The position numbers were made by a program, and so were the translations under genes. This document shows positions 1-64,000 of a stretch of DNA of 64,000 bases, in pieces. The stretch is from Ignavibacteria bacterium (GTDB lineage Bacteria; Bacteroidota; Ignavibacteria; Kapaibacteriales; Kapaibacteriaceae), in contig CP054181.1 in assembly GCA_015709655.1 (NCBI GenBank), positions 361,262 to 425,261 on the forward strand, read 5' to 3'. Under the pieces are notes generated by a model. The model saw nothing but the letters and a program-made list of their open reading frames with translations. It did no database searches and was not told the DNA's origin. Positions within the stretch are counted from its first letter, which is position 1. Every line of letters starts with the position of its first letter.

Positions 1-144
1 TTTACGTGGCAGTACACGCTCAACTTGTGCCGACGCCACAGCCACCTGCAGACAGCACCACAGTAGAACGAAACTTCCCCAATACCGCCAAATCACATGC
101 AGTTCCTGTTTATTCAGTAATGGCAATAATAGCATGATAACCAT
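1..144 (-). CDS. N-terminal part of an exported protein, cut by the window edge
   Basis: An open frame begins at ATG 144 (second ATG at 135) and runs off the left edge after 48 codons. It reads as a signal peptide: a polar stretch with Lys, His and Arg, a hydrophobic core (WGSFVLLWCCLQVAVASA), and a likely cleavage after SAQ. It starts 34 bp downstream of the LptA-like gene on the same strand, so the two are probably co-transcribed. Too little is visible to name it. Another envelope or LPS-transport component would fit the position, but that is a guess from context only. Confidence 0.6.
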   Translation of the reverse strand, partial: MVIMLLLPLLNKQELHVIWRYWGSFVLLWCCLQVAVASAQVERVLPRK

Positions 145-178
145 AAGTATGCTATTTAGGTTACCGATCCCCGCAATT

Positions 179-1495
179 TTATTTTCTCTCTGCGGCAGTA
201 CCGTTCAGCAATGGTGGTGTACCTGTGATCCTGCGGTGCTTGAGCTCAAGAATGGGTCTGGGAAGGGGCTTGGGCACGGGAACATCGGTACGCCAGCGAA
301 AATCATTCAAGCGGTAGGGTTCAGGTTTCTGCTGTATCACCGGTTCAGGATGGTGTTCACCTTCAACAGCGCCCAGCCAGAAAACATCACTGAGTTCGTT
401 ATCCCGGGTATAGGCCTTTATTGTGTCTGCCTGGAACAATGCTACTCCATCACCGTTTTCCTGTTCGCCTCCAAAGGTTATCGAGCGGGCATTGCCAACG
501 GCAATAAGCTCACGGAGTTCAGCATCCGTAAAGAGCAACGTGATGTAGTCACTGGCAACCTGATTATACCGGTCTGGTCGTAGCGTGTCCGTCCTGCTAA
601 CAAGGAAAGCCTCACCGGAACCAACCACACGGTCAAGATGTTGCTGCAGTATATGCAGCGTAATGATGTGCGCATACAGTTGTGAGCTGTCTGCCCAGAT
701 TACAGGGTCATGTTCGATTGTGATTACAGAATCGGCTGCGGCATAAGTAATTGAATTCCCTCGTGCTGCCACCGATGCCCCCAGTATTGACGCTCGTCCG
801 CGGGCCGTTATCCTGTTGTCAGCCATGGATCGGTTTAAGGTGTCAGCATCAATCTGCATGGTGTCAGAGCCCCCTTCCTTCCATGTCCATGCCGTTGAAT
901 TCCCTATCAGCCGTGAATATTGCGCCTGCAGGTTATTGTCCAGACTGTCGGCACAGGCAATAAAGCGTGATACGGTATCGATGAGGACAACGTGTCCGGA
1001 TGCTGTGGTGCGGTTTGTACTCCTGTTTAACCAGGCAATGTCAGACCACACAACACCACTGTCATTCCACGCCACTACGCTATCACGAAACACACCAATG
1101 GTTGACTTCATTGCATAGTCACCGGAGCGTGACCGGATGGTACGGTTACCATCAAAAACGGCAATACCGCCCCATGCCGTGGCTATTGAAGTATTCCCGT
1201 CATATTTTGCTTCAGGAGCTTCGATACGCAAATCCTGCTGCCGGATAACGGCTCTGCCCCTAAGCATCACGCTATTCAAGGCCGGGTTATGAATGGCATG
1301 ATCACACGAAACCGTCACATTTCCGTGTCGGAACCGTACATTTCCCCAAAACTCCCGAATACCGTAACCGGGGCCACCCGAGCCAACCAAGCTGTCGGCA
1401 TACTCAAGGATGATTGGTTCGCGCTGGGCTAATGCCGGATGGCAAAGGCTGACGATAACAACAACAAAACAGCAGAAAAGCACACTATGATTCAT
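179..1495 (-). CDS. LptA/OstA-like LPS transport protein
   Basis: A 438-residue exported protein with a signal peptide ending around HPALAQ. The body is a repeating beta-strand pattern typical of OstA/LptA-like domains: phrases such as GNVRFRHGNVTVSCDHAIHN, LRGRAVIRQQ and ASGHVVLIDT recur at about 30-40 residue intervals, like the strands of the LptA jelly roll. In the family, such proteins bridge LPS from the inner to the outer membrane. It is longer than E. coli LptA (about 185 residues), as OstA-like proteins of this supergroup often are. I start it at ATG 1495 and not at 1540, because a TAnnTTTG promoter lies at 1508-1515 and the signal peptide begins at this Met. Confidence 0.7.
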   Translation of the reverse strand: MNHSVLFCCFVVVIVSLCHPALAQREPIILEYADSLVGSGGPGYGIREFWGNVRFRHGNVTVSCDHAIHNPALNSVMLRGRAVIRQQDLRIEAPEAKYDGNTSIATAWGGIAVFDGNRTIRSRSGDYAMKSTIGVFRDSVVAWNDSGVVWSDIAWLNRSTNRTTASGHVVLIDTVSRFIACADSLDNNLQAQYSRLIGNSTAWTWKEGGSDTMQIDADTLNRSMADNRITARGRASILGASVAARGNSITYAAADSVITIEHDPVIWADSSQLYAHIITLHILQQHLDRVVGSGEAFLVSRTDTLRPDRYNQVASDYITLLFTDAELRELIAVGNARSITFGGEQENGDGVALFQADTIKAYTRDNELSDVFWLGAVEGEHHPEPVIQQKPEPYRLNDFRWRTDVPVPKPLPRPILELKHRRITGTPPLLNGTAAERK

Positions 1496-1507
1496 TCGCA
1501 ACACATC

Positions 1508-1515
1508 CAAAACTA
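1508..1515 (-). promoter_or_regulatory. TAGTTTTG -7 element of the LptA-like gene
   Basis: Matches the Bacteroidota -7 consensus TAnnTTTG on the minus strand, with 12 nt between it and ATG 1495. It is back to back with the hflX element at 1528-1535. Confidence 0.55.
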
Positions 1516-1527
1516 CGGTCGGTTTGG

Positions 1528-1535
1528 TAGGTTTG
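1528..1535 (+). promoter_or_regulatory. TAGGTTTG -7 element of hflX
   Basis: Perfect TAnnTTTG match 13 nt before the hflX ATG at 1549. It implies an mRNA leader of only a few bases. Confidence 0.55.
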
Positions 1536-1548
1536 CTCACTCCAGGCT

Positions 1549-2865
1549 ATGACTGCAATTCTTCACGATATTGGAAATGCTCCCCGCGAACGTGCCATCA
1601 TTATTGCCGTGGTACGGAAAGGGGCTGATCCCGACGTGGTTTCGGAGCATCTTGACGAGCTTGAACTACTGCTCGACACGGCGGGTGCCGATGTTGCACT
1701 ACGGATGTATCAGGAACGCGACAGGCCTGACGGTGCAACATGCATCGGAAAGGGTAAGCTGGAAGAACTGCGAGGTCTGATTGACGATGAAAACGTGCAG
1801 ATGGTTGTGTTCGACGACGAGCTGTCACCCGTACAGGTACGGAATCTGGAGAAGGAGCTGAATGTTAAAATCCTCGACCGTACCGGGGTGATCTTGGACA
1901 TCTTTGCTTCGCACGCCAGAAGCCTTGAAAGCAGAACACAGGTAGAGCTGGCCCAGCTCGAATACCTGATGCCACGCCTTACACGGATGTGGACGCACCT
2001 GTCCAAACAGTACGGTGGCGTTGGCACCAAGGGTCCGGGTGAAACCCAGATTGAAACCGACAGGCGCATGTTTCGGACCAGGATACAACGCCTGAAGGAA
2101 AAGCTGGCACAGATCAACGTCCAACGGTCCGTCCAGCGTAAGGGGCGTGAAAACATCACTCGGTGTGCACTGGTGGGTTATACCAATGCCGGGAAAAGCT
2201 CGCTGATGCGTGCGTTAACCAATGCTGATGTGCTGGTAGAAGACAGATTGTTTGCAACGCTCGACACCACGGTGCGGTCCCTTGACCTCCCGTCAGGTAA
2301 AAGAGTCCTGCTATCGGATACTGTTGGCTTTATCCGGAAGCTGCCCCCGCAGTTGGTAGCTTCGTTCAGGACCACCCTGGCAGAAGCGATTGAATCTGAC
2401 ATCATCATCCATGTGGTGGACGCTGCTGCGGGCCATTCTGCTGACCATATCATGGTAGTAAACGAAACGTTAAAAAATATTGGCATCACTCATCATCCCA
2501 CGATTTTGGTATTCAATAAAATTGACTGCATAACTGATCCGTATGCGCTCATGGACCTGCAGGCTTCATACCCCGATGCCGTCTTTACGTCGGCACTAAC
2601 GGGATTTAACCTGGATGCACTTACTGATGCGATTCAGCGCGTTGCAGACACACTCAGCGTTACCCGCACCGTCTGCATCCCATATTCCGATGCTGCCTAT
2701 ATTGCAAAGTTGTACCGCGATTCAGAGGTTTTATTGCGTACCGACGATGAGAACGGAACAACTCTCCAGGTAAAACTTACTCCGGAGATGCTTGCAACGT
2801 TTAATCAGCGATATTCGCAGTATCTGTGTGATCCCGTAATTTGTACTACTCAACCAACTCCCTGA
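1549..2865 (+). CDS. hflX: GTPase HflX
   Basis: Ribosome-associated GTPase that splits or rescues 70S ribosomes under stress. The 438 residues follow the family layout: an N-terminal HflX domain (about 20-115), a linker with the conserved GGVGTKGPGETQIE segment (156-169), then a G domain with P-loop GYTNAGKSS (210-218), switch region FATLDTTVR, G3 DTVGF (257-261) and G4 NKID near 322. It is the first gene of a rightward run (hflX, small membrane protein, recN, HD protein) with gaps of 7-12 bp between the first three. Length and motifs are normal. Confidence 0.95.
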   Translation: MTAILHDIGNAPRERAIIIAVVRKGADPDVVSEHLDELELLLDTAGADVALRMYQERDRPDGATCIGKGKLEELRGLIDDENVQMVVFDDELSPVQVRNLEKELNVKILDRTGVILDIFASHARSLESRTQVELAQLEYLMPRLTRMWTHLSKQYGGVGTKGPGETQIETDRRMFRTRIQRLKEKLAQINVQRSVQRKGRENITRCALVGYTNAGKSSLMRALTNADVLVEDRLFATLDTTVRSLDLPSGKRVLLSDTVGFIRKLPPQLVASFRTTLAEAIESDIIIHVVDAAAGHSADHIMVVNETLKNIGITHHPTILVFNKIDCITDPYALMDLQASYPDAVFTSALTGFNLDALTDAIQRVADTLSVTRTVCIPYSDAAYIAKLYRDSEVLLRTDDENGTTLQVKLTPEMLATFNQRYSQYLCDPVICTTQPTP

Positions 2866-2872
2866 GAATACT

Positions 2873-3037
2873 ATGGCTGCTGTGTGGATTTCATTGTTAA
2901 CGGTTTGTACGTTTGTGCTGACAATTTCTGCTATCGTTATTGGACAGGAAACCCATCCCATTGTTGGCTTTGTATTGTTCGCCGGTATCATTTATGGTGC
3001 AATCAAGCTGTTTCAGCGCAGAATAACCCGCATTTAA
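2873..3037 (+). CDS. 54-residue membrane protein
   Basis: A short frame from ATG 2873 to TAA 3037, 7 bp after hflX and 12 bp before recN. The product has two hydrophobic helices (about 4-24 and 28-46) joined by a polar turn (GQETHP) and ends in a basic tail (QRRITRI), which suggests two membrane spans with both ends in the cytoplasm. The gap would otherwise be an unusually long empty space within a tight operon. I recognise no family. The evidence is context, clean membrane topology and an intact frame. Confidence 0.6.
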   Translation: MAAVWISLLTVCTFVLTISAIVIGQETHPIVGFVLFAGIIYGAIKLFQRRITRI

Positions 3038-3049
3038 ATATGTTGCGTT

Positions 3050-4708
3050 ATGCTTCAGAGTCTTTCCGTACGCAACTTTGCTCTTATTGACCATATCGAG
3101 TTGGAGTTTTCGGCCGGCTTTACGGCCTTTATCGGTGAAACAGGTGCGGGAAAAAGCATCATTATTGACGCACTGCTCTGCGCACTGGGTGAACGGACAT
3201 CGCCCGATACTGTGCGAGTAGGACAGAAGAAAGCTGTTGTTGAAGCAGTGTTTCGGGTTGGCACATTTCCGGTTGTTGAAGAATTTCTGCGCAACAACGA
3301 ACTCGATTCACAGGGAGAATCGGTTATTACACGCCGTGAAATTACCGCAACCTCATCACGGTGTTTTATCAATGATACTCCTGTGCAGGCCGCGGTCATG
3401 CGAGCATTTGGCAACATCGTGATGGAGTTTCATGGTCAGCACGATACCCAGGGTTTGCTCAGCCCTCAGCACCATACCAGCATCCTGGATGAGTTTGCAC
3501 TGCACGAAGCATTGTTAGAGTCAATGTATGTGGCTTGGGAAGCAGCGCAATCCGCAAAGCGTAGTGTTGCCGGGCTGGAGCAGCTCAAGCAGGATGCCGA
3601 CAGAGTTCGTTTGAGCTGTACCGAAATTATCGAGCACATTGGTGCTATAGCTCCCGTACCAGGAGAAACCGAAGAACTTGAAGCAGTTTTAAACAAACTC
3701 GAACACAGAGAACACATCGTCAGCCTTGCTGCCGGTGCAAAAGAAGCCCTTGACGGGGATGCCGGCTCGGCTGCATCATCGCTGCACACCGCTATCGAAC
3801 ATCTTACGCGGCTGAGTGACTTCGATACTCGCATTGCCGAAATGATGCCCGAATTGCAATCGGCTCTCACCAGCTGCAGGGAAACAGCTGGTTTACTTTC
3901 CGACATTGTGGAGGGTCTTGAACTTAACCCTGCTCTTATCGAACAGCAGCGAAACCGCTTGGCAGTACTGCAACGTCTGGTCCGGCGGTACGGCTCTGTA
4001 CCGGAGGCACTTGCATTGCTGCAGGAAGCCGAATCAAAGCTTGAGGTGCTTGCAGACGTAGATCAGCAGCTTGCCGATGCAAATGTTCTCTATCGTGAGA
4101 AGTTGGCCGAAGCAGCCCGGGCTGCAAAAAAACTGAGTACATCGCGGCAGAAAGCAGCAAGGAAACTATCGGCCATCCTCACCACAATGGTACAACAAAT
4201 GGGAATGACCTCTGCCACTGCTACCGTATCCCTCACGGAGTCGGCACTTGGCCGAAGTGGAAGCGACACAGTTGAATTCCTGCTGGCACCTACGGCTACA
4301 GAGCAGCCCAAACCCATACGCCGCACCGCATCAGGCGGTGAACTGTCGCGATACATGCTGGCGTTAAAATCGGCGCTCGCCGGCAGTCAGGCCGTTGGCA
4401 CCATCGTGTTTGACGAGATTGATACCGGTATCAGCGGCAAGGTTGCACGCCACGTAGGTCACCTTATACGACAACTGTCCGCAACAACCCAAATGATCTG
4501 TATCACTCACCTGCCTCAGATCGCATCGCTTGCACATAACCTGATTCGGGTATCAAAACACGAAGGTACTGTGGAGACAACTGTAACTGCAGAATCAATT
4601 CACGGCAGCGACGCCGAGGTTGAAGTAGCCCGCTTACTGAGCGGTACCACTGTTACCGAAACAGCATTGCAGAGCGCACGCGAGTTGATTGCTGCAACCG
4701 ATCAATAG
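3050..4708 (+). CDS. recN: DNA repair protein RecN
   Basis: SMC-like ATPase acting in double-strand break repair. The 552 residues carry the N-terminal Walker A GETGAGKS (29-36), a central coiled coil (about 150-370, Glu/Leu/Ala rich), the ABC-type signature GGELSRYMLALKSAL, and a Walker B in the IVFDEIDTGISG segment, followed by the ITHLPQIAS switch. Start ATG 3050 gives the usual MLQSLSVRNFALID beginning. The 3' end touches the next frame. Normal family length. Confidence 0.96.
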   Translation: MLQSLSVRNFALIDHIELEFSAGFTAFIGETGAGKSIIIDALLCALGERTSPDTVRVGQKKAVVEAVFRVGTFPVVEEFLRNNELDSQGESVITRREITATSSRCFINDTPVQAAVMRAFGNIVMEFHGQHDTQGLLSPQHHTSILDEFALHEALLESMYVAWEAAQSAKRSVAGLEQLKQDADRVRLSCTEIIEHIGAIAPVPGETEELEAVLNKLEHREHIVSLAAGAKEALDGDAGSAASSLHTAIEHLTRLSDFDTRIAEMMPELQSALTSCRETAGLLSDIVEGLELNPALIEQQRNRLAVLQRLVRRYGSVPEALALLQEAESKLEVLADVDQQLADANVLYREKLAEAARAAKKLSTSRQKAARKLSAILTTMVQQMGMTSATATVSLTESALGRSGSDTVEFLLAPTATEQPKPIRRTASGGELSRYMLALKSALAGSQAVGTIVFDEIDTGISGKVARHVGHLIRQLSATTQMICITHLPQIASLAHNLIRVSKHEGTVETTVTAESIHGSDAEVEVARLLSGTTVTETALQSARELIAATDQ

Positions 4709-4758
4709 TGCAAATAAGTCAAGAAACGGTTATTTTGCCGTACGTCAAGTGCAACACT

Positions 4759-5379
4759 ATGCTAAGGCCGGAACATCAATCATATAATCAAAAGGGGCTA
4801 AGCATTCACGAGCTCGCTGCCCGTTTAACTGAACGCGGCAGACTGCTTGCTACCAACAGGGTCCTGGACGCATACGAAATGGCGCGTAGCGTTCATGAAC
4901 ACCAAACCCGTAATGACGGGACGGCATACTTTAATCACTGTGCCCGTACGGCCCTGATTTTAATGGACGAGCTGGGATTGTTTGACGAAGACATGCTGAT
5001 CTCGGCCTTCCTGCATGATGTTCTGGAAGATAGTGACACCATCACCCGTGGAGTCCTTGAATACAATTTCGGCGGATATGTTGCATACGTTGTTGAAACC
5101 CTGACTAAGGACCTTAATCGCGCGACTCTTGACCCCGACAAGGTTGACCTGGAATTTGTAGAAAGACTGCGTACGGCCAGCGATGACTGCCTGACCATCA
5201 AACTTGCCGCACGACTTGACAATATCCGATGCCTGAGCTTTAACCTGAAACGCAATCCGCTGGTGTACCTGCGAAACACGCTGGAACGCTACGTTCCACT
5301 GTCCGAACAGTCATCGAATTTACATGTAAAAAAACTTGCCGACGCGATCCGTCAGGAAGCAAACAAGTTTCTGGGGTAG
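4759..5379 (+). CDS. SpoT-like HD-domain protein (alarmone hydrolase family, altered metal site)
   Basis: A 206-residue stand-alone HD domain resembling the hydrolase half of RelA/SpoT and the small alarmone hydrolases: HEHQTRNDGTAYFNH matches the first His region, SAFLHDVLEDSDT is the HD motif, and FGGYVAYVVETLTKD aligns with the FGxxVAxLVxGVTK segment. There is no synthetase, TGS or ACT domain. The final metal ligand of the family, the first Asp of the usual KLADRLHN, is Ala here (KLAARLDN), so hydrolysis may be lost or changed. A GTG at 4708 overlapping the recN stop would give a longer form. I prefer ATG 4759 because the extra residues do not look like the family. Confidence 0.75.
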   Translation: MLRPEHQSYNQKGLSIHELAARLTERGRLLATNRVLDAYEMARSVHEHQTRNDGTAYFNHCARTALILMDELGLFDEDMLISAFLHDVLEDSDTITRGVLEYNFGGYVAYVVETLTKDLNRATLDPDKVDLEFVERLRTASDDCLTIKLAARLDNIRCLSFNLKRNPLVYLRNTLERYVPLSEQSSNLHVKKLADAIRQEANKFLG

Positions 5380-5403
5380 GCAGGAATTAATAATGGATCG
5401 GTG

Positions 5404-6561
5404 CTATTGGTCTCGCTGCACCGTAAGACTGTTTTTCACGGGAACGGCAATCACAAAGCCAAGGGTAACAAGAAGCATTGTTACAATTACGGCCAGGAGC
5501 CTTGGCGGCGACGATCGCTTCTTGGGCGGTACGGCAACATCCAGGACTACCAAACTCGGGATATCACGCGCCTCCTGAATAACCTGCTCCATACGCTGCG
5601 TTTCAAGGTACACATTAATCTGTTCCTTTATCTTCAGGTCACGTAGCAGATTGGTATAGGTTCGTGTTAAGGCAGGAACCTTGTTGAACGGAATCGAAAA
5701 CTCATCTCCCTGCACCAAGCCTCCCTTCTGAACTTTGTCATATTGGCTCTTCAGTGTCGAGATTTTCTTTTCCAGATATTCAATTTGCGGAGAATTTCGC
5801 GCAAAGTCCTGCTTTGCCAACGACAATTCGAGTTCAGCCGTTGCCAACTCAGTTCCGATTGTAACAGCGTTATTAACCAATGCTACCATCTGCTCGTCAA
5901 GAGCTATTACCTTGTTTTCAGTTTGAAATTCCTGTTTCTTCCCTTGCAGGGAGTCAATCTCCAGCTTCGTCCGGGCAAGAACACGCTCGATGTACGCACG
6001 GGTTGTCCGTGCCTTCGTCGTGGCCCGATCCCGGTTCAGTTTGTCAAGCACCTGGCGCGCTGCATTTGCAATCCGTGCCGATGCTTCACGGGCCTGCTCG
6101 GCGGTACCATTTAAAAGCGGAAGCCAGGCCGAAGCCACTTCCACCGTAATAACAACACTGCCCGTTTTTCTGGTTTCAACATCCATGTGGTCCTGGATGT
6201 TCTCCACAATCTCGTCACGGGTAAGTCCGGCGAACAGTTCACTGTCCGTGAGCTTTAAACTGTCCACCACCTTTTCTACCAGCGATCGTGACTGTAGAAG
6301 CTCCGCATAAACCAGCGACTGCTTTGAGCTGCCACTCATCGAACCAAGACTTAACGGGCTGGACTGCAGCAAGGCAGACAAGCCGGTGGTGGTTTCCTTT
6401 TCGTCCGACGGCATAATCGAGGTGTACGATCTGTAACGGTACGGAACAAAAAGCGTAACCAGTAATACAACGCCAACAGCAACGGCGCAAACACGCCAGT
6501 ATAAACAGAATGATGCTCTATACGCTGAAGCCAATGAGTTGTCAGGTTTGATTGATGCCAT
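5404..6561 (-). CDS. Wzz-type chain-length/polysaccharide co-polymerase
   Basis: Inner-membrane partner of an exopolysaccharide or O-antigen export route. It has the Wzz layout: an N-terminal transmembrane helix (about 21-43), a periplasmic coiled-coil segment rich in Lys/Glu/Gln (about 150-300), a segment resembling the GNVR domain near 310-350 (TRTYTNLLRDLKIKEQINVY), the Pro-rich VAVPPKKRSSPPR and a closing transmembrane helix (about 362-380). No C-terminal tyrosine kinase domain is attached. It starts 1 bp after the Wza-type gene ends, so the two form an operon. No glycosyltransferases lie nearby, so the polymer cannot be guessed. Confidence 0.88.
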   Translation of the reverse strand: MASIKPDNSLASAYRASFCLYWRVCAVAVGVVLLVTLFVPYRYRSYTSIMPSDEKETTTGLSALLQSSPLSLGSMSGSSKQSLVYAELLQSRSLVEKVVDSLKLTDSELFAGLTRDEIVENIQDHMDVETRKTGSVVITVEVASAWLPLLNGTAEQAREASARIANAARQVLDKLNRDRATTKARTTRAYIERVLARTKLEIDSLQGKKQEFQTENKVIALDEQMVALVNNAVTIGTELATAELELSLAKQDFARNSPQIEYLEKKISTLKSQYDKVQKGGLVQGDEFSIPFNKVPALTRTYTNLLRDLKIKEQINVYLETQRMEQVIQEARDIPSLVVLDVAVPPKKRSSPPRLLAVIVTMLLVTLGFVIAVPVKNSLTVQRDQ

Positions 6562-6562
6562 C

Positions 6563-8218
6563 TTACTGCAGCCTTACAATGGTAAGTACAACACCAACAA
6601 TCGTTACTAACTGAGCAGCTATCGTCAATGCCTGGGTAAAGACGTCAATAAACTTAATTTCCGGTTCATCCAGTACCAGAATATTATCACCGGGTTCAAG
6701 CGTGTAGTTTTCCGAGTCTGCCGGAAACTGATCACCTTTTACCTTGATAACCAGCGTTGCGTCCATATCTGCTCTGAAACCATAGCCCCCTGCCAGATTA
6801 ATATAGTCCAGATACTTTAGACCTGGCTGATACATAATCCGGCCTGGACGGCGAACAGACCCCGAAACATTGATATAAACATTTCGGATGGGAACCAGAA
6901 TACTGTCATGATTTCGCATCACAGGGTCATTATCATGGTTCCCGCGAAGGAAAAGATCGGGGAAGCTAACAGACATCACACCTTTCACTTCCCGGCTCTT
7001 GGTACGATAGTACTGAAGTTCACCCTTGCTCATTTCCGATGGCGGGAGTGGTTTAAGACGCTCATATTCCTTATCCTCTATCTTCATTTCGCTCACGCGG
7101 ATAACCACGGCGTCTTCAAGTGAGGCTTGTTCTGTAAAGCCCCCTGCCATCCGGATCACGTCAGTCAGCCGCGTTACGTTGGGAATAATGGCAAATCGAC
7201 CGGGATACACCACTTCACCGTCAACCACAACCTCTGCCCGTTCGTTCCACTTCGGGATTGCCCGTACGTACACCCTGTCACCGGTATGGAGTGCGATATC
7301 GCCGGGAAGAGAGGTGTCACTGAACTGCAGGTCGCGCCACTGTGTAAGATCAAGATAAATTTCGTCGTAGTCCTGGCCTTGCGGACGCATCCGTACCACC
7401 ACAACTGAGTCCAGGCGTGCCGATGCCAGAAGCCCGCCGGCCATTCGTATCAGTGTTGACAGAGAGTCACCGGGCATATACAGATACTCGCCCTGCGCCA
7501 CCACTTCGCCTGAAATACTGATCACGTCCTTTGTATTACGCAGCGGTACAACAATTCTGTCCCCTCCCTGCACGGTGGGGTTGGCTTCACTGTACCCATA
7601 GGCAAGGAACCGCTGCAAGTCTACGTACTCCGGCTCACTGGTTCCCTCTCGAATGAGCATAATGCCTCGGATTGCACCGGTATCAAGAATACCTCCGGCA
7701 CGTTCAATAACATCAAAAACATGGTCGGCCGGCGTAGCAACAACAACCGATGGCATGGCAACAGCACCAAGGACGTACACCTTAAACTGCCTGAGACGTT
7801 GCAGCGACACATCAACGGAGGCTCCGGCGTAAATTTTACCGGCTGCCTCACGAACCGCCTTCTTGGCACTGTCAAGCGTTACATCTTTAACATTGATAAC
7901 GGCAACACCCGGTATCACCAGGTTACCTTCTGAGCTGACTGCAATGGAGTAATGGAGTGGTGAAATCGTCCCGATTGAGATGCTTACCACATCACCGGCA
8001 CCAATCCGGTACTCCTTGGGATTAACTTCTCGCGTTAGAAGTCCAACCGACGATTCAGCCAGCTTTATACCTTTTTCGGTATTGGTGGTGTCGTATTCAT
8101 ACGGACCCTTGGGAATAAATCTCGGCTTGGTAAAGGTAGAGCCCCTTTGTGCACTGGCGAACGAGACAACACCAATAAACAAGATTACGATAAGAGCTGA
8201 AATACGATTCTGCTTCAT
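6563..8218 (-). CDS. Wza-type polysaccharide export protein with SLBB domains
   Basis: Outer-membrane or periplasmic polysaccharide export protein, 551 residues. A signal peptide (MKQNRISALIVILF..., cleaved near SFASAQ) precedes the polysaccharide export domain (YRIGAGDVVSISIG) and several SLBB beta-grasp repeats, recognisable by the recurring IRMAGG / INLAGG signature. A hydrophobic C-terminal helix (LTIAAQLVTIVGVVLTIV) ends the protein, a variant common in Bacteroidota relatives. The start is ATG 8218: a TATTTTTG element sits 7 nt before it, and a start further upstream would run into the divergent gene. Confidence 0.9.
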   Translation of the reverse strand: MKQNRISALIVILFIGVVSFASAQRGSTFTKPRFIPKGPYEYDTTNTEKGIKLAESSVGLLTREVNPKEYRIGAGDVVSISIGTISPLHYSIAVSSEGNLVIPGVAVINVKDVTLDSAKKAVREAAGKIYAGASVDVSLQRLRQFKVYVLGAVAMPSVVVATPADHVFDVIERAGGILDTGAIRGIMLIREGTSEPEYVDLQRFLAYGYSEANPTVQGGDRIVVPLRNTKDVISISGEVVAQGEYLYMPGDSLSTLIRMAGGLLASARLDSVVVVRMRPQGQDYDEIYLDLTQWRDLQFSDTSLPGDIALHTGDRVYVRAIPKWNERAEVVVDGEVVYPGRFAIIPNVTRLTDVIRMAGGFTEQASLEDAVVIRVSEMKIEDKEYERLKPLPPSEMSKGELQYYRTKSREVKGVMSVSFPDLFLRGNHDNDPVMRNHDSILVPIRNVYINVSGSVRRPGRIMYQPGLKYLDYINLAGGYGFRADMDATLVIKVKGDQFPADSENYTLEPGDNILVLDEPEIKFIDVFTQALTIAAQLVTIVGVVLTIVRLQ

Positions 8219-8225
8219 GAAGGTG

Positions 8226-8233
8226 CAAAAATA
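8226..8233 (-). promoter_or_regulatory. TATTTTTG -7 element of the wza/wzz operon
   Basis: Perfect TAnnTTTG on the minus strand, 7 nt before ATG 8218, implying a leaderless or nearly leaderless transcript. Confidence 0.55.
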
Positions 8234-8275
8234 CGTGATTTTAGTACCAATGATGTTATGAAGGCCGGAGCACTG

Positions 8276-8283
8276 TAGCTTTG
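8276..8283 (+). promoter_or_regulatory. TAGCTTTG -7 element of the inositol monophosphatase gene
   Basis: Perfect TAnnTTTG, 6 nt before ATG 8290, divergent from the element at 8226-8233. Transcription would begin at or next to the start codon. Confidence 0.55.
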
Positions 8284-8289
8284 CAACGC

Positions 8290-9069
8290 ATGGAACAGAC
8301 ACTGACTTCATCCGTAGAGGCGATCATCAAAAAGGCGGGCAAGATCCTGAGTGATGGCTTTGGGACAGCATTTTCGGTACGCAACAAGCAGGGAGTGCAC
8401 AACCTTGTCACCGAGTATGATGTGCGCGTGGAAGAGTTCCTGTTTACCGAGCTCTCAAACCTGGTTCCCGGAAGCGGCTTCATTGGCGAGGAAGGGTCAG
8501 GCAGCAATGCCCGGAACTCATGTACCTGGGTTGTTGACCCGCTTGACGGAACGGTGAATTTTGCCCATGGAATACCGATTTTCTGCGTGAGTATTGCTGC
8601 GGTTATTGATGGTCATATTTCGCTGGGCGTTATACACCAGCCAATAGTCCATGAATTGTTCACTGCGGTAAGGGGTAAGGGGGCTATGCTAAATGGAACT
8701 CCGATCCGGGTATCAGACACAACCACGCTGCCTGAGAGTATGTTGGTTACCGGCTTCCCATACAATGTTGCCGACGATCCGCTGAACTGCATCGAACAGC
8801 TATCTGCTGTCCTGCGCATGGGCATTCCCATCCGGCGTCTGGGGTCGGCGGCTCTCGACCTGGCCTACACTGCCGCCGGACGATTCGACGGCTTCTGGGA
8901 AGCCAGACTGAATACATGGGATATGGCAGCCGGCGTCCTCCTGGTAACGGAAGCAGGCGGAACGGTTACCCATTACGACGGAATCCCCTTCGTGCTTTCG
9001 GATAACAGCATCGTTGCAACGAACGGACACATTCACGCGGCTCTCATTGAACACCTGCAAACTGTATAA
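8290..9069 (+). CDS. Inositol monophosphatase family protein (SuhB-like)
   Basis: Mg-dependent sugar- or inositol-phosphate phosphatase. The 259 residues contain the family's metal-binding sites in order: GEEGSG (about 66-71), the signature DPLDGTVNF (83-91), and WDMAAGVLLVTEAGG near the C-terminus. Substrate cannot be fixed from sequence: family members hydrolyse inositol-1-phosphate, histidinol phosphate or PAP, and SuhB also acts in transcription antitermination. I start at ATG 8290, next to the TAGCTTTG element. A TTG nine bases upstream would lie inside that element. dapF follows after 41 bp. Confidence 0.88.
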   Translation: MEQTLTSSVEAIIKKAGKILSDGFGTAFSVRNKQGVHNLVTEYDVRVEEFLFTELSNLVPGSGFIGEEGSGSNARNSCTWVVDPLDGTVNFAHGIPIFCVSIAAVIDGHISLGVIHQPIVHELFTAVRGKGAMLNGTPIRVSDTTTLPESMLVTGFPYNVADDPLNCIEQLSAVLRMGIPIRRLGSAALDLAYTAAGRFDGFWEARLNTWDMAAGVLLVTEAGGTVTHYDGIPFVLSDNSIVATNGHIHAALIEHLQTV

Positions 9070-9110
9070 CGGTATTTGTTTTATCTCAGCGCTATGGCGC
9101 CCTACCAACA

Positions 9111-9938
9111 ATGAACTCACCAAATCCTGATTCCTGGAACCACATGTCGGGTGCCGGCAACACCTTCCTTGTTGCAACGTCCACGGTGGCCCTGCGGGAC
9201 GGACTCACTACCGATACCGCCGGCGAACGCATCCCGCAACTGCTCAGCCTGTACCGCCGGGCTGACGGGGCCGCCGTTGAAGGCGTGATTGTTGTTCAGC
9301 CCGACCTTGATTCATTTAGTTGCGTGTTTTACAATCCTGACGGCTCGGGCGGAATGCTCTGTGGCAATGGTGCCCGATGTGCTGTTCGATTTGCCTGCGA
9401 TATGGACACCCGCGTAAACAATACCTGGCTGCCGTTTACGCTTAATTCACGCCAATACATGGCAGCTATCGATGCAGTGCCTGACGGCAGCCCCACGATT
9501 ACTATTAAACTCCCCCCACCGGTATCAGAACACGTATTCTCGCCAGGTGCTCTGCGGGATATCCCCGTTACCGTGTACTACGTTGATAATGGGAGCGACC
9601 ATGTTGTGGTGAGTATGACCGAGTTTGGTGCGGAAACACTGACAAAAGCTCTGCGCCGCCATGAGTTCTTTCCGCGTGGCGTTAATGTAAACCTGATCGA
9701 GGTTGACGACGACAACATTGTAAACATCGCTACGTTTGAACGGGGTGTTGAAGCAATTACCGGTGCATGCGGAACGGGTGCCGTGGCTTCAGCAATAGCG
9801 TTGTGGCGACAGGGGCGTACCTCGGACTCCGTTACGCTCAGACCGCCAAGCAGGCGTCTGCTACATGTGACCATCGAACACGATGGCCCCGTAATCACAA
9901 GTATCCGCTTACAAGGAGATGCACTCTATGATTCGTAG
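9111..9938 (+). CDS. dapF: Diaminopimelate epimerase
   Basis: Converts LL- to meso-diaminopimelate for lysine and peptidoglycan synthesis. Both catalytic cysteines are in their motifs: Cys84 in MLCGNGARC and Cys220 in GACGTGAVAS. The N-terminal SGAGNTF segment (13-19) is the usual HGxGNDF region, with Ser-Gly replacing His-Gly. Length (275) is normal. The last codons overlap the SD and start of the M20 amidohydrolase, so the two are translationally coupled. Confidence 0.95.
   Translation: MNSPNPDSWNHMSGAGNTFLVATSTVALRDGLTTDTAGERIPQLLSLYRRADGAAVEGVIVVQPDLDSFSCVFYNPDGSGGMLCGNGARCAVRFACDMDTRVNNTWLPFTLNSRQYMAAIDAVPDGSPTITIKLPPPVSEHVFSPGALRDIPVTVYYVDNGSDHVVVSMTEFGAETLTKALRRHEFFPRGVNVNLIEVDDDNIVNIATFERGVEAITGACGTGAVASAIALWRQGRTSDSVTLRPPSRRLLHVTIEHDGPVITSIRLQGDALYDS
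9913..9918 (+). promoter_or_regulatory. Shine-Dalgarno AAGGAG deciding the amidohydrolase start
   Basis: AAGGAG directly abuts ATG 9919 (no spacer) but lies 9 nt before ATG 9928, so 9928 is the likely start. It sits inside the end of dapF. Confidence 0.6.
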
Positions 9939-11124
9939 TTCGGTCTCGTTCAGTTCCATGGTTGCCGGCAGTATCACTCCCGATGTAGTGTACGAGCTGC
10001 AGCAAACCCGACGAATTCTGCACCAACACCCTGAACTGAGTTTTCAGGAATTCAAGACAGCCGACTATATCCGTAAACGCCTTGAAACCCTTGAAATTCC
10101 CTTTAGGCCGATTGCCGAAACAGGCACCATTGCCTATATCGGCAGCGGTCCAAAGTGCGTTGGCCTCAGAGCAGATATCGATGCATTGCCAATTACCGAA
10201 GCCACAGGACTTGATTTTGCGTCGGAGACCGATGGAGTGATGCATGCATGCGGACATGACATGCACACTGCCATGTTGCTTGGAGCAGCTCGTGTATTAA
10301 AGGGGCTGGAGCAGACGCTTCCCGGAACTGTTGTTCTGGTGTTCCAGCCCGGTGAAGAGAAAACTCCCGGAGGTGCAAGCCTTATCCTTGCCGAGGGTGG
10401 CTTGGATAATCCACGACCTGAGATGATGTTTGCCCAGCATGCCGATCCGGACTCACCGGCAGGCGTATTGTCATTTGCAGACGGTGCCATGATGGCTTCA
10501 GCCGATGAGCTTACCTGGACGGTGCGAGGTCGCGGAGCCCATGCTGCACAGCCACATAAATCTGCTGACCCGTTGTATGCGGCAGCCGGACTGGTTCATC
10601 ACCTTCAGGGAGTGTTTGCCCGTTTCCGAAATCCGCTGTATCAAACAGTGCTCACCGTAACATCAATCCATGGTGGCACTGCCTTTAACGTAATACCAGA
10701 AACCGTATCCATGCTTGGAACACTGCGGTCCTTTAGTCAGGAATGGCGCCACGAGGCGTGGGCATTGCTGGAGCACCATACACGTGAATACTGCCGGCTG
10801 TACGGGTGCGAGGGGGAAATTGACATTAACCGCGGTTATCCTGCATTAGTAAATCATCCGACTGCTACTCAGCTGGCACGCTCTACAGCACTGCACCTTG
10901 TAGGTGAACACCATGTCCGAGAGTTTGAACCCAAAATGTGGGCTGAAGACTTTGCATACTATGCTCTGCAAATCCCGTCATGTTTCTGGATGCTTGGAGT
11001 ACGTCCGCACCATCAGGACGAGATGCCTGGCTTACACCATCCGCAGTTTAATCCGGATGAAGGGGCTTTGGAGCTGGGCGTACGCATGCTGGTTTCCACA
11101 GCAATTACCTACCTGCACACATAG
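9928..11124 (+). CDS. M20-family amidohydrolase (N-acyl-amino acid deacylase type)
   Basis: Zinc or manganese amidohydrolase of the M20D/IAA-amidohydrolase group, 398 residues. Visible motifs: GLRADIDALPI, the metal-binding MHACGHDMHTAMLLGAA, FQPGEEKTPGGA with the catalytic Glu pair, and a C-terminal MWAEDFAYY segment with the last metal ligand region. The group includes N-acetyl-diaminopimelate deacetylase, hippurate hydrolase and aminoacylases. Overlap with dapF makes a role in the acetylated DAP route or in recycling DAP-containing products plausible, but that is inference from context. Confidence 0.85.
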   Translation: MIRSSVSFSSMVAGSITPDVVYELQQTRRILHQHPELSFQEFKTADYIRKRLETLEIPFRPIAETGTIAYIGSGPKCVGLRADIDALPITEATGLDFASETDGVMHACGHDMHTAMLLGAARVLKGLEQTLPGTVVLVFQPGEEKTPGGASLILAEGGLDNPRPEMMFAQHADPDSPAGVLSFADGAMMASADELTWTVRGRGAHAAQPHKSADPLYAAAGLVHHLQGVFARFRNPLYQTVLTVTSIHGGTAFNVIPETVSMLGTLRSFSQEWRHEAWALLEHHTREYCRLYGCEGEIDINRGYPALVNHPTATQLARSTALHLVGEHHVREFEPKMWAEDFAYYALQIPSCFWMLGVRPHHQDEMPGLHHPQFNPDEGALELGVRMLVSTAITYLHT

Positions 11125-11133
11125 TAAGCAAAT

Positions 11134-12381
11134 TTATGCATTTGCTGATGACATCTTCAACGCTGATTTCAGTGTAAACACCGTTATTTCCGGTGGCACG
11201 CCAATCCGCACCGGCGGGCCTACTGTTCCGATGCCACTGTTTACATAGAGAAGCTGATTCCCTTTTTTGTACAGACCAGCAACCTGTTCATAGACGAAAT
11301 TTGCCGGTGACACGGTGAACCCCATAACGTTGAGTGCCACCTGACCACCGTGAGTATGCCCGCTCAGCATAACATCAACTGGCTGCTTACCAACTACGGC
11401 TTTATCCCAGAAGGTAGGATCATGTGCCAGCAGCATCGTTAGTGAATCAGGAGGTACGCCTTGTAATGCCCGTCCGATATTGCCGTAGTTCTGTCTGAAC
11501 CCAACGTTATCGATGCCGGCAAGCACGAAGCGGTCAGCCCCCTCACCAATCAGCCGGTGCTCGTTATTCAGGAGGTCAATGCCGTAGCCTCGAATACGTT
11601 GAATAAGCCTGGCGTGATCATCAGCCGTATTGTAATGATCATGATTCCCAAGAGTAGCATATACCGGGAAATTGGCAGCCATTTTCTTCAGTGCCTGCTG
11701 TACAATCAACAGTTCATCGGGTACGGCGTTCACGAAGTCCCCGGTGATCACAACCAAATTCGGATTGATTGAATCAACGATTCGACGTACTTCCTGGAAC
11801 GGATCGCTGCTTAGGAACGACCCTGCATGAATATCACTGATCTGAACAATCTTATAACCAATCAGGCCGGGAGGTAGTGAGTTCAGAACAAGATCGTGAT
11901 GAACAACTGTAAAGTCGTAAACAGTTCTGATCATACCATTGGCCATAACAGCAAACGGTACCGAAGCCATCCCCCATGCTGTGCTGCCAAGCAGCTTGCG
12001 CCGGCTAATAAGAACCATGTCTTCCCGCTTCTTATCTGGTACAACCTGAGTTTCCTTTGACCTGAGCAGCTTCCGAAGTCCGCGTACCATGGAAACTATT
12101 CCGATGACCAGCGCAACAGGTAACTTCGGTACATACCATAGGGAAACAGCCATGAACAGCTTCAGATCAATTCCGTCAATCCTGAACAGGTGTCGGCGCC
12201 AGGCTACAACTACGTACATTGCCAGGGCAACCGCCGACAACATCCACATGCAGCGATACCACCACGGACTGTATGACTGTTTACGAATGAACTGCCGGAA
12301 CGAATACAGCACGTAAACGTCCGCAACCACGAAAATCAGACCAACAACAACTGAAAAGACAAGGATACTATTCTGATTCAC
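11134..12381 (-). CDS. Membrane-anchored metallophosphoesterase (YkuE-like)
   Basis: Calcineurin-type phosphoesterase, 415 residues. The N-terminal 110 residues hold about three transmembrane segments. A short twin-arginine-like stretch (SRRKLLGSTAWG) and another hydrophobic segment follow, then the catalytic domain with the five metal motifs: DIHAG, GDFVN, GNHDHY, LLAHDP and SGHTHGGQ. It resembles the YkuE/YaeI group, whose substrates include lipid phosphates such as UDP-diacylglucosamine-like compounds, though substrate is not deducible here. It starts 4 bp after the DUF4505-thioesterase gene, forming a two-gene operon. Confidence 0.88.
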   Translation of the reverse strand: MNQNSILVFSVVVGLIFVVADVYVLYSFRQFIRKQSYSPWWYRCMWMLSAVALAMYVVVAWRRHLFRIDGIDLKLFMAVSLWYVPKLPVALVIGIVSMVRGLRKLLRSKETQVVPDKKREDMVLISRRKLLGSTAWGMASVPFAVMANGMIRTVYDFTVVHHDLVLNSLPPGLIGYKIVQISDIHAGSFLSSDPFQEVRRIVDSINPNLVVITGDFVNAVPDELLIVQQALKKMAANFPVYATLGNHDHYNTADDHARLIQRIRGYGIDLLNNEHRLIGEGADRFVLAGIDNVGFRQNYGNIGRALQGVPPDSLTMLLAHDPTFWDKAVVGKQPVDVMLSGHTHGGQVALNVMGFTVSPANFVYEQVAGLYKKGNQLLYVNSGIGTVGPPVRIGVPPEITVFTLKSALKMSSANA

Positions 12382-12385
12382 AATG

Positions 12386-13252
12386 CTAATTTTGTAGAGT
12401 AATGAACAAGGCTGATGCCTCTGCTATAAGTACCGACGGATCATCGCCCAGTCGTATTTCCCCGTGAACCAGATTTTTACGTCCGCGTTGTTCAGTGATT
12501 CTGGCACGTAGTCTGTACTCGGTGCCAATCAGCATAGGCTTATGGAACCTCACGTTCAGCTGTGCCGTGGGTGCCCGTACACCCTGAACGCTTAAACACT
12601 TGCCCATGGTTTCGTCAAGCAGGAGCGACACGAATCCGCCGTGGACAATATTCAGTGAACCCTGCATCCGAACAGTAGGGCGCACGAAGCTAAACACCTC
12701 TCCGGCATACGTATCGAAAAAAAACGTCAGACCAAATCCGTGGGGATTGTTGCCACCGCAGGCAATGCACTGACTTTCATCCTTAGGCCAGAGCACAGTG
12801 TAGTTATCTGCCTGATCCAGGCGCAGAATTGGAACAACGCAGCGGTCGTTCTTCCGGTATGCATACCATGGTCCCCAGGGTTCGATATTTCCTGCAAGGT
12901 CCATTGCAATCTGCGGGACCAGCCTTCCAACACCGCCAACAGGGGCAGCGTGGTACAGCACGCCATCACCGGTGTAGTATAGTTTGTCAGGCCGGAACAT
13001 CACATTCAGGGATCCGGCGTAATACAGCTTTGTTCCATCAAAGCGATTAAAGACAATTGGTGTATCAGCAGGCCGCACGTAGTTCATTTCATTTCCGCAT
13101 CGTGACACATACGGGAAGTCGGGATAGTGGTCCGTTGCAACCGGCGCAATTCTGCGAAAAAAGTAATCAAGGAAGTTTGGGTCATCCTGCAGCACAGAAT
13201 CCAGCCAGAGGTTTCCATTGGTATCAACTGTGTAGTAATAATCGCGAGTCAT
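12386..13252 (-). CDS. DUF4505 (UPF0598)-hotdog thioesterase fusion
   Basis: A 288-residue protein of two recognisable parts. Residues 1 to about 150 resemble the DUF4505/UPF0598 family (human C8orf82): YYYTVDTNGNLWLD, NFLDYFFRRI, FPYVSRCGNEMNYVR, PIVFNRF and GVLYHAAPVGGVGRLV align with the family's conserved blocks. Residues about 160-288 are a hotdog thioesterase of the PaaI type: CIACGGNNPHGFGL, then NIVHGGFVSLLLDETMG with the catalytic region, and LNVRFHKPM. A Shine-Dalgarno AGGAGA precedes ATG 13252. DUF4505 has no established function. The fusion suggests an acyl-thioester link. Confidence 0.8.
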   Translation of the reverse strand: MTRDYYYTVDTNGNLWLDSVLQDDPNFLDYFFRRIAPVATDHYPDFPYVSRCGNEMNYVRPADTPIVFNRFDGTKLYYAGSLNVMFRPDKLYYTGDGVLYHAAPVGGVGRLVPQIAMDLAGNIEPWGPWYAYRKNDRCVVPILRLDQADNYTVLWPKDESQCIACGGNNPHGFGLTFFFDTYAGEVFSFVRPTVRMQGSLNIVHGGFVSLLLDETMGKCLSVQGVRAPTAQLNVRFHKPMLIGTEYRLRARITEQRGRKNLVHGEIRLGDDPSVLIAEASALFITLQN

Positions 13253-13394
13253 AGAATCGGTATCTCCTGTGTGATGTTCGTGTGGTTCAGTTTTTCAGTT
13301 GTACAACAGATTTGCTGGTCAGCCGAATTCAAAAATGGCACAAGCAGCCACGACACGGAGTAAATTCAGATGTTGCCGGTGGCACGTATGTGTG

Positions 13395-13402
13395 TATTTT
13401 TC
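13395..13402 (+). promoter_or_regulatory. TATTTTTC, imperfect -7 element of the redoxin gene
   Basis: One mismatch to TAnnTTTG, 4 nt before ATG 13407. Fits the short-leader pattern of this window. Confidence 0.35.
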
Positions 13403-13406
13403 CGGT

Positions 13407-13961
13407 ATGGCTGCTACCTCTTCAATGATGCCTCTTGGCACAAAAATGCCGGAATTTGCATTGTACGATGTACTATGCGAAGGCATTGTGTCGCTGCCGG
13501 ACAAGCCCGCTGTGGCTACTGTTGTTGCCTTTATCTGCAACCACTGTCCGTACGTTCACCATATTATCTCCGAATTTGTACGTTTTGCGCATTTGGCACA
13601 AAAAAGCGGCATACGGGTTATTGCCGTATGTTCAAATGACAGCGTACAATATCCCGATGATTCGCCGGAGAAGATGAAGGAATTTGCCACGGCGCATGGC
13701 TTCCGGTTTCCGTACCTCGTTGACGAATCACAGGCCGTAGCACGAGCATTTCAGGCGGAGTGTACCCCGGATCTCTACATTTTTGATGCCGAGAACCGGT
13801 GCGTATATCGAGGTCGGTTTGACGCCAGTACACCGGGCAACGGCATGCCTGTAACGGGTGCCGATATGTACGATGCTATCAGCAGTCTTCTCAATGGACA
13901 GCCGGTCTCGGGCGACCAGTTCCCGTCAATCGGTTGTTCGATCAAATGGAAAAGCAGATAG
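13407..13961 (+). CDS. Thioredoxin-fold redoxin (AhpC/TSA type)
   Basis: A 184-residue cytoplasmic redoxin. The active-site region reads VVAFICNHCPYVHH (a CxxC at the redoxin position), followed by ASNDS-like VCSNDSVQYPDDSPEKMKEF, FPYLVDESQAVARAF, the cis-Pro segment ECTPDLYIF and YRGRFDAS. This pattern matches the common CNHCPYV thioredoxin-family proteins of unknown partner. I place the start at ATG 13407. An upstream extension back to 13299 reads as non-coding and lacks a plausible leader. Confidence 0.85.
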   Translation: MAATSSMMPLGTKMPEFALYDVLCEGIVSLPDKPAVATVVAFICNHCPYVHHIISEFVRFAHLAQKSGIRVIAVCSNDSVQYPDDSPEKMKEFATAHGFRFPYLVDESQAVARAFQAECTPDLYIFDAENRCVYRGRFDASTPGNGMPVTGADMYDAISSLLNGQPVSGDQFPSIGCSIKWKSR

Positions 13962-14004
13962 TCCGGAGCTGAATCTTCCCTCTACGCCGTACCTGCTGTT
14001 TTCA

Positions 14005-15684
14005 CTACATGCTCTCGGGTGCAGTCACGCCCAGTATCGTCAGTCCGTTTTTCAGAGCGCGTCGCGTAACATCCGCCAGGATAAGTCGTGCAGGTTCCGT
14101 ATCGTCACCCGAACCCAGAATGCGGCAGTCATGATAAAACTGATGATATGTGGCAGCCAAATCGCGAAGGTACTCAGCAACGATGTGCGGCTCCAGGCTT
14201 TCGGCTGCCCGCTCCACTACTTCCTGAAATCTGCTGAGCAGAGTGATCAGCTCGATTTCTCTGGCATGGGTAAGTCCTTTGAGTGAAACGCCAGTAATAG
14301 CAGGTGCTGCACCTCCCGGAGCCTTGCGCAAAATTGAACATATCCGGGCATGGGCATATTGCAGGTAGAAAACAGGATTTTTCTCGCCCTCTTCCTTTGC
14401 AAGATCTAGGTCGAAATCCAAATGTGTACCGGGTGCCCGCATCACGAAGAAAAACCGTACAACATCGGCTCCCACCTCATCGATAAGATCATCAAGGGTA
14501 AAACTCTTTCCGCTCCGCTTTGAGAATTTAACAACCTCTCCGTCCTCCATGAACGTTACCATCTGATGGATTACCACGCGCACTCTGCCGGCATCAAAGC
14601 CCAGTGCCTGCACGCCTGCCAGAACATCCGGGATGGTAGCAATATGATCGGCACCAAAGATGTCAACAAGAACATCAAAGCCCCTTTCCAGCTTTTGAAC
14701 GTGGTAGGCAATATCGGGGAGTCGGTAGGTGGGTTCACCGGAGCTTTTAACGATCACTTTATCCTGACGTTCAGTTTTGCGGCCGTCATCGGGAAGAGCG
14801 GACAAGGCAAACCATACTGCTCCGTCCTTATCATAAGCAAGATTACGATTTCTTAGTTGCTGAATTGTCTGCTCAACCCGACCCGACGAGTAGAGTGAAT
14901 CTTCATTAAAGTAAACATCATGATTAATATTCAGAGTTTGGAGTGTTTTCTTTATTGCCTGAAAACACCATTCCTCGCCGGCTTTTCGTGCAACCGCTTT
15001 GAGATCGGTCATATTTCCGGAATCAATCACGGAATTCAGTTCGTTGCCCTTCCTATCAGCAAGTTCTTTCGCAATTGTCACAATGTATTCACCATGATAC
15101 CCATCTTCGGGGAACGGCAGTACTTCAGGCTTGCCAAGCTGTTCGCACAGCCGGGCAGCAATGCTCTCTCCCAGCTTATTCATCTGATTTCCGGCATTGT
15201 TGAAGTAGTACTCCCGCGTCACTGTATAACCTGACCACTGCAGGATGTTTGCGATGGTATCGCCCAGGGCGCAGTTCCTGCCATGGCCGGCATGAAGTGG
15301 GCCGGTAGGATTGGCGCTGACGTATTCAACGTTGACGGTGCGGCCCATTCCTATACTATTTTGACCAATCTCTCCTTTAGATAGAGCAAGATCTGTTAAA
15401 ACCGTATGGAATGCCTCCGGAGTGAATGTGATATTCAGGAAACCGGCACCAGCCACCTGTACAGATTCTACCATCGGGATCGTACCCAGTGCATCTACTA
15501 TTTCCTGGGCAATCATGCGCGGTGCCTTGCGAAGGTCCTTTGCAAGGCTCATGGCAATTGTGCTGCTTAGATGGCCATGGCCCTGCTGCCGCGGAATTTC
15601 AAAATGAATCGGTGTTTCGGCAGCCCCACCCACCCGGAGAACGGCCCGGCGAACATCGTTTTCAACCAAACTCTTTAACGTCAT
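14005..15684 (-). CDS. argS: Arginyl-tRNA synthetase
   Basis: Charges tRNA-Arg, class I synthetase, 559 residues. The HIGH-type motif is PTGPLHAGHGRN within VEYVSANPTGPLHAGHGRN, and the KMSKS-equivalent region reads VKFSKRSGKSFTLDDLI. An N-terminal additional domain (about 1-110) and the C-terminal DALR anticodon-binding domain ending with LTILGVTAPESM complete it. It is the last gene of a LytR_C-rsfS-argS operon, overlapping rsfS by 4 bp. Confidence 0.96.
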   Translation of the reverse strand: MTLKSLVENDVRRAVLRVGGAAETPIHFEIPRQQGHGHLSSTIAMSLAKDLRKAPRMIAQEIVDALGTIPMVESVQVAGAGFLNITFTPEAFHTVLTDLALSKGEIGQNSIGMGRTVNVEYVSANPTGPLHAGHGRNCALGDTIANILQWSGYTVTREYYFNNAGNQMNKLGESIAARLCEQLGKPEVLPFPEDGYHGEYIVTIAKELADRKGNELNSVIDSGNMTDLKAVARKAGEEWCFQAIKKTLQTLNINHDVYFNEDSLYSSGRVEQTIQQLRNRNLAYDKDGAVWFALSALPDDGRKTERQDKVIVKSSGEPTYRLPDIAYHVQKLERGFDVLVDIFGADHIATIPDVLAGVQALGFDAGRVRVVIHQMVTFMEDGEVVKFSKRSGKSFTLDDLIDEVGADVVRFFFVMRAPGTHLDFDLDLAKEEGEKNPVFYLQYAHARICSILRKAPGGAAPAITGVSLKGLTHAREIELITLLSRFQEVVERAAESLEPHIVAEYLRDLAATYHQFYHDCRILGSGDDTEPARLILADVTRRALKNGLTILGVTAPESM

Positions 15685-16106
15685 TTTTCTCCTGTCCTCC
15701 GCGGTATCTCTTTAAGGGCTTTTGCAACACCTGATTCGGTAATGCCGTACGGCTTAGCATCACCCCAGAGACGTTCAAGATTATAGTGTACACGTGCTTC
15801 ATGCGTCATGATATGAACAACAACATCAAAGTAATCCAGCACCATCCATGACGACGCGTGCGTGCCATCTACACGAGGCGAGCCAAGGCGGGCTTCTCTC
15901 AGCTGGCGCTGGACATGGTCTGTAACAGCGCGCATTTGTGTTTCGCTGTTTACAGTGCCAATCACAAAAAACTCCGCCGGAGACGAATCGATATCCGACA
16001 TATCAAGGAGCAAAATATCTGTTGCCTGTTTTTCTGCTGCCAGGCGGGCGCAGAGTACTGCCCTGCCTTTTGACGTTCTGGGTTTGGTTATTTTCCTCTG
16101 TGTCAT
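15681..16106 (-). CDS. rsfS: Ribosomal silencing factor RsfS
   Basis: Binds ribosomal protein uL14 and prevents subunit joining in starvation. The 141 residues carry the family core SSPAEFFVIGTVNSETQMRAV and the typical SWMVLDYFDVVVHIMTHEAR...YNLERLWGDA. It overlaps the genes on both sides by 4 bp (ATGA type), so all three are translationally coupled. A Lys-rich N-terminus (MTQRKITKPRTSKG) precedes the domain. Confidence 0.94.
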   Translation of the reverse strand: MTQRKITKPRTSKGRAVLCARLAAEKQATDILLLDMSDIDSSPAEFFVIGTVNSETQMRAVTDHVQRQLREARLGSPRVDGTHASSWMVLDYFDVVVHIMTHEARVHYNLERLWGDAKPYGITESGVAKALKEIPRRTGEK

Positions 16107-16540
16107 TGAAAGGGTGTTAAGTTATAAAGATCTTTGCCAAGTAAAACAGTCACATTTACAAAAAGCATGGTGTCAATGCTACTAACCACAAGAGAATCAG
16201 CAATACCAAGGACATGTGCCACTTTCAGAGCGCTCTGCCTGTCGCCAAGCCTGTCGATGATCATCGAGGATACAACCGGTGGCGTCTGAGTACTTAAGTC
16301 AACCACATCAAACCCTCTGTCACGCAGGAAACGCATCGTTGTTCGTGCCCCACCGTTCACATTGGATGCGTTTACGATATCCATTTGAATAACGCTGTGC
16401 TGCTCACCGGATTCCACATACGGCGATACCGGCGGGTTGAGTAAGCGCCACACAAATGCGAAGAGGAAAATCAGAACAACAAGCCCGAACACTCCAAGCC
16501 CCACAATCCACCGGAAAGAGTGTTTTTTTCCTGCTGTCAT
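16103..16540 (-). CDS. Membrane-anchored LytR C-terminal-domain protein
   Basis: A 145-residue protein with a short basic cytoplasmic tail, one transmembrane helix (about 11-32) and a LytR_C-type domain (about 50-140): MDIVNASNVNGGARTTMRFLRDRGFDVVDL is the usual beta-alpha pattern for this family, ending VTVLLGKDLYNL. LytR_C domains occur at the end of LytR-CpsA-Psr enzymes, but here the domain stands alone, as often seen just upstream of rsfS. Role unknown, probably envelope-linked. ATG 16540 is chosen over a TTG four codons upstream. Confidence 0.75.
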   Translation of the reverse strand: MTAGKKHSFRWIVGLGVFGLVVLIFLFAFVWRLLNPPVSPYVESGEQHSVIQMDIVNASNVNGGARTTMRFLRDRGFDVVDLSTQTPPVVSSMIIDRLGDRQSALKVAHVLGIADSLVVSSIDTMLFVNVTVLLGKDLYNLTPFQ

Positions 16541-16635
16541 TCTGCAACACAAAAGAGCTGAGTATCAGCCCCGTCAGTCTGACTGTCACCGAGGTACTGA
16601 AGCGCTCTGTACATACAAATCTTTGATATTCTGAG

Positions 16636-16722
16636 CGGAAAGGGCGGGATTCGAACCCGCGGTACCGTTTCCGGTACACACGCTTTCCAGGCGTGCCAAT
16701 TCAACCACTCTTGCACCTTTCC
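16636..16722 (-). tRNA. tRNA-Ser (anticodon GGA)
   Basis: An 87-nt gene on the minus strand. Acceptor stem GGAAAGG/CCTTTCC with discriminator G, anticodon stem-loop with loop CTGGAAA (anticodon GGA), a long variable arm (GTACCGGAAACGGTAC hairpin) as expected of a class II tRNA, and T arm GCGGG-TTCGAAT-CCCGC. No CCA is encoded. Confidence 0.96.
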
Positions 16723-16728
16723 GTAACA

Positions 16729-16736
16729 CGAATATA
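16729..16736 (-). promoter_or_regulatory. TATATTCG, imperfect -7 element of tRNA-Ser
   Basis: One mismatch to TAnnTTTG, 6 nt upstream of the mature tRNA 5' end, on the minus strand. The rest of 16737-16920 holds no feature I can support. Confidence 0.4.
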
Positions 16737-16920
16737 CGAGTTGTACCACGAGTGCCGAAAAACAATTGGTAGAGGTGGAAAACGTATTGCTCTGTACACG
16801 TAACCTTTTATCTTCATTTGAGTTATTGTATATGGATTAATACCGTGCTAATGAATGGTCATAACCAACTTCTTCGTATTTTGTATGTCCGTAACTTCTA
16901 ATGTTTTCTAGGTTTTCTTT

Positions 16921-17967
16921 GTGCAACGCCGAAGTTTCATAACCACCATTCTGGCTTCGACTGCTGTACCTGCGCTAGGGTCAGCAGGAGTTACTGTACC
17001 GGCATCAAAGAGTGCTGACAAAGCCTCGTCTAAGTTTGTATTACCAAAGGGTTTACAAGCTGGAGCACGAATTGGTGTGGCATGTCCTGCCAGTGGGGTT
17101 TCTGTCAACGAACTTCGTGTTTTTGAGAAGCTGTGTCTGAGTGAAGGCTACACACCGGTGATGGGAAGAAACATTCAGAAGAGTATCGGGTATCTGTCGG
17201 CACCCGACCAGGATCGGGCTGATGAGTTTATGGAGTTCATCGAAAATCCTGAAATCGATGCTATTATCTGCGCACGAGGTGGTTATGGTGTCATGCGCAT
17301 TTTACCAATGTTGGATTACAAGTCTATCGGTCAGGCCCGGAAGCCTATTGTCGGGTTTAGCGACATTACAGCGCTATTGATCTCGGCTAACCAGCTGGGA
17401 CATGTTGTTACGTTCCACGGACCAGTTGCTACGTCAACGTTTGACTCCTTTACACTCAACTCTTTCAAGGAAGTCTTGCAAGCGTCATCAGACGAAACGA
17501 CGCCAGAATTTTCAAGTCCGAAGATCACAACAATCACGCCGGGCGTTGCGCGCGGACGTCTGACCGGCGGGAATCTGGCCGTTGTAGCTGCTACACTGGG
17601 AACCAATTACGAAATCAATACCCGCGGCGCAATTCTGTTCCTTGAAGAAATCAACGAAGAACCGTATCAGATAGACAGGATGCTAACCCATCTTTGGCTA
17701 GCCGGAAAGCTTCAGGTGTGCGCCGGAATTGCCTTTGGGAACTTTCGTAACTGCGAGGCAAAGGAAAAGTCAATCTCATATCCGCCGCACTCGCTGATGC
17801 GTGTCCTACAGGACCGAACAGCCGACCTGGGTATTCCCGTGGTGTACGGTTTACCGTTCGGCCACGTAAAAAGCAAACTCACGCTTCCCTTAGGTGTGCG
17901 AGCCGAGCTGGATGCAACGAATAAATCTTTACGGATGCTGGACCACGCTGTTCAGGCGCTAACATGA
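16921..17967 (+). CDS. LD-carboxypeptidase, S66 family
   Basis: Serine peptidase that removes the terminal D-Ala from murein tetrapeptides during recycling. MccF-type relatives cleave other peptides. The 348 residues begin with a twin-arginine-like leader (QRRSFITTILASTAVPALG), suggesting export. Family motifs: CARGGYGVMRILPMLDY, the nucleophile Ser in VGFSDITALL, TFHGPV, the catalytic Glu region LFLEEINEEPYQIDRML, and the catalytic His in GLPFGHVKSKLTLPLG. Start is GTG 16921. Normal family length plus the leader. Confidence 0.9.
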   Translation: MQRRSFITTILASTAVPALGSAGVTVPASKSADKASSKFVLPKGLQAGARIGVACPASGVSVNELRVFEKLCLSEGYTPVMGRNIQKSIGYLSAPDQDRADEFMEFIENPEIDAIICARGGYGVMRILPMLDYKSIGQARKPIVGFSDITALLISANQLGHVVTFHGPVATSTFDSFTLNSFKEVLQASSDETTPEFSSPKITTITPGVARGRLTGGNLAVVAATLGTNYEINTRGAILFLEEINEEPYQIDRMLTHLWLAGKLQVCAGIAFGNFRNCEAKEKSISYPPHSLMRVLQDRTADLGIPVVYGLPFGHVKSKLTLPLGVRAELDATNKSLRMLDHAVQALT

Positions 17968-17998
17968 AAGAGAGAATAAAAAATTGAAAGGTATCATG

Positions 17999-20900
17999 AT
18001 GAAAAGGTTATACAGCGTTGCACAACGAACCGGGATATTGGGGATCTGGGCATTGATCTGTATTATCGGTGTACATGCTCAGACGATTAATGTTTTCAAC
18101 GTCAATACCGATGCATATCCCAAAATCACTGCCGATTATATTGCATTTGATAATATTGGCACTGCCATTACCGGCTTAACAGCTGCTGATTTTCAGATAA
18201 CCGAAACTCCATTGAACGGGGCCCCGGTAGATCTAACCCCAACAATTACTCATGATTGCTTTACGCGGACAACTGAGCCGGAAGCCAGCATCCTGCTTGT
18301 GCTTGACCGCTCTCAGTCAATGCGGGACCTTGTGAATGGGAAGGCACGGTTCAAATACGCTCAGGAAGCACTCACTGCATTTGTTAACAAAATCAAGTTT
18401 AACGGTGAAACCCGGGTAATACTCACAACGTTCGCCGGCGATTTCGAGGTTTCTACACCGTGGACAAACGACCCCAAGGTCATCACGGATACCTTATCCA
18501 AGATGCAACCCACCACGGTAACAAACTACGTTATACCGTTTGAAAATGAAGGCAGCACTATTTACGACTTATTTGCGCAGCGTCCGCCGTCAATTCCGCG
18601 GTATGTATTCTTTTTAACTGACGGGCATCCTAACCCTACCATTCCCAACGAGATTAAGTTCATCAACGAGAATGTCCCGAAACTTCAGCAAAATGGAATC
18701 CGCTTCTTTAGTGTTACCCTCATGGAGCCATTTACCCATGTAACCCTTGAGTCGTTTGCCAAGGCTACCGGAGGTAAGGCAATTGTAGCAAAGGAGTCTG
18801 AACTGGTTGACCTGTTCAATTACCTTGCCTTAGAAACACAGATCCGCGAGATCTGTCAGCTTTCGTGGATAAGCCCATACGCCTGCCGTGAAGACGCAAG
18901 GAACAGAACGGCGGTTGTCCGACTAAACAAGTTTAATAACCCAACGGCAACAATTAGCTATACAACACCTGCCAAGAGTATCGGTGGGACAAAAATCGAC
19001 TTCCCTGTGCTTTTCTGCGGCGACCCGGCACCGACGAAGTCATCACAGGCAAGCGTGACCATCGAGGCAACGGGGGCACCACTGAATGTAACCGGGTTTA
19101 ATATCGTTCCTACGGGTTATTTTAAAGTTGTTGACTGGGGCCGGGGTAGCGGATCAACGTTTACTCCGTTCACATTGAATCCGGGACAAAAAGTTATTGT
19201 CAAGGTTGAGTTTACTCAAGGAACACAACAAATCTTCCGTCAATCGCAATTGCAATTGCTGGGCACGCCGTGTCCGCCAACGATTGATCTTGTTGGCGGC
19301 CAGGGATTCATCCTGTTGAACTCACCCACCGGCGGAGAACTGTTTTCAACCTGCGATACCGTCGTCATCGGCTGGTCAGGCGTCCTTCCTACTACTCCTG
19401 TTCGGATCGAGTACAGCGATGATGCAGGTGCAACCTGGAAGATTATTTCGAATGATGCTACGGGGCTGACGTATAAGTGGGTTGCCCCGGGTCCGGGGAC
19501 CAAGTACCGTATTCGGGTGTCTGTGGCCCCTACCCCGCAATATCAGTGGGTAGAGCAGATTGGAAGTACCGGCGTGGATTCTGCAACCTCGGTTGCAATT
19601 GCACCCAATGACTTGTTTGTTTACACAACCGGTTGGTTCGATGGTCCGGGTAAGTTTGGGACCACTACAGTAAACAATCAGGTTGGCAATATCGATGGTT
19701 ACCTATGTGTGTATGATGCCAATGGTTCACTGAACAGGTTTATGCATCTTAAAGGAAATGACGGTACAGGCGACGAAAGGGTAACGGGATGCATAACGGA
19801 TAAAGACGGTAACATCTATGTAACCGGATACTACACCTCCACCAGTGCCACGTTTGACGGACTGCCTCTGAATCTTGCACCTGGCGACGTGCGCAACATG
19901 TTCGTTTATAAATTCGACAAGAACCTCAATCTTGAGTGGGGGCGCACCGGTAAAGGATACGGCGGCAATATTGCAAATGCCAACAGTACAGGTATTGGTA
20001 TCCGGTACGATGTAAATGGATACCCGCTTATTGCAGTTCGTGGCAAGTTTGCCCGCTATGTTATGGTTGGCTATACCAGCGGAGGCGGCAGGGCAGAAAG
20101 TAGCCGGTACACAAACAATACGCTTCGTGACTACTACGCAACCTATGATGCCAGCGGGAACGCTACCTTTGCTGAAGGTATTCCTCCTGCCGCATTCACC
20201 ATGCAGTCCATGAAGGTTAATGATTCAAAAGGATACAGCTACGAGACCGGATCATTTACCGGTAACAAGACCTTCTCCCCACCCGCAACAACGCTGACAA
20301 GCCGTGGAAACAGCGATGCCTACCTCTCGAAGCATGGGTCCACCCCTGCCAGCAGCGCACAGTCTGATAAAGACTTCTCAGTTTCGTCACCGGAATTAAC
20401 ATTTTCTGCCGGCAGCGTAACCATGGAGCCCACAGCGCAAGGGCAAACGTCAGCAAAATCCTTCCCGGCGATCCTGTGCAACACCGGCAATTTTGTTGTT
20501 GAGATTGTCTCGGCCACGTTCACCGGAGCTAATGCATCTGACTTTGGATTACAGGGGAATCTTCAGAAGGTACGTATTAAACCCGGTGAGTGTTTGTCTC
20601 TGGAATTTGTATTTACACCAAGTGGTATCAACACACGCACTGCTGTCCTTGAAGTGCGTGGCACATGTAATACGCTGGCACGCCTTACGGTTGAGGCCGT
20701 TGGTCTTGCTCCATGTTTGTGGGAAGCTCAGTCGGTTGTTGACCTTGGAAAGATTGCCCTAGGTGCTGCCCAAAAGATTTATACGATTGATAGTGTTATT
20801 TGCAACAAGGGTCCGCTCCCGCTTTCAGGTATTCTTTCAAGTACCGGATCGCCCGACATTGTTATTACATCCGGAGGCGGCAACTTTACCCTTGCACCCA

Positions 20901-22690
20901 ATGCATGCCATTCAATCCAGGTAACCGTTGCTCCCAACACGGCGGGCAGTCAAAATATTACGCTTGCTTATAACCTGGCTTCGGAGTGCGGTGTTCCGAA
21001 TACTTCAATCCGAATTGAAGTGGTTGAACCGAAGGTAAGCATTACGAGTGTAGATTTTGGACGGCACCGGGTTGGCACGGTGGTGAATGACAGTATTTTT
21101 ATTGAGAATCAGTCAACCCAACCAGTTACGATTACGAATTTCACGCCGTCCGATGCATCGAATACTAACCTTGCATTCCAGATATCAGGACTTCCCTCGT
21201 CGCTGGTTCTTAACTCCGGTGAACGGAAAACTATCGGCGTCGTCTTTACACCTGTATCTCGCGGACCACATTCAACCAGCTTGTCTGCAACAGTTGCCGG
21301 GCAAAGCGCACCACTTGTTTCAACAGCTACTGGGATTGGGTTCCTGCCTGCAATCAATGCTGCAGGACATACATTCCCGGCAGTTACCGTTGGGCAAACG
21401 GCAACGCCCAACGGCTACGTCCGCATCGAGAACACCGATTCGGACAGCCCTCTGCTTATTGGCGATGTGCAGCTATCAGGACTGGTTCCTGATTTCACTG
21501 CTGTGAACTGGCCGATTTTTCCGGTTACTATTCCCGTGGGAGGTAATCTCCAGCTTGAAGTATCGTTTACAGCTCAGGCCGCCGGAACAAGAGTGGACGA
21601 CGTTGTAATCTCGCACGATGCCAAAACGGGGCCCGATGCTATTCCTCCATACGCCACAACAACAGTTCAGGTAATTGGGATCGGCATCGATCAAAGTTCT
21701 CTTCCGCCTGTTGCTTTTGGTAATGTGCTAACGTGTACAACAAAATCGGTTACGGTTACAATCACAAACCCAAACCCGTCAACACCGCTTATCTGTAACT
21801 CCCCCGTTGTCACGGGTGATGTGGTTGCCTTTACAGCCTCACCATCAGGTTCATTTACAATTAACCCGGGCGAATCCCAAACTGTCACGATTGATTTTGC
21901 TCCTCCATCTGCCGGCGTGTTCAGTGCTACCTTTACCTATCCCAACAACCAATCACTCGACTTGATTGTTAACGCCATGGGTACAGGGATTACCACCAAT
22001 GCAGCATTTACGCTGGGACCGTCACAGCCGATTAATGTAGGTAAACCATTTGCTATCCCGGTGATGGTAACTATTGGCGACATGCAGGGTGTCCGGGTAA
22101 CAGGTGTTAAGATTACCCTTGACTATCCATCTGAATTTTTATCTTTTAGCTCGGTAAGCGCAACCCAGCCTGGATGGTCCTTTGTACCGTCTGGTCAGGC
22201 TCCCGGAACGGTCGTTCTTGAAGGTGTTTCTGATGTTGGCTCAACTCTCGTGAATGGGATGATCGTTACTGCAACCATGAACCCATTCCTGACGGCAGAT
22301 CATAGCCATCAGATCACCGTGTCAGCAACGGTTACTCCAACCTGCGTGATCGCCTCAGGTGATACACACTCGTACCCGGTAACCCAGGTCTGCTATTCCG
22401 AAGGACGGCTGATCACCATTGGCAGAACTGCATTCTCGATTTCAACGCCGAGACCCAATCCGGCCGCAGATGTTGCTGTCATTAACTATTCAACCGGAGT
22501 ACAATGCTCCACTCTGTTTGAAGTTGTGGATTATCTTGGGAATATCGTTCGGAGCATAACAACGCCTGTACTGGAAGGGGGCGAATATGCTCTCGATCTG
22601 GATGTGTCAACGATTGGCAGCGGACTTTACACGCTGCGCATGATCAGTGGTCCGTTTGTCGGTTCACAAATTCTTTCCGTTGTTCGCTAA
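17999..22690 (+). CDS. Giant secreted vWA protein with choice-of-anchor repeats and T9SS tail (copy 1)
   Basis: About 1563 residues from ATG 17999, which has AAAGG 7 nt upstream. Order: signal peptide ending IGVHAQ; N-terminal beta domain; vWA domain (about 95-290) with intact MIDAS DRSQS and TDG; Ig-like region; a segment of beta-propeller (SBBP-like) repeats (about 510-790, e.g. DKDGNIYVTGYYTS); several Cys-containing HYDIN/choice-of-anchor-D beta domains (about 800-1350, e.g. VDFGRHRVGTVVNDSIFIEN); a cohesin-like domain (about 1370-1480); and a C-terminal T9SS sorting tail (FSISTPRPNPAADVAVINYS to the end). Likely surface-exposed or secreted. Ligand unknown. A paralogue follows directly. 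Confidence 0.85.
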   Translation: MKRLYSVAQRTGILGIWALICIIGVHAQTINVFNVNTDAYPKITADYIAFDNIGTAITGLTAADFQITETPLNGAPVDLTPTITHDCFTRTTEPEASILLVLDRSQSMRDLVNGKARFKYAQEALTAFVNKIKFNGETRVILTTFAGDFEVSTPWTNDPKVITDTLSKMQPTTVTNYVIPFENEGSTIYDLFAQRPPSIPRYVFFLTDGHPNPTIPNEIKFINENVPKLQQNGIRFFSVTLMEPFTHVTLESFAKATGGKAIVAKESELVDLFNYLALETQIREICQLSWISPYACREDARNRTAVVRLNKFNNPTATISYTTPAKSIGGTKIDFPVLFCGDPAPTKSSQASVTIEATGAPLNVTGFNIVPTGYFKVVDWGRGSGSTFTPFTLNPGQKVIVKVEFTQGTQQIFRQSQLQLLGTPCPPTIDLVGGQGFILLNSPTGGELFSTCDTVVIGWSGVLPTTPVRIEYSDDAGATWKIISNDATGLTYKWVAPGPGTKYRIRVSVAPTPQYQWVEQIGSTGVDSATSVAIAPNDLFVYTTGWFDGPGKFGTTTVNNQVGNIDGYLCVYDANGSLNRFMHLKGNDGTGDERVTGCITDKDGNIYVTGYYTSTSATFDGLPLNLAPGDVRNMFVYKFDKNLNLEWGRTGKGYGGNIANANSTGIGIRYDVNGYPLIAVRGKFARYVMVGYTSGGGRAESSRYTNNTLRDYYATYDASGNATFAEGIPPAAFTMQSMKVNDSKGYSYETGSFTGNKTFSPPATTLTSRGNSDAYLSKHGSTPASSAQSDKDFSVSSPELTFSAGSVTMEPTAQGQTSAKSFPAILCNTGNFVVEIVSATFTGANASDFGLQGNLQKVRIKPGECLSLEFVFTPSGINTRTAVLEVRGTCNTLARLTVEAVGLAPCLWEAQSVVDLGKIALGAAQKIYTIDSVICNKGPLPLSGILSSTGSPDIVITSGGGNFTLAPNACHSIQVTVAPNTAGSQNITLAYNLASECGVPNTSIRIEVVEPKVSITSVDFGRHRVGTVVNDSIFIENQSTQPVTITNFTPSDASNTNLAFQISGLPSSLVLNSGERKTIGVVFTPVSRGPHSTSLSATVAGQSAPLVSTATGIGFLPAINAAGHTFPAVTVGQTATPNGYVRIENTDSDSPLLIGDVQLSGLVPDFTAVNWPIFPVTIPVGGNLQLEVSFTAQAAGTRVDDVVISHDAKTGPDAIPPYATTTVQVIGIGIDQSSLPPVAFGNVLTCTTKSVTVTITNPNPSTPLICNSPVVTGDVVAFTASPSGSFTINPGESQTVTIDFAPPSAGVFSATFTYPNNQSLDLIVNAMGTGITTNAAFTLGPSQPINVGKPFAIPVMVTIGDMQGVRVTGVKITLDYPSEFLSFSSVSATQPGWSFVPSGQAPGTVVLEGVSDVGSTLVNGMIVTATMNPFLTADHSHQITVSATVTPTCVIASGDTHSYPVTQVCYSEGRLITIGRTAFSISTPRPNPAADVAVINYSTGVQCSTLFEVVDYLGNIVRSITTPVLEGGEYALDLDVSTIGSGLYTLRMISGPFVGSQILSVVR

Positions 22691-22719
22691 TGAAACCTTT
22701 CACAATGTAATCATGGTAG

Positions 22720-22750
22720 GGGGCTCGGGTAAATTCGAGCCCCTTTTTTT
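22720..22750 (+). terminator. Rho-independent terminator after copy 1
   Basis: Perfect 8-bp stem GGGGCTCG (22720-22727) / CGAGCCCC (22736-22743), 8-nt loop, then seven T. The 3' arm with its T tract contains one copy of AGCCCCTT (22738-22745). It separates the two giant genes into different transcription units. Confidence 0.9.
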
Positions 22751-22795
22751 AATCCCGAATGATCTGTCCCCTGTTCAGAACTCAAGAATGATACG

Positions 22796-25700
22796 ATGAA
22801 ACGCCAGGCCGCTACACCGCTGATCATAAAATTTATTGTTGGTGCTCTGCTGACAATGGCTCACGTCACGGGTGTAGACGCACAGTCCTTAACTGTTTTC
22901 AATGTGAATGCCGACAAGTTTCCCGTCATCACCGCAGATTACATCGCCTACGATGCCTCCGGCAATATTCTTACCGGGCTAAGGGCAGACCAGTTTCAGA
23001 TTATCGAGTCAACACAGTCCGGAACCACAGCAAATCTGTCGGCTACAATTTCAAACGACTGCTCAACCACAAAAACTCAAACAGAAGTCAGTATCATGAT
23101 CATCCTGGATCGTTCACAGTCAATGCGGGACGATGTAAATGGAACGATACGCTTTAAGTATGCACAACAGGCTCTTGCGGCCTTCGTAAACAAAATTCGT
23201 TTTACGGGTGAAACCCGCGTTATGCTGACAACGTTTTCGGGTGATTTTGAAGTGTCGACGCCCTGGACAAATAATCCTCGGGTTATCCTCGACACCCTGA
23301 ATAAAATGGAACCTCAGTCATCCACCGACTACAGAAAACCATTCGAAGACCCTGGCAACAACATTTACGAACTCTTCAAGCAGCGCCCGCCGTCACTGCC
23401 ACGCTACGTTTTCTTTTTAACTGACGGTCACCCGAATCCCGTCATCGAAGATGAAAATAAGTTTATCACCCAGAATATTCCTATACTACGTTCCAGCGGG
23501 ATTCGCTTTTACAGCGTGACCCTAATGGAACGGAATACTCACGCTACCATTGCGGCTTTCGCAAGTGCAACCGGCGGAAAGTCCATTGTTGCCAAAGAAA
23601 CTGAACTCATTGATTTATTCAGCTACCTCGCTCTGGAGACTCAGTCAACAGAAACGTGTACCTTGTCATGGGTAAGCCCGGTTGTGTGCAAAGCAGAAGA
23701 CAGAAACAGAACCGCAACAATCACATTAAAAACGTACGGTTCCCCTACCGCTGAAGCAACCTATACAACGCCCCCAGAAAGCGTTGGCGGCACACTCATC
23801 AACTTCCCAGTGCTGTTCTGCGGAAATCCCGACACCGGTCGAACGTCACAGGCTGACGTTGTAGTCCAGGCTACCGGGGTGCCGCTAACCGTAACAGGTT
23901 ATACTATCGATCCGGATACCTACTTTTCTGTTGCTGACTGGGGACGCGGCACGGGGAGCATTTTTACACCCTTTACCTTAAAACCCGGCGAGAAAACTTC
24001 AATACGGGTCAGATTTACACAAGGATCACAACAGGTATTCAGGCAAGCCCGGCTCTCATTGCTCGGAACCCCGTGCCCGCCAAATATCGAACTGGTAGGC
24101 GGACAAGGGTTTGTTATGCTTAACCACCCCATCGGCGGCGAAGTATTTTCGGCATGCGATACAATCACGATAAGCTGGAGCGGTGTACTCCCAACAACAC
24201 CTGTTCGGTTAGAGTACAGCAGTAACAGCGGAAACAGCTGGGAGATGATTACCAATGATGCCACCAATCTAACATATCGTTGGCTGCCTCCTCAGCCTGG
24301 AAATACATACCGTATTCGGGTCTCTGTAGCTCCACTGTACGAATGGGCTTACCAGTATGGCGGAACAGGCTCGGAGGTTGCTTCTTCAATCGCTGTTTCA
24401 CCCGATGACAATGCGGTTTTCGTTACCGGATGGTTCGAAGGTCAGGCTAAATTCGGTACTACCACGCTTAATTCTACACCCAATAACATCGATGGCTTCC
24501 TTTGTAGGCTCGATACCCTTGGCGTGGTACAAAAACTCATGCACCTTATGGGGATTAGTGTCAGTAACGATCAAATCACGGGATGCGTAACCGATGCTGA
24601 TGGCAATGTGTACGTTACCGGATTCTATACCAATCCAAGAGCCGAATTCAACCGTGACCCGATATTCTATTCCTCCGAGTTTAAATCAAATATGTTTATT
24701 TATAAACTCGACAGGAACTTAAATATCGTCTGGAAACGTGCTGGCAGCGGGTATAACGAAACGCTTGCTTCACCCGACACCGTTAATGCTAATACCACTG
24801 GAATTGGTATCCGATACAATTCCGGTGGTAAACCCGAGATTCTCGTCACGGGTACATTCTCACGATACCTACGGGTGGGCACAAAGGACAACGGATTGCC
24901 CGCTGCCAGCAACCCATACTACCTTGAACCCAATGATATTCGGAATTACTATGCCATCTATGATGAAAGGGGCTTTGCCACCTTTAACGAAGGACTTCCG
25001 CCTGATGGTTTTGTAATGCAGGCTATGGAAGCAACGGATAGCAAGGGTAATATTTACCAGGCGGGAACATTCTACAACACAAAACGCTTTAGTCCACCAC
25101 CCAAAAATCTTACTGCTTCAGGCAAAACTGATGTCTTTGCGTCGAAGTATGCCTCAATCCATGCAAATTCAGCACGCTCAGACAGCGATTTTACCATACA
25201 AATGCCCGAGCTTTCATTCCAGACAGATACGGTGATCATGGACCCAACACCACATGGTGCATCTTCTGCTAAATCGTTTAGTTCTATACTGTGCAATACC
25301 GGCATATATACCGTAGAGATCGTAACAACACAAATCCGCGGGACCGATTCTGCACAATTCGTACTCCAAAGCCGGCTCGAGAACATACGCCTGCAGCCAG
25401 GTGAATGCGTGTCGGTTGAACTGGTCTACACTCCCGGAGGAATACGGCATGAGGAAGCCTTCCTTGAAATCACGGGATCGTGTAACACGCATGCAACCCT
25501 ATTCGTCAGCGCAGACGGAATTGCACCATGCAAGTGGGAATCAGTGCCTACGGTGTTGCTGGGAGGCATCGCTGCTGGTATCAGCGCACGTACATTTTCG
25601 GTTGCCAATGTTCTGTGCAACAACGGACCTGTTCCCCTTAGCGGAACTGTTACTGCATCCGGCTCCGATAACATGTCGATTACAAAGGGTGGTGGTCCCT

Positions 25701-27502
25701 TTGTGCTCAAACCCTCGCAATGTCTGAGTTTGGAGATTTCGGTAAACCCGCTAACGATTGGACAGCAGACGTTAACCGTACAGTACGGATTGCCCCCCGA
25801 ATGCGAAACCCCGGTAACGACGCTGTCAGTCGATGTTGTGGAACCCAGGCTCTCAATTACGAATGTTGACTTCGGCAGACATCGTGTTGGTAATGTTATT
25901 TATGACAGCATTTTTATTCGTAACCTTGCAACACAGCCGGCATTGATAATGGCAATTACGCCGGAGTCTCCGGCAAGCCCCAACATTGCCTATATTATTG
26001 ACGGCGTTTCGCTCCCTATTGAGTTGCAACCCGGTGAACAGCGCAGTATAGCAGTGCGGTTCTCACCGCAGGAACGTGGACTACATACTACAGTTCTTAA
26101 TGTCACCGTAACCGGCCAAACAGCCCCGCTAACCTCGAATGCCACTGGCTATGGCTTTTTACCCGCAATCAGTGCAACTGGCTATGACTTCCCGGCAGTC
26201 ACCGTGGGCAGCACAGCACGTCCAAATGGCTTCGTTGTCATCAGCAATACCGATACCTCAAGCCCCTTAACACTCTTTGCCATACACCTTGAAGGACTGG
26301 TACCGGACTTCACGGCAATTAACTGGCCTACGTTTCCGCTTACCCTGCCACCGGGTGAAAAACTCCATTTGGAAGTATCGTTTACGGCACAGGCACCCGG
26401 AGGACGTCGTGATACCGTAATCATCGAGCATGATGCCAAGCCGGGTCCCGAGCCAATAACGCCGTACGCTCAAACCGCTGTTGCTGTAACAGGTGTAGGA
26501 TTTGATAAAAGCAGTCTGGCACCTATCGATTTCCAGTCTGTTTTCTCGTGTCGGGATTCATCGCAAAGTTTAACAATTACCAACCCACATCCAACCGATA
26601 CGCTATATTGCTTGATGCCGGTTTTGTCCGGTGATGTTCATGCCTTTTCTGTTACTCCCGGCGGACCATTCTGGCTTGCACCCGGTATGTCGCAGACAAT
26701 TACTGTCCGCTTTTCGCCTCCCGATGACGGAGTATATGCACTTTCGTGTCGCTACAACAACAATCAGAATCTGGACCTTGTTGTTAACGCCTTAGGCCGC
26801 GGCTTTAGCACATCAGCAACAGTAACCCCCGGCAATGGCAGCACCATTGTAGTCGGAACACCATTTACCGTTCCCGTTTACAGCAGCATGGGTTCAATGC
26901 ACGGCGTTCCGGTTACTGCAGTAGATATCACAGTCTCCTATCCTGCGGAGTTTCTGGGCTTTCGCTCTGTTGGTGAAACTCCGAACGGGTGGACGTTTGA
27001 TGTTACCAACGTAATACCCGGTTCGGTAACTCTTCACGGAACACCAACCAGTACAACCCTGGAGAACGGGCTTCTGTTGAATATCATTTTCGACCCGTAC
27101 ATCACAGCGCAGCGTGAACACGAAATTCGGGTTCTTGCCGACGTCACTCCGAACTGCGTTCACACCCAAGGCGGCGTCCACCGATACCGTGTTGATGCCA
27201 CCTGCTTTCCCGACGGCCGGATTATCACAGTTGCCGGCAGCCGGTTCTCGTTTTCGAATCCACAGCCAAACCCCGTACACCGGGGTACCATACTTCGTTA
27301 CAGCACCGGCATTACATGTTCATCCCGCTTTGTTATTACTGACAACATAGGGAACCAGGTGTTCGAAGTGCAAACTCCCATCCTGCCTCCGGGCGATCAC
27401 GAACTGACCCTTGACGTTTCGCACCTTGCAAACGGACATTACTTTCTTCGAATGGAAAGTGGTCCGTACAATGCAGTCCGGCCACTACTGATTGTCAGGT
27501 AA
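22796..27502 (+). CDS. Giant secreted vWA protein with choice-of-anchor repeats and T9SS tail (copy 2)
   Basis: A 1568-residue paralogue of the preceding gene with the same domain order throughout: signal peptide ending GVDAQ, vWA with MIDAS DRSQS and TDG (about 95-290), propeller-like repeats, HYDIN/choice-of-anchor-D domains (VDFGRHRVGNVIYDSIFIRN mirrors copy 1), cohesin-like domain, and T9SS tail (FSNPQPNPVHRGTILRYSTG to the end). The proteins align along their full length with few gaps, yet the DNA has clearly diverged, so the duplication is not recent. Likely exported by the type IX system. Function unknown. Confidence 0.85.
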   Translation: MKRQAATPLIIKFIVGALLTMAHVTGVDAQSLTVFNVNADKFPVITADYIAYDASGNILTGLRADQFQIIESTQSGTTANLSATISNDCSTTKTQTEVSIMIILDRSQSMRDDVNGTIRFKYAQQALAAFVNKIRFTGETRVMLTTFSGDFEVSTPWTNNPRVILDTLNKMEPQSSTDYRKPFEDPGNNIYELFKQRPPSLPRYVFFLTDGHPNPVIEDENKFITQNIPILRSSGIRFYSVTLMERNTHATIAAFASATGGKSIVAKETELIDLFSYLALETQSTETCTLSWVSPVVCKAEDRNRTATITLKTYGSPTAEATYTTPPESVGGTLINFPVLFCGNPDTGRTSQADVVVQATGVPLTVTGYTIDPDTYFSVADWGRGTGSIFTPFTLKPGEKTSIRVRFTQGSQQVFRQARLSLLGTPCPPNIELVGGQGFVMLNHPIGGEVFSACDTITISWSGVLPTTPVRLEYSSNSGNSWEMITNDATNLTYRWLPPQPGNTYRIRVSVAPLYEWAYQYGGTGSEVASSIAVSPDDNAVFVTGWFEGQAKFGTTTLNSTPNNIDGFLCRLDTLGVVQKLMHLMGISVSNDQITGCVTDADGNVYVTGFYTNPRAEFNRDPIFYSSEFKSNMFIYKLDRNLNIVWKRAGSGYNETLASPDTVNANTTGIGIRYNSGGKPEILVTGTFSRYLRVGTKDNGLPAASNPYYLEPNDIRNYYAIYDERGFATFNEGLPPDGFVMQAMEATDSKGNIYQAGTFYNTKRFSPPPKNLTASGKTDVFASKYASIHANSARSDSDFTIQMPELSFQTDTVIMDPTPHGASSAKSFSSILCNTGIYTVEIVTTQIRGTDSAQFVLQSRLENIRLQPGECVSVELVYTPGGIRHEEAFLEITGSCNTHATLFVSADGIAPCKWESVPTVLLGGIAAGISARTFSVANVLCNNGPVPLSGTVTASGSDNMSITKGGGPFVLKPSQCLSLEISVNPLTIGQQTLTVQYGLPPECETPVTTLSVDVVEPRLSITNVDFGRHRVGNVIYDSIFIRNLATQPALIMAITPESPASPNIAYIIDGVSLPIELQPGEQRSIAVRFSPQERGLHTTVLNVTVTGQTAPLTSNATGYGFLPAISATGYDFPAVTVGSTARPNGFVVISNTDTSSPLTLFAIHLEGLVPDFTAINWPTFPLTLPPGEKLHLEVSFTAQAPGGRRDTVIIEHDAKPGPEPITPYAQTAVAVTGVGFDKSSLAPIDFQSVFSCRDSSQSLTITNPHPTDTLYCLMPVLSGDVHAFSVTPGGPFWLAPGMSQTITVRFSPPDDGVYALSCRYNNNQNLDLVVNALGRGFSTSATVTPGNGSTIVVGTPFTVPVYSSMGSMHGVPVTAVDITVSYPAEFLGFRSVGETPNGWTFDVTNVIPGSVTLHGTPTSTTLENGLLLNIIFDPYITAQREHEIRVLADVTPNCVHTQGGVHRYRVDATCFPDGRIITVAGSRFSFSNPQPNPVHRGTILRYSTGITCSSRFVITDNIGNQVFEVQTPILPPGDHELTLDVSHLANGHYFLRMESGPYNAVRPLLIVR

Positions 27503-27538
27503 GGGGCTTTGCCATACGCAGGGCAAACGCGTAGTCCG

Positions 27539-27546
27539 TAACTTTG
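27539..27546 (+). promoter_or_regulatory. TAACTTTG -7 element of the aldolase gene
   Basis: Perfect TAnnTTTG, 36 nt before ATG 27583. Leader of about 30 nt, longer than most in this window. Confidence 0.5.
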
Positions 27547-27582
27547 CACTCTCCTAATACTGCAACCATCAATACCACAGCC

Positions 27583-28647
27583 ATGTTTGAAACCATCGTA
27601 AAGCAGCTCGGGACGCAGGCCGACTACCTGTTAAACCACATTTGTACAACAATTGACAAAGGGTTACTGCACCTTCCGTCTGCCAACAGTGTTGACGCCA
27701 CATTCGGTCAGAGCAATCGCTCCTCGGCCGTACTCCATAATCTTCACTGGATACATCAAACAGGCCGGCTGGCAAACACCGGATACGTAAGCATACTCCC
27801 TGTTGATCAGGGAGTTGAACACAGTGCAGGTGCCTCGTTTGCGAAAAACCCGCTGTACTTCGACCCCGAGAATATCATTCGGCTGGCAATTGAAGGCGGA
27901 TGCAATGCCGTTGCATCTACGTTTGGCGTACTGGCTGCTACCAGTCGCAAATACGCTCATAAATTTCCTTATGTTGTTAAGATCAACCACAACCAGCTCC
28001 TAACGTATCCCAATTCTTACGATCAGATTTTGTTCGGAACTGTTAAACAAGCCGCCGACATGGGTGCTGCAGCTATTGGAGCCACAATCTATTTTGGATC
28101 TGAAGAAAGCTCCCGTCAGATTGTTGAGATTGCCGAAGCCTTTGCGCTTGCACATGAGCTGGGAATGGCCACCATTTTGTGGTGTTACTTACGAAACAGT
28201 CACTTTAAAGCCGACAAAGACTACCATGTTTCGGCAGATCTTACCGGACAGGCAAATCATTTAGGGGTAACAATTCAGGCAGACATTATTAAACAAAAAC
28301 TTCCTGAAAATAACGGTGGGTTTAAAGCAATGAATATGGGTGGAAGCTCGTACGGGAAATTGGACGAGCGTATGTACACAGAACTTGCCACTGACCACCC
28401 CATCGACCTTACACGATACCAGGTTGCCAACTGCTATATGGGGAAAATCGGCCTAATTAACAGTGGCGGTGCAAGTGGTAGTAACGATCTTTCGGAAGCA
28501 GTAACAACGGCTGTTGTCAATAAAAGAGCAGGCGGTATGGGGCTGATCTCGGGTCGGAAGGCATTCCAAAAGCCAATGCACGACGGAATTGCACTGCTCC
28601 ATGCAATACAGAACGTGTACCTCTGCAATCAAATAACCATAGCCTGA
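27583..28647 (+). CDS. Class I fructose-bisphosphate aldolase (DhnA type)
   Basis: Schiff-base aldolase of glycolysis/gluconeogenesis, archaeal/DhnA type, 354 residues. Family signatures: [18 protein letters not shown] near the N-terminus, the beta-strand [25 protein letters not shown], the [12 protein letters not shown] stretch and [12 protein letters not shown] with the phosphate-binding loop near the C-terminus. ATG 27583 is chosen. A TTG at 27544 would overlap the TAACTTTG promoter element. The ABC transporter gene follows 12 bp later, likely co-transcribed. Confidence 0.9.
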
Positions 28648-28659
28648 GACCTGGCCGCA

Positions 28660-30423
28660 ATGCTGGCACATCTGGCACGGTTAAAGCCTTACCTGCTGCG
28701 GTATCGCTCAAAGATCGCATGGGGTCTGATATTCATTACCGTTAGCAACATCTGCAGCACCACCATTCCCCACATGGTTGGCAGGGCCGTGGATGCCCTT
28801 CGGGCTGATGCTTACACCCAATCTGATATTCTGATTCTCATCGCTCAGATTCTGCTCCTCACGATCGGCTCCGGGCTTGGTATGTTCGCCACACGCAGAA
28901 CAATTATTCTAATGTCGCGACTGGTTGAAGAAGACCTTCGCAACGACTTTGTGAGCGCCCTCAGCCGGCAGAGTCAGACGTTTTTTCATGGCAGAAGCAC
29001 CGGCTCTTTGCTGGCACATTTTTCAAACGATATCGGCTCGGTACGCGAGTTTATCGGGCCTGCTATCATGTACACGGCCAATACCGTTACTACGTTCATT
29101 TTTGCGTTAAGCTGGATGTTGAGTATTGACGGATGGCTAACACTTGCCATCGTTATTCCCGTACCGTTCATCTCGTGGGCTACCTTCAGTATCGGAAAAA
29201 AAATCCATAGCCGATATAAGATTGTCCAGGAGCAGTACGAGCATGTTACCACCCATGCCCAGGAAGCATTTTCGGGTATCCGCGTAGTCAAGGCATATAC
29301 ACTGGAAGAATCGGATTCTAAACATTTTGCACGTACAAGCAAGGACTATTATCGGAAGAGCATGAACCTGGCACGAGTACAGTCCTTGATGATGCCTGCT
29401 ATGACTGTTCTCTTTAACCTCTCCTATATCGTTGTTGTTGGCTACGGCGGTTACCGCGTGGTTAATCATGCCATTACGGTTGGTGATCTGACTCAGTTTT
29501 TTATTTACCTGAATCAGCTAATCTGGCCGGTTGGAGCTATTGGATGGGTAACCGGTATGATTCAAAGAGGTGCTGCAAGTTTAGGACGCCTTGGCGTGAT
29601 TCTCGATTCTGGATCCGACATCACCGATGATGACAACACAAATTACTCGATTACCCGCCTGAGTGGACACGTTCGTTTTTCTAATGTTACGCTCCGCTAT
29701 CCAAACCCATTCTCACCTTCTTATGTGCATCGTGATGCTCTGAAGAACGTGTCCGTTGAAGTACCAACAGGGGCTTCACTTGGAATTATGGGTAGCGTTG
29801 GCAGTGGTAAGAGCTCTTTTGTAAACCTAATACCACGACTGTATACCGTAACCAGTGGCACGATAACGATTGACGGACATGACATACGAACAATCCCGCT
29901 TGCTGTCCTCAGAAAACATATTGCCGTAGTCCCGCAAGAAAGCTTCCTATTTTCCGACACTATCGAGAATAATGTGAAGTTTGGCGATCCCGATGCCAAC
30001 ACGCAACAAACTGAACGTGCCATTATGAGTTCACTGTTAAGCGGAGACCTTGAATACATGGAACACGGCACCCGGACGATGGTGGGCGAACGTGGCATTA
30101 CGCTGAGTGGCGGACAAAAACAACGGACTTCACTTGCACGAGCACTCCTGACTAATCCTGCCATCTTAATTCTCGACGATGCCTTGTCGGCCGTCGATAC
30201 GCATACAGAGCATAAAATCCTTGAGCAGCTACGGCACATTATGAGTGACCGCACTACTTTTGTGGTATCACACCGTGTTTCTGCACTGCGCCACTGCGAT
30301 CATATCATGGTTTTACACGATGGTATGGTGACTGAATACGGAACTCACGATGAACTCCTCAGCCTCAACGGTGAATATGCGCAGGTTTATGGCAGACAGC
30401 TTCTGGAGGAAGCTATCAGCTAA
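28660..30423 (+). CDS. ABC exporter, fused membrane and ATPase domains (MsbA/MdlB-like)
   Basis: A 587-residue half-transporter that would act as a dimer. The N-terminal ~320 residues hold six transmembrane helices with the [12 protein letters not shown] and [14 protein letters not shown] segments usual for exporter membrane domains. The ATPase domain has Walker [11 protein letters not shown]-loop [11 protein letters not shown], signature [16 protein letters not shown], Walker [15 protein letters not shown] and switch His in VVSHRVSAL. Substrate may be lipid, drug or peptide and cannot be told. It sits between aldolase and cysK. Confidence 0.92.
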
Positions 30424-30470
30424 AACGTCGATGTACTATCAAACTTGATCACTATTCTCTTTTTTTTACA

Positions 30471-31445
30471 ATGAACGTTAAACACTCTATTCTTGAACTT
30501 GTAGGCAATACTCCCCTTTTAAAACTCACAAAGGTTACAAGCGGAATTGCCGCAACCGTCCTTGCCAAAATGGAAAGCAAGAACCCCGGCGGTTCAATCA
30601 AAGACAGAATCGGAATCGCGATGATCGAAGCTGCCGAGCGCGAAGGGAAACTCTCACCCGGCGATCTGATTATTGAGCCTACAAGCGGCAACACAGGTAT
30701 CGGCATCGCACTTGCTGCCACCCAAAAAGGTTATCCATGTCTGTTTGTTACAACCGACAAAGCATCGCAGGAACGGGTACGCTACCTAAAAGCTCTTGGC
30801 GCCGACGTGAAAATCGTGAGTAGCCTGGCACCGGCGGATAGTCCGGATTACTACGTGAACGTTGCCACCCGTATGGCAGCAGAGACGCCGAATGCTCATA
30901 TTTTTAATCAGTACGACAATCCGGCAAATGCACTTGCTCACTATGCAACCACGGGACCCGAAATATGGTCAGATACCAATGGTATGGTTACCCATTACGT
31001 TGCAGGGATCGGTACTGGCGGGACGATTTCAGGTACTGCCAGATACCTAAAGGAACAGAATCCATCAATTCGGGTGATTGCCGCAGATCCTGTTGGATCG
31101 GGAGTAAAATCGTTCAAAGAAACCGGCGTCATCGGTGAGCCTTTACCCTATCTGGTTGAAGGTGTCGGACAGGAACGTATCCCACACAACCTGGATTTAT
31201 CGCTCATTGATGAGATTCATAACATTACGGACCGCGAAAGCTTTGCAATGGCACGTCGCCTTACAAGAGAAGAAGGTATCTTCTGCGGCGGAAGCAGCGG
31301 AATGAACGTAACATGTGCCTTGCGGGTTGCAAAGTCACTTCCCGATTCAGCGGTTGTAGTTGTGATTATTGCTGATACCGGAGAACGGTATCTAACCAAA
31401 CACCACAACGATGACTGGCTGGCGGAACATCAATTGATTGACTAA
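30471..31445 (+). CDS. cysK: Cysteine synthase A
   Basis: PLP-dependent O-acetylserine sulfhydrylase making cysteine. The cofactor Lys44 lies in [12 protein letters not shown], and the substrate loop TSGNTG is at 71-76. The phosphate-binding glycine loop [15 protein letters not shown] and the C-terminal GGSSGMN are intact. Length (324) matches CysK and not the longer cystathionine beta-synthase. It follows the ABC exporter by 47 bp with no clear terminator. Confidence 0.95.
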
Positions 31446-31468
31446 TTATCCACTCCTCTATTTATTCC

Positions 31469-32500
31469 ATGCACCCAATGAATAGGCAAAATCACCTTTG
31501 GTATGTAACGGGACTTTTTTTGGCTCTGTTCTGTACTGCACTGTCTGTTCCCGCTCTTGCCATCCCCGTAATAATAGAGTTTCAACCAATATTCTGGCAA
31601 GACTCAGCAGAGACTGACAAGCAGTTCAACCTTCCTGACGGTGAAACCCGCAGACCGGATGGAAATCGCTTTGCCACTATTCAACGTTTTGAATTTTACA
31701 CGTCAGACTATTCGATAACAACATCGGATGGGAATACTGTTGCCGTGCCATTGTCAACAATCCTGTTTAACCTGTCAAAACAAACAAGATATTATCTTGC
31801 TGACCTTAACATCACTGAACAAATCAGGAGCATAACGTTCGGCATCGGCGTTCCTGCCGGCCGGAACCACCTCGATCCGTCAACCTATCCGCCTGGCCAC
31901 CCGCTGGCACACCAGAACCCTTCAATGCACTGGGGCTGGTCTGCGGGTTACCGGTTTATTGCCCTCGAAGGAACAGCATGGTCACAGGGCTCCGAAGAGA
32001 AGCATTTTGAAATTCATGCCGCCGGTGATGAGCTGTACCGCACTGTTACCATTGAACCATCAGTTGGCAAGTCTGGCGACACCGTAGTCCTTACGCTCAG
32101 TCTTCAGGTTCATCGTTTACTCAGGAATATTGCGGCTGAGCAAGGTATTATTAACCACAGCTCGGAAGGCGAAGCACGTACGATGGCAGAAAACATGGCA
32201 ACGATCGTTTGGGAGAAGCCATCAACTGAGTCAGTGCACGACGTGCCACCAATGCCACTGTTCCTGTGGCCAAACCCAACCCACGATGTTGTGGTGGTTG
32301 GCAGCGAGTTATGCGGGGACGTCGGTTCTAACGAAATCACACTCGTTATCACTGACATTGCAGGTATAATGCATGTACACCAGCCATATACGTGCGGAGC
32401 AGCTATTCCAATAGCAATGCTGCCCTGTGGTATGTACAATGTATCCTTGCACGCATCCGGCAGGCGAATGGCAAGTGGAACTGTCATCAAGGTGGAATAG
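31469..32500 (+). CDS. MbnP-family copper-binding protein with T9SS tail
   Basis: A 343-residue exported protein: signal peptide ending SVPALA, then an MbnP-family domain (about 30-245) with the family features IEFQPIFWQD..., RFEFYTSDYSI, LADLNITEQIRSITFGIGVPAGRNH and the tryptophan motif SMHWGWSAGYRFIALEG. The C-terminal ~80 residues (LFLWPNPTHDVVVVGSE to the end) are a T9SS sorting tail, implying delivery to or past the outer membrane. In methanotrophs, MbnP binds copper after its partner diheme enzyme MbnH oxidises a Trp to kynurenine. The matching MbnH gene follows directly, which strongly supports the call. Confidence 0.82.
   Translation: MHPMNRQNHLWYVTGLFLALFCTALSVPALAIPVIIEFQPIFWQDSAETDKQFNLPDGETRRPDGNRFATIQRFEFYTSDYSITTSDGNTVAVPLSTILFNLSKQTRYYLADLNITEQIRSITFGIGVPAGRNHLDPSTYPPGHPLAHQNPSMHWGWSAGYRFIALEGTAWSQGSEEKHFEIHAAGDELYRTVTIEPSVGKSGDTVVLTLSLQVHRLLRNIAAEQGIINHSSEGEARTMAENMATIVWEKPSTESVHDVPPMPLFLWPNPTHDVVVVGSELCGDVGSNEITLVITDIAGIMHVHQPYTCGAAIPIAMLPCGMYNVSLHASGRRMASGTVIKVE
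32489..32495 (+). promoter_or_regulatory. Shine-Dalgarno AAGGTGG deciding the MbnH start
   Basis: Lies 9 nt before GTG 32505 at the end of the mbnP gene, supporting that GTG over an ATG at 32427 inside mbnP. Confidence 0.5.
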
Positions 32501-32504
32501 TGCA

Positions 32505-33437
32505 GTGCGTACCGCCGGCGGTATATCACTTTTCTTATTAATTTCGGCCTGTGCACCGTTAACGCAGCCTGAAGATCCAATGCAGTATTTGCCGGTGATG
32601 ACGATACCAACCCTACGGCACCCACCTGATAACGAACCCACTCCGGAGCGGCTTGCGCTTGGAAAGCTGTTGTTCAACTCAACTCTTCTATCCGAAGGCA
32701 ACGATGTTAGCTGCGCCAGCTGCCACCTTGAGAACTTTGCCTTTGCCGATACAACCCCCGTAAGCCGCGGAACATTAGGCCGGGTCGGAACATCCAACTC
32801 TCCGTCTATTGTGTACGCAGCCTTCGAGCCCGGCTTACTCCGAGCGGCCACCGTCCCAACACTCGAAATGCACGTTCTGGTCCCGCTCCAGGAAGAAAAT
32901 GAGTTCCACATGAATATCCTGGACGTTGTTGACCGGTTCAATGCCAATCCCGATGTCCAGGCAATGAGCCTTGCTGCCTACGACCGACCCTTTGATCCAT
33001 GGGTGCTCACTCGGGCCATCTCGGTTTTTGTTCGAAGTCTGCCAGCGTTTAGTTCTAAATTCGATGCAGCATACCAACAAAAGAACTTTTCCGAATTCAG
33101 CATGGCGGAAAGGCGGGGGATAAAGTTGTTTTACGGATCGGCAGGGTGCGTACAATGCCATTCTGATGCACTCTTCACCAATCACCTGGTGTTCTCGGGA
33201 CCTCCATCAGCAGCTCACCGTAACCGTATCCAGGCCAGAACAGATATTAAGGTGCCATCGTTACGGAATGTTGCGGTTAGCCCACCATATTTCCACGACG
33301 GGACAGCTGCTACACTGCATGCCGTTCTGCAGCAGTACAAAAACGGTGAGAGGTATTATGTACCGACACCAAAGCCCCTTTCCGACGCTGACATCAGGGA
33401 CATTGAGGCATTTTTAACTACACTCACCGATTTATAA
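32505..33437 (+). CDS. MbnH-like diheme cytochrome c peroxidase family lipoprotein
   Basis: A 310-residue member of the CcpA/MauG superfamily, which uses two c-type hemes. The two heme sites are CASCH (about residue 70) and CVQCH (about 205). A lipobox-like LISAC near residue 16 suggests membrane anchoring. Typical segments: NSPSIVYAAFEPGLL, MHVLVPLQEENEF, KVPSLRNVAVSPPYFHDGTAATL. GTG 32505 gives a short signal peptide directly after the mbnP stop and has an SD. Known MbnH enzymes convert a Trp of MbnP to kynurenine. The gene pair implies the same here. Confidence 0.85.
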   Translation: MRTAGGISLFLLISACAPLTQPEDPMQYLPVMTIPTLRHPPDNEPTPERLALGKLLFNSTLLSEGNDVSCASCHLENFAFADTTPVSRGTLGRVGTSNSPSIVYAAFEPGLLRAATVPTLEMHVLVPLQEENEFHMNILDVVDRFNANPDVQAMSLAAYDRPFDPWVLTRAISVFVRSLPAFSSKFDAAYQQKNFSEFSMAERRGIKLFYGSAGCVQCHSDALFTNHLVFSGPPSAAHRNRIQARTDIKVPSLRNVAVSPPYFHDGTAATLHAVLQQYKNGERYYVPTPKPLSDADIRDIEAFLTTLTDL

Positions 33438-33458
33438 AAGAAATTACGGTTGAGGTGA

Positions 33459-34283
33459 TCACGAACCACTTTCGGGTTTCCACCACGTCAGATCAACTGC
33501 ATCTTCACCACCGTCCACGCCAATAACATTGCCATTCATCCACTGTGCTTCATCACGCACCAGCATGGATATTACCCGGGCCACATCTTCCGGTCTTGTA
33601 AGCCTGTGGTTTGGATTTCGCATGAGAGCATTAGCCATGATGATATCGTTACCCGGAATCTTTTCAAGGGCAGGTGTATGGGTCACACCGGCGCGGATGG
33701 TGTTGGCAGTAATCCCATAGGGTGTGAGCTCTAATGAAAGCTGCCGGCAGTAGCTTTCAAGGGCGGCTTTTGCGGCACTCACCGCACCGTACGACGGCAA
33801 AACACGTGTACTGCCAGCACTTGTTAACCCAAGAACACGGCCTCCGGGCTTCATTAACCCGGCACGCACAACATCCTGAGTCCAATAAATCAGCGAATTT
33901 GCCATAACATCCATCGTCATTTCAATATTCTTCTGCGTTAGGGCTTGGGACGGATCGGCAGCCACGAACGGCTTTAGGGTACCAAATGCCAGGGAATGCA
34001 TCAGCAGGCGGATTGTACTCTCAGGGTTTTTGCTGAAATGATCCGAGATTTCAGCTACAATCTGAACACGTTGTGCGGGATCGACGGCATTGACATTCCA
34101 AAACGTGTAGGGTACGTTCAGGTCTGTGAGCGACTGCTTCAGCTCTTCAACATTCTTCATGCCTGCGGCACGATCCAGGTGTACCCCAAAGATGCCAAAG
34201 CCCTGGCTTGCAAGTTTTAGTGCAGTTGCCTTGCCAAACCCGCTCGAGGCGCCTAATATTAAAGCATAGTGTTGAACTGACAT
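33459..34283 (-). CDS. SDR enoyl-[acyl-carrier-protein] reductase, FabI/FabL-like
   Basis: Likely the NAD(P)H-dependent enoyl-ACP reductase of fatty-acid elongation. A 274-residue short-chain dehydrogenase with nucleotide loop GASSGFGKA (about 10-18), MHSLAFGTLKPF in place of the usual NAAS strand, and an active site spaced as in FabI/FabL: SYGAVSAAKAALES has Tyr-x6-Lys and not the classical Tyr-x3-Lys. The end NGNVIGVDGGED is the family closing motif. I favour FabL-like because of the substrate-side sequence ITANTIRAGVTHTPALEKIPG. Other SDR roles remain possible. Confidence 0.75.
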   Translation of the reverse strand: MSVQHYALILGASSGFGKATALKLASQGFGIFGVHLDRAAGMKNVEELKQSLTDLNVPYTFWNVNAVDPAQRVQIVAEISDHFSKNPESTIRLLMHSLAFGTLKPFVAADPSQALTQKNIEMTMDVMANSLIYWTQDVVRAGLMKPGGRVLGLTSAGSTRVLPSYGAVSAAKAALESYCRQLSLELTPYGITANTIRAGVTHTPALEKIPGNDIIMANALMRNPNHRLTRPEDVARVISMLVRDEAQWMNGNVIGVDGGEDAVDLTWWKPESGS

Positions 34284-34309
34284 AGCTCCCCTTTTCGTTT
34301 AAACACCAA

Positions 34310-34317
34310 CAAAGTTA
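34310..34317 (-). promoter_or_regulatory. TAACTTTG -7 element of the enoyl reductase gene
   Basis: Perfect TAnnTTTG on the minus strand, 26 nt before ATG 34283, with a purine-rich AAGGGGAG ribosome site between them. Confidence 0.5.
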
Positions 34318-34352
34318 GCCACTGCAGGGCAAGTTGCCGAATTTTATTTGAT

Positions 34353-35045
34353 TCAATTGTCCTGCTTATGAGGCTGACCGGGTATTCCGTGGGCTGGGAC
34401 GTCGTCCGGTACGTCTCCGATGTGTTCATGAATACGTCGCTCATAGTAATATGGCGATTTCTTCCTGCCGTACACTTGTTCGCCGGCAGCATTATAACCG
34501 CGTTGCCAAAAACTGGATCCAAACGACCGAATATCGATTTCCATCACAATGTATGCGATACTCGTGTTGCTGTTCCTACATGCCAGACCTTGTATTTGGC
34601 CTGTGAAGGCCTCGCCTGTAAACTGCAGATACAACTCACAGCCCCTTTGCAACGTTATCTTCTCGGGATTCAGGGTATCTGCAAAGAGCGAATCCGGCCA
34701 TGACGCATCTGAAGAGGAAGTGGCAGCGGGCTGGTACTCCAGTACCTCGATCATCCCTTCCTCAACGCGGTGAATCATCCATAGTAGCTTTTGACGTTCA
34801 GACTGCCCTGCTTCCACTGAACGGTCAACCAGGAACCAGGCACCGTCAGTGCGCTGATCCCAAATCCGGCGGATGTACAGGTCAGAAGGTGCAGTCGTGG
34901 TATCATGTCGGACCTGAGAGGCATTAGAATACATTCCGGGCAACCATGAAAACAAAATCTCCAGGTCTTCATCTTTATCCTGTGCTACAGCGTTCACAAC
35001 GAATACAAGCAGGATGAAAAGCACGAGAATATTACGGATGATCAT
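34353..35045 (-). CDS. CpeT/CpcT-family protein
   Basis: A 230-residue exported protein with a signal peptide (VLFILLVFVVNAVAQ). The body matches the CpeT/CpcT fold: DLEILFSWLPGMYSNASQV, LYIRRIWDQ, KLLWMIHRVEEGMIEVLEYQP, CELYLQFTGEAFTGQIQG and the closing GSSFWQRGYNAAGEQVYGRKKSPYYYER (family WxRGxxxxGxxxWG). In cyanobacteria these are bilin lyases. Non-photosynthetic bacteria also carry members of unknown, presumably lipocalin-like ligand-binding function. It follows mutL by 8 bp. Confidence 0.75.
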   Translation of the reverse strand: MIIRNILVLFILLVFVVNAVAQDKDEDLEILFSWLPGMYSNASQVRHDTTTAPSDLYIRRIWDQRTDGAWFLVDRSVEAGQSERQKLLWMIHRVEEGMIEVLEYQPAATSSSDASWPDSLFADTLNPEKITLQRGCELYLQFTGEAFTGQIQGLACRNSNTSIAYIVMEIDIRSFGSSFWQRGYNAAGEQVYGRKKSPYYYERRIHEHIGDVPDDVPAHGIPGQPHKQDN

Positions 35046-35053
35046 ACAGGTGT

Positions 35054-36838
35054 TTACTTTAGTCGGTGTGCAATTTCATCGTTACTAAGAATTATAAAGG
35101 TCGGCGTTCCGTCAGGAGCTAAATGCGGTACATCACAACCAAGCAGACTGCGATGCATTGAACGCATCTCTTCGGAACTTAACCGAATTCCCCGCCGGAT
35201 TGCCTGCGATTCTGCATACACAAGGGCAATACCGTCCGGACGCCGCTCACGCGGTACCTGTCCCAATGCCCGTAGTGATTCAATCATTTTTTTTATTGTT
35301 TCACTTTCCGTACCGGGTTGTACTTCTGACGGTACTGCATGAACCTCAGCCGTTGTTGAGTCAATCACCTCAACCCGAAATCCAAGCTGAGTAAATTGTT
35401 CATGATATTCCTTCAACACAGTGGTTTCGGCAGGTGCAAGGCTAACCCGCACCGAAAACAACAGTGCCTGCTCAGCAGCAGATTCTTTTTTTTCGGCTGA
35501 TAGAGCTCGTTCGTACAAAATCCTCTGATGTGCGGCATTCTGATCAATAATCATGATTCCGTCAGAATGCGTGGTTACAATGTACTGTCCGCCTGACTGC
35601 AGAAACGGCAATACCGCAGGCTCTTCGAATAAGGCTGACTGAGCTTCAGCCGACCACTGAGGTCGGTTTGGTGCTGCCTTCGCACCACTGCCAATCCCAT
35701 CAAATCTTCCAGACGGCACGCCGGCGGTGTGTATCTCACCGGTAAATCTGTTTACAAAGGTGGGCGCTGACCTATCGGTGACGCCGGACAGTGATTGTAA
35801 GGGGCTTGAGGCAAGCGGAAGATCGGTTACGTAGTCTGGTATGATGCTCAAAGATTTCAGGGCTTTCGATACGGCTTGCTGAACAACCAGGTACACCTGG
35901 CGTTCATCCTCGAACTTTACCTCATGCTTCTGCGGATGAACGTTTACATCAACATGGCTGGGATCCACCTCGATATGAAGGACAAATACCGGACGCTGTC
36001 CGCTTCCCAGTAAATGTTCATACGCCGACAGTACTGCGTGTGCAAGTGGCCGGCTGACGATTGGCCGGCTATTGAGAAACAGGTACTGACCGCTTCTGCT
36101 CTGACGAGCCATTCTGGGGGTACCAACAAAGCCGGAAATCGTAATTCCACACTCGCTGCCATGAACTGCAACAAGGTCTTGGGGGTGTTCAATCCCAAGT
36201 ATCTCCATGGTACGGTGGTGCAAATCGGCCGGATGAACATCAAACACAAGAACATCAGCATCATGAAACGTAAATCGTACGTCCGGGCGGGACAGAGCTA
36301 CTCTCTGCATTGCCTCGCTGATATGCCTGAATTCCGTAAGGTCACTCTTAAGAAACTTTCGTCGAGCCGGAACATTGTAAAATAGGTTACGTACAAGAAT
36401 TTGAGTCCCCGGCTGAACATTGTCTGTACTAATCTGTGGCGGTGATCCGGGCCGCGACATAAGCTTATACCCGGTGCTTCCGGGCTCAGTAGATTTACAG
36501 GTACGAATTTCCACATCAGCAACGGCAGCAATCGAAGCCAGAGCTTCACCACGAAATCCGAGCGTAGCGATTGCATGCAAATCCTTCTCACTCCTGATTT
36601 TACTCGTTGCATGACGCACCACGCACATCGCAAGGTCATCCTGGTCCATACCATGCCCATTATCAATCACATGGATTGCCTGCTTCCCGGCACCACGCAC
36701 CACAACGCTGATCGCCGTAGCTCCTGAGTCGAGAGCATTTTCGACTAATTCCTTAACTACACTGTCGGGACGTTGCACTACTTCGCCGGCGGCAATCTGA
36801 TTAGCAAGGTATTCGGGGAGTAGTTGAATTATTGCCAT
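35054..36838 (-). CDS. mutL: DNA mismatch repair protein MutL, degenerate endonuclease motifs
   Basis: Couples MutS mismatch recognition to strand incision. The 594 residues have the GHKL ATPase N-terminus intact: ELVENALDSGATAI, IDNGHGMDQDDL, RHATSKI and GFRGEALASIAAVADVEI. The C-terminal dimerisation domain resembles nickase-type MutL, but its metal site is altered: the DQHAx2Ex4E motif reads DQNAAHQRILYE (His to Asn, Glu to Gln), the ACRxAxK region reads ESQAIRRG, and the CPHGRP region reads PDGTP. It may therefore not nick DNA itself. Confidence 0.93.
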   Translation of the reverse strand: MAIIQLLPEYLANQIAAGEVVQRPDSVVKELVENALDSGATAISVVVRGAGKQAIHVIDNGHGMDQDDLAMCVVRHATSKIRSEKDLHAIATLGFRGEALASIAAVADVEIRTCKSTEPGSTGYKLMSRPGSPPQISTDNVQPGTQILVRNLFYNVPARRKFLKSDLTEFRHISEAMQRVALSRPDVRFTFHDADVLVFDVHPADLHHRTMEILGIEHPQDLVAVHGSECGITISGFVGTPRMARQSRSGQYLFLNSRPIVSRPLAHAVLSAYEHLLGSGQRPVFVLHIEVDPSHVDVNVHPQKHEVKFEDERQVYLVVQQAVSKALKSLSIIPDYVTDLPLASSPLQSLSGVTDRSAPTFVNRFTGEIHTAGVPSGRFDGIGSGAKAAPNRPQWSAEAQSALFEEPAVLPFLQSGGQYIVTTHSDGIMIIDQNAAHQRILYERALSAEKKESAAEQALLFSVRVSLAPAETTVLKEYHEQFTQLGFRVEVIDSTTAEVHAVPSEVQPGTESETIKKMIESLRALGQVPRERRPDGIALVYAESQAIRRGIRLSSEEMRSMHRSLLGCDVPHLAPDGTPTFIILSNDEIAHRLK

Positions 36839-37015
36839 GTTTTGTACGAGAGTTCATGTTAAAGTTGCACTGTGCTGTTAACGTTTCACCCTGAAAAATA
36901 ATACTATTCATGCCCAGCTTCTGTACTTTGTGAGCCACCAAATCGTCAGTGTATCGGTTGAATGGCCACCGGATTCCTGTTTTTCGTCGTTTTTTCGTCC
37001 ACATGAAAGATCACT

Positions 37016-37420
37016 ATGTCCAAATCAACGCTGTCTGAAATTGTAGATCTCTTCCTGCTGCGTGTAACGCCTCCCGAGGGTGAAACTGAACGTCCGTACT
37101 ACACAACCGGCAGCATTGTCGCGGCAGCCTTGTTTCGGCTTACGCTGATTTTATTTCTGGCAATGCTTTTCAACGATCAGTACCGTGGTACGGGATGGTG
37201 GTGGACGGCAGTTACACTGGCTGCCTGGGGCCTTGGGGCGTATCCTGCCTGGCTCCAGTACCGGCGGTTTAACGAGGACGTACGTGTACTGCAGGAAAAC
37301 ACGCTTTGCGGGTCGTGCCGACACTTTAACCCAACAAATCAGTTATGCACAGTCCTTGACGTTCACGTCACCTCCAACGAACCCCCGTGTGGTGGTGATG
37401 AATGGGAGCCATTACAGTAG
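37016..37420 (+). CDS. Small membrane protein with C-terminal four-cysteine cluster
   Basis: A 134-residue protein with two transmembrane helices (about 33-53 and 61-80) and a cytoplasmic tail with a compact cysteine motif: CGSCRHFNPTNQLCTVLDVH...EPPCGGDEWEPL, i.e. Cx2C-x10-C-x14-C. The spacing suggests a bound zinc ion or iron-sulfur centre. I do not recognise the family. It faces the convergent GWxTD gene with a 37-bp gap and stands 177 bp from the divergent mutL. The interval 36839-37015 shows no clear promoter. Confidence 0.7.
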   Translation: MSKSTLSEIVDLFLLRVTPPEGETERPYYTTGSIVAAALFRLTLILFLAMLFNDQYRGTGWWWTAVTLAAWGLGAYPAWLQYRRFNEDVRVLQENTLCGSCRHFNPTNQLCTVLDVHVTSNEPPCGGDEWEPLQ

Positions 37421-37457
37421 TCTCCCCGAAACTCAGAAACACCCGATACTCCCATAC

Positions 37458-38828
37458 CTACTTGGTTTTATCAATGGCAACCAGCTTGTAGTACCCACGC
37501 TCGTCAACTTCAAACACAAACGCTTTTGCCACACTGTTAGAATACGTCCACATCTCCGTAGCTGAATTCTGAGCATTCATCTTTGTAGCAACCGACGTTG
37601 GCGGACCGAACAAAATATAGATTTTCCCTCGCTCTGTTTTGGCACCATCGGGTTCCTGAACGGTAGCATATCGTAGGCGTGCATAGTCGGCCCGGCGATA
37701 GTATTCGTACAATCGTTCGTTATAGGATGTTCGCGGCGTAGGGTCCTGCCCCCGCCACCAGTCCATCAGGTTTTCACGGCGCTCCACATCGGTCCCGTTA
37801 TCAATGTTCCTGATATCAGTTTCGGCTGCGGTGTACCGTAGCAATTGTATTGCATCGTTGAGATTCCGAAGCGACTGAGGCATAGTATTCCAGACAACGT
37901 GTACCGGAATATGCACCGAATCGGTACTGTTTTCACGTACAACGGTCACGGTGTATTCGGCGGGAACGAGTGCCGTAACCGGAAACGGAATTTGAAGATA
38001 TCCAAAGCCCCCTCCCGTACTGTCGGGTACAAGATGCAAACGCGGCTCAGATCCTCCACCGGTGCCTGAAACGTCGAGGCGTACGTTAGGCGTACTCATC
38101 CCCTGCCACTCATAGCTGGCAACACTCCACCAGCGAATCTGATTGCCACCATAGGGTTGTTGCCGAATCGAAACCGAATAGTGAGCTGGGATGCTGTCGC
38201 GCACGGGTAAAAAACCGTATGCATCGTGTGGTATAAACTCAGCATTCCCGTTTTGAATAAATGGTCGGTAGGAATCCCGGGGTTCTCCGGGTTCCGGTAC
38301 ACCAAGGATAAGCTGACGGGATGTTTGATCGCGGCATGTTGGACTTGCAACTGAGTCAATAATAACTTTCGTAGGAAGATTTATCTTGTTTTGTACTACT
38401 TCAAGTGCAACGGTGTGTAGTCCGCAGGCCACTGTTATCATCTGCCATCCCGAAGAATATTGATTGCGGCTATTGGTCTCATCAAACGTTGAAGCATAGG
38501 TGCTATTGCTCCATCGCACACGTTTGCGAATAACACCAAGGGAATCACGAACCTCGATGTTTAATGCAATCGGTGCAACAAAATTACCTTGAGGGTCAGA
38601 GTGATCGGTGTTCTTCGTGAAGGTAAGTACGTCATTCGATACCTTAAACAGAACATAAATATTTGTACTGTCGGTACCCGCTTTTGGTACTCCAAATGCT
38701 TCGGCATATACCTGCCGATCCGGGTCCTGATATACTCTTCCTGACCTCGTATTCCCTGATTGTGCCGGCAGGACTATCGGCCAAAGGAGCAACACACACA
38801 CTGTGGCTATATGGGGCCAACCAATCAT
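37458..38828 (-). CDS. GWxTD-domain protein
   Basis: A 456-residue exported protein: signal peptide (VCVLLLWPIVLPAQ), several beta-rich domains, and a C-terminal GWxTD domain (about 355-456) with MDWWRGQDPTPRTSYNERLYEYYRRADYARLRYA followed by ERGKIYILFGPPTSV. The eponymous GWxTD reads GAKTE here, so the family motif is degraded. Such proteins are specific to Bacteroidota/Chlorobi-related and Acidobacteria-like genomes. Function is unknown, probably periplasmic. It overlaps ruvX by 4 bp. Confidence 0.82.
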   Translation of the reverse strand: MIGWPHIATVCVLLLWPIVLPAQSGNTRSGRVYQDPDRQVYAEAFGVPKAGTDSTNIYVLFKVSNDVLTFTKNTDHSDPQGNFVAPIALNIEVRDSLGVIRKRVRWSNSTYASTFDETNSRNQYSSGWQMITVACGLHTVALEVVQNKINLPTKVIIDSVASPTCRDQTSRQLILGVPEPGEPRDSYRPFIQNGNAEFIPHDAYGFLPVRDSIPAHYSVSIRQQPYGGNQIRWWSVASYEWQGMSTPNVRLDVSGTGGGSEPRLHLVPDSTGGGFGYLQIPFPVTALVPAEYTVTVVRENSTDSVHIPVHVVWNTMPQSLRNLNDAIQLLRYTAAETDIRNIDNGTDVERRENLMDWWRGQDPTPRTSYNERLYEYYRRADYARLRYATVQEPDGAKTERGKIYILFGPPTSVATKMNAQNSATEMWTYSNSVAKAFVFEVDERGYYKLVAIDKTK

Positions 38829-39286
38829 GACCGATACTCCTCGATGAAGTCCCGAAGAATCACCGCAGCCGCAACAACATCCTTTGTTCCTTTTTTTCTC
38901 CGCTTCTTTTGTTTCATCCCTGATTCTTCCATTATGTGTCGGGCTCGTTGCGTTGAATATGCTTCGTCAACTACGTATACCGGTTGCGTGATGTATTGCC
39001 GAAGTTGTTCAACAAAAACTTCAATTGATTTCATGATTTCAGTTTTCACATCGTCAAGCCGATATGGCATGCCCACCAGGACAACATCTATCCGGTCTTC
39101 AGTAAACCGTTGGGTTAGCGCGGAAAATACGTCATTGTTATTGACAACAACCGGACGCGTACTCACAACGATATGCATTTCATCGCACACTGCAACACCA
39201 ATACGTGCCTCACCATAGTCCAACGCTGCAATGCGTTTACCGGCAAAGGCATCAGGTGTGGCAAGGTGGTCTGTTCTGGTGTTCAT
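38825..39286 (-). CDS. ruvX: Putative pre-16S rRNA nuclease / Holliday junction resolvase RuvX (YqgF)
   Basis: RNase H-fold nuclease of 153 residues, active in 16S rRNA 5' maturation and proposed in recombination. Motifs: LDYGEARIGVAV with the first catalytic Asp, VVLVGMPYRLDD, and VYVVDEAYSTQRARHIM with the acidic residues of the second and third strands. Lys/Arg-rich KQKKRRKKG near the end precedes DVVAAAVILRDFIEEY. It follows the histidine kinase by 24 bp and is coupled to the GWxTD gene. Confidence 0.92.
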   Translation of the reverse strand: MNTRTDHLATPDAFAGKRIAALDYGEARIGVAVCDEMHIVVSTRPVVVNNNDVFSALTQRFTEDRIDVVLVGMPYRLDDVKTEIMKSIEVFVEQLRQYITQPVYVVDEAYSTQRARHIMEESGMKQKKRRKKGTKDVVAAAVILRDFIEEYRS

Positions 39287-39310
39287 CTGCTTCGTGAATA
39301 ACTACAACCA

Positions 39311-41536
39311 TTATCGTGGAATTCTGAATACAACCTGAGTTCCCTGGCCGGGTTCACTGGTAACCCGAATCGAGCCACCATGTAAGTGCGTAACATGCTG
39401 CATAATCATGGTACCAATGCCCGACCCGGTACCGTCTTTCGCTGTTGTGTAGTATGGCTTCATCATGTTCTCCAATGTTAAGGTATCCATACCAACACCG
39501 GTATCAGCGACCTTAAAATACACGTTTAACCGGTCAAACCATGTAGATATTTCAACCGTGCCGTTCTTACCGCGCAAACTTTTGATTGCGTTTTCGATTG
39601 CGTTGCGCACAGCACGCGACATTTTCAGACGATCAATGTTGATCATGGTTCCCCGCAGTTTCATCACAAACTCCACATGAGGGAACATTACCGGATCAAA
39701 TTCATGCCGAAGCTGTGTACAGAACTCAGCTGTGTGAACCGGTATGCGCTGAATTGCTTCAGAGCGCCCAACACTCACAAGGTCGCGAACGCGCTGAATC
39801 AGCACCTCAGTCTGAAATAAAATTCGGCGTATCCTGTCTGCCGGACGTCCGTCAAACTCACCAACCATCTGTTCAGCATTCAGCCGAATTGTTGAAAGAT
39901 TTGTTTGCATATCATGAGCCAACTGGGCCCAGTTAACAAGTCTGCGGCGTTCCAGTTCTTCCGAAATATCAATTCCCGTTATCACCATCCCGCGTAATCG
40001 TCCGAACGAACCCCATAACGGCTGTGCAGTAACCATATAATCTCGCAGATCATCGTCATCATTAATACTTACTTTTTCGGAAAGGGGCTTTCGCGCATCT
40101 AATGCTTCCGTTACGAATTGCTGCAGCACCTGTACACCGGAATGGCGCATATAGGCAAGGTAAAGCCGTCCCATAGGTACTTTTGCAGACAAACGCAGCA
40201 GGGATGCGGCCTTTTCGTTTGTTTGTAGTAACCTGCCTGCATCATCCAGCACAAGAACCAGGCCATTACCCGGAACCTGGAGCATGGCTCCAAGGAAGCG
40301 CTTCTGTTGCCTTAGCCTACCCGCCAATAGGATGATAACCAATAATAATATCCCGGGAATAACGTAGGGCCCAACGGTTGAGACTGTACTCCAAAGCCAC
40401 CAGAGAGGAACCGGCTCCTGCACAAACAGTGCAGAGGCAACACGAGTGGTTAGTAGCAGACCGTGGGGTGTATATTGTACCAAAGCTGCCGGCCCAAGCT
40501 CTAGATCAACATCATCGTTGGACAGGATGCGTCCGTGAGCAACACTCACAACGTTACGGGGATAAAGGATGCACAACGTATCATTAAACGACGTTATTTT
40601 TTCAACCGGTCCATTATCGGGAGGCAACAGCAAGCCTGATGTTAGCAAACGTCCCAAGCCTTCCTGCGCAGCCACGGACAAAAACTCCCGTCCATTATTA
40701 TTCCGGACGGCAGCCAGGTAGAGCATTCCGCCAGATGAATACCAGGTCACGCATTCTGCCCTAACCGGAACCGAGACCGTACGCACGTCCGACGTGTACG
40801 GATCTACAATCGAGACCTGGCTGCTGTGCTCATCATCAACCGGTTGAACAACCACAACGCGGTCAGCAGCCGTGCCAACAAATGCCCTTGACGAGACCGG
40901 GATGTGCGACGTTAGCCGCCGACGCATTGCCGTATCCACAACGCTCACGTAGGCCAAGCCCCCTACCTCATGGACGGCAGCAAAAAGCCACCTGCCGTCT
41001 GCCGGTCCGAACCCGATAACATTTTGCTCAAAGAGTTGCACTTCGGGGTTTGCTGTATGCGGCTGAATTGTGTACAACTGCCTGCCGAGTTTTATCACCA
41101 CCACGGTACCGGCTGACATAACGGCGGGCTGCTCGCCGAAATCCGTTGCTGATGCAACCGGAAGAATCTGCCGATACAGTACCCTGAATGACTGCGAATA
41201 CACAATAACTTCGTTGTTCTGTCCGATCTGGCGGATTGCAACAATCTTCCCGTTATTCCATACGGCTGCGCGGAAATGCGAACCTTTGCCGGCTGACTGC
41301 AGGACCTTTCCCTCCACATTAATCACTGACAATACCGGATCGGCAGTTTGCCATGCGGGTTGAAAGCGAAGAACCAGCAAATCGTTACCGGCAGGCTGTA
41401 CCTGTGCACTCCAAGCTGCATGCGTATGCCATTGCAGCGGAGTACCGTCTGCTGCATACGCTCGTGCAGTCACTAGACCGAGCACTGTCCACAGTACCAT
41501 CAATACAACCACCGCCGGTATCCGAAGTACGGTCAT
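39311..41536 (-). CDS. Membrane sensor histidine kinase with periplasmic sensor and PAS domain
   Basis: A 741-residue kinase. Signal sequence (1-28), a large periplasmic beta-rich region (about 30-375, propeller-like), one transmembrane helix (about 383-407), a PAS domain (about 415-520, LVLDDAGRLLQTNEKAASLL), a HisKA with phosphorylation site in LAHDMQTNLSTIRL (about 545), and a HATPase domain with N-box NAIENAIKSL, G1 DTGVGMD and G2 GSGIGTMIM. No response regulator lies nearby. It overlaps ispF by 4 bp and is followed by ruvX, an odd setting for a kinase. Confidence 0.88.
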   Translation of the reverse strand: MTVLRIPAVVVLMVLWTVLGLVTARAYAADGTPLQWHTHAAWSAQVQPAGNDLLVLRFQPAWQTADPVLSVINVEGKVLQSAGKGSHFRAAVWNNGKIVAIRQIGQNNEVIVYSQSFRVLYRQILPVASATDFGEQPAVMSAGTVVVIKLGRQLYTIQPHTANPEVQLFEQNVIGFGPADGRWLFAAVHEVGGLAYVSVVDTAMRRRLTSHIPVSSRAFVGTAADRVVVVQPVDDEHSSQVSIVDPYTSDVRTVSVPVRAECVTWYSSGGMLYLAAVRNNNGREFLSVAAQEGLGRLLTSGLLLPPDNGPVEKITSFNDTLCILYPRNVVSVAHGRILSNDDVDLELGPAALVQYTPHGLLLTTRVASALFVQEPVPLWWLWSTVSTVGPYVIPGILLLVIILLAGRLRQQKRFLGAMLQVPGNGLVLVLDDAGRLLQTNEKAASLLRLSAKVPMGRLYLAYMRHSGVQVLQQFVTEALDARKPLSEKVSINDDDDLRDYMVTAQPLWGSFGRLRGMVITGIDISEELERRRLVNWAQLAHDMQTNLSTIRLNAEQMVGEFDGRPADRIRRILFQTEVLIQRVRDLVSVGRSEAIQRIPVHTAEFCTQLRHEFDPVMFPHVEFVMKLRGTMINIDRLKMSRAVRNAIENAIKSLRGKNGTVEISTWFDRLNVYFKVADTGVGMDTLTLENMMKPYYTTAKDGTGSGIGTMIMQHVTHLHGGSIRVTSEPGQGTQVVFRIPR

Positions 41537-42003
41537 AGCTTCTGTAATTCACAGACAACAAAGGCATGAACACCCTCGTTACGTCCCACATACCCCAGGT
41601 GTTCATTCGTCGTTGCCTTAATATTAACTCTCGATTCAGGAATTGAACACAGTGCAGCAATCGCTGATTTCATCTCGTGTTTATACGCAGCGATTTTTGG
41701 TTCCTGCAGTACAAGCGTACAGTCAATATTCACAATGACCAACCCGCGCTCCTGCATAAGCAAGGTTACGTGATGAACAAAAACAGAGCTGCTTGCCCCC
41801 TTCCACTGCGGATCGGTATCCGGAAAATGATCGCCGATATCACCGGCCCCCATCGCTCCCAGGAGTGCATCACAGAGTGCATGCAAAATCACATCACCGT
41901 CGCTGTGGGCCAGAGCCCCTTTTTCCGAGGGAATGGTAACACCTGCCAGGACCAGCGGACGCTCCTCTACCAGCTTATGAACATCAAATCCAATTCCAAT
42001 CAT
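41533..42003 (-). CDS. ispF: 2-C-methyl-D-erythritol 2,4-cyclodiphosphate synthase
   Basis: MEP-pathway isoprenoid enzyme, 156 residues, active as a trimer. Signature GIGFDVHKL with the zinc-binding Asp and His, LAHSDGDVILHALCDALLGA with the third ligand, and GDIGDHFPDTDPQWKGASS. The C-terminal INIKATTNEHLGYVGRNEGVHAFVVCEL is the usual KATT and GRxEG segment. ispD is not adjacent. The histidine kinase gene starts within its last codons. Confidence 0.96.
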   Translation of the reverse strand: MIGIGFDVHKLVEERPLVLAGVTIPSEKGALAHSDGDVILHALCDALLGAMGAGDIGDHFPDTDPQWKGASSSVFVHHVTLLMQERGLVIVNIDCTLVLQEPKIAAYKHEMKSAIAALCSIPESRVNIKATTNEHLGYVGRNEGVHAFVVCELQKL

Positions 42004-42079
42004 AACTCTGCCTTTATTTTGAAATTAACCGGCAACCACAAAATTGCACCAAAGCTGACATCAACCGGCATCTTCGTTC

Positions 42080-42087
42080 TACCTTTG
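42080..42087 (+). promoter_or_regulatory. TACCTTTG -7 element of xseA
   Basis: Perfect TAnnTTTG with only 3 nt before ATG 42091. A transcript starting at the usual distance would have no leader. Confidence 0.5.
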
Positions 42088-42090
42088 TGT

Positions 42091-43314
42091 ATGGCAAACG
42101 CATGGGAACCTACTGACGTACTTACTGTTTCTGACCTAACAACGGTTGTTAAGAGTGTTTTAGAAACCACGTTCAGCACTCTCCTGGTTGTTGGAGAAAT
42201 TAGTAATTACAAACAACATACCAGCGGACATCGGTATTTTACGCTGAAGGACGGTGATGCAAGTATTGCCTGCGTTATGTGGAAAACCCGGCTACTGGAT
42301 TTTGTCCCTACTGACGGGATGCAGGTTGTTGTGGGCGGACGATTAACGGTGTATGCTGCACGCGGCACCTACCAGCTTGACTGTGCCTATATCCGACCAC
42401 ATGGCATTGGTGACCTGTATCGGGCGTATGAAAAACTTAAAACTGACCTGGCCGCACGTGGCTGGTTTCGTCGAGAGATTAAAAAGCCGTTGCCGCGCTT
42501 TCCGCGGACGATCGGTGTTATCACCAGCGCCACGGGCGCAGTTATTCGTGACATACGCGTAACCATCGAACGGCGGTTCCCGTGTGTAGAAATTCTTCTT
42601 CGCCCTACCCAGATGCAGGGCGACGGCTCGGCACAGGATGTAGCCCAGGCAATACGGCAGGTAGATGCGTTGCACCCGGACGTCATTATTGTTGCCCGTG
42701 GCGGCGGATCAATTGAAGACCTGTGGTCATTCAACACCGAAACGGTTGCAGCAGCAATCTTTGAATGTGTAACCCCAATCATCTCTGCCATCGGACATGA
42801 AACCGATGAAACTATTGCCGATTTCGTAGCCGACAGAAGAGCGCCAACACCGACGGCCGCAGGTGAACTTGTAACTCCCCTCACCAGGGAAGAGCTCATC
42901 CGACGAATTGACGACCTGGAGCTTGATATTACTGACACTATCACTTCTACAATTCAGCAGTTTTCAGAACTAATAAATGATTTTACCTCCGGGGGAGCAC
43001 TGCTGAGAATTCGTGAACGCCTATCCGTGCTAAACCAACGCATTACCAGTCAGTACCAGCGTATGACGGCATCAGTTACCGGCACTCTGAATCTGAACAT
43101 TGTGATGCTTGACCACTATACCAGTGCGTTAACGATGCTCCACCCTCACCGTCCGCTCCGTCTGGGATATGCTATTCTTGAACGGGACAACGTTCCTGTT
43201 CCTACCTCACATGTACTTCAGGAAGGCGAAACGTTAACCATCGTGCGATGGACAGACCGTTCGGCCATTACCGTAAATTCTGTTACCAGCAACGAAAGGA
43301 CTAATCATGGCTAA
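42091..43314 (+). CDS. xseA: Exodeoxyribonuclease VII large subunit
   Basis: Single-strand DNA exonuclease subunit, 407 residues from ATG 42091. N-terminal OB fold (LLVVGEISNYKQHTSGHRYFTLKDGDASIACVMW), then the catalytic domain with PRTIGVITSATGAVIRDI, DVIIVARGGGSIEDLWSFN, ISAIGHETDETIADFVADRRAPTPTAA, a coiled-coil region (about 265-345) and the C-terminal GYAIL segment. A longer frame back to 41677 overlaps ispF on the opposite strand and is not part of the protein. It overlaps xseB by 8 bp. Confidence 0.95.
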   Translation: MANAWEPTDVLTVSDLTTVVKSVLETTFSTLLVVGEISNYKQHTSGHRYFTLKDGDASIACVMWKTRLLDFVPTDGMQVVVGGRLTVYAARGTYQLDCAYIRPHGIGDLYRAYEKLKTDLAARGWFRREIKKPLPRFPRTIGVITSATGAVIRDIRVTIERRFPCVEILLRPTQMQGDGSAQDVAQAIRQVDALHPDVIIVARGGGSIEDLWSFNTETVAAAIFECVTPIISAIGHETDETIADFVADRRAPTPTAAGELVTPLTREELIRRIDDLELDITDTITSTIQQFSELINDFTSGGALLRIRERLSVLNQRITSQYQRMTASVTGTLNLNIVMLDHYTSALTMLHPHRPLRLGYAILERDNVPVPTSHVLQEGETLTIVRWTDRSAITVNSVTSNERTNHG

Positions 43315-43546
43315 ACAACCGGTGATCATCGAGTGGTCACTTGAAGAAAAGCTTCTGCGGCTTGAGGAAATCAGTTCTGCTCTTGACAAAGGCGAGCTGG
43401 CCATCGAAGTTCAGCTTGCCCTGTACGAAGAAGGTGTTACTCTGGCACGTCAGTGCAGAGAGTATATCGACAAAGCAAAGCTTAAAATAACTGAACTGGG
43501 ATCTATGCTTCAGGACCAAGCGGACGGTTCATCAGAAGATGAATAG
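43307..43546 (+). CDS. xseB: Exodeoxyribonuclease VII small subunit
   Basis: A 79-residue helical protein that binds the large subunit. Typical sequence SLEEKLLRLEEISSALDKGELAIEVQLALYEEGVTLARQCREYI, ending in an acidic tail. Its start overlaps xseA by 8 bp and its last 44 bp overlap the end of the convergent gpsA gene. Confidence 0.93.
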   Translation: MAKQPVIIEWSLEEKLLRLEEISSALDKGELAIEVQLALYEEGVTLARQCREYIDKAKLKITELGSMLQDQADGSSEDE

Positions 43547-44495
43547 CATCCCGCGGATTCGCATTCTCGAACAGGATACGCGAAACCTGCTCGGTGATGG
43601 GAAGTTCAACGTTAACAGATCGGGCAAGATCAAGTGCTGCCTGTGTTGTGGGCACACCTTCGGCAACCGCCGTCATTGAGTTCAACACATCCGAAAGTAC
43701 AGCCCCCTTCCCGATTTGCTCACCTACATACCTGTTTCTGCTATGAGCCGAGCCTGCAGTCACAATTAAATCACCGAGGCCGGCAAGACCATAAAACGTT
43801 CGCTGCTCTGCACCCAGGGCCACACCTAATCGTGTTATTTCTGCAAGGCCACGCGTGATGAGAGCCGCCTTTGTGTTGTCGCCCATACCTGCACCGTCAA
43901 CAATCCCTGCTGCAATTGCAATAACGTTCTTTAAGGCACCACATATTTCAACACCCACAATGTCTGTGGATGTATAAATCCGAAAGTCTGGCGTACTAAG
44001 AGTATTCTGGACATATTCGGCATCGTCCAAATCTTCGGATGCGCAAACCACGCTCGTAGCCATCCTTCGTACTACTTCTTCGGCATGGCTGGGTCCGCTA
44101 AGCACTGCAAACCGCCGTGCCGAGGGTGCTGCTTCTTCAGCAATCCCGCGCAGCAGTTTTTGGGTTGACAACTCGATACCTTTTGCCACAGAAACCAGAA
44201 CTGAGCCGATAAGGATTCCTGACTTCTCTGCCAAGGTTAGAACAGCTCTTGAATGCTGTGTGGGCGTAGCAAGAATTATCAGCTCGGCATCACCCAGGGC
44301 CGTCCATTCATGGGTTGCCTTGATTGATGAGGGAAGGGTAGCCTTCGGAAGGTAAACCGAATTGGTATGGTTGGTGTTAATTGCCTGAACTACGTCCGGT
44401 TCGCGCGCCCACATCACAACGGAGTGGCCAGCATCGGTAGCTACAACACCCAATGCTGTTCCCCACGCACCGGCGCCAATGATTCCTACGTTCAC
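43503..44495 (-). CDS. gpsA: Glycerol-3-phosphate dehydrogenase [NAD(P)+]
   Basis: Makes sn-glycerol-3-phosphate for phospholipids. The 330 residues show the N-terminal dinucleotide loop GAGAWGTAL (7-15), SVAKGIELSTQKLL, VLSGPSHAEEV, the catalytic Lys region CGALKNVIAIAAGIVDG, and the family GLAGLGDLIVTAGSAHSRNR. It starts 3 bp after plsY ends, so the acyltransferase and its substrate-supplying enzyme share an operon. Its 3' end overlaps xseB antisense by 44 bp. Confidence 0.96.
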   Translation of the reverse strand: MNVGIIGAGAWGTALGVVATDAGHSVVMWAREPDVVQAINTNHTNSVYLPKATLPSSIKATHEWTALGDAELIILATPTQHSRAVLTLAEKSGILIGSVLVSVAKGIELSTQKLLRGIAEEAAPSARRFAVLSGPSHAEEVVRRMATSVVCASEDLDDAEYVQNTLSTPDFRIYTSTDIVGVEICGALKNVIAIAAGIVDGAGMGDNTKAALITRGLAEITRLGVALGAEQRTFYGLAGLGDLIVTAGSAHSRNRYVGEQIGKGAVLSDVLNSMTAVAEGVPTTQAALDLARSVNVELPITEQVSRILFENANPRDAIHLLMNRPLGPEA

Positions 44496-44498
44496 GAA

Positions 44499-45182
44499 TT
44501 ACGCTCGCCTACGGAAAATCTGCAAGCCCTGGAATCGGTTCTCGGTGCCATGCCACAGACGGTAAATATTCTTACGATGAGCCCAGATAATCAGACCTGC
44601 AAGAACGAGGCAGGTGTGCACCACTATCTGGTATCCTTCGATGTCGATACCAAAAAAATTATGCCTGATTGCCATGGTGCTGGGTACGCTGATGGCGGCA
44701 AGAATCGATCCCAGCGACACGTACCCACTGGCAAATACCAGAAGCAGGAACACCCCGAATGCAACGGCAACTTCAATCGGTGCAATGGCAAGCAACATCC
44801 CAAGAGATGTGTTAATGCCCTTTCCGCCCTTGAACCCGGCGAAAACCGAAAAAATATGGCCGACAACCGCACTAAGCCCGGCAATCAGCTGTACAACAGT
44901 GGCATCCTCGAATGGCGTCCTATTATTAAACGGCATGCTGGTATCAAAAAAATAAGCAACCAGCCACACCGCAATCAGCCCCTTGGCTATATCAGCAGCC
45001 TGTACCACCGTACCCCATTTCCAGCCCAGCACCCTGAATACGTTCGTACTCCCGAGATTGCCGCTGCCAAACTTTCGGAGATCAATTCCGTAAAAGCGTT
45101 TCGACACGATGAGGGCCGTTGGAATAGAGCCGATAAGGTAGCTCTGTACGATGATGATTAGTAGTCTGAGGACCGGATCCAT
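44499..45182 (-). CDS. plsY: Glycerol-3-phosphate acyltransferase PlsY
   Basis: Membrane acyl-phosphate:glycerol-3-phosphate acyltransferase, 227 residues with several transmembrane helices. The three conserved cytoplasmic motifs are present: IGSIPTALIVSKRFYGIDLRKFGSGNLGSTN, FAGFKGGKGINTSLGMLLAI and the HRKNIYRLWHGTENRF end. A TATTTTTG element lies 8 nt before ATG 45182. It feeds gpsA-derived glycerol phosphate into lysophosphatidic acid. Confidence 0.95.
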   Translation of the reverse strand: MDPVLRLLIIIVQSYLIGSIPTALIVSKRFYGIDLRKFGSGNLGSTNVFRVLGWKWGTVVQAADIAKGLIAVWLVAYFFDTSMPFNNRTPFEDATVVQLIAGLSAVVGHIFSVFAGFKGGKGINTSLGMLLAIAPIEVAVAFGVFLLLVFASGYVSLGSILAAISVPSTMAIRHNFFGIDIEGYQIVVHTCLVLAGLIIWAHRKNIYRLWHGTENRFQGLQIFRRRA

Positions 45183-45190
45183 AGTGAGTA

Positions 45191-45198
45191 CAAAAATA
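45191..45198 (-). promoter_or_regulatory. TATTTTTG -7 element of plsY-gpsA
   Basis: Perfect TAnnTTTG on the minus strand, 8 nt before ATG 45182. Confidence 0.55.
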
Positions 45199-45334
45199 GG
45201 AATAAACAGCTATGCGGTACCGACGTTTACACACCATGCAGCGTTTACTATATGCAATGAAGCCGGTCTTCAGATGATAAAAAGTGGGTAGATTCGTCTT
45301 TATGTGTTAGTATCACACAACCAGGTTTACCACA

Positions 45335-46669
45335 ATGGATCACGTATCAACACAAAAACGTCTGGAAGAAATCAACCGCGAGCTTGAACAGCTACGCACG
45401 GAACAGGCTTCACTCCGCGAACAGTGGAATACGGAGAAGCTCCTGATTCAGAATATCCGAAATCTGAAATCGGAACTGGAACAACTTAAGCAGCAGGCAG
45501 CAGAAGCCGAACGCAATGGATACTACGCCCAGGTGGCCGAAATCAGGTACGGCAAAATCCCGGAAACACAGGTTCGGCTGGATCAGGCAAATGAACAACT
45601 CGTGCAACTGCAACAAGGTCAGCCTCTGCTCAAGGAAGAAATCAGTGCCGAAGATATCGCAGAAGTAGTTGCCAAGTGGACCGGGATACCGGTTCAGCGC
45701 ATGCTGGAAACCGAGCGGACCAAACTGCTGCGCATGGAAGATCGAATGCATGACCGAATTGTGGGTCAGGACGAAGCAGTAACCACCGTGTCAAATGCAA
45801 TTCGTCGCAGCCGGGCAGGCTTACAGGATAGCAAACGCCCTATCGGTTCGTTTATCTTTATTGGCTCCACCGGCGTAGGAAAAACCGAAATGGCACGCGC
45901 ACTTGCCGAGTTCCTCTTTGACGATGAAGGGGCTTTGGTTCGCATCGATATGAGCGAATACATGGAAAAGCACGCCGTTAGCCGTCTGGTTGGTGCACCA
46001 CCAGGGTATGTTGGATATGAAGAGGGCGGGCAACTTACCGAAGCTGTACGCCGCCGGCCGTACAGCGTTGTCCTGCTTGACGAAATCGAAAAAGCTCACC
46101 CCGACGTTTTTAATATCCTGCTGCAGGTACTTGATGACGGACGGTTAACCGACAGCCAGGGAAGAACCGTTGATTTCAGAAACACAATTGTAATTATGAC
46201 GTCAAACCTGGGGAGTGAGCTGCTTCAGGATAAACTTCTGGAGATAACCGAGGAGAACCGGGCTGACATCATGAGTGGGCTCCGAGTTGAAATTCTTAGT
46301 CTTTTACGGAAACGGCTGCGTCCGGAGTTTCTAAACCGTGTGGACGACATTATCCTCTTCCAGCCTCTTACACCTTCGGAAGTCCTTCACATTGCCAACA
46401 TCCAGATACGTGCGCTGCAAAAACGTATGGCAGACAACGGCATCATGCTTACCGTTACTCCCGAATGCGTGGAATGGCTGTCACGCCGTGGCTATGACGT
46501 CCAGTTCGGTGCTCGTCCGCTGAAACGTGTAATCCAGCGTTACCTGGCCGATCCCCTTGCACTTAGGGTTTTGGCTGCAGACGTTATGGCGGGCGACACA
46601 ATAAAAGCAGACGCATCTGATAACGGACTGATTACTTTTGATGTTCTGCAAGCACAACCCAATACGTAA
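45335..46669 (+). CDS. Half-length ClpB: partial middle domain plus second AAA+ domain
   Basis: A 444-residue protein that aligns with only the second half of the ClpB disaggregase (full length about 860). It begins in the coiled-coil middle domain (KRLEEINRELEQL...), keeps DIAEVVAKWTGIPVQRM, and holds a complete NBD2: Walker A GSTGVGKT, substrate loop GAPPGYVGYEEGG, Walker B VVLLDEIEKAH, SNLGSELL, RPEFLNRVDD (arginine finger) and GARPLKRVIQRYLADPLA. The N-domain and NBD1 are missing. The frame upstream is closed by a stop at 45308 and no NBD1 remnant is visible. Either a free-standing short ClpB or a decayed copy. The frame itself is intact. Confidence 0.85.
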   Translation: MDHVSTQKRLEEINRELEQLRTEQASLREQWNTEKLLIQNIRNLKSELEQLKQQAAEAERNGYYAQVAEIRYGKIPETQVRLDQANEQLVQLQQGQPLLKEEISAEDIAEVVAKWTGIPVQRMLETERTKLLRMEDRMHDRIVGQDEAVTTVSNAIRRSRAGLQDSKRPIGSFIFIGSTGVGKTEMARALAEFLFDDEGALVRIDMSEYMEKHAVSRLVGAPPGYVGYEEGGQLTEAVRRRPYSVVLLDEIEKAHPDVFNILLQVLDDGRLTDSQGRTVDFRNTIVIMTSNLGSELLQDKLLEITEENRADIMSGLRVEILSLLRKRLRPEFLNRVDDIILFQPLTPSEVLHIANIQIRALQKRMADNGIMLTVTPECVEWLSRRGYDVQFGARPLKRVIQRYLADPLALRVLAADVMAGDTIKADASDNGLITFDVLQAQPNT

Positions 46670-46675
46670 TTCAGC

Positions 46676-48277
46676 ATGCTCCGATTCCTCCTTTTGTCCA
46701 TACTACCATTTTGTGTTCTTAGCCACGCACCGCAACTTAGGGGTCAGGACGATGATGTAACCACGGGCCCGGGAAGCAGCAGTTCAGGTAAAACATCCAG
46801 CAGGTATTTGCGCGGTGTCGCACCGGAAGAGTCTGCTCCCGCTCTCCTCAGAATTTTGGGTGGTCATGTAACTACAGCGGGCATATCGCTACAGGCGATC
46901 GTGCTTGATTCAAGCGGACTCGAGGTGTCGCACCTCGGGCTTCCGGGTAAATGGACGTTGGAATGGGGCTGTGCTGACCGGAACCGTTATGAAGCCATGG
47001 AACCAATCGTCCAGGGGCCACTGCCTCCCAGGTCCGCGGTTAACCACTACCAGATCATGATAGACAACAGCCTGACGTCGCAAGGCTTGCTTACCGCCAT
47101 AGCCCCTTCAGTTCGTGAAGTTCTGTCAGGATATTCTGAATCTGACAGTTTCAGTATTTCCACATTTAGCCAGACAACAACCGAAGTATGTGGCTGGGAG
47201 CTTGCTGTGGATGCTTCGCGAAGTCTTGCTGAAACCAAACTCAGTGCCCCGAAGGGTATTCCTGCTGTGTATACCGCCATGATGAGTGGCCTGCGTGTGT
47301 TTGACAAAAAGTCCACCACAAACAATATTCTAATATTCGTTACTGCCAGCGATGACCTGGCCAGCCTGGATGTTTCGGTAAACGATGTAGTTAGATACGC
47401 AAAGCAGCGTGGCGTGACAATGTACGTTATTAAAATCGGGACAAGTGTCCGGGGATATCCGTACCGTTACATATCAGAGGCCACCGGAGGACGTCTGTAT
47501 TCGATTCACAGTACAAGTGCCGACGGTATAGATAGCGTTATTAAAGAAATTTTGCTATCAAGGAACAATCATGCCGAGGTCTTTGCCACAAAATTTCATC
47601 CATCCACAGGATGTCCAACACTGCAAGTGCATCTGCTATACACTCACAACAACCGGGTAATCGCTGATACATTTTCAATCCCGGTCAGCACAGTACCGTT
47701 TAGGCGCTACAATGGTGCAATCGTGGCCGCCTTTGACGACACAACGGACTCGAATATTCAGGAGTATTACAGCGGTCTTACCTTGCTGGCTACCAATCTT
47801 ATGGCAGATACCTTGCGACGCATCAGAATCATCGGACACGTTGGTTCGGAAATCACCAGCAATGCCACGCGTCGCGGATTTGAGCGGGCGCGGCATGTTG
47901 CCGACTTCTTAAAAGCTCTTGGCGTTCGCGACGAGCAGATTGAAATTCAATCACGCGGTAGTTCCAAGCCCATGTTTCTTGAGCAGGTAGACGGAACGCA
48001 GAAGATGCTGAACAACAGGGTGGAGGCACTCTATATTACCCCTGCAGACGATCCGTATTCTATTGTTGTTGATTATGTTGTTAGTGAACAGATTGCCGGC
48101 ACCAAGGTAACTGATTGGGAAAAAAGAGGCTATAAGGCATACTTTGAAGCAGCCCTAAACGATGGCAGACCTGAATACGAGATTATTCTGTGGGGCTACA
48201 AAACAAGAGAAGCAGCCCAAAAGGCTGCTTCCGAACTTCGATCTAAATATGGTGTGAAAGAGTACCTGCTACGATAG
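46676..48277 (+). CDS. Exported vWA-like, OmpA and SPOR three-domain protein
   Basis: A 533-residue protein with a signal peptide (RFLLLSILPFCVLSHAPQLRGQ). It then has a vWA-like domain (about 110-300) whose MIDAS reads DNSLTS instead of DxSxS, an OmpA-like peptidoglycan-binding domain (about 345-455: LRRIRIIGHVGSEITSNATR, FERARHVADFLKALGV, NNRVEALYI), and a C-terminal SPOR-like segment (about 495-533: YEIILWGYKTREAAQKAASEL). OmpA and SPOR domains both bind peptidoglycan, so it is likely fixed to the wall in the periplasm. It starts 6 bp after the half-ClpB gene. Confidence 0.75.
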   Translation: MLRFLLLSILPFCVLSHAPQLRGQDDDVTTGPGSSSSGKTSSRYLRGVAPEESAPALLRILGGHVTTAGISLQAIVLDSSGLEVSHLGLPGKWTLEWGCADRNRYEAMEPIVQGPLPPRSAVNHYQIMIDNSLTSQGLLTAIAPSVREVLSGYSESDSFSISTFSQTTTEVCGWELAVDASRSLAETKLSAPKGIPAVYTAMMSGLRVFDKKSTTNNILIFVTASDDLASLDVSVNDVVRYAKQRGVTMYVIKIGTSVRGYPYRYISEATGGRLYSIHSTSADGIDSVIKEILLSRNNHAEVFATKFHPSTGCPTLQVHLLYTHNNRVIADTFSIPVSTVPFRRYNGAIVAAFDDTTDSNIQEYYSGLTLLATNLMADTLRRIRIIGHVGSEITSNATRRGFERARHVADFLKALGVRDEQIEIQSRGSSKPMFLEQVDGTQKMLNNRVEALYITPADDPYSIVVDYVVSEQIAGTKVTDWEKRGYKAYFEAALNDGRPEYEIILWGYKTREAAQKAASELRSKYGVKEYLLR

Positions 48278-48286
48278 CCGGCCGCA

Positions 48287-49234
48287 CTACTCATGTTCAT
48301 TTAACCAGCGCTCGGCATCAATTGCTGCCATGCAGCCCGAACCGGCGGCCGTAATTGCCTGGCGATACACACTATCCTGGGCATCGCCGCATGCAAACAC
48401 CCCGGGTACGTTGGTATAGCTGCTCTTTCCCTTGGTTTGAATATATCCTACATCATCCATGTCCAGAATTCCATTGAACAACGCCGTGTTGGGCTGATGT
48501 CCGATAGCAACGAATACTCCTGAAGCGGGTAGCACCTGAGTTTCTCCGTTTTCGGTATTTCGAACTTTTAAATGGGTAAGTTGTTTACGGTTACCGTCGG
48601 CAGTGCCAACATATTCTTCAACCACTGTATCAAGAAGAAAATCAATTTTGGGATTGTTCAGTGCCCGCTCAACCATGATTTTCGATGCCCTAAACTCCTT
48701 ACGTCGGTGCACGATAGTAACCTTCGAGGCATGTTTCGTTAAATAGATTGCCTCCTCCATTGCCGTATCACCGCCGCCAACGATATACACATGCTGGTCT
48801 CGGAAAAAGAAACCATCGCATGTAGCGCATGCACTAACGCCGTAGCCCATATACTCCTGTTCACCAGGTGCTCCCAACAGCTTTGCCGATGCACCTGTTG
48901 CCACAATCACTGCCCTTGCATGGTATTCCTGCCCCTTCTCGTTCCACAGCTTAAACTCGCCTCCGCCGAAATCCACCTTACCAATAATCTCGTACCGAGA
49001 CTCAGCTCCAAAGCGGTGCACCTGCTTACGCATCACATCCATCAGTTCCGGTCCCATAATCCCATGCTCAAAACCAGGGTAGTTTTCAACCTCGGTTGTT
49101 ATCGTCAGCTGTCCTCCGGGCTGTACCCCTTCAAAAATGATAACCTTGAGATTCGCACGGCTGGCATACAGGGCAGCTGTAAAACCAGCGGGGCCCGATC
49201 CAATGATTGCAATATCTGTTGTTCTGATATCCAT
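48287..49234 (-). CDS. trxB: Thioredoxin reductase
   Basis: FAD/NADPH enzyme that reduces thioredoxin, 315 residues. FAD loop GSGPAGFTAALYA (12-24), redox-active CATC (Cys136, Cys139) in SACATCDGFFFRDQ, NADPH loop GGGDTAMEEA, and C-terminal FAD motif GVFACGDAQDSVYRQAITAAGSGCMAA. A Shine-Dalgarno AAGGAAG precedes ATG 49234. It follows queG by 25 bp and may be co-transcribed with it. Confidence 0.96.
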   Translation of the reverse strand: MDIRTTDIAIIGSGPAGFTAALYASRANLKVIIFEGVQPGGQLTITTEVENYPGFEHGIMGPELMDVMRKQVHRFGAESRYEIIGKVDFGGGEFKLWNEKGQEYHARAVIVATGASAKLLGAPGEQEYMGYGVSACATCDGFFFRDQHVYIVGGGDTAMEEAIYLTKHASKVTIVHRRKEFRASKIMVERALNNPKIDFLLDTVVEEYVGTADGNRKQLTHLKVRNTENGETQVLPASGVFVAIGHQPNTALFNGILDMDDVGYIQTKGKSSYTNVPGVFACGDAQDSVYRQAITAAGSGCMAAIDAERWLNEHE

Positions 49235-49259
49235 AGTATTTCTTCCTTAGCAATATTTA

Positions 49260-50201
49260 TTAGCTTTTATTTGTTTGTTTTAATGCCTCCGCGCTACGCT
49301 GAAGACCGGCCAACTTGGTCCGTTTAATTGGACTCTTCCTGAACCGAGCCGAGAACGACGCTTGATCCATGTTCAGTACATCTTCGGGATCTAACTCCAA
49401 CTCCCCATTTCTCGGCAGAAAACCGTTCTCAGTGGTTGGCGTCTGAAATCTGTTCCACGGACACACATTTTGGCAGATATCACACCCAAACATCCAATTT
49501 TCCAGCTCATTGACGATTGTGTCGGGTATCTGGTGTTCAGGTTTTACTTCGATCGTCCAGTACGATATACACCTGGTTGCGTCAACAATATACGGCTCAA
49601 CGATAGCTCCTGTCGGACATGCCTCGATACACGCTGTACACGACCCGCAATAGTCTGGATACTCATCGTCGGTTTCCAGTTCAGCCGTGGTAATCAGGAC
49701 TCCGATAAAAAACCATGACCCGATATCACGCCGTAGTATGTTGGAATGTTTACCCTGCCATCCCAGTCCGGATCGGACGGCCCATTGTTTATCCATCACC
49801 GGGGCTGTATCAACAACTCCCTTGCTCTGTGTACCGGGAACAAGTTGCGCAACTACCTCTGCAAGTTCATTCAGCATTGGCCACATGATTTCGTGATAAT
49901 CGTCACCCCAGGCATACCGGGATATCTTACCGCATGCATCCGGTTCATGTTTAAAAGGCGTATAATAGTTCCGTGCTACCACTACAACACTGCGTGCGCC
50001 GGGCAGCAGTTCGCGTACATCAAGTTTCTTGTCAAGATTACGTTCCATATACCCAAGCAAGCCGTGATAACCGTTGGATAACCACGATTGATAGTGAACC
50101 ATTTCGGACGTTAATGCATCGGCACGCGCTACCGAAACAGCATCGAAACCAATTTCTACTGCAGCTTTTTTTACACGCTCTGTTATTGACTGCTGTTCCA
50201 C
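49260..50201 (-). CDS. queG: Epoxyqueuosine reductase
   Basis: Reduces epoxyqueuosine to queuosine at the tRNA wobble position, a cobalamin and [4Fe-4S] enzyme. The 313 residues carry both ferredoxin-like cluster sites, CGSCTACIEACPTGAI and CDICQNVCPWN, the VARNYY segment, and WQGKHSNILRRDIGSWFFIG upstream of the clusters. The start is a GTG at 50201. Length is slightly shorter than HEAT-repeat-containing QueG forms, as in many bacteria. Confidence 0.94.
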   Translation of the reverse strand: MEQQSITERVKKAAVEIGFDAVSVARADALTSEMVHYQSWLSNGYHGLLGYMERNLDKKLDVRELLPGARSVVVVARNYYTPFKHEPDACGKISRYAWGDDYHEIMWPMLNELAEVVAQLVPGTQSKGVVDTAPVMDKQWAVRSGLGWQGKHSNILRRDIGSWFFIGVLITTAELETDDEYPDYCGSCTACIEACPTGAIVEPYIVDATRCISYWTIEVKPEHQIPDTIVNELENWMFGCDICQNVCPWNRFQTPTTENGFLPRNGELELDPEDVLNMDQASFSARFRKSPIKRTKLAGLQRSAEALKQTNKS

Positions 50202-50278
50202 AACGTTTTATCCGGTTAACCAACGATGAGTGCGGCAACAACTGCCGGAGTCCGGCTTACTTAAGGTAAATCTATGAC

Positions 50279-50935
50279 TTAGCGGGAAAGATTCCCAAGC
50301 ACGTGCACCAATTCGGCCGGATGGGAAATGATGGCTGTGGCACGTGAATACTCATGTTCGGACCCATATCCGTATGCAGCCGCTATCCCCGTGACATTGT
50401 TGTCGGCGGCACCATTAATATCATGGTGACGGTCACCCACCATTACAGCCTGTGTGCTTGCTGTGGCCTCGTTTTGCAGTACCAACCGAATTAAATCACG
50501 CTTCTCTGCAGCCCCTTCATTGGGATCAGTTCCATAAACATGATCAATAAGATGAGCAAATGATGTTGTGCGTACAACATCCCACGCCTGTTCGTTTGCT
50601 TTTGCGGTTGCAATTACAATCCGGACCCCAACCTGTCTGAAGAACTCCAGTGTTTCGGGTACGCCACTATACACCTGGTAATTGTACATCGGACCATCAC
50701 GATAAATCCTGCGGTACATCGCAATGGCGCTGTTGATCCGCTCTTCACTGGTTGTCTCCATAAAATGCTCAAATATCCTATAGAGCGACGTACCAATGCA
50801 CCAGGAGATACTCACATCGGACGCAAGGTCAACACCATGTCCGGCCAGCGTCAAACGCAGTGAGTGTTCAATGCCCGCACGCGAATCAAGCAGGGTCCCA
50901 TCCAGGTCAAACATTAGTAATTCAGGTAGCATCAT
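50279..50935 (-). CDS. HAD-superfamily phosphatase (phosphoglycolate phosphatase type)
   Basis: A 218-residue HAD hydrolase with motif I FDLDGTLLDS (about 9-18, nucleophile Asp), cap domain (about 20-90), motif II VIATAKANEQ, and the C-terminal motif IV VMVGDRHHDINGAADN. It belongs to the Gph/PpaX group acting on phosphoglycolate or pyrophosphate. Substrate cannot be fixed. It lies 31 bp downstream of the VOC gene. Confidence 0.85.
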   Translation of the reverse strand: MMLPELLMFDLDGTLLDSRAGIEHSLRLTLAGHGVDLASDVSISWCIGTSLYRIFEHFMETTSEERINSAIAMYRRIYRDGPMYNYQVYSGVPETLEFFRQVGVRIVIATAKANEQAWDVVRTTSFAHLIDHVYGTDPNEGAAEKRDLIRLVLQNEATASTQAVMVGDRHHDINGAADNNVTGIAAAYGYGSEHEYSRATAIISHPAELVHVLGNLSR

Positions 50936-50966
50936 TTCCCTCTTACGGTTTAGTCACCCCAACTGC

Positions 50967-51635
50967 TTACAGATCCTGGCTGATAATTATTCCAGTACCT
51001 TCAGCCGTGTATATCACAACCATTAGAATATCTCCGTTCGCATCACGAACAATCTGACCGCGCGAAGCGCCGTGATCGGATTGAATTTGTTGAGCTGTTG
51101 TCAGAATCTGATGTGCATCGTCATCATCCAGATCGCGTACATAACAAAGGAACCGACCGTTCAAGCCATTTCGGAACGACACATTGATCAGGCCGTCCGT
51201 TACCTCGCTCTGCGGATAGGTGCCACCAAATTCTTCCTGCACAAAAAAACCCAGTGTTTCGGACCATTCACGTGCCGTCTGGTGATTCGGACTACCAACT
51301 GCAACAGCATCAAAAAAACCAAGGATCGAATTCTTTTCACCGGTTAACGTTAGCCGGGCATTCTCCGGTTCCGGATTTCTGATAAACAGAATTTCTCCAT
51401 CTGGTCCGACAACACTTTCGCGGTTCGTGTGAAGCGATGATGTTCCGTAATAGCACACAGCCGGCGAAAAAAACTCCTGCTCAACTATGTTGAGCAGGAG
51501 TTGACCATCGCTGAGAAATACTTCGTTACTTTTTTGTTCAATTACCGAAAACCCCAGTGACGTCCATACTTTTTCCGACATCGTAACCGAAGGTGTGCTA
51601 ATTGATACAGCAACATTCTTTCCTAGAAAAGCCAT
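50967..51635 (-). CDS. Two-module VOC (glyoxalase-like) protein
   Basis: A 222-residue protein of two similar VOC modules. The first (about 6-60) is VAVSISTPSVTMSEKVWTSLGFSVIEQKSNEVFLSDG. The second (about 105-205) is FFDAVAVGSPNHQTAREWSETLGFFVQEEFGG, ending MVVIYTAEG. Metal-binding His/Glu residues of glyoxalase I are not clear, so it may bind a ligand or act as a resistance-type VOC protein. Function unknown. It sits 17 bp after the double-OmpA gene. Confidence 0.65.
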   Translation of the reverse strand: MAFLGKNVAVSISTPSVTMSEKVWTSLGFSVIEQKSNEVFLSDGQLLLNIVEQEFFSPAVCYYGTSSLHTNRESVVGPDGEILFIRNPEPENARLTLTGEKNSILGFFDAVAVGSPNHQTAREWSETLGFFVQEEFGGTYPQSEVTDGLINVSFRNGLNGRFLCYVRDLDDDDAHQILTTAQQIQSDHGASRGQIVRDANGDILMVVIYTAEGTGIIISQDL

Positions 51636-51652
51636 ACATTATTATTGAGTCA

Positions 51653-53584
51653 TTACGGAATGATGTCAACAATAACGGTACGGTTATACATCCGGCCTTC
51701 CGGGGTATCGTTTTTGAACGGCGAAACTTGTTCATCTTCGCCATATCCGGAAGCACGCATTCTAACCTTGTTCTTTCCGGCAGAACGCAGTGCTGTGGAG
51801 AGCATATCCTTTACCTGCTTGGCACGCTCTTTTGAGAGCTTCAGGTTTGCCTCGTCTGTACCAAGGTTATCGGTATGGCCACTAATCACAACCAGAGAGC
51901 CATCGGGAATCTGAGAAACAATGGCGTTGATAAATGTACGGGTACGGCCTAACGGGTCAGAATCATTATAATCAAAAATCAAGCTGTAGCGACGTGCTTT
52001 GGCAGCCTCATCACTCTTTTTAAGAACGAACTTTTCAGACTCACTCAACGTACGACCGTCTGCTGTTTTAGCAATCACTTCAAGAGCAAAGGTTCCCGAT
52101 GACGATTCACCAAGCAAACCTGTCGGATCCAGGAAGGCATCATTGGTAGCAAATGGCCCATAGGTTTTCCGTTGTCCATTACCGGTGATGGTGGCCTGCC
52201 ATGAGTCTATTGACTCATTCGTTGTAATCTTTACATAAATTTCATTCTCTTCACGAGCAGCACGTTCAGTGCGCAACATTGCACTTTCCACGATTTTTGC
52301 ATCATCAGAAGTAAGCTCTACACGGCGGTTTTCTGCATCAGCAGCAGGTCTGTCTTCGGCAGGGGTACGCGCCGTACCGGATGGAACACGGGGGTTAACC
52401 TGACCTTGCGTTTTAATACGCGACTCAGAAATACTCCACGTGTTTACCAGGTAATTTTTCACGGTGTTAGCAAGATCAGCACCGTTTTGTTCTTTCGGAT
52501 CGCTGCCAATTAAGGTAACAGTTGCTGCGGGTGCATGATTCAAACGATAGCCAATGATGTTGAGGAGATTGTAGTACAGCTCGGCCTGTTTATTATGACG
52601 AACCTGAACGTCCCCCATATCATCTGCAGCAAATTCCGATTGGAAGTCAGAGATGAGTGCATTGGTATCGGATGCAGAAATGTTATTGTATCTACCAGGG
52701 ATGTTTACGTTACCGCTGTCAAAAAACACGTACGGACGTAACGGGAAGTACTCCTCAACAATACGATTGGAGCGAATACCGTCCGGCGGAGGTGTAATCA
52801 TGAAGAACGAACTCGACGGACCAGCATTTTCATCTACTGCAACATCACCAAGCGTAAAAGCAACACCACCGCGGATCGTAACCACTGACAGACCATCATC
52901 AAGCGAGCTCTGCTCGGCAAGATCAACCTCGCGCATCCCCATCATGTACGACATTTCAACGAAGGGTGTAATAAACATTTGTTGAGTTTCCGATGCATCG
53001 GTGAGCGGGATGTCGTAGCCAAGACCAAATGTTGCTGAACCAAAAATCGAAGCTCCGGGAACCTCATTATCAGCAAACACGGGTTCCTGCTTGTTCAGCT
53101 TATAATCGTACGTGGAGTTCAGCTTTATCCCTACACCACCGCCACCGGTAACGTGGAATGCATCGTCGATATAGAGCTTTGCCAAGACTTCGGCGTTTAC
53201 CGCCGAGGTTTTAAAATCAAACTCATCACTGATTGCCTCACCCTCGATACCTTTATGTGTTTTATCGTCAACAGCAACCAGGCTGCGGTTATCATATGAC
53301 AAGCGGGTTTGCAGGGCAAGATAGTCCAGCAGGCTCCATTGGGCGCTGAGGCCTCCATAGAGTCCGATACCGCTACCGTCATTCAGCACAAACGGTATAA
53401 ACGAGCCGCCCGGCCGCTCTGGTAGTTTAAGCCAGTCGCTGTACCCGACACCGGCCATATTGTAGTTTAATCCCAGATGCGCCCCATAGCGTAACGGAAC
53501 GTTTGGACGTTCCTGTGCCGATGCCGGCAGGCAGAACAATCCAACTGCAAAGAGTGTAATAAAGATGTGTTTGAGTGTACTCAT
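51653..53584 (-). CDS. Outer-membrane protein with two OmpA domains
   Basis: A 643-residue protein with a signal peptide (LFAVGLFCLPASAQ). The N-terminal region (about 25-245) alternates hydrophobic and polar residues like a beta-barrel (LGLNYNMAGVGYSDW, LALQTRLSYDNRSL, FGLGYDIPLT). Then come two OmpA-like domains: about 290-430 (AATVTLIGSDPKEQ, RVELTSDDAK) and about 530-643 (VVISGHTDNLGTDEANLKLSKERAKQV, GRMYNRTVIVDI). It probably tethers the outer membrane to peptidoglycan. The second OmpA domain has the intact peptidoglycan-binding HTDNLG and R residues. Confidence 0.85.
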   Translation of the reverse strand: MSTLKHIFITLFAVGLFCLPASAQERPNVPLRYGAHLGLNYNMAGVGYSDWLKLPERPGGSFIPFVLNDGSGIGLYGGLSAQWSLLDYLALQTRLSYDNRSLVAVDDKTHKGIEGEAISDEFDFKTSAVNAEVLAKLYIDDAFHVTGGGGVGIKLNSTYDYKLNKQEPVFADNEVPGASIFGSATFGLGYDIPLTDASETQQMFITPFVEMSYMMGMREVDLAEQSSLDDGLSVVTIRGGVAFTLGDVAVDENAGPSSSFFMITPPPDGIRSNRIVEEYFPLRPYVFFDSGNVNIPGRYNNISASDTNALISDFQSEFAADDMGDVQVRHNKQAELYYNLLNIIGYRLNHAPAATVTLIGSDPKEQNGADLANTVKNYLVNTWSISESRIKTQGQVNPRVPSGTARTPAEDRPAADAENRRVELTSDDAKIVESAMLRTERAAREENEIYVKITTNESIDSWQATITGNGQRKTYGPFATNDAFLDPTGLLGESSSGTFALEVIAKTADGRTLSESEKFVLKKSDEAAKARRYSLIFDYNDSDPLGRTRTFINAIVSQIPDGSLVVISGHTDNLGTDEANLKLSKERAKQVKDMLSTALRSAGKNKVRMRASGYGEDEQVSPFKNDTPEGRMYNRTVIVDIIP

Positions 53585-53668
53585 GGTGAATGAACCACTA
53601 TGTGTTAAAAATGATTATAATTGTTGAAGACAATGTCCATAACGTCCACAGTCTCTGAACTTGTGTTT

Positions 53669-54763
53669 TTATACATTAAAGCGGAAGTACATGATGTCAC
53701 CATCCTGAACCACATACTCCTTCCCTTCAACTCGGTATAGCCCTGCTTCCTTCACAGCAGATTCTGAGCCCAGACGTTGCCAATCTGCATAGCCCATCAC
53801 CTCTGCCCGAATGAAACCTTTTTCAAAATCCGTATGTATCACACCGGCTGCCTGGGGTGCTGTACTTCCTTTTTTCACTGTCCACGCCCTGGTCTCCTTT
53901 TTTCCTGCCGTAAAGTAGGTCAGCAAACCAAGCAGAGTGTAAGCTTCACGAATTACCCGATGCAGCCCGGGTTCATTCATCCCCAAATCGGCAAGGAAAA
54001 CTGTACGGTCATCTGCATCCAGTTGCGCAATCTCTGCCTCTATCTTGGCACAAATCGGCACAGCCAAAGCCCCTTCCTCGGCTGCACGCACCCTTACGGC
54101 TTCTACATATTCATTCCCGGATATTGCACCGGCTTCATCGGTATTCGCTATGTACATTACCGGTTTATCAGTTAAAAGCTGCAGGGCACGAATAACTTCT
54201 AAGCCGTTGTCATCCCGCTGAAACGAACGAGCCGGTTTTCCACCGTCCAGGTGATTGTTTAATCGCTCAAGGAGTTCATATTCTTCTTTGGCATCCTTGT
54301 CGTTAGCACGAACCTTCTTTTGAACTGTGTCCATCCGCTTTAATACGGATTCCACGTCCTTAAGAATCAACTCGGTTTCAATAATGTCAATATCATGCAA
54401 CGGATTCACGGCACCGTGTACATGCACAACATTGTCGTCACGAAAACAACGAACAACGTGAGCAACTGCATCACAGGCACGAATGTTCCCAAGAAACTGA
54501 TTTCCTAATCCTTCACCTTTTGAAGCACCTTTAACTAAACCGGCAATATCAACAAATTCGACGGTGGTTGGAACTTCTCGGTCAGTCTGATACGCTGCAG
54601 ATAGTTTCTGTAACCGAGGATCAGGTACGTTTACCACACCAACATTTGGATCAATGGTGCAAAACGGATAATTTGCCGCCTCAGCAGTATTTGATGTAAG
54701 TGCATTAAACAATGTTGATTTCCCAACATTGGGCAGGCCAACTATTCCACATGCTATTCCCAT
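53669..54763 (-). CDS. ychF: Redox-regulated ATPase/GTPase YchF
   Basis: Obg-family P-loop ATPase that binds ribosomes, 364 residues from ATG 54763. P-loop GLPNVGKST (6-14), DIAGLVKGASKGEGLGNQF, HVVRCF, and the specificity motif with NTDE instead of NKxD (typical of ATP-preferring YchF). The TGS-like C-terminus ends IRAEVMGY...GKEYVVQDGDIMYFRFNV. A TATTTTTG element precedes this start. An upstream Met 39 bases away would lie across it. Confidence 0.95.
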   Translation of the reverse strand: MGIACGIVGLPNVGKSTLFNALTSNTAEAANYPFCTIDPNVGVVNVPDPRLQKLSAAYQTDREVPTTVEFVDIAGLVKGASKGEGLGNQFLGNIRACDAVAHVVRCFRDDNVVHVHGAVNPLHDIDIIETELILKDVESVLKRMDTVQKKVRANDKDAKEEYELLERLNNHLDGGKPARSFQRDDNGLEVIRALQLLTDKPVMYIANTDEAGAISGNEYVEAVRVRAAEEGALAVPICAKIEAEIAQLDADDRTVFLADLGMNEPGLHRVIREAYTLLGLLTYFTAGKKETRAWTVKKGSTAPQAAGVIHTDFEKGFIRAEVMGYADWQRLGSESAVKEAGLYRVEGKEYVVQDGDIMYFRFNV

Positions 54764-54770
54764 AGAACAA

Positions 54771-54778
54771 CAAAAATA
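54771..54778 (-). promoter_or_regulatory. TATTTTTG -7 element of ychF
   Basis: Perfect TAnnTTTG on the minus strand, 7 nt before ATG 54763. The interval to 54927 beyond it holds nothing else I recognise. Confidence 0.55.
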
Positions 54779-54927
54779 CGGGAAATAACAGTCACTTAAC
54801 AATTAAATGCTGTACGTAGAAATACGGTGTTCACGGTATTCGGAAGAACAGGGTGTATCGTACAATGCCGGGCAAGCCACGGGGACAGCATTCTGCCTGG
54901 TAAAATTGTTAAAAATACAGATAATAG

Positions 54928-55746
54928 TCAGAGGATCTGCGTAAGAATCTGTATTCCTACGCCCAAATACGAGTCGGATTCAGTATAAAACATCCCGTGT
55001 ATGCTTCTACCGTTCATGGCGTAGGCCGAAAGCAAAATGCCGGTGTTGTTCCACGTGTGTATGTGCAGGCCGGCCTGGGCGGCATGCATTGCCCGATATA
55101 CGCCCTGAATACCGATAAGTCTGACGTCGTATCCGGCAGCAATGCCGATGCGTTCGCTCACAGGAAGATAAACATCAGCGCCGGCTTGCGGAATAACCGG
55201 GCTGGACGTTCTGGGCTGAGTTGACCATACCACAGTTGCACCTGCATAAACACGGGCAGGCCCGAATGGATAGCCACCAATCACCTCACAAAACTCTCTG
55301 CTATAAACAAACGGTGCAGGATGCAGGGTTGCCGTGGTATCAGCAACCCCGTCTGCAAGGTGCGACGAGATGTGGGCAAGCCGTATTCTGCCATGCCAAG
55401 ATGACTGGCTCCCGTAAGCAGCATGCAGTCCGAACCAGTAGTCAACAGTTTCTACTGGAAATTTAAGCTTGCCTTCTGACCTCAAACGTGTCCAGGTTTG
55501 CATCCCGACACCCAACGTCCAGGAATTCACGCTGTCACTACATTCGCCGCGTAGCAGGTCGGTTTCCATGCCAATGTCTAATCGGAGCTTATCGTTGGTT
55601 GCCTCCCAAATAAACCCGGACCGGGTTTCGAACGGACTTGCAATGGGGTTTGTGAAAGGGGCTTGGGCATGACCGTAAGTGTCAGGCGTCGCTCCGACGG
55701 AAACCGAAAGAATGAGGAATGCTAACGCTACGGGGCTACAACGCAC
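54928..55746 (-). CDS. DUF1207-like outer-membrane protein
   Basis: A 272-residue exported protein from GTG 55746, 4 bp after the lpxA stop. A longer frame would overlap lpxA by about 98 bp. Signal peptide: RCSPVALAFLILSVSVG. The body is beta-rich with Trp/Tyr/Gly strands (LRLDIGMETDLLRGE, DYWFGLHAAYGSQSSWHGRIRLAHISSHLADG, GIAAGYDVRLIG) and ends in strands consistent with a barrel. The LAHISSHLADG segment resembles DUF1207 proteins. Last gene of the lpx operon, so probably co-expressed with LPS synthesis. Confidence 0.6.
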   Translation of the reverse strand: MRCSPVALAFLILSVSVGATPDTYGHAQAPFTNPIASPFETRSGFIWEATNDKLRLDIGMETDLLRGECSDSVNSWTLGVGMQTWTRLRSEGKLKFPVETVDYWFGLHAAYGSQSSWHGRIRLAHISSHLADGVADTTATLHPAPFVYSREFCEVIGGYPFGPARVYAGATVVWSTQPRTSSPVIPQAGADVYLPVSERIGIAAGYDVRLIGIQGVYRAMHAAQAGLHIHTWNNTGILLSAYAMNGRSIHGMFYTESDSYLGVGIQILTQIL

Positions 55747-55750
55747 TGCA

Positions 55751-56542
55751 CTATCTGATTGCTGATTTGATAATTCCCCGCTGCGAGGAACGGATAAACT
55801 CAATACATTTAGTAATGTGTCGTGATGGATCCGGGTAATTGGAAGCATACGTATTCAAGGCATCGGAGATATTTAGCCCTTCGCGGTAAAGAAACTTATA
55901 AAACTGCGTAAGTTCCCGGATCTCCTCCTGCGTAAATCCACGTCTGCGTAATCCTACGGTGTTAATGGCTTCTGCAGCTAGCGGGGTTTTCCCGGCAAGG
56001 ATGTACGGAGGTACGTCTTTTACGACCATTGCTGAAGCTGCTACCATGCTATGGTCACCGATTCTGCAAAACTGATGAACACCCACCAGTCCTCCAAGAA
56101 TTGCCCACTCACCTATGTGAGTATGTCCGCCCAACTGTGTGGCATTGGCAATGATAACATGGTTTCCAACCACACAGTCATGGGCCACATGGGCATATGC
56201 CATGACGAGGACATCAGAGCCAACCGTGGTTTGTCCGGAAGCGGTTGTTGCTTTGTTTATCGTGGCAGATTCACGCACAACGGTTCTGTCGCCAATTATC
56301 GTAAGTGTTGCTGCACCGTCATACTTCAAATCCTGAGGCGCAGTAGAGATAACGGCACCGGGATGAATTCGAACGTCACACCCGATGCGGGCACCGCTAG
56401 CAATCACGACGTGGGCCATGAGCTCGGTGCCATTGCCTACAACAACGTCATCTTCAACAATGGTGTAGGGACCAATCGAAACGTTAGTTCCGAGCTGTGC
56501 CCCGGGATGCACGATAGCTGTTGGGTGTATGGAATTACTCAC
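55751..56542 (-). CDS. lpxA: UDP-N-acetylglucosamine acyltransferase
   Basis: First step of lipid A synthesis: transfers a hydroxyacyl chain to UDP-GlcNAc. The 263 residues form a left-handed hexapeptide beta-helix (repeats such as IGPYTIVEDDVVVGNGTEL, GCDVRIHPGAVIS) with catalytic His in MAYAHVAHDCVVGNHVIIAN and the GGHTHIGEWAILGGLVGVHQF segment. The helical C-terminus (RRRGFTQEEIRELTQFYKFLY) is normal. It overlaps lpxC-fabZ by 4 bp. Confidence 0.96.
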   Translation of the reverse strand: MSNSIHPTAIVHPGAQLGTNVSIGPYTIVEDDVVVGNGTELMAHVVIASGARIGCDVRIHPGAVISTAPQDLKYDGAATLTIIGDRTVVRESATINKATTASGQTTVGSDVLVMAYAHVAHDCVVGNHVIIANATQLGGHTHIGEWAILGGLVGVHQFCRIGDHSMVAASAMVVKDVPPYILAGKTPLAAEAINTVGLRRRGFTQEEIRELTQFYKFLYREGLNISDALNTYASNYPDPSRHITKCIEFIRSSQRGIIKSAIR

Positions 56543-57945
56543 GCAGGCTCCTTTGGTACAACAGCTGCCGAAAGCTCGGCTTCGGCAACAAGAGTTCCGC
56601 CAACATACGCTTTCCCAACCAGGTGGACAATGTTGAATCTCATTCTGGTAAGGAACACTTCCATGATTAGCTGATCACCGGGTGTAACTTCCCGACGAAA
56701 CTTAACGTTGTTGAAGCCGGTAAACACTACAAGCTGTGTTTTGGGGTCGCAGCCATTGGCCAGCAGCAGCATACATCCTGTTTGTGCCATGGCTTCAACC
56801 GTGAGTACACCTGGGAAAATCGGACGATTGGGGAAGTGGCCCATGAACTGCGGCTCATTAAACGATACGTTCTTCACACCCACAATTCGTTTTTGCACTT
56901 CGTCATACTCAACCACTCTGTCCACCAGAAGCATTGGGTACCGATGTGGCATCACATTCAGGATGTCCTGGCAGTTCAGCTTAGCCGTTGTAACATCAGG
57001 CATTTTAAAGTACGTCCCAGAGCTTTGCTTTTTAAACTCAGCACGAAGAAGTCGGGCAAACTCAATGTTGCTGGCATGTCCGGGACGAGCAGCCAGGATT
57101 TGTCCGCGCACGCGTGCACCAACAAGAGCAAGATCGCCGATCATGTCTAACAGTTTATGCCGGGCGGGCTCATTTTTAAACCTAAGCTGCTGCCTGTCAC
57201 GAAACGCCTGAGAGCCAAGGAATGCTCCACCGGATATGCCAAGTTTTTTTAATTTCCGCTGCAGCTCTTCGTCGGTTAAATCCTCATCAACAATTACAAT
57301 TGCGTTATCAAGATTGCCGCCCTTTATCAGACCGTGATCAAAGAGCATTTCTACTTCGTGCAGAAAACAAAAGGTGCGTGCGGGAGCAAACTCTTTTTCG
57401 AACTCTTCGTCAAGATTAAACAATCCAGTATGCTGGCTTCCCAGAACCGGATTATTATAGTCAACCATTACGGTTACGCGGTATTCCGGATTTGGCAGTG
57501 CCACTATCTCTGTTCCGCGCTTTTCATCGGTATACCGGATGGTATCGGTAATGATCAGCTCGTTACGAAGAGCAGACTGCTCAACGATACCGGCTGATTT
57601 AATCATTTCTACAAATGGGAGCGACGAACCGTCGCCAACCGGAGGCTCGTTATTGGTAAGTTCCAGGCGGGCATTGTCGATATTCATACCAACCAGTGCT
57701 GCAAGGACGTGTTCAACGGTGTGAACCGTTGCTCCGTTTTGGGAGATCGTTGTCCCCCGTTCAAGGCTTACCACAAAATCAACAACAGCTGGAATTTCAG
57801 GCTCACCCGCCATATCCGTACGCACAAACCTGAAGCCAGAGTTTTCCGGTGCGGGTTTGATCGTAAGCGTGGAGGTATTGCCTGTGTGGAGTCCTACACC
57901 TGATATCGATGCTTCGCCCTTAAGTGTACGCTGTTGTTTACTCAT
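56539..57945 (-). CDS. lpxC/fabZ: Bifunctional LpxC deacetylase-FabZ dehydratase fusion
   Basis: One 468-residue protein with two enzymes. Residues 1 to about 300 are LpxC, the zinc deacetylase of lipid A synthesis (GVGLHTG near 16, TVEHVLAALVGMNIDNARLEL with a zinc His, HKLLDMIGDLALVG with the remaining His/Asp). Residues about 325-468 are the FabZ 3-hydroxyacyl-ACP dehydratase (LNVMPHRYPMLLVDRVVEYD, FNEPQFMGHFPNRPIFPGVLTVEAMAQTG). This fusion is known from Bacteroidota/Chlorobi relatives and couples lipid A to fatty-acid synthesis, which share a hydroxyacyl-ACP pool. Confidence 0.95.
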   Translation of the reverse strand: MSKQQRTLKGEASISGVGLHTGNTSTLTIKPAPENSGFRFVRTDMAGEPEIPAVVDFVVSLERGTTISQNGATVHTVEHVLAALVGMNIDNARLELTNNEPPVGDGSSLPFVEMIKSAGIVEQSALRNELIITDTIRYTDEKRGTEIVALPNPEYRVTVMVDYNNPVLGSQHTGLFNLDEEFEKEFAPARTFCFLHEVEMLFDHGLIKGGNLDNAIVIVDEDLTDEELQRKLKKLGISGGAFLGSQAFRDRQQLRFKNEPARHKLLDMIGDLALVGARVRGQILAARPGHASNIEFARLLRAEFKKQSSGTYFKMPDVTTAKLNCQDILNVMPHRYPMLLVDRVVEYDEVQKRIVGVKNVSFNEPQFMGHFPNRPIFPGVLTVEAMAQTGCMLLLANGCDPKTQLVVFTGFNNVKFRREVTPGDQLIMEVFLTRMRFNIVHLVGKAYVGGTLVAEAELSAAVVPKEPA

Positions 57946-59030
57946 TTCTGCTGCTCCTGTAATTCCCGCACAGTTTTTTGAAGTTCGGCAAGCTGCTGTA
58001 CAATGTCCGGTAGTTGTCGCACTGAGGCTTCAATTCGAAGTGCCGTACGATGATCTTTAGCAGGTGATCCAAAATACACACCTGCTTTTTCAACTGTTTT
58101 TGATAAACCGGACTGTGCTTCCACAACAACATCATCGGCTGTTGTGATATGGCCAACAATGCCCACCTGGCCGGCAATCCGGTTTCGTTCTCCCAGCTTG
58201 GCACTGCCGGATATACCCGCTTGAGCTGCGATTGCGGTATTCGCGCCAATGCGGACACCATGGGCTACATGAACCAGATTGTCGATTTTTACACCATCGC
58301 CAATGACGGTTGTTCCTACGGCTGCCCGGTCAATCGTTGTGTTAGCTCCGATTTCAACATCGTTACCAATGTGGACAGTACCTACATGTGGGATTTTTTC
58401 GAATGAGCCATCAGCTTGCTCCAGAAAGCCAAAGCCGTCGCTGCCAATTACGGCACCGGCGTGAATAACGCACCGACTGCCTACAACACTATTTGCATAG
58501 CAGACAACATTGCCATTGAGCACCGATGCAGAGCCAATGTGCACATTGGGGTGCAGTACTACGTTGGCCGTCAGGACTGCATGGTCTTCTACGGTGCATC
58601 CTTCCGATATAACGCAACCGGGGCCAATCGTGGCTGTGGCATGCACGGTTGCATCGGGATGAATGACAGCAAGAGGATGTTGTATGCCAAACTCAACTTC
58701 ATCCGGTGGATATAGAACATGAACAAGTTTAACAAAGGCGCGATGTGCATCATCAACCACAACGAGAGCATAGCCCCTTTCCTCGCTTGGTGGGAATGAA
58801 GCGTGAGCTTTTTGGTACAAAGTCTGGCTTACGAGTACTGCACCGGCATTGCACTGCGGTAAGTACTTGATGTAGCCCTGATGGTGCAGGAACGTGACCT
58901 CGGTACCAACGGCATTGGTAATACTGTTTGCTCCGCTAATTGCTGTCCCGAGATGGGGTTCAGGGCAGTGTCCGCCTGTTAACCGAATGATGTCATCTAC
59001 GGTAAGGGTGACCGCTCCGGCGTGACTCAT
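57942..59030 (-). CDS. lpxD: UDP-3-O-acylglucosamine N-acyltransferase
   Basis: Third lipid A enzyme, 362 residues. An N-terminal uridine-binding domain (1 to about 100) precedes hexapeptide repeats (VIHPDATVHATATIGPGCVISEGCTV onward) with the catalytic segment NLVHVAHGVRIG, and a C-terminal helical coiled coil (RQLPDIVQQLAELQKTVRELQEQQK). It overlaps the neighbouring genes on both sides by 4 bp. Confidence 0.95.
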   Translation of the reverse strand: MSHAGAVTLTVDDIIRLTGGHCPEPHLGTAISGANSITNAVGTEVTFLHHQGYIKYLPQCNAGAVLVSQTLYQKAHASFPPSEERGYALVVVDDAHRAFVKLVHVLYPPDEVEFGIQHPLAVIHPDATVHATATIGPGCVISEGCTVEDHAVLTANVVLHPNVHIGSASVLNGNVVCYANSVVGSRCVIHAGAVIGSDGFGFLEQADGSFEKIPHVGTVHIGNDVEIGANTTIDRAAVGTTVIGDGVKIDNLVHVAHGVRIGANTAIAAQAGISGSAKLGERNRIAGQVGIVGHITTADDVVVEAQSGLSKTVEKAGVYFGSPAKDHRTALRIEASVRQLPDIVQQLAELQKTVRELQEQQK

Positions 59031-59797
59031 CGTGGGATCTCTTCTTTAGTGCGTGAACTGTCGGCCGGATTATGGCTCTGCACAGGTACATCGGGAGGTA
59101 GCCCGGGCGGTGTAATGGTGCCGCGGGGAGCAGGTTCAACCTCGGGTGTTTCAGAAGGCTCCGGACGCGACGTGCTTCGGCGACGTCCGCTTCGGGAGCG
59201 CGTTTCTCGTACCTGTTTATTGCGCGGATCAGTCTCGATGACCTGATTTTGTTTCTTTTCAAGCGAGTCAGCATTAATGCCAAGGGCTTTCATAACCTTT
59301 ACGGTAAGGTCGTACCGGGCATTAACGTACACCAGTGGATCCGTACTTTTATCCCATACAATATCATACCCTTCGGCAGCAGCAACCTGCTGAATGCCAA
59401 GGTAGATTTTTTCCCAAATTCCCTTCATCAGTTGTTCTGCTTCCTGGTCATACTTCCCTCCTGGCTCGAACACCTGTCGGGCAAGATCATCGCGTTTCTT
59501 TTTTTTCTGATCCAGTTCTCTCTGATACTGCTCTTTTTCGACATCCGTCCAAATGAGCCTGTTTTTTCGTATCTCCAGCTCTGCCCCGTCAATGTCAGCC
59601 TGGTACTGTGCAAGTTCGCTCTTCCAGTCCTGTACCATCTGGTTCAGGCGCTGCTCGGCCATGAGGTATGGTTCGTACTTGCTTTTAATGGCATCCGACG
59701 AGACGTATCCTATTTTTTGTGAAAAAGCAGAGACGGCACAGAGCAGAAAGCCTACCAGTGCATAGATCGCTGTTGTATTATGGGAATTTGGATGCAT
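59027..59797 (-). CDS. OmpH/Skp-like periplasmic chaperone with a long charged tail
   Basis: A 256-residue exported OmpH/Skp-family protein. From ATG 59797 the signal peptide (ALVGFLLCAVSAFSQ) is followed by the core (KIGYVSSDAIKSKYEPYLMAEQRLNQMVQDW), Lys/Glu-rich coiled coils, and TDPLVYVNARYDLTVKVMKALG, which is the usual OmpH end. About 60 further residues form a basic, Ser/Arg- and Pro-rich tail (RETRSRSGRRRSTSRPEPSE...) not found in Skp. It chaperones outer-membrane proteins towards BamA, encoded upstream. Confidence 0.85.
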   Translation of the reverse strand: MHPNSHNTTAIYALVGFLLCAVSAFSQKIGYVSSDAIKSKYEPYLMAEQRLNQMVQDWKSELAQYQADIDGAELEIRKNRLIWTDVEKEQYQRELDQKKKKRDDLARQVFEPGGKYDQEAEQLMKGIWEKIYLGIQQVAAAEGYDIVWDKSTDPLVYVNARYDLTVKVMKALGINADSLEKKQNQVIETDPRNKQVRETRSRSGRRRSTSRPEPSETPEVEPAPRGTITPPGLPPDVPVQSHNPADSSRTKEEIPR

Positions 59798-59861
59798 AGG
59801 GTGTTCTCTGTAAACGTGTAGGCGGATGGAATTCATCCAAAGTCACGTTCACGACAAACAA

Positions 59862-60377
59862 TTATTTACTTCCCCGTTTCATTTTGTCCAACACCTTGTA
59901 GGTAATGTCGGCCTTGTCCTCGGAATACAGCACGATACCCGCCGCCTTATCCAGCACCAGATTAAGCTTTTCTTCCCTCGCAATAGCGTCAATAGCCGAC
60001 TGGACGTTTTCGCGGATGGGCTTCAGAAAACTCTCACGCATCGACTGCACTTCGGCTGTTTTTACTTCCTGGTACTGCAGATACCGTGTACGCAGACCAT
60101 TAATAGCATCTTCTTCCTTGGCCCGTGCGTCACTGGTCATCATGGCTTCCTGCTTACGATAACTGGCTATGCGTGATTCAAACTCCTTCTGCATCATCGC
60201 CAGGGTATCACGGATTTTCTGAGCAGCTTCATCGATGGACTTGGATGCTTGTTGAGCCTCAGGAAGTTCCTTGATAATGATCTCGGTATTTACTACCGCG
60301 ATTTTGTAATTCTGAGCCGACAGGAAGGTAGTGGCCGCAAAAGTCATTATGGATGCAACAAAAAACAGTCTTTTCAT
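59862..60377 (-). CDS. OmpH/Skp-like periplasmic chaperone (second copy)
   Basis: A 171-residue exported OmpH-family protein of normal length. ATG 60377 gives a signal peptide (MKRLFFVASIMTFAATTFLSAQ) and then NYKIAVVNTEIIIKELPEAQQASK, central coiled coil (KIRDTLAMMQKEFESRIASYRKQE) and IAREEKLNLVLDKAAGIVLYSEDKADITYKVLDKM. It lies between bamA and the longer OmpH paralogue, so the operon carries two Skp-like genes. Confidence 0.88.
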   Translation of the reverse strand: MKRLFFVASIMTFAATTFLSAQNYKIAVVNTEIIIKELPEAQQASKSIDEAAQKIRDTLAMMQKEFESRIASYRKQEAMMTSDARAKEEDAINGLRTRYLQYQEVKTAEVQSMRESFLKPIRENVQSAIDAIAREEKLNLVLDKAAGIVLYSEDKADITYKVLDKMKRGSK

Positions 60378-60416
60378 GAAATCACCATGTTGAAACAAAT
60401 AATCGTTGTTTACTGT

Positions 60417-62771
60417 TTACCGCCCGAACTGGAAGTGGAACTGCCATCCCGAGCGTTGTGAGGGGTTAAGAGGGTTTGAATCAAAGCCATATCCGACGTC
60501 GAAACCGATTAACCCGATTGGCATTAGCATTAAACGCATACCAAACCCTGCCGCCCTCTTTAAACTAAACGGATCAACAGTACCAAGGTTTGCCCACACG
60601 TTTCCTGCTTCTGCAAAAGTAAGAACGTAAATCGGGAAGGGCTCAAGTGAGAGTGCAAAACGCAGTTCAGTCAGATACCGTGCCATCACGCGTCCACCAA
60701 CACCATTCGAGAACTGCCCAATTGAATTATCCGGGTAACCGCGAAGCGGAGTGATTGCAAAGCCCCCTAACCCATTTCCACCCATGTAATAGAGCTCCTG
60801 TGGGGGTATTGTTGTGTCTGCTTTCAATCCGTCCACATATCCAAATTCGCTCCCCACAACCAAGACCAGTCTGGGGTTTCCACCAATCCGGAGAAGCGGA
60901 TTGGCCACATCGAAGTTGAACCCAAGTTTGGCAAAGTCAGTTGTTCCAATCCCAAGGAAACCTGTAGTGGCTCTCAGCGAGACAGCAAACCGTGATCCGG
61001 TTGTTGGGAAGATCATATTGTCGTAGCTGGTACGCGAGATCACTTGTGCCAGAGTCAGAGCGGTGTTAACACCCTGCCGGAAATACGTACCCGTGCTCTG
61101 TACATCCTGGCGCTCAAAGCCAACTGACCAGTCGCCACGGAAAAAATCATCAGGAAACCGGAATCGTCGTCCCAGATTAACCTGGGCACCAGTGCGGCGT
61201 ATCGAGAAGCCATAGTTCTGGTAGGTATCAAAGATGTTAAAGCCAAGTGATGTAGGTTCACCGAAAAGCCACGGTTCGGTTAACGAGAGTTGGAAGGTGC
61301 GAATTCGACTGGCCTGACCAAATTCCCACTGGAAGGCCAGGATTTGCCCTCCACCCCCGCGAAGCGGATCGCTGATATCAAAATTGTTTAATGTAATACC
61401 GATCGATCCCGTAAAGCCAAAAGAACCGGCAAAGCCCACAGATGCATTAAAGGTATCTGTGCTTCGCTCTTCTACATTGTAAACAACGTCAACCTTGGTT
61501 TTATCAACAGGCAGTACCTGCGGTTGTAGTTTTTCCTGGTTAAAATAATTTAGTACACCAAGGCCCCGCAACGACCGGATAATGGCTGACCGGTTAAAGT
61601 AGTCACCCGGCCGGGTGTAGAGCTCGCGGCGGATAACGCGATCGCGTGTTTTTGTGTTACCGGCAATTTCCACGCGTCGAATCGTAAAACGCTCACCCTC
61701 GAAAACCCGTATTTCGATATCCACTGAATCGTCGGCAATACGTTTAAGCTCGGGTACCATCGAAGCACCCAGGTAGCCGTTGTCGGCATACAGCGATGTA
61801 GCATCAGTCTGAGTTTCGTTTACCAGCAGGTTGGCCTGCAGTTTTTTTGCATTATACAGATCACCCCTGTGAATATCCAGCCGGCGCAGCAGCTCATCTT
61901 CGGGATACACAGTATTGCCTACAAACCTGACCGACCTGATGTACACCTTGGGACCCTCGTGTACTTCAATTTCAATAGCGACTTTCTCGGTTTCCTCGTT
62001 ATACATAACCGTATCACGAATAATCTCAGCGTCGAGCAGACCATTATTGCGAAACCAGGCAGTAAGATTTTTCAGATCAGTTTTATACTTGTCATAGTCA
62101 AAATCGGCCGATGTCCAGAACTCATACCAACGCTTGGTTTTTGTTTCGGTAAACGCATCAAGCATGTCGGCATCGTCAAACTGTTCGTTGCCTGTAATGG
62201 TAATGCTGCCAACGGTGTACTGAACACCTTCGTTAATGGTAAGCACCAGGTCGAAAAAATTCATCGAATCGGCATCAACCAGTTCTGACTCGATCTTGGT
62301 GAACAGCATCCCTTCGTCAGCGTACTTTCGTTTTATTGTCTGCCTGATTTTGTACGCGTCAATCGGTGCCAGCAGATCACCTTTCCGCTTATCAATACTG
62401 TTAATAATATCATCGTCTGACAATTCTTCATTGCCATGAAGCACCAGATTTCTCAGTCTTGGTGCCGGTGTGAGTTTTATAATCAGGAAAACGCCAAGGG
62501 CCGTCTCCCGCTCCTTGATAATCTGAACATCGCTAAAGGTTTGGCGCGCCCAGAGATTCCGGATGGCCATGACCAGATCATCGGGACGGGCTTCAGCTCC
62601 AACGCGCAACCCGGAGTAAGCAATCACAGTCTGAATATCAGCCCCCTGGGTAAGACCTTCCACCGTTATGCCAGCAATAACCGGATAGCGTGGCGCCTCG
62701 GTCTGAGACGTTGCAAACAGTGGCACGAACAAGGCCAGGACAAAAGCAACAGCCCGGTTAGCGCATCGCAT
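60417..62771 (-). CDS. bamA: Outer-membrane protein assembly factor BamA
   Basis: Central subunit of the beta-barrel assembly machine, 784 residues. Signal peptide (RAVAFVLALFVPLFATSQ), then a series of POTRA domains (about 25-410; VTLTINEGVQYTVGSITITGN, VEIAGNTKTRDRVIRRELYTRPGD) and a C-terminal 16-strand barrel with the conserved region around FPDDFFRGDWSVGFERQD and the end GWQFHFQFGR with an aromatic terminal segment. ATG 62771 overlaps uppS by 14 bp. The position right after uppS is typical. Confidence 0.95.
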   Translation of the reverse strand: MRCANRAVAFVLALFVPLFATSQTEAPRYPVIAGITVEGLTQGADIQTVIAYSGLRVGAEARPDDLVMAIRNLWARQTFSDVQIIKERETALGVFLIIKLTPAPRLRNLVLHGNEELSDDDIINSIDKRKGDLLAPIDAYKIRQTIKRKYADEGMLFTKIESELVDADSMNFFDLVLTINEGVQYTVGSITITGNEQFDDADMLDAFTETKTKRWYEFWTSADFDYDKYKTDLKNLTAWFRNNGLLDAEIIRDTVMYNEETEKVAIEIEVHEGPKVYIRSVRFVGNTVYPEDELLRRLDIHRGDLYNAKKLQANLLVNETQTDATSLYADNGYLGASMVPELKRIADDSVDIEIRVFEGERFTIRRVEIAGNTKTRDRVIRRELYTRPGDYFNRSAIIRSLRGLGVLNYFNQEKLQPQVLPVDKTKVDVVYNVEERSTDTFNASVGFAGSFGFTGSIGITLNNFDISDPLRGGGGQILAFQWEFGQASRIRTFQLSLTEPWLFGEPTSLGFNIFDTYQNYGFSIRRTGAQVNLGRRFRFPDDFFRGDWSVGFERQDVQSTGTYFRQGVNTALTLAQVISRTSYDNMIFPTTGSRFAVSLRATTGFLGIGTTDFAKLGFNFDVANPLLRIGGNPRLVLVVGSEFGYVDGLKADTTIPPQELYYMGGNGLGGFAITPLRGYPDNSIGQFSNGVGGRVMARYLTELRFALSLEPFPIYVLTFAEAGNVWANLGTVDPFSLKRAAGFGMRLMLMPIGLIGFDVGYGFDSNPLNPSQRSGWQFHFQFGR

Positions 62772-63615
62772 GCAGAATCTGCTCCAACGTTGTAACGTAG
62801 TCATCCTGTGCATTTCCGTTCACCTGAGCAGAAATCTTACCAAAGCGTCGTTCCCTACAGGCATACTCTACGATTGCACGCAAAAGGTGTTCACGGCGAA
62901 ACTCAGGCCAGAGAACACTGGTAACATAGATTTCGGAATATGCACTCTCCCACAGGAGGAAATTACTCAGGCGCTGCTCTCCGCTGGTACGGATAACAAG
63001 ATCTGGATTGGGGAGCGATGCCGTTTGAAGGTAACTCGCAAAGAGGTCCTCGGTAAGATCTTCCGGACTCAACTTGCCACGGCGAACATCCAGGGCAACA
63101 ATCTGAACTGCACGAACAATATCCCACCGCGAGCCATAGCTGAGCGCAAGCGTTAATGTGAGGCCGGTATTCTCCCTGGTATGTTCCACCGCATCAGTCA
63201 GAATCCGCTGAACTCCCCTCGGCAAGGCACTGATTTTACCGATGCAGCAAACCCGAACATTATTCCGGTGTAGCTCATCGAGCTCCCTGCGAAGGTAGGT
63301 TTCAAGCAACGACATTAAAAATCTGACTTCGGCCGGCGGACGCTTCCAGTTCTCAATCGAAAACGCATACAGCGTCAGGTACTGAACCCCCAGCTGCGAG
63401 CTGGCTTTTACCACCGCCCGCACACTCTCCATACCCTCGCGATGACCAGCAATACGCGGTTTTCCACGATCCTGAGCCCAACGGCCATTCCCGTCCATAA
63501 TTACTGCCACGTGTTTTGGCAGCCGTCCCGACCCTTCTAACATGGCCAGAACATCAGTTTCAGTCTGCGAAATCAGCTCCGCAGCCCACGTACTCCGTTC
63601 TTTCTGGTTACTCAT
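62758..63615 (-). CDS. uppS: Undecaprenyl diphosphate synthase
   Basis: Cis-prenyltransferase that makes the C55 carrier lipid for peptidoglycan and LPS, 285 residues. Signature HVAVIMDGNGRWAQDRGKPRIAGHREGMESVR with the catalytic Asp, LTLYAFSIENWKRP, and PDLVIRTSGEQRLSNFLLWESAYSEIYVTSVLWPEF. First gene of the bamA-ompH-lpx operon, with a TATCTTTG element 8 nt before its ATG. Confidence 0.96.
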   Translation of the reverse strand: MSNQKERSTWAAELISQTETDVLAMLEGSGRLPKHVAVIMDGNGRWAQDRGKPRIAGHREGMESVRAVVKASSQLGVQYLTLYAFSIENWKRPPAEVRFLMSLLETYLRRELDELHRNNVRVCCIGKISALPRGVQRILTDAVEHTRENTGLTLTLALSYGSRWDIVRAVQIVALDVRRGKLSPEDLTEDLFASYLQTASLPNPDLVIRTSGEQRLSNFLLWESAYSEIYVTSVLWPEFRREHLLRAIVEYACRERRFGKISAQVNGNAQDDYVTTLEQILHAMR

Positions 63616-63623
63616 TCAGTTGG

Positions 63624-63631
63624 CAAAGATA
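63624..63631 (-). promoter_or_regulatory. TATCTTTG -7 element of the uppS-bamA-lpx operon
   Basis: Perfect TAnnTTTG on the minus strand, 8 nt before ATG 63615. Confidence 0.55.
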
Positions 63632-63673
63632 TTATGATGCCGGCAAACTATTGTGAGAAATTTCGAACATAGA

Positions 63674-63707
63674 TTTGCGCTAACATTGTATAAAAACAAT
63701 AACTTTC
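63674..63707 (+). promoter_or_regulatory. Promoter of the HU gene: TTTG - 22 nt - TAACTTTC
   Basis: TTTG at 63674-63677 and TAACTTTC (one mismatch to TAnnTTTG) at 63700-63707, with spacing close to the Bacteroidota -33/-7 arrangement. Confidence 0.45.
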
Positions 63708-63785
63708 GTAGATTCGTGGCCCGCAACAATGTTCGTGCGAAGTACGTACGACACTTTGCGGGGTGTATTGTTATCTGCTTCGTGT

Positions 63786-63790
63786 GAGGA
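63786..63790 (+). promoter_or_regulatory. Shine-Dalgarno GAGGA before TTG 63795
   Basis: GAGGA ends 4 nt before TTG 63795, the codon that gives the usual HU N-terminus, favouring it over the in-frame ATG at 63729. Confidence 0.45.
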
Positions 63791-63794
63791 TGCA

Positions 63795-64000
63795 TTGAAC
63801 GTTACAAAGGCTGACATCGTAGATAAAATCGCTGCTCAAACCGGTTTGACCAAGTTTGAGACAAAGACTGTTGTTGACGGGTTTCTGCTGAGTATTATTG
63901 ATGCTCTTGCCGAGGGTAAGCGTATTGAATTACGAGGTTTTGGCGTTTTTTCCGTCAAAAGTCGTAAACCGCGCATGGCCCGAAACCCCAGAACCGGTGA
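63795..64000 (+). CDS. HU/IHF-family DNA-binding protein, cut by the window edge
   Basis: The first 68 codons of an HU-type histone-like protein: NVTKADIVDKIAAQTGLTKFE (N-terminal helix), KTVVDGFLLSIIDALAEGKRIELRGFGVFSVKSRK, then MARNPRTG leading into the DNA-binding arm, where the window ends. TTG 63795 has a Shine-Dalgarno and gives the normal start. An in-frame ATG at 63729 would add 22 residues not typical of HU. It bends DNA and packs the nucleoid. Confidence 0.9.
   Translation, partial: MNVTKADIVDKIAAQTGLTKFETKTVVDGFLLSIIDALAEGKRIELRGFGVFSVKSRKPRMARNPRTG

Follow-up and report, generated by a model that had tools for sequence, protein, structure and literature searches.

A T9SS-tailed MbnP subfamily of Bacteroidota with a di-heme enzyme clade of its own

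Results and Discussion

MbnP proteins with an MHWGW motif and a T9SS tail form a subfamily that is spread through Bacteroidota and is accompanied by its own clade of di-heme enzymes, here called clade A. One such gene pair lies in a stretch of 64,000 nt from an Ignavibacteria bacterium (contig CP054181.1; the window). It is correct to describe 31469-33437 as a T9SS-tailed MbnP beside an MbnH-like enzyme, and the finding exceeds what the first-pass annotation of the window had claimed. Two-gene systems of this kind are widespread and little studied. The primary MbnP paper reportedly surveyed MbnP neighbourhoods. We found neither a T9SS-tailed MbnP nor a two-enzyme MbnH locus in the literature searched, and an earlier description may exist. 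With moderate confidence we propose that the window encodes a surface copper-binding MbnP and a dedicated clade A maturation enzyme that forms kynurenine from W155.

The gene pair

Both ORFs are intact on the + strand (MbnP, 31469-32500; di-heme protein, 32505-33437), and 4 bp separate the MbnP stop codon from the GTG start of the di-heme gene, which bears out the coordinates and gene arrangement of the annotation. Upstream of MbnP, at a distance of 23 bp, lies a cysteine-synthase-like gene; the downstream neighbour of the di-heme gene is convergent and, named by eye, SDR-like. In agreement with the annotation, none of the adjoining ORFs that were read is a methanobactin gene. The genome is a single contig of 2.84 Mb with one PF20243 match and three CCP_MauG matches. 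The features of MbnP are as follows.

31469..32500, + strand: MbnP-domain protein with T9SS tail, 343 aa (PF20243 88.7 bits; model matches 7l6g)
31469..31561, + strand: Sec signal peptide, residues 1-31, ending VPALA (sequence; helix 7-24 in the model; cleavage site inferred)
31568..32143, + strand: MbnP domain, Pfam span, residues 34-225 (PF20243)
31925..31939, + strand: MHWGW motif, M153, H154, W155 (expected kynurenine), G156 and W157 (alignment of 147 MbnP)
32015..32017, + strand: His183, near-invariant candidate copper ligand (146/147 MbnP; invariant in alignment A1)
32156..32158, + strand: His230, candidate for an additional His ligand in tailed MbnP (88/88 tailed)
32255..32494, + strand: type A sorting tail of the T9SS at the C-terminus, residues 263-342 (model matches T9SS cargo tails; Por_Secre_tail 17.9 bits)

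The MbnP domain and its candidate metal site

The MbnP of the window contains the sequence PSMHWGWSAGY and passed the Pfam cut-off for MbnP (27 bits), but did not reach the curated cut-off of the equivalog TIGR04052 (MbnP_like_WxW; 45 against 140 bits). Its AlphaFold2 model (pLDDT 88.8; 38 sequences) matched the MbnP of Methylosinus trichosporium (7l6g) with Z 15.9 at 3.4 Å over 202 residues, covering residues 30-255.

We aligned 147 MbnP sequences, comprising 88 tailed proteins, 55 untailed proteins and four references, where 'tailed' is a length criterion (>150 residues after the first Trp). W155 and W157 were present in all 147 and M153 in 138. The tryptophan motif named in the annotation is thus kept, the modifiable Trp maps to W155, and none of the family's residues W155, W157, M153 and H183 is missing from the window protein. 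H154 was found in 87/88 tailed and in 7/55 untailed proteins, and a PNP-like motif stood at the expected place in 84/88 tailed ones. The tailed proteins formed one side of a branch in the MbnP tree (46/105 rows, SH-aLRT 94).

MbnP binds copper, and the copper site of the solved protein consists of one His, one Met, a solvent ligand and kynurenine. Around position 230, where the tailed proteins have His, the 55 classical MbnP mostly have Met (Met only in 29, His only in 11, both in 10, neither in 5; counted over the segment because column 230 is aligned one off in many of them). According to the part of PMC3912023 seen, the copper site of CorA contains two His, water and Kyn62. From the conserved His230 and the two His of CorA, we infer a two-His copper site in tailed MbnP. 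Either of two Met positions could match the Met ligand of the solved protein.

The window protein thus resembles the M. trichosporium MbnP (7l6g; PF20243, TIGR04052) in its fold, WxW motif, first Trp, His183 equivalent and paired di-heme gene; it differs from it by the added T9SS tail, the His before the Trp, His230 and the low TIGR04052 score. At three loci (L126, L138 and L157) two or three tailed MbnP genes were present, some of them without a nearby di-heme gene of their own.

The T9SS tail

The annotation had also assigned a T9SS sorting tail to MbnP. PF18962 matched at the right place with 17.9 bits, which is below the Pfam cut-off of 27, and the protein was not on the TIGR04183 list of the genome at E<=0.01. 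The model gave a clearer result: residues 263-342 matched 8glk_D, which is the tail of NucA as bound in the 8glk structure of the T9SS, with Z 10.9 at 2.0 Å over 75/75 residues, and the mirolase tail (8qb1) with Z 10.3. Generic Ig/FN3-like chains reached Z values of up to 9.0, and two further T9SS cargo tails (Z 8.6 and 8.1) fell inside this background. The genome encodes an SprA_N match, which represents a T9SS core gene, and has 123 T9SS-tail matches at E<=0.01. Judged by the modelled structure, the C-terminus of the window MbnP is a T9SS tail, in agreement with the annotation, and the protein would be located at the cell surface.

Elsewhere in the window (22796-27502, + strand), a protein of 1568 aa combines a weak T9SS tail with a VWA domain and Ig repeats of the ASH/HYDIN type.

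Spread of the tailed subfamily

PF20243 was detected in 96/395 sampled genomes of the phylum. The exact MHWGW..GY pattern was found at the DNA level in 13/395, a number that includes a genome with an untailed protein (G041, L054) and one, G249, that was not inspected. Among ten same-family genomes listed, eight had the pattern. A scan of genome contigs returned 427 stretches, all of which encoded relatives, and we studied the best 80. These came from, among others, Saprospiraceae, Flavobacteriales, Chitinophagales, Ignavibacteria and Kapaibacterium MAGs.

Tailed MbnP loci also occurred in MAGs labelled Bradyrhizobiaceae (L107, JAGFIZ010000056.1), Candidatus Poseidoniaceae archaeon (L130) and Rhodospirillaceae (L178). 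These bins are likely mislabelled or contaminated.

Copper-type genes near related loci

The annotation had suggested copper handling. Among the best 80 of the 427 loci, 18 had an HMA protein, an HMA-AraC, an HMA-membrane protein, a heavy-metal P-type ATPase or a multicopper oxidase nearby, and 26 did when HYC_CC_PP proteins were counted; the neighbour clusters were named by NCBIfam from one example each, mostly under curated cut-offs. In 820 kb of related loci we counted 19 HMA-type ORFs, where ~1.1 would be expected given 286 HMA matches in 61 genomes (207 Mb); this enrichment is a guide only, since the loci are in part related to one another and the genomes used as background were not matched by taxon. 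None of the ORFs adjoining the window pair is a copper gene. HMA matched ten times and COX2 twice elsewhere in the genome. The copper link stands for related loci, where HMA-type genes are enriched, but is not repeated next to the pair itself.

It is highly improbable, in our view, that the secreted MbnP binds a metal other than copper or that its site serves redox sensing. Such a function would fit a site that differs from that of the solved MbnP by the His before the Trp and the His at 230, and the P-type ATPase neighbour tested at a related locus scored above cut-off as a heavy-metal and cadmium-family pump, not as a copper pump. However, CopZ-like HMA proteins and a CueO-like oxidase, each scoring below its curated cut-off, also occur beside related loci, and CorA, a solved protein of the same general kind, binds copper (PMC3912023, seen in part).

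In the same partly seen source, MopE and CorA are described as exported or surface copper proteins with kynurenine and two His. The MopE/SACCP and CorA/CorB systems of methanotrophs would share with the window pair an exported or surface copper protein accompanied by a di-heme gene, and the combination of two His with kynurenine. The closest functional parallel of the window protein appears to be surface-located MopE/CorA rather than the methanobactin-linked MbnP. Neither MopE nor CorA was among the sequence or fold matches listed for the window MbnP. Neither of them is known to be a T9SS cargo.

The di-heme enzyme of the window

The di-heme gene and its product have the following features.

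32490..32495, + strand: Shine-Dalgarno-like AGGTGG, 9 nt upstream of the GTG at 32505 (sequence)
32505..33437, + strand: clade A di-heme MbnH-like lipoprotein, 310 aa, GTG start (CCP_MauG; Foldseek best match MbnH 6e1c; clade A support 100/100)
32550..32552, + strand: lipobox Cys16, LISAC (sequence; lipobox pattern)
32712..32726, + strand: heme motif 1, CASCH, C70-H74 (sequence)
32841..32843, + strand: Arg113, replacing the inter-heme Trp (MauG W93) (alignment to MauG)
33147..33161, + strand: heme motif 2, CVQCH, C215-H219 (sequence)
33336..33338, + strand: Tyr278, equivalent of the MauG axial ligand Y294 (alignment to MauG; invariant in alignment A3)

The GTG start, the two CxxCH motifs and the lipoprotein character proposed in the annotation were all borne out, the last by an in-frame lipobox (LISAC16) at the end of an N-terminal signal. 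CCP_MauG (PF03150) gave 121.8 bits and passed its cut-off of 25.6. The protein has the features of the MbnH/MauG type, i.e. two heme motifs (H74, H219) and the axial Tyr278. The axial Met of canonical bCcP (CcpA), which both bCcP references have, is absent, which argues against an assignment to another CcpA/MauG branch. In the model (pLDDT 82.3), the closest Foldseek match was MbnH (6e1c); by VIA Z score MbnH was tied with bCcPs (25.9 to 25.1), and 6e1c had the highest identity among the VIA rows (34%).

The enzyme did not reach the curated cut-off of the MbnH equivalog TIGR04039 (151.9 against 362.85 bits), and the alignment to MauG placed Arg113 at the position of the missing inter-heme Trp. 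On its sequence, it is MbnH-like but not a standard MbnH. With MbnH (6e1c; TIGR04039) it shares the di-heme fold, the axial Tyr and a gene adjoining MbnP; it differs by the Arg, the separate clade and the score. With MauG it shares the axial Tyr, the Ca-site Asn and the equivalents of E113 and P107, whereas W93 is replaced by Arg, Q103 by His (as in three relatives), and substrate and clade differ. The MbnH of the annotation is therefore an MbnH-like di-heme partner from a clade apart, and since this clade lacks the inter-heme Trp, the kynurenine formation that the annotation describes for methanotrophs cannot simply be carried over to it. Formation of kynurenine by this enzyme is a plausible prediction.

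As told in PMC6405878, which was seen in part, work on MauG ties the inter-heme Trp to bis-Fe(IV) stabilization and Trp oxidation. BthA of Burkholderia is, like the window enzyme, a Tyr-ligated di-heme enzyme without the inter-heme Trp; it has Ser there, not Arg, and still forms bis-Fe(IV). It is a peroxidase, and the part of PMC6405878 seen does not mention an MbnP partner. An enzyme with Arg at this position may thus well have activity, but which reaction it carries out cannot be taken for granted.

Two enzyme groups beside tailed MbnP

The 80 loci contained 84 MbnP ORFs, of which 54 had two di-heme ORFs after them, 22 had one and eight had none. In trees, the di-heme partners of tailed MbnP split into clade A, which includes the window enzyme, and a second group (group B). 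Clade A comprised 37/90 rows with SH-aLRT 100 and consisted of the window enzyme and other tailed-locus enzymes only. It was recovered in a second tree (19/56 rows, 100/98) and in a third with 12 untailed-locus enzymes included (22/60 rows, 100/100). Since clade A holds only partners of tailed MbnP, it appears to be a dedicated partner. Group B grouped with classical Bacteroidota MbnH, and its unity was less well supported (71/97 and 61/92 in two trees).

Twelve of the 55 untailed-locus enzymes scored best to the clade A profile; as clade A members they were rejected, because they fell outside the clade in the tree (100/100).

We assigned the enzymes at 79 tailed-MbnP loci (75 of the 80 scan loci and four fetched earlier) by their best-scoring profile. 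The gene order was AB at 49 loci and BA at seven, while 18 had A only and five B only; both enzymes were thus present at 56/79, and the window has clade A only. Some of the single-enzyme loci are cut by contig ends. Clade A supplied the only di-heme ORF of the locus, where over 1.5 kb was available downstream, at L107, L119, L139, L148, L149, L170, L174, L175, L177 and L053, and by the same room criterion group B stood alone at L126, L158 and L164.

The two groups differ at the position of MauG W93, where Trp was present in 61/61 group B enzymes and in 0/75 clade A enzymes including that of the window. The 74 clade A relatives have Arg (68), Phe (2) or Ser, Thr, Lys or Met (1 each). The 55 classical partners have Trp (45), Tyr (5), Leu (2), Ala (2) or Arg (1), so that loss of the Trp is not unique to clade A, but its universal loss is. 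A second nearby Trp was found in 60/61 group B enzymes and is Tyr or Phe in clade A. Both CxxCH motifs with their heme His, the axial Tyr and the equivalents of E113 and P107 were kept in 74/74 clade A relatives. The Ca-site position (MauG N66) was Asn in 75/75 clade A enzymes and Gln in 55/61 of group B.

A same-genus genome (G377) has both enzymes, whereas another, G228, and the window have clade A only. This suggests that group B was lost in the lineage of the window. We regard it as improbable that the pair is a decaying remnant, drifting after group B disappeared from the window and its sister. The window enzyme and its sister do sit on long branches in the trees, His occupies the Q103 position, the window enzyme no longer has the EGG stretch that follows the Arg, and G377 retains both enzymes. 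However, window and sister (L035/L107) each have two intact genes, and the heme, axial and MbnP metal-site residues are kept.

A proposed maturation pathway

According to the reading that we prefer, MbnP would enter the periplasm via Sec and fold there. The clade A lipoprotein, located at the periplasmic side of the outer membrane, would oxidize W155 to kynurenine, and a copper(I) site would be completed with His183 and probably His230; M153 and H154 are close to the Trp in sequence. The T9SS would then move the folded protein over the outer membrane by its tail. The gene pair, the Trp and His residues, the tail, the T9SS core gene, the clade A identity, the loss of the inter-heme Trp and the heme and axial Tyr residues are supported by sequence or model, whereas kynurenine formation, copper binding, this order of events, the surface location and a role in copper acquisition are predicted.

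Several observations speak against this reading: clade A lacks the inter-heme Trp that MauG work ties to Trp oxidation as well as a second nearby Trp, the window enzyme has His at the Q103 position and sits on a long branch, and no copper gene adjoins the pair. Kynurenine may also be formed by an enzyme other than clade A, because 56/79 tailed loci keep a Trp-bearing group B enzyme too. We consider it rather unlikely that clade A is an accessory enzyme (for a different modification, electron transfer or as a helper of group B) that forms no kynurenine, with group B lost here and W155 matured in trans by an orphan enzyme or not at all. The presence of the inter-heme Trp throughout group B and in 0/74 clade A relatives would fit such a division, and so would an MbnH-like gene without MbnP beside it at G000:C1 2239550-2240617 (= L056:3051-4118), between thyX-like and secA-like genes (named by eye). 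Its product has the inter-heme Trp and the axial Tyr and scored 241.5 bits with TIGR04039, against 151.9 for the window enzyme. However, orthologues of this orphan (56-66% identity) were present in 9/9 same-family relatives tested, including G082, in which MbnP was not found, and clade A alone recurs at several loci. We therefore rejected the orphan as a lost second enzyme acting in trans: it does not track MbnP, and we retain it as part of the alternative only.

A tentative further possibility joins both groups. In Bacteroidota, a two-enzyme line of Trp-bearing group B and Arg-bearing clade A would build exported kynurenine-copper proteins, with a MopE-like two-His site on an MbnP fold delivered to the cell surface by the T9SS; in the lineage of the window, the Trp-free enzyme would work alone, yielding kynurenine or a further modification of MHWGW.

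If our preferred reading of a dedicated kynurenine-forming enzyme holds, kynurenine-based copper sites reach secreted proteins of a major phylum that is not methanotrophic, and a post-translational oxidation is finished ahead of T9SS export of a folded protein. A single locus would then combine naturally matched di-heme enzymes that have and lack the inter-heme Trp, which would make the long-discussed need of a Trp relay for protein-Trp oxidation testable. The loss of this Trp, which is regarded as central to the enzyme family, makes clade A a good test case for how such copper sites are built.

Further arrangements of di-heme genes

At L045:3875-7671, an untailed MbnP with the motif HLHWGW and a group B type enzyme are followed back to back by a tailed MbnP and a clade A enzyme. 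This double pair is possibly the ancestral arrangement of the tandem. Four plasmid di-heme genes that follow MbnP (L187:3885-5045, L188:3960-5144, L189:3783-4952 and L190:3883-5034; 383-394 aa) carry the product name 'methanobactin export MATE transporter MbnM' in their records. The name looks wrong, since each of the products has two CxxCH motifs and groups near MbnH-like enzymes.
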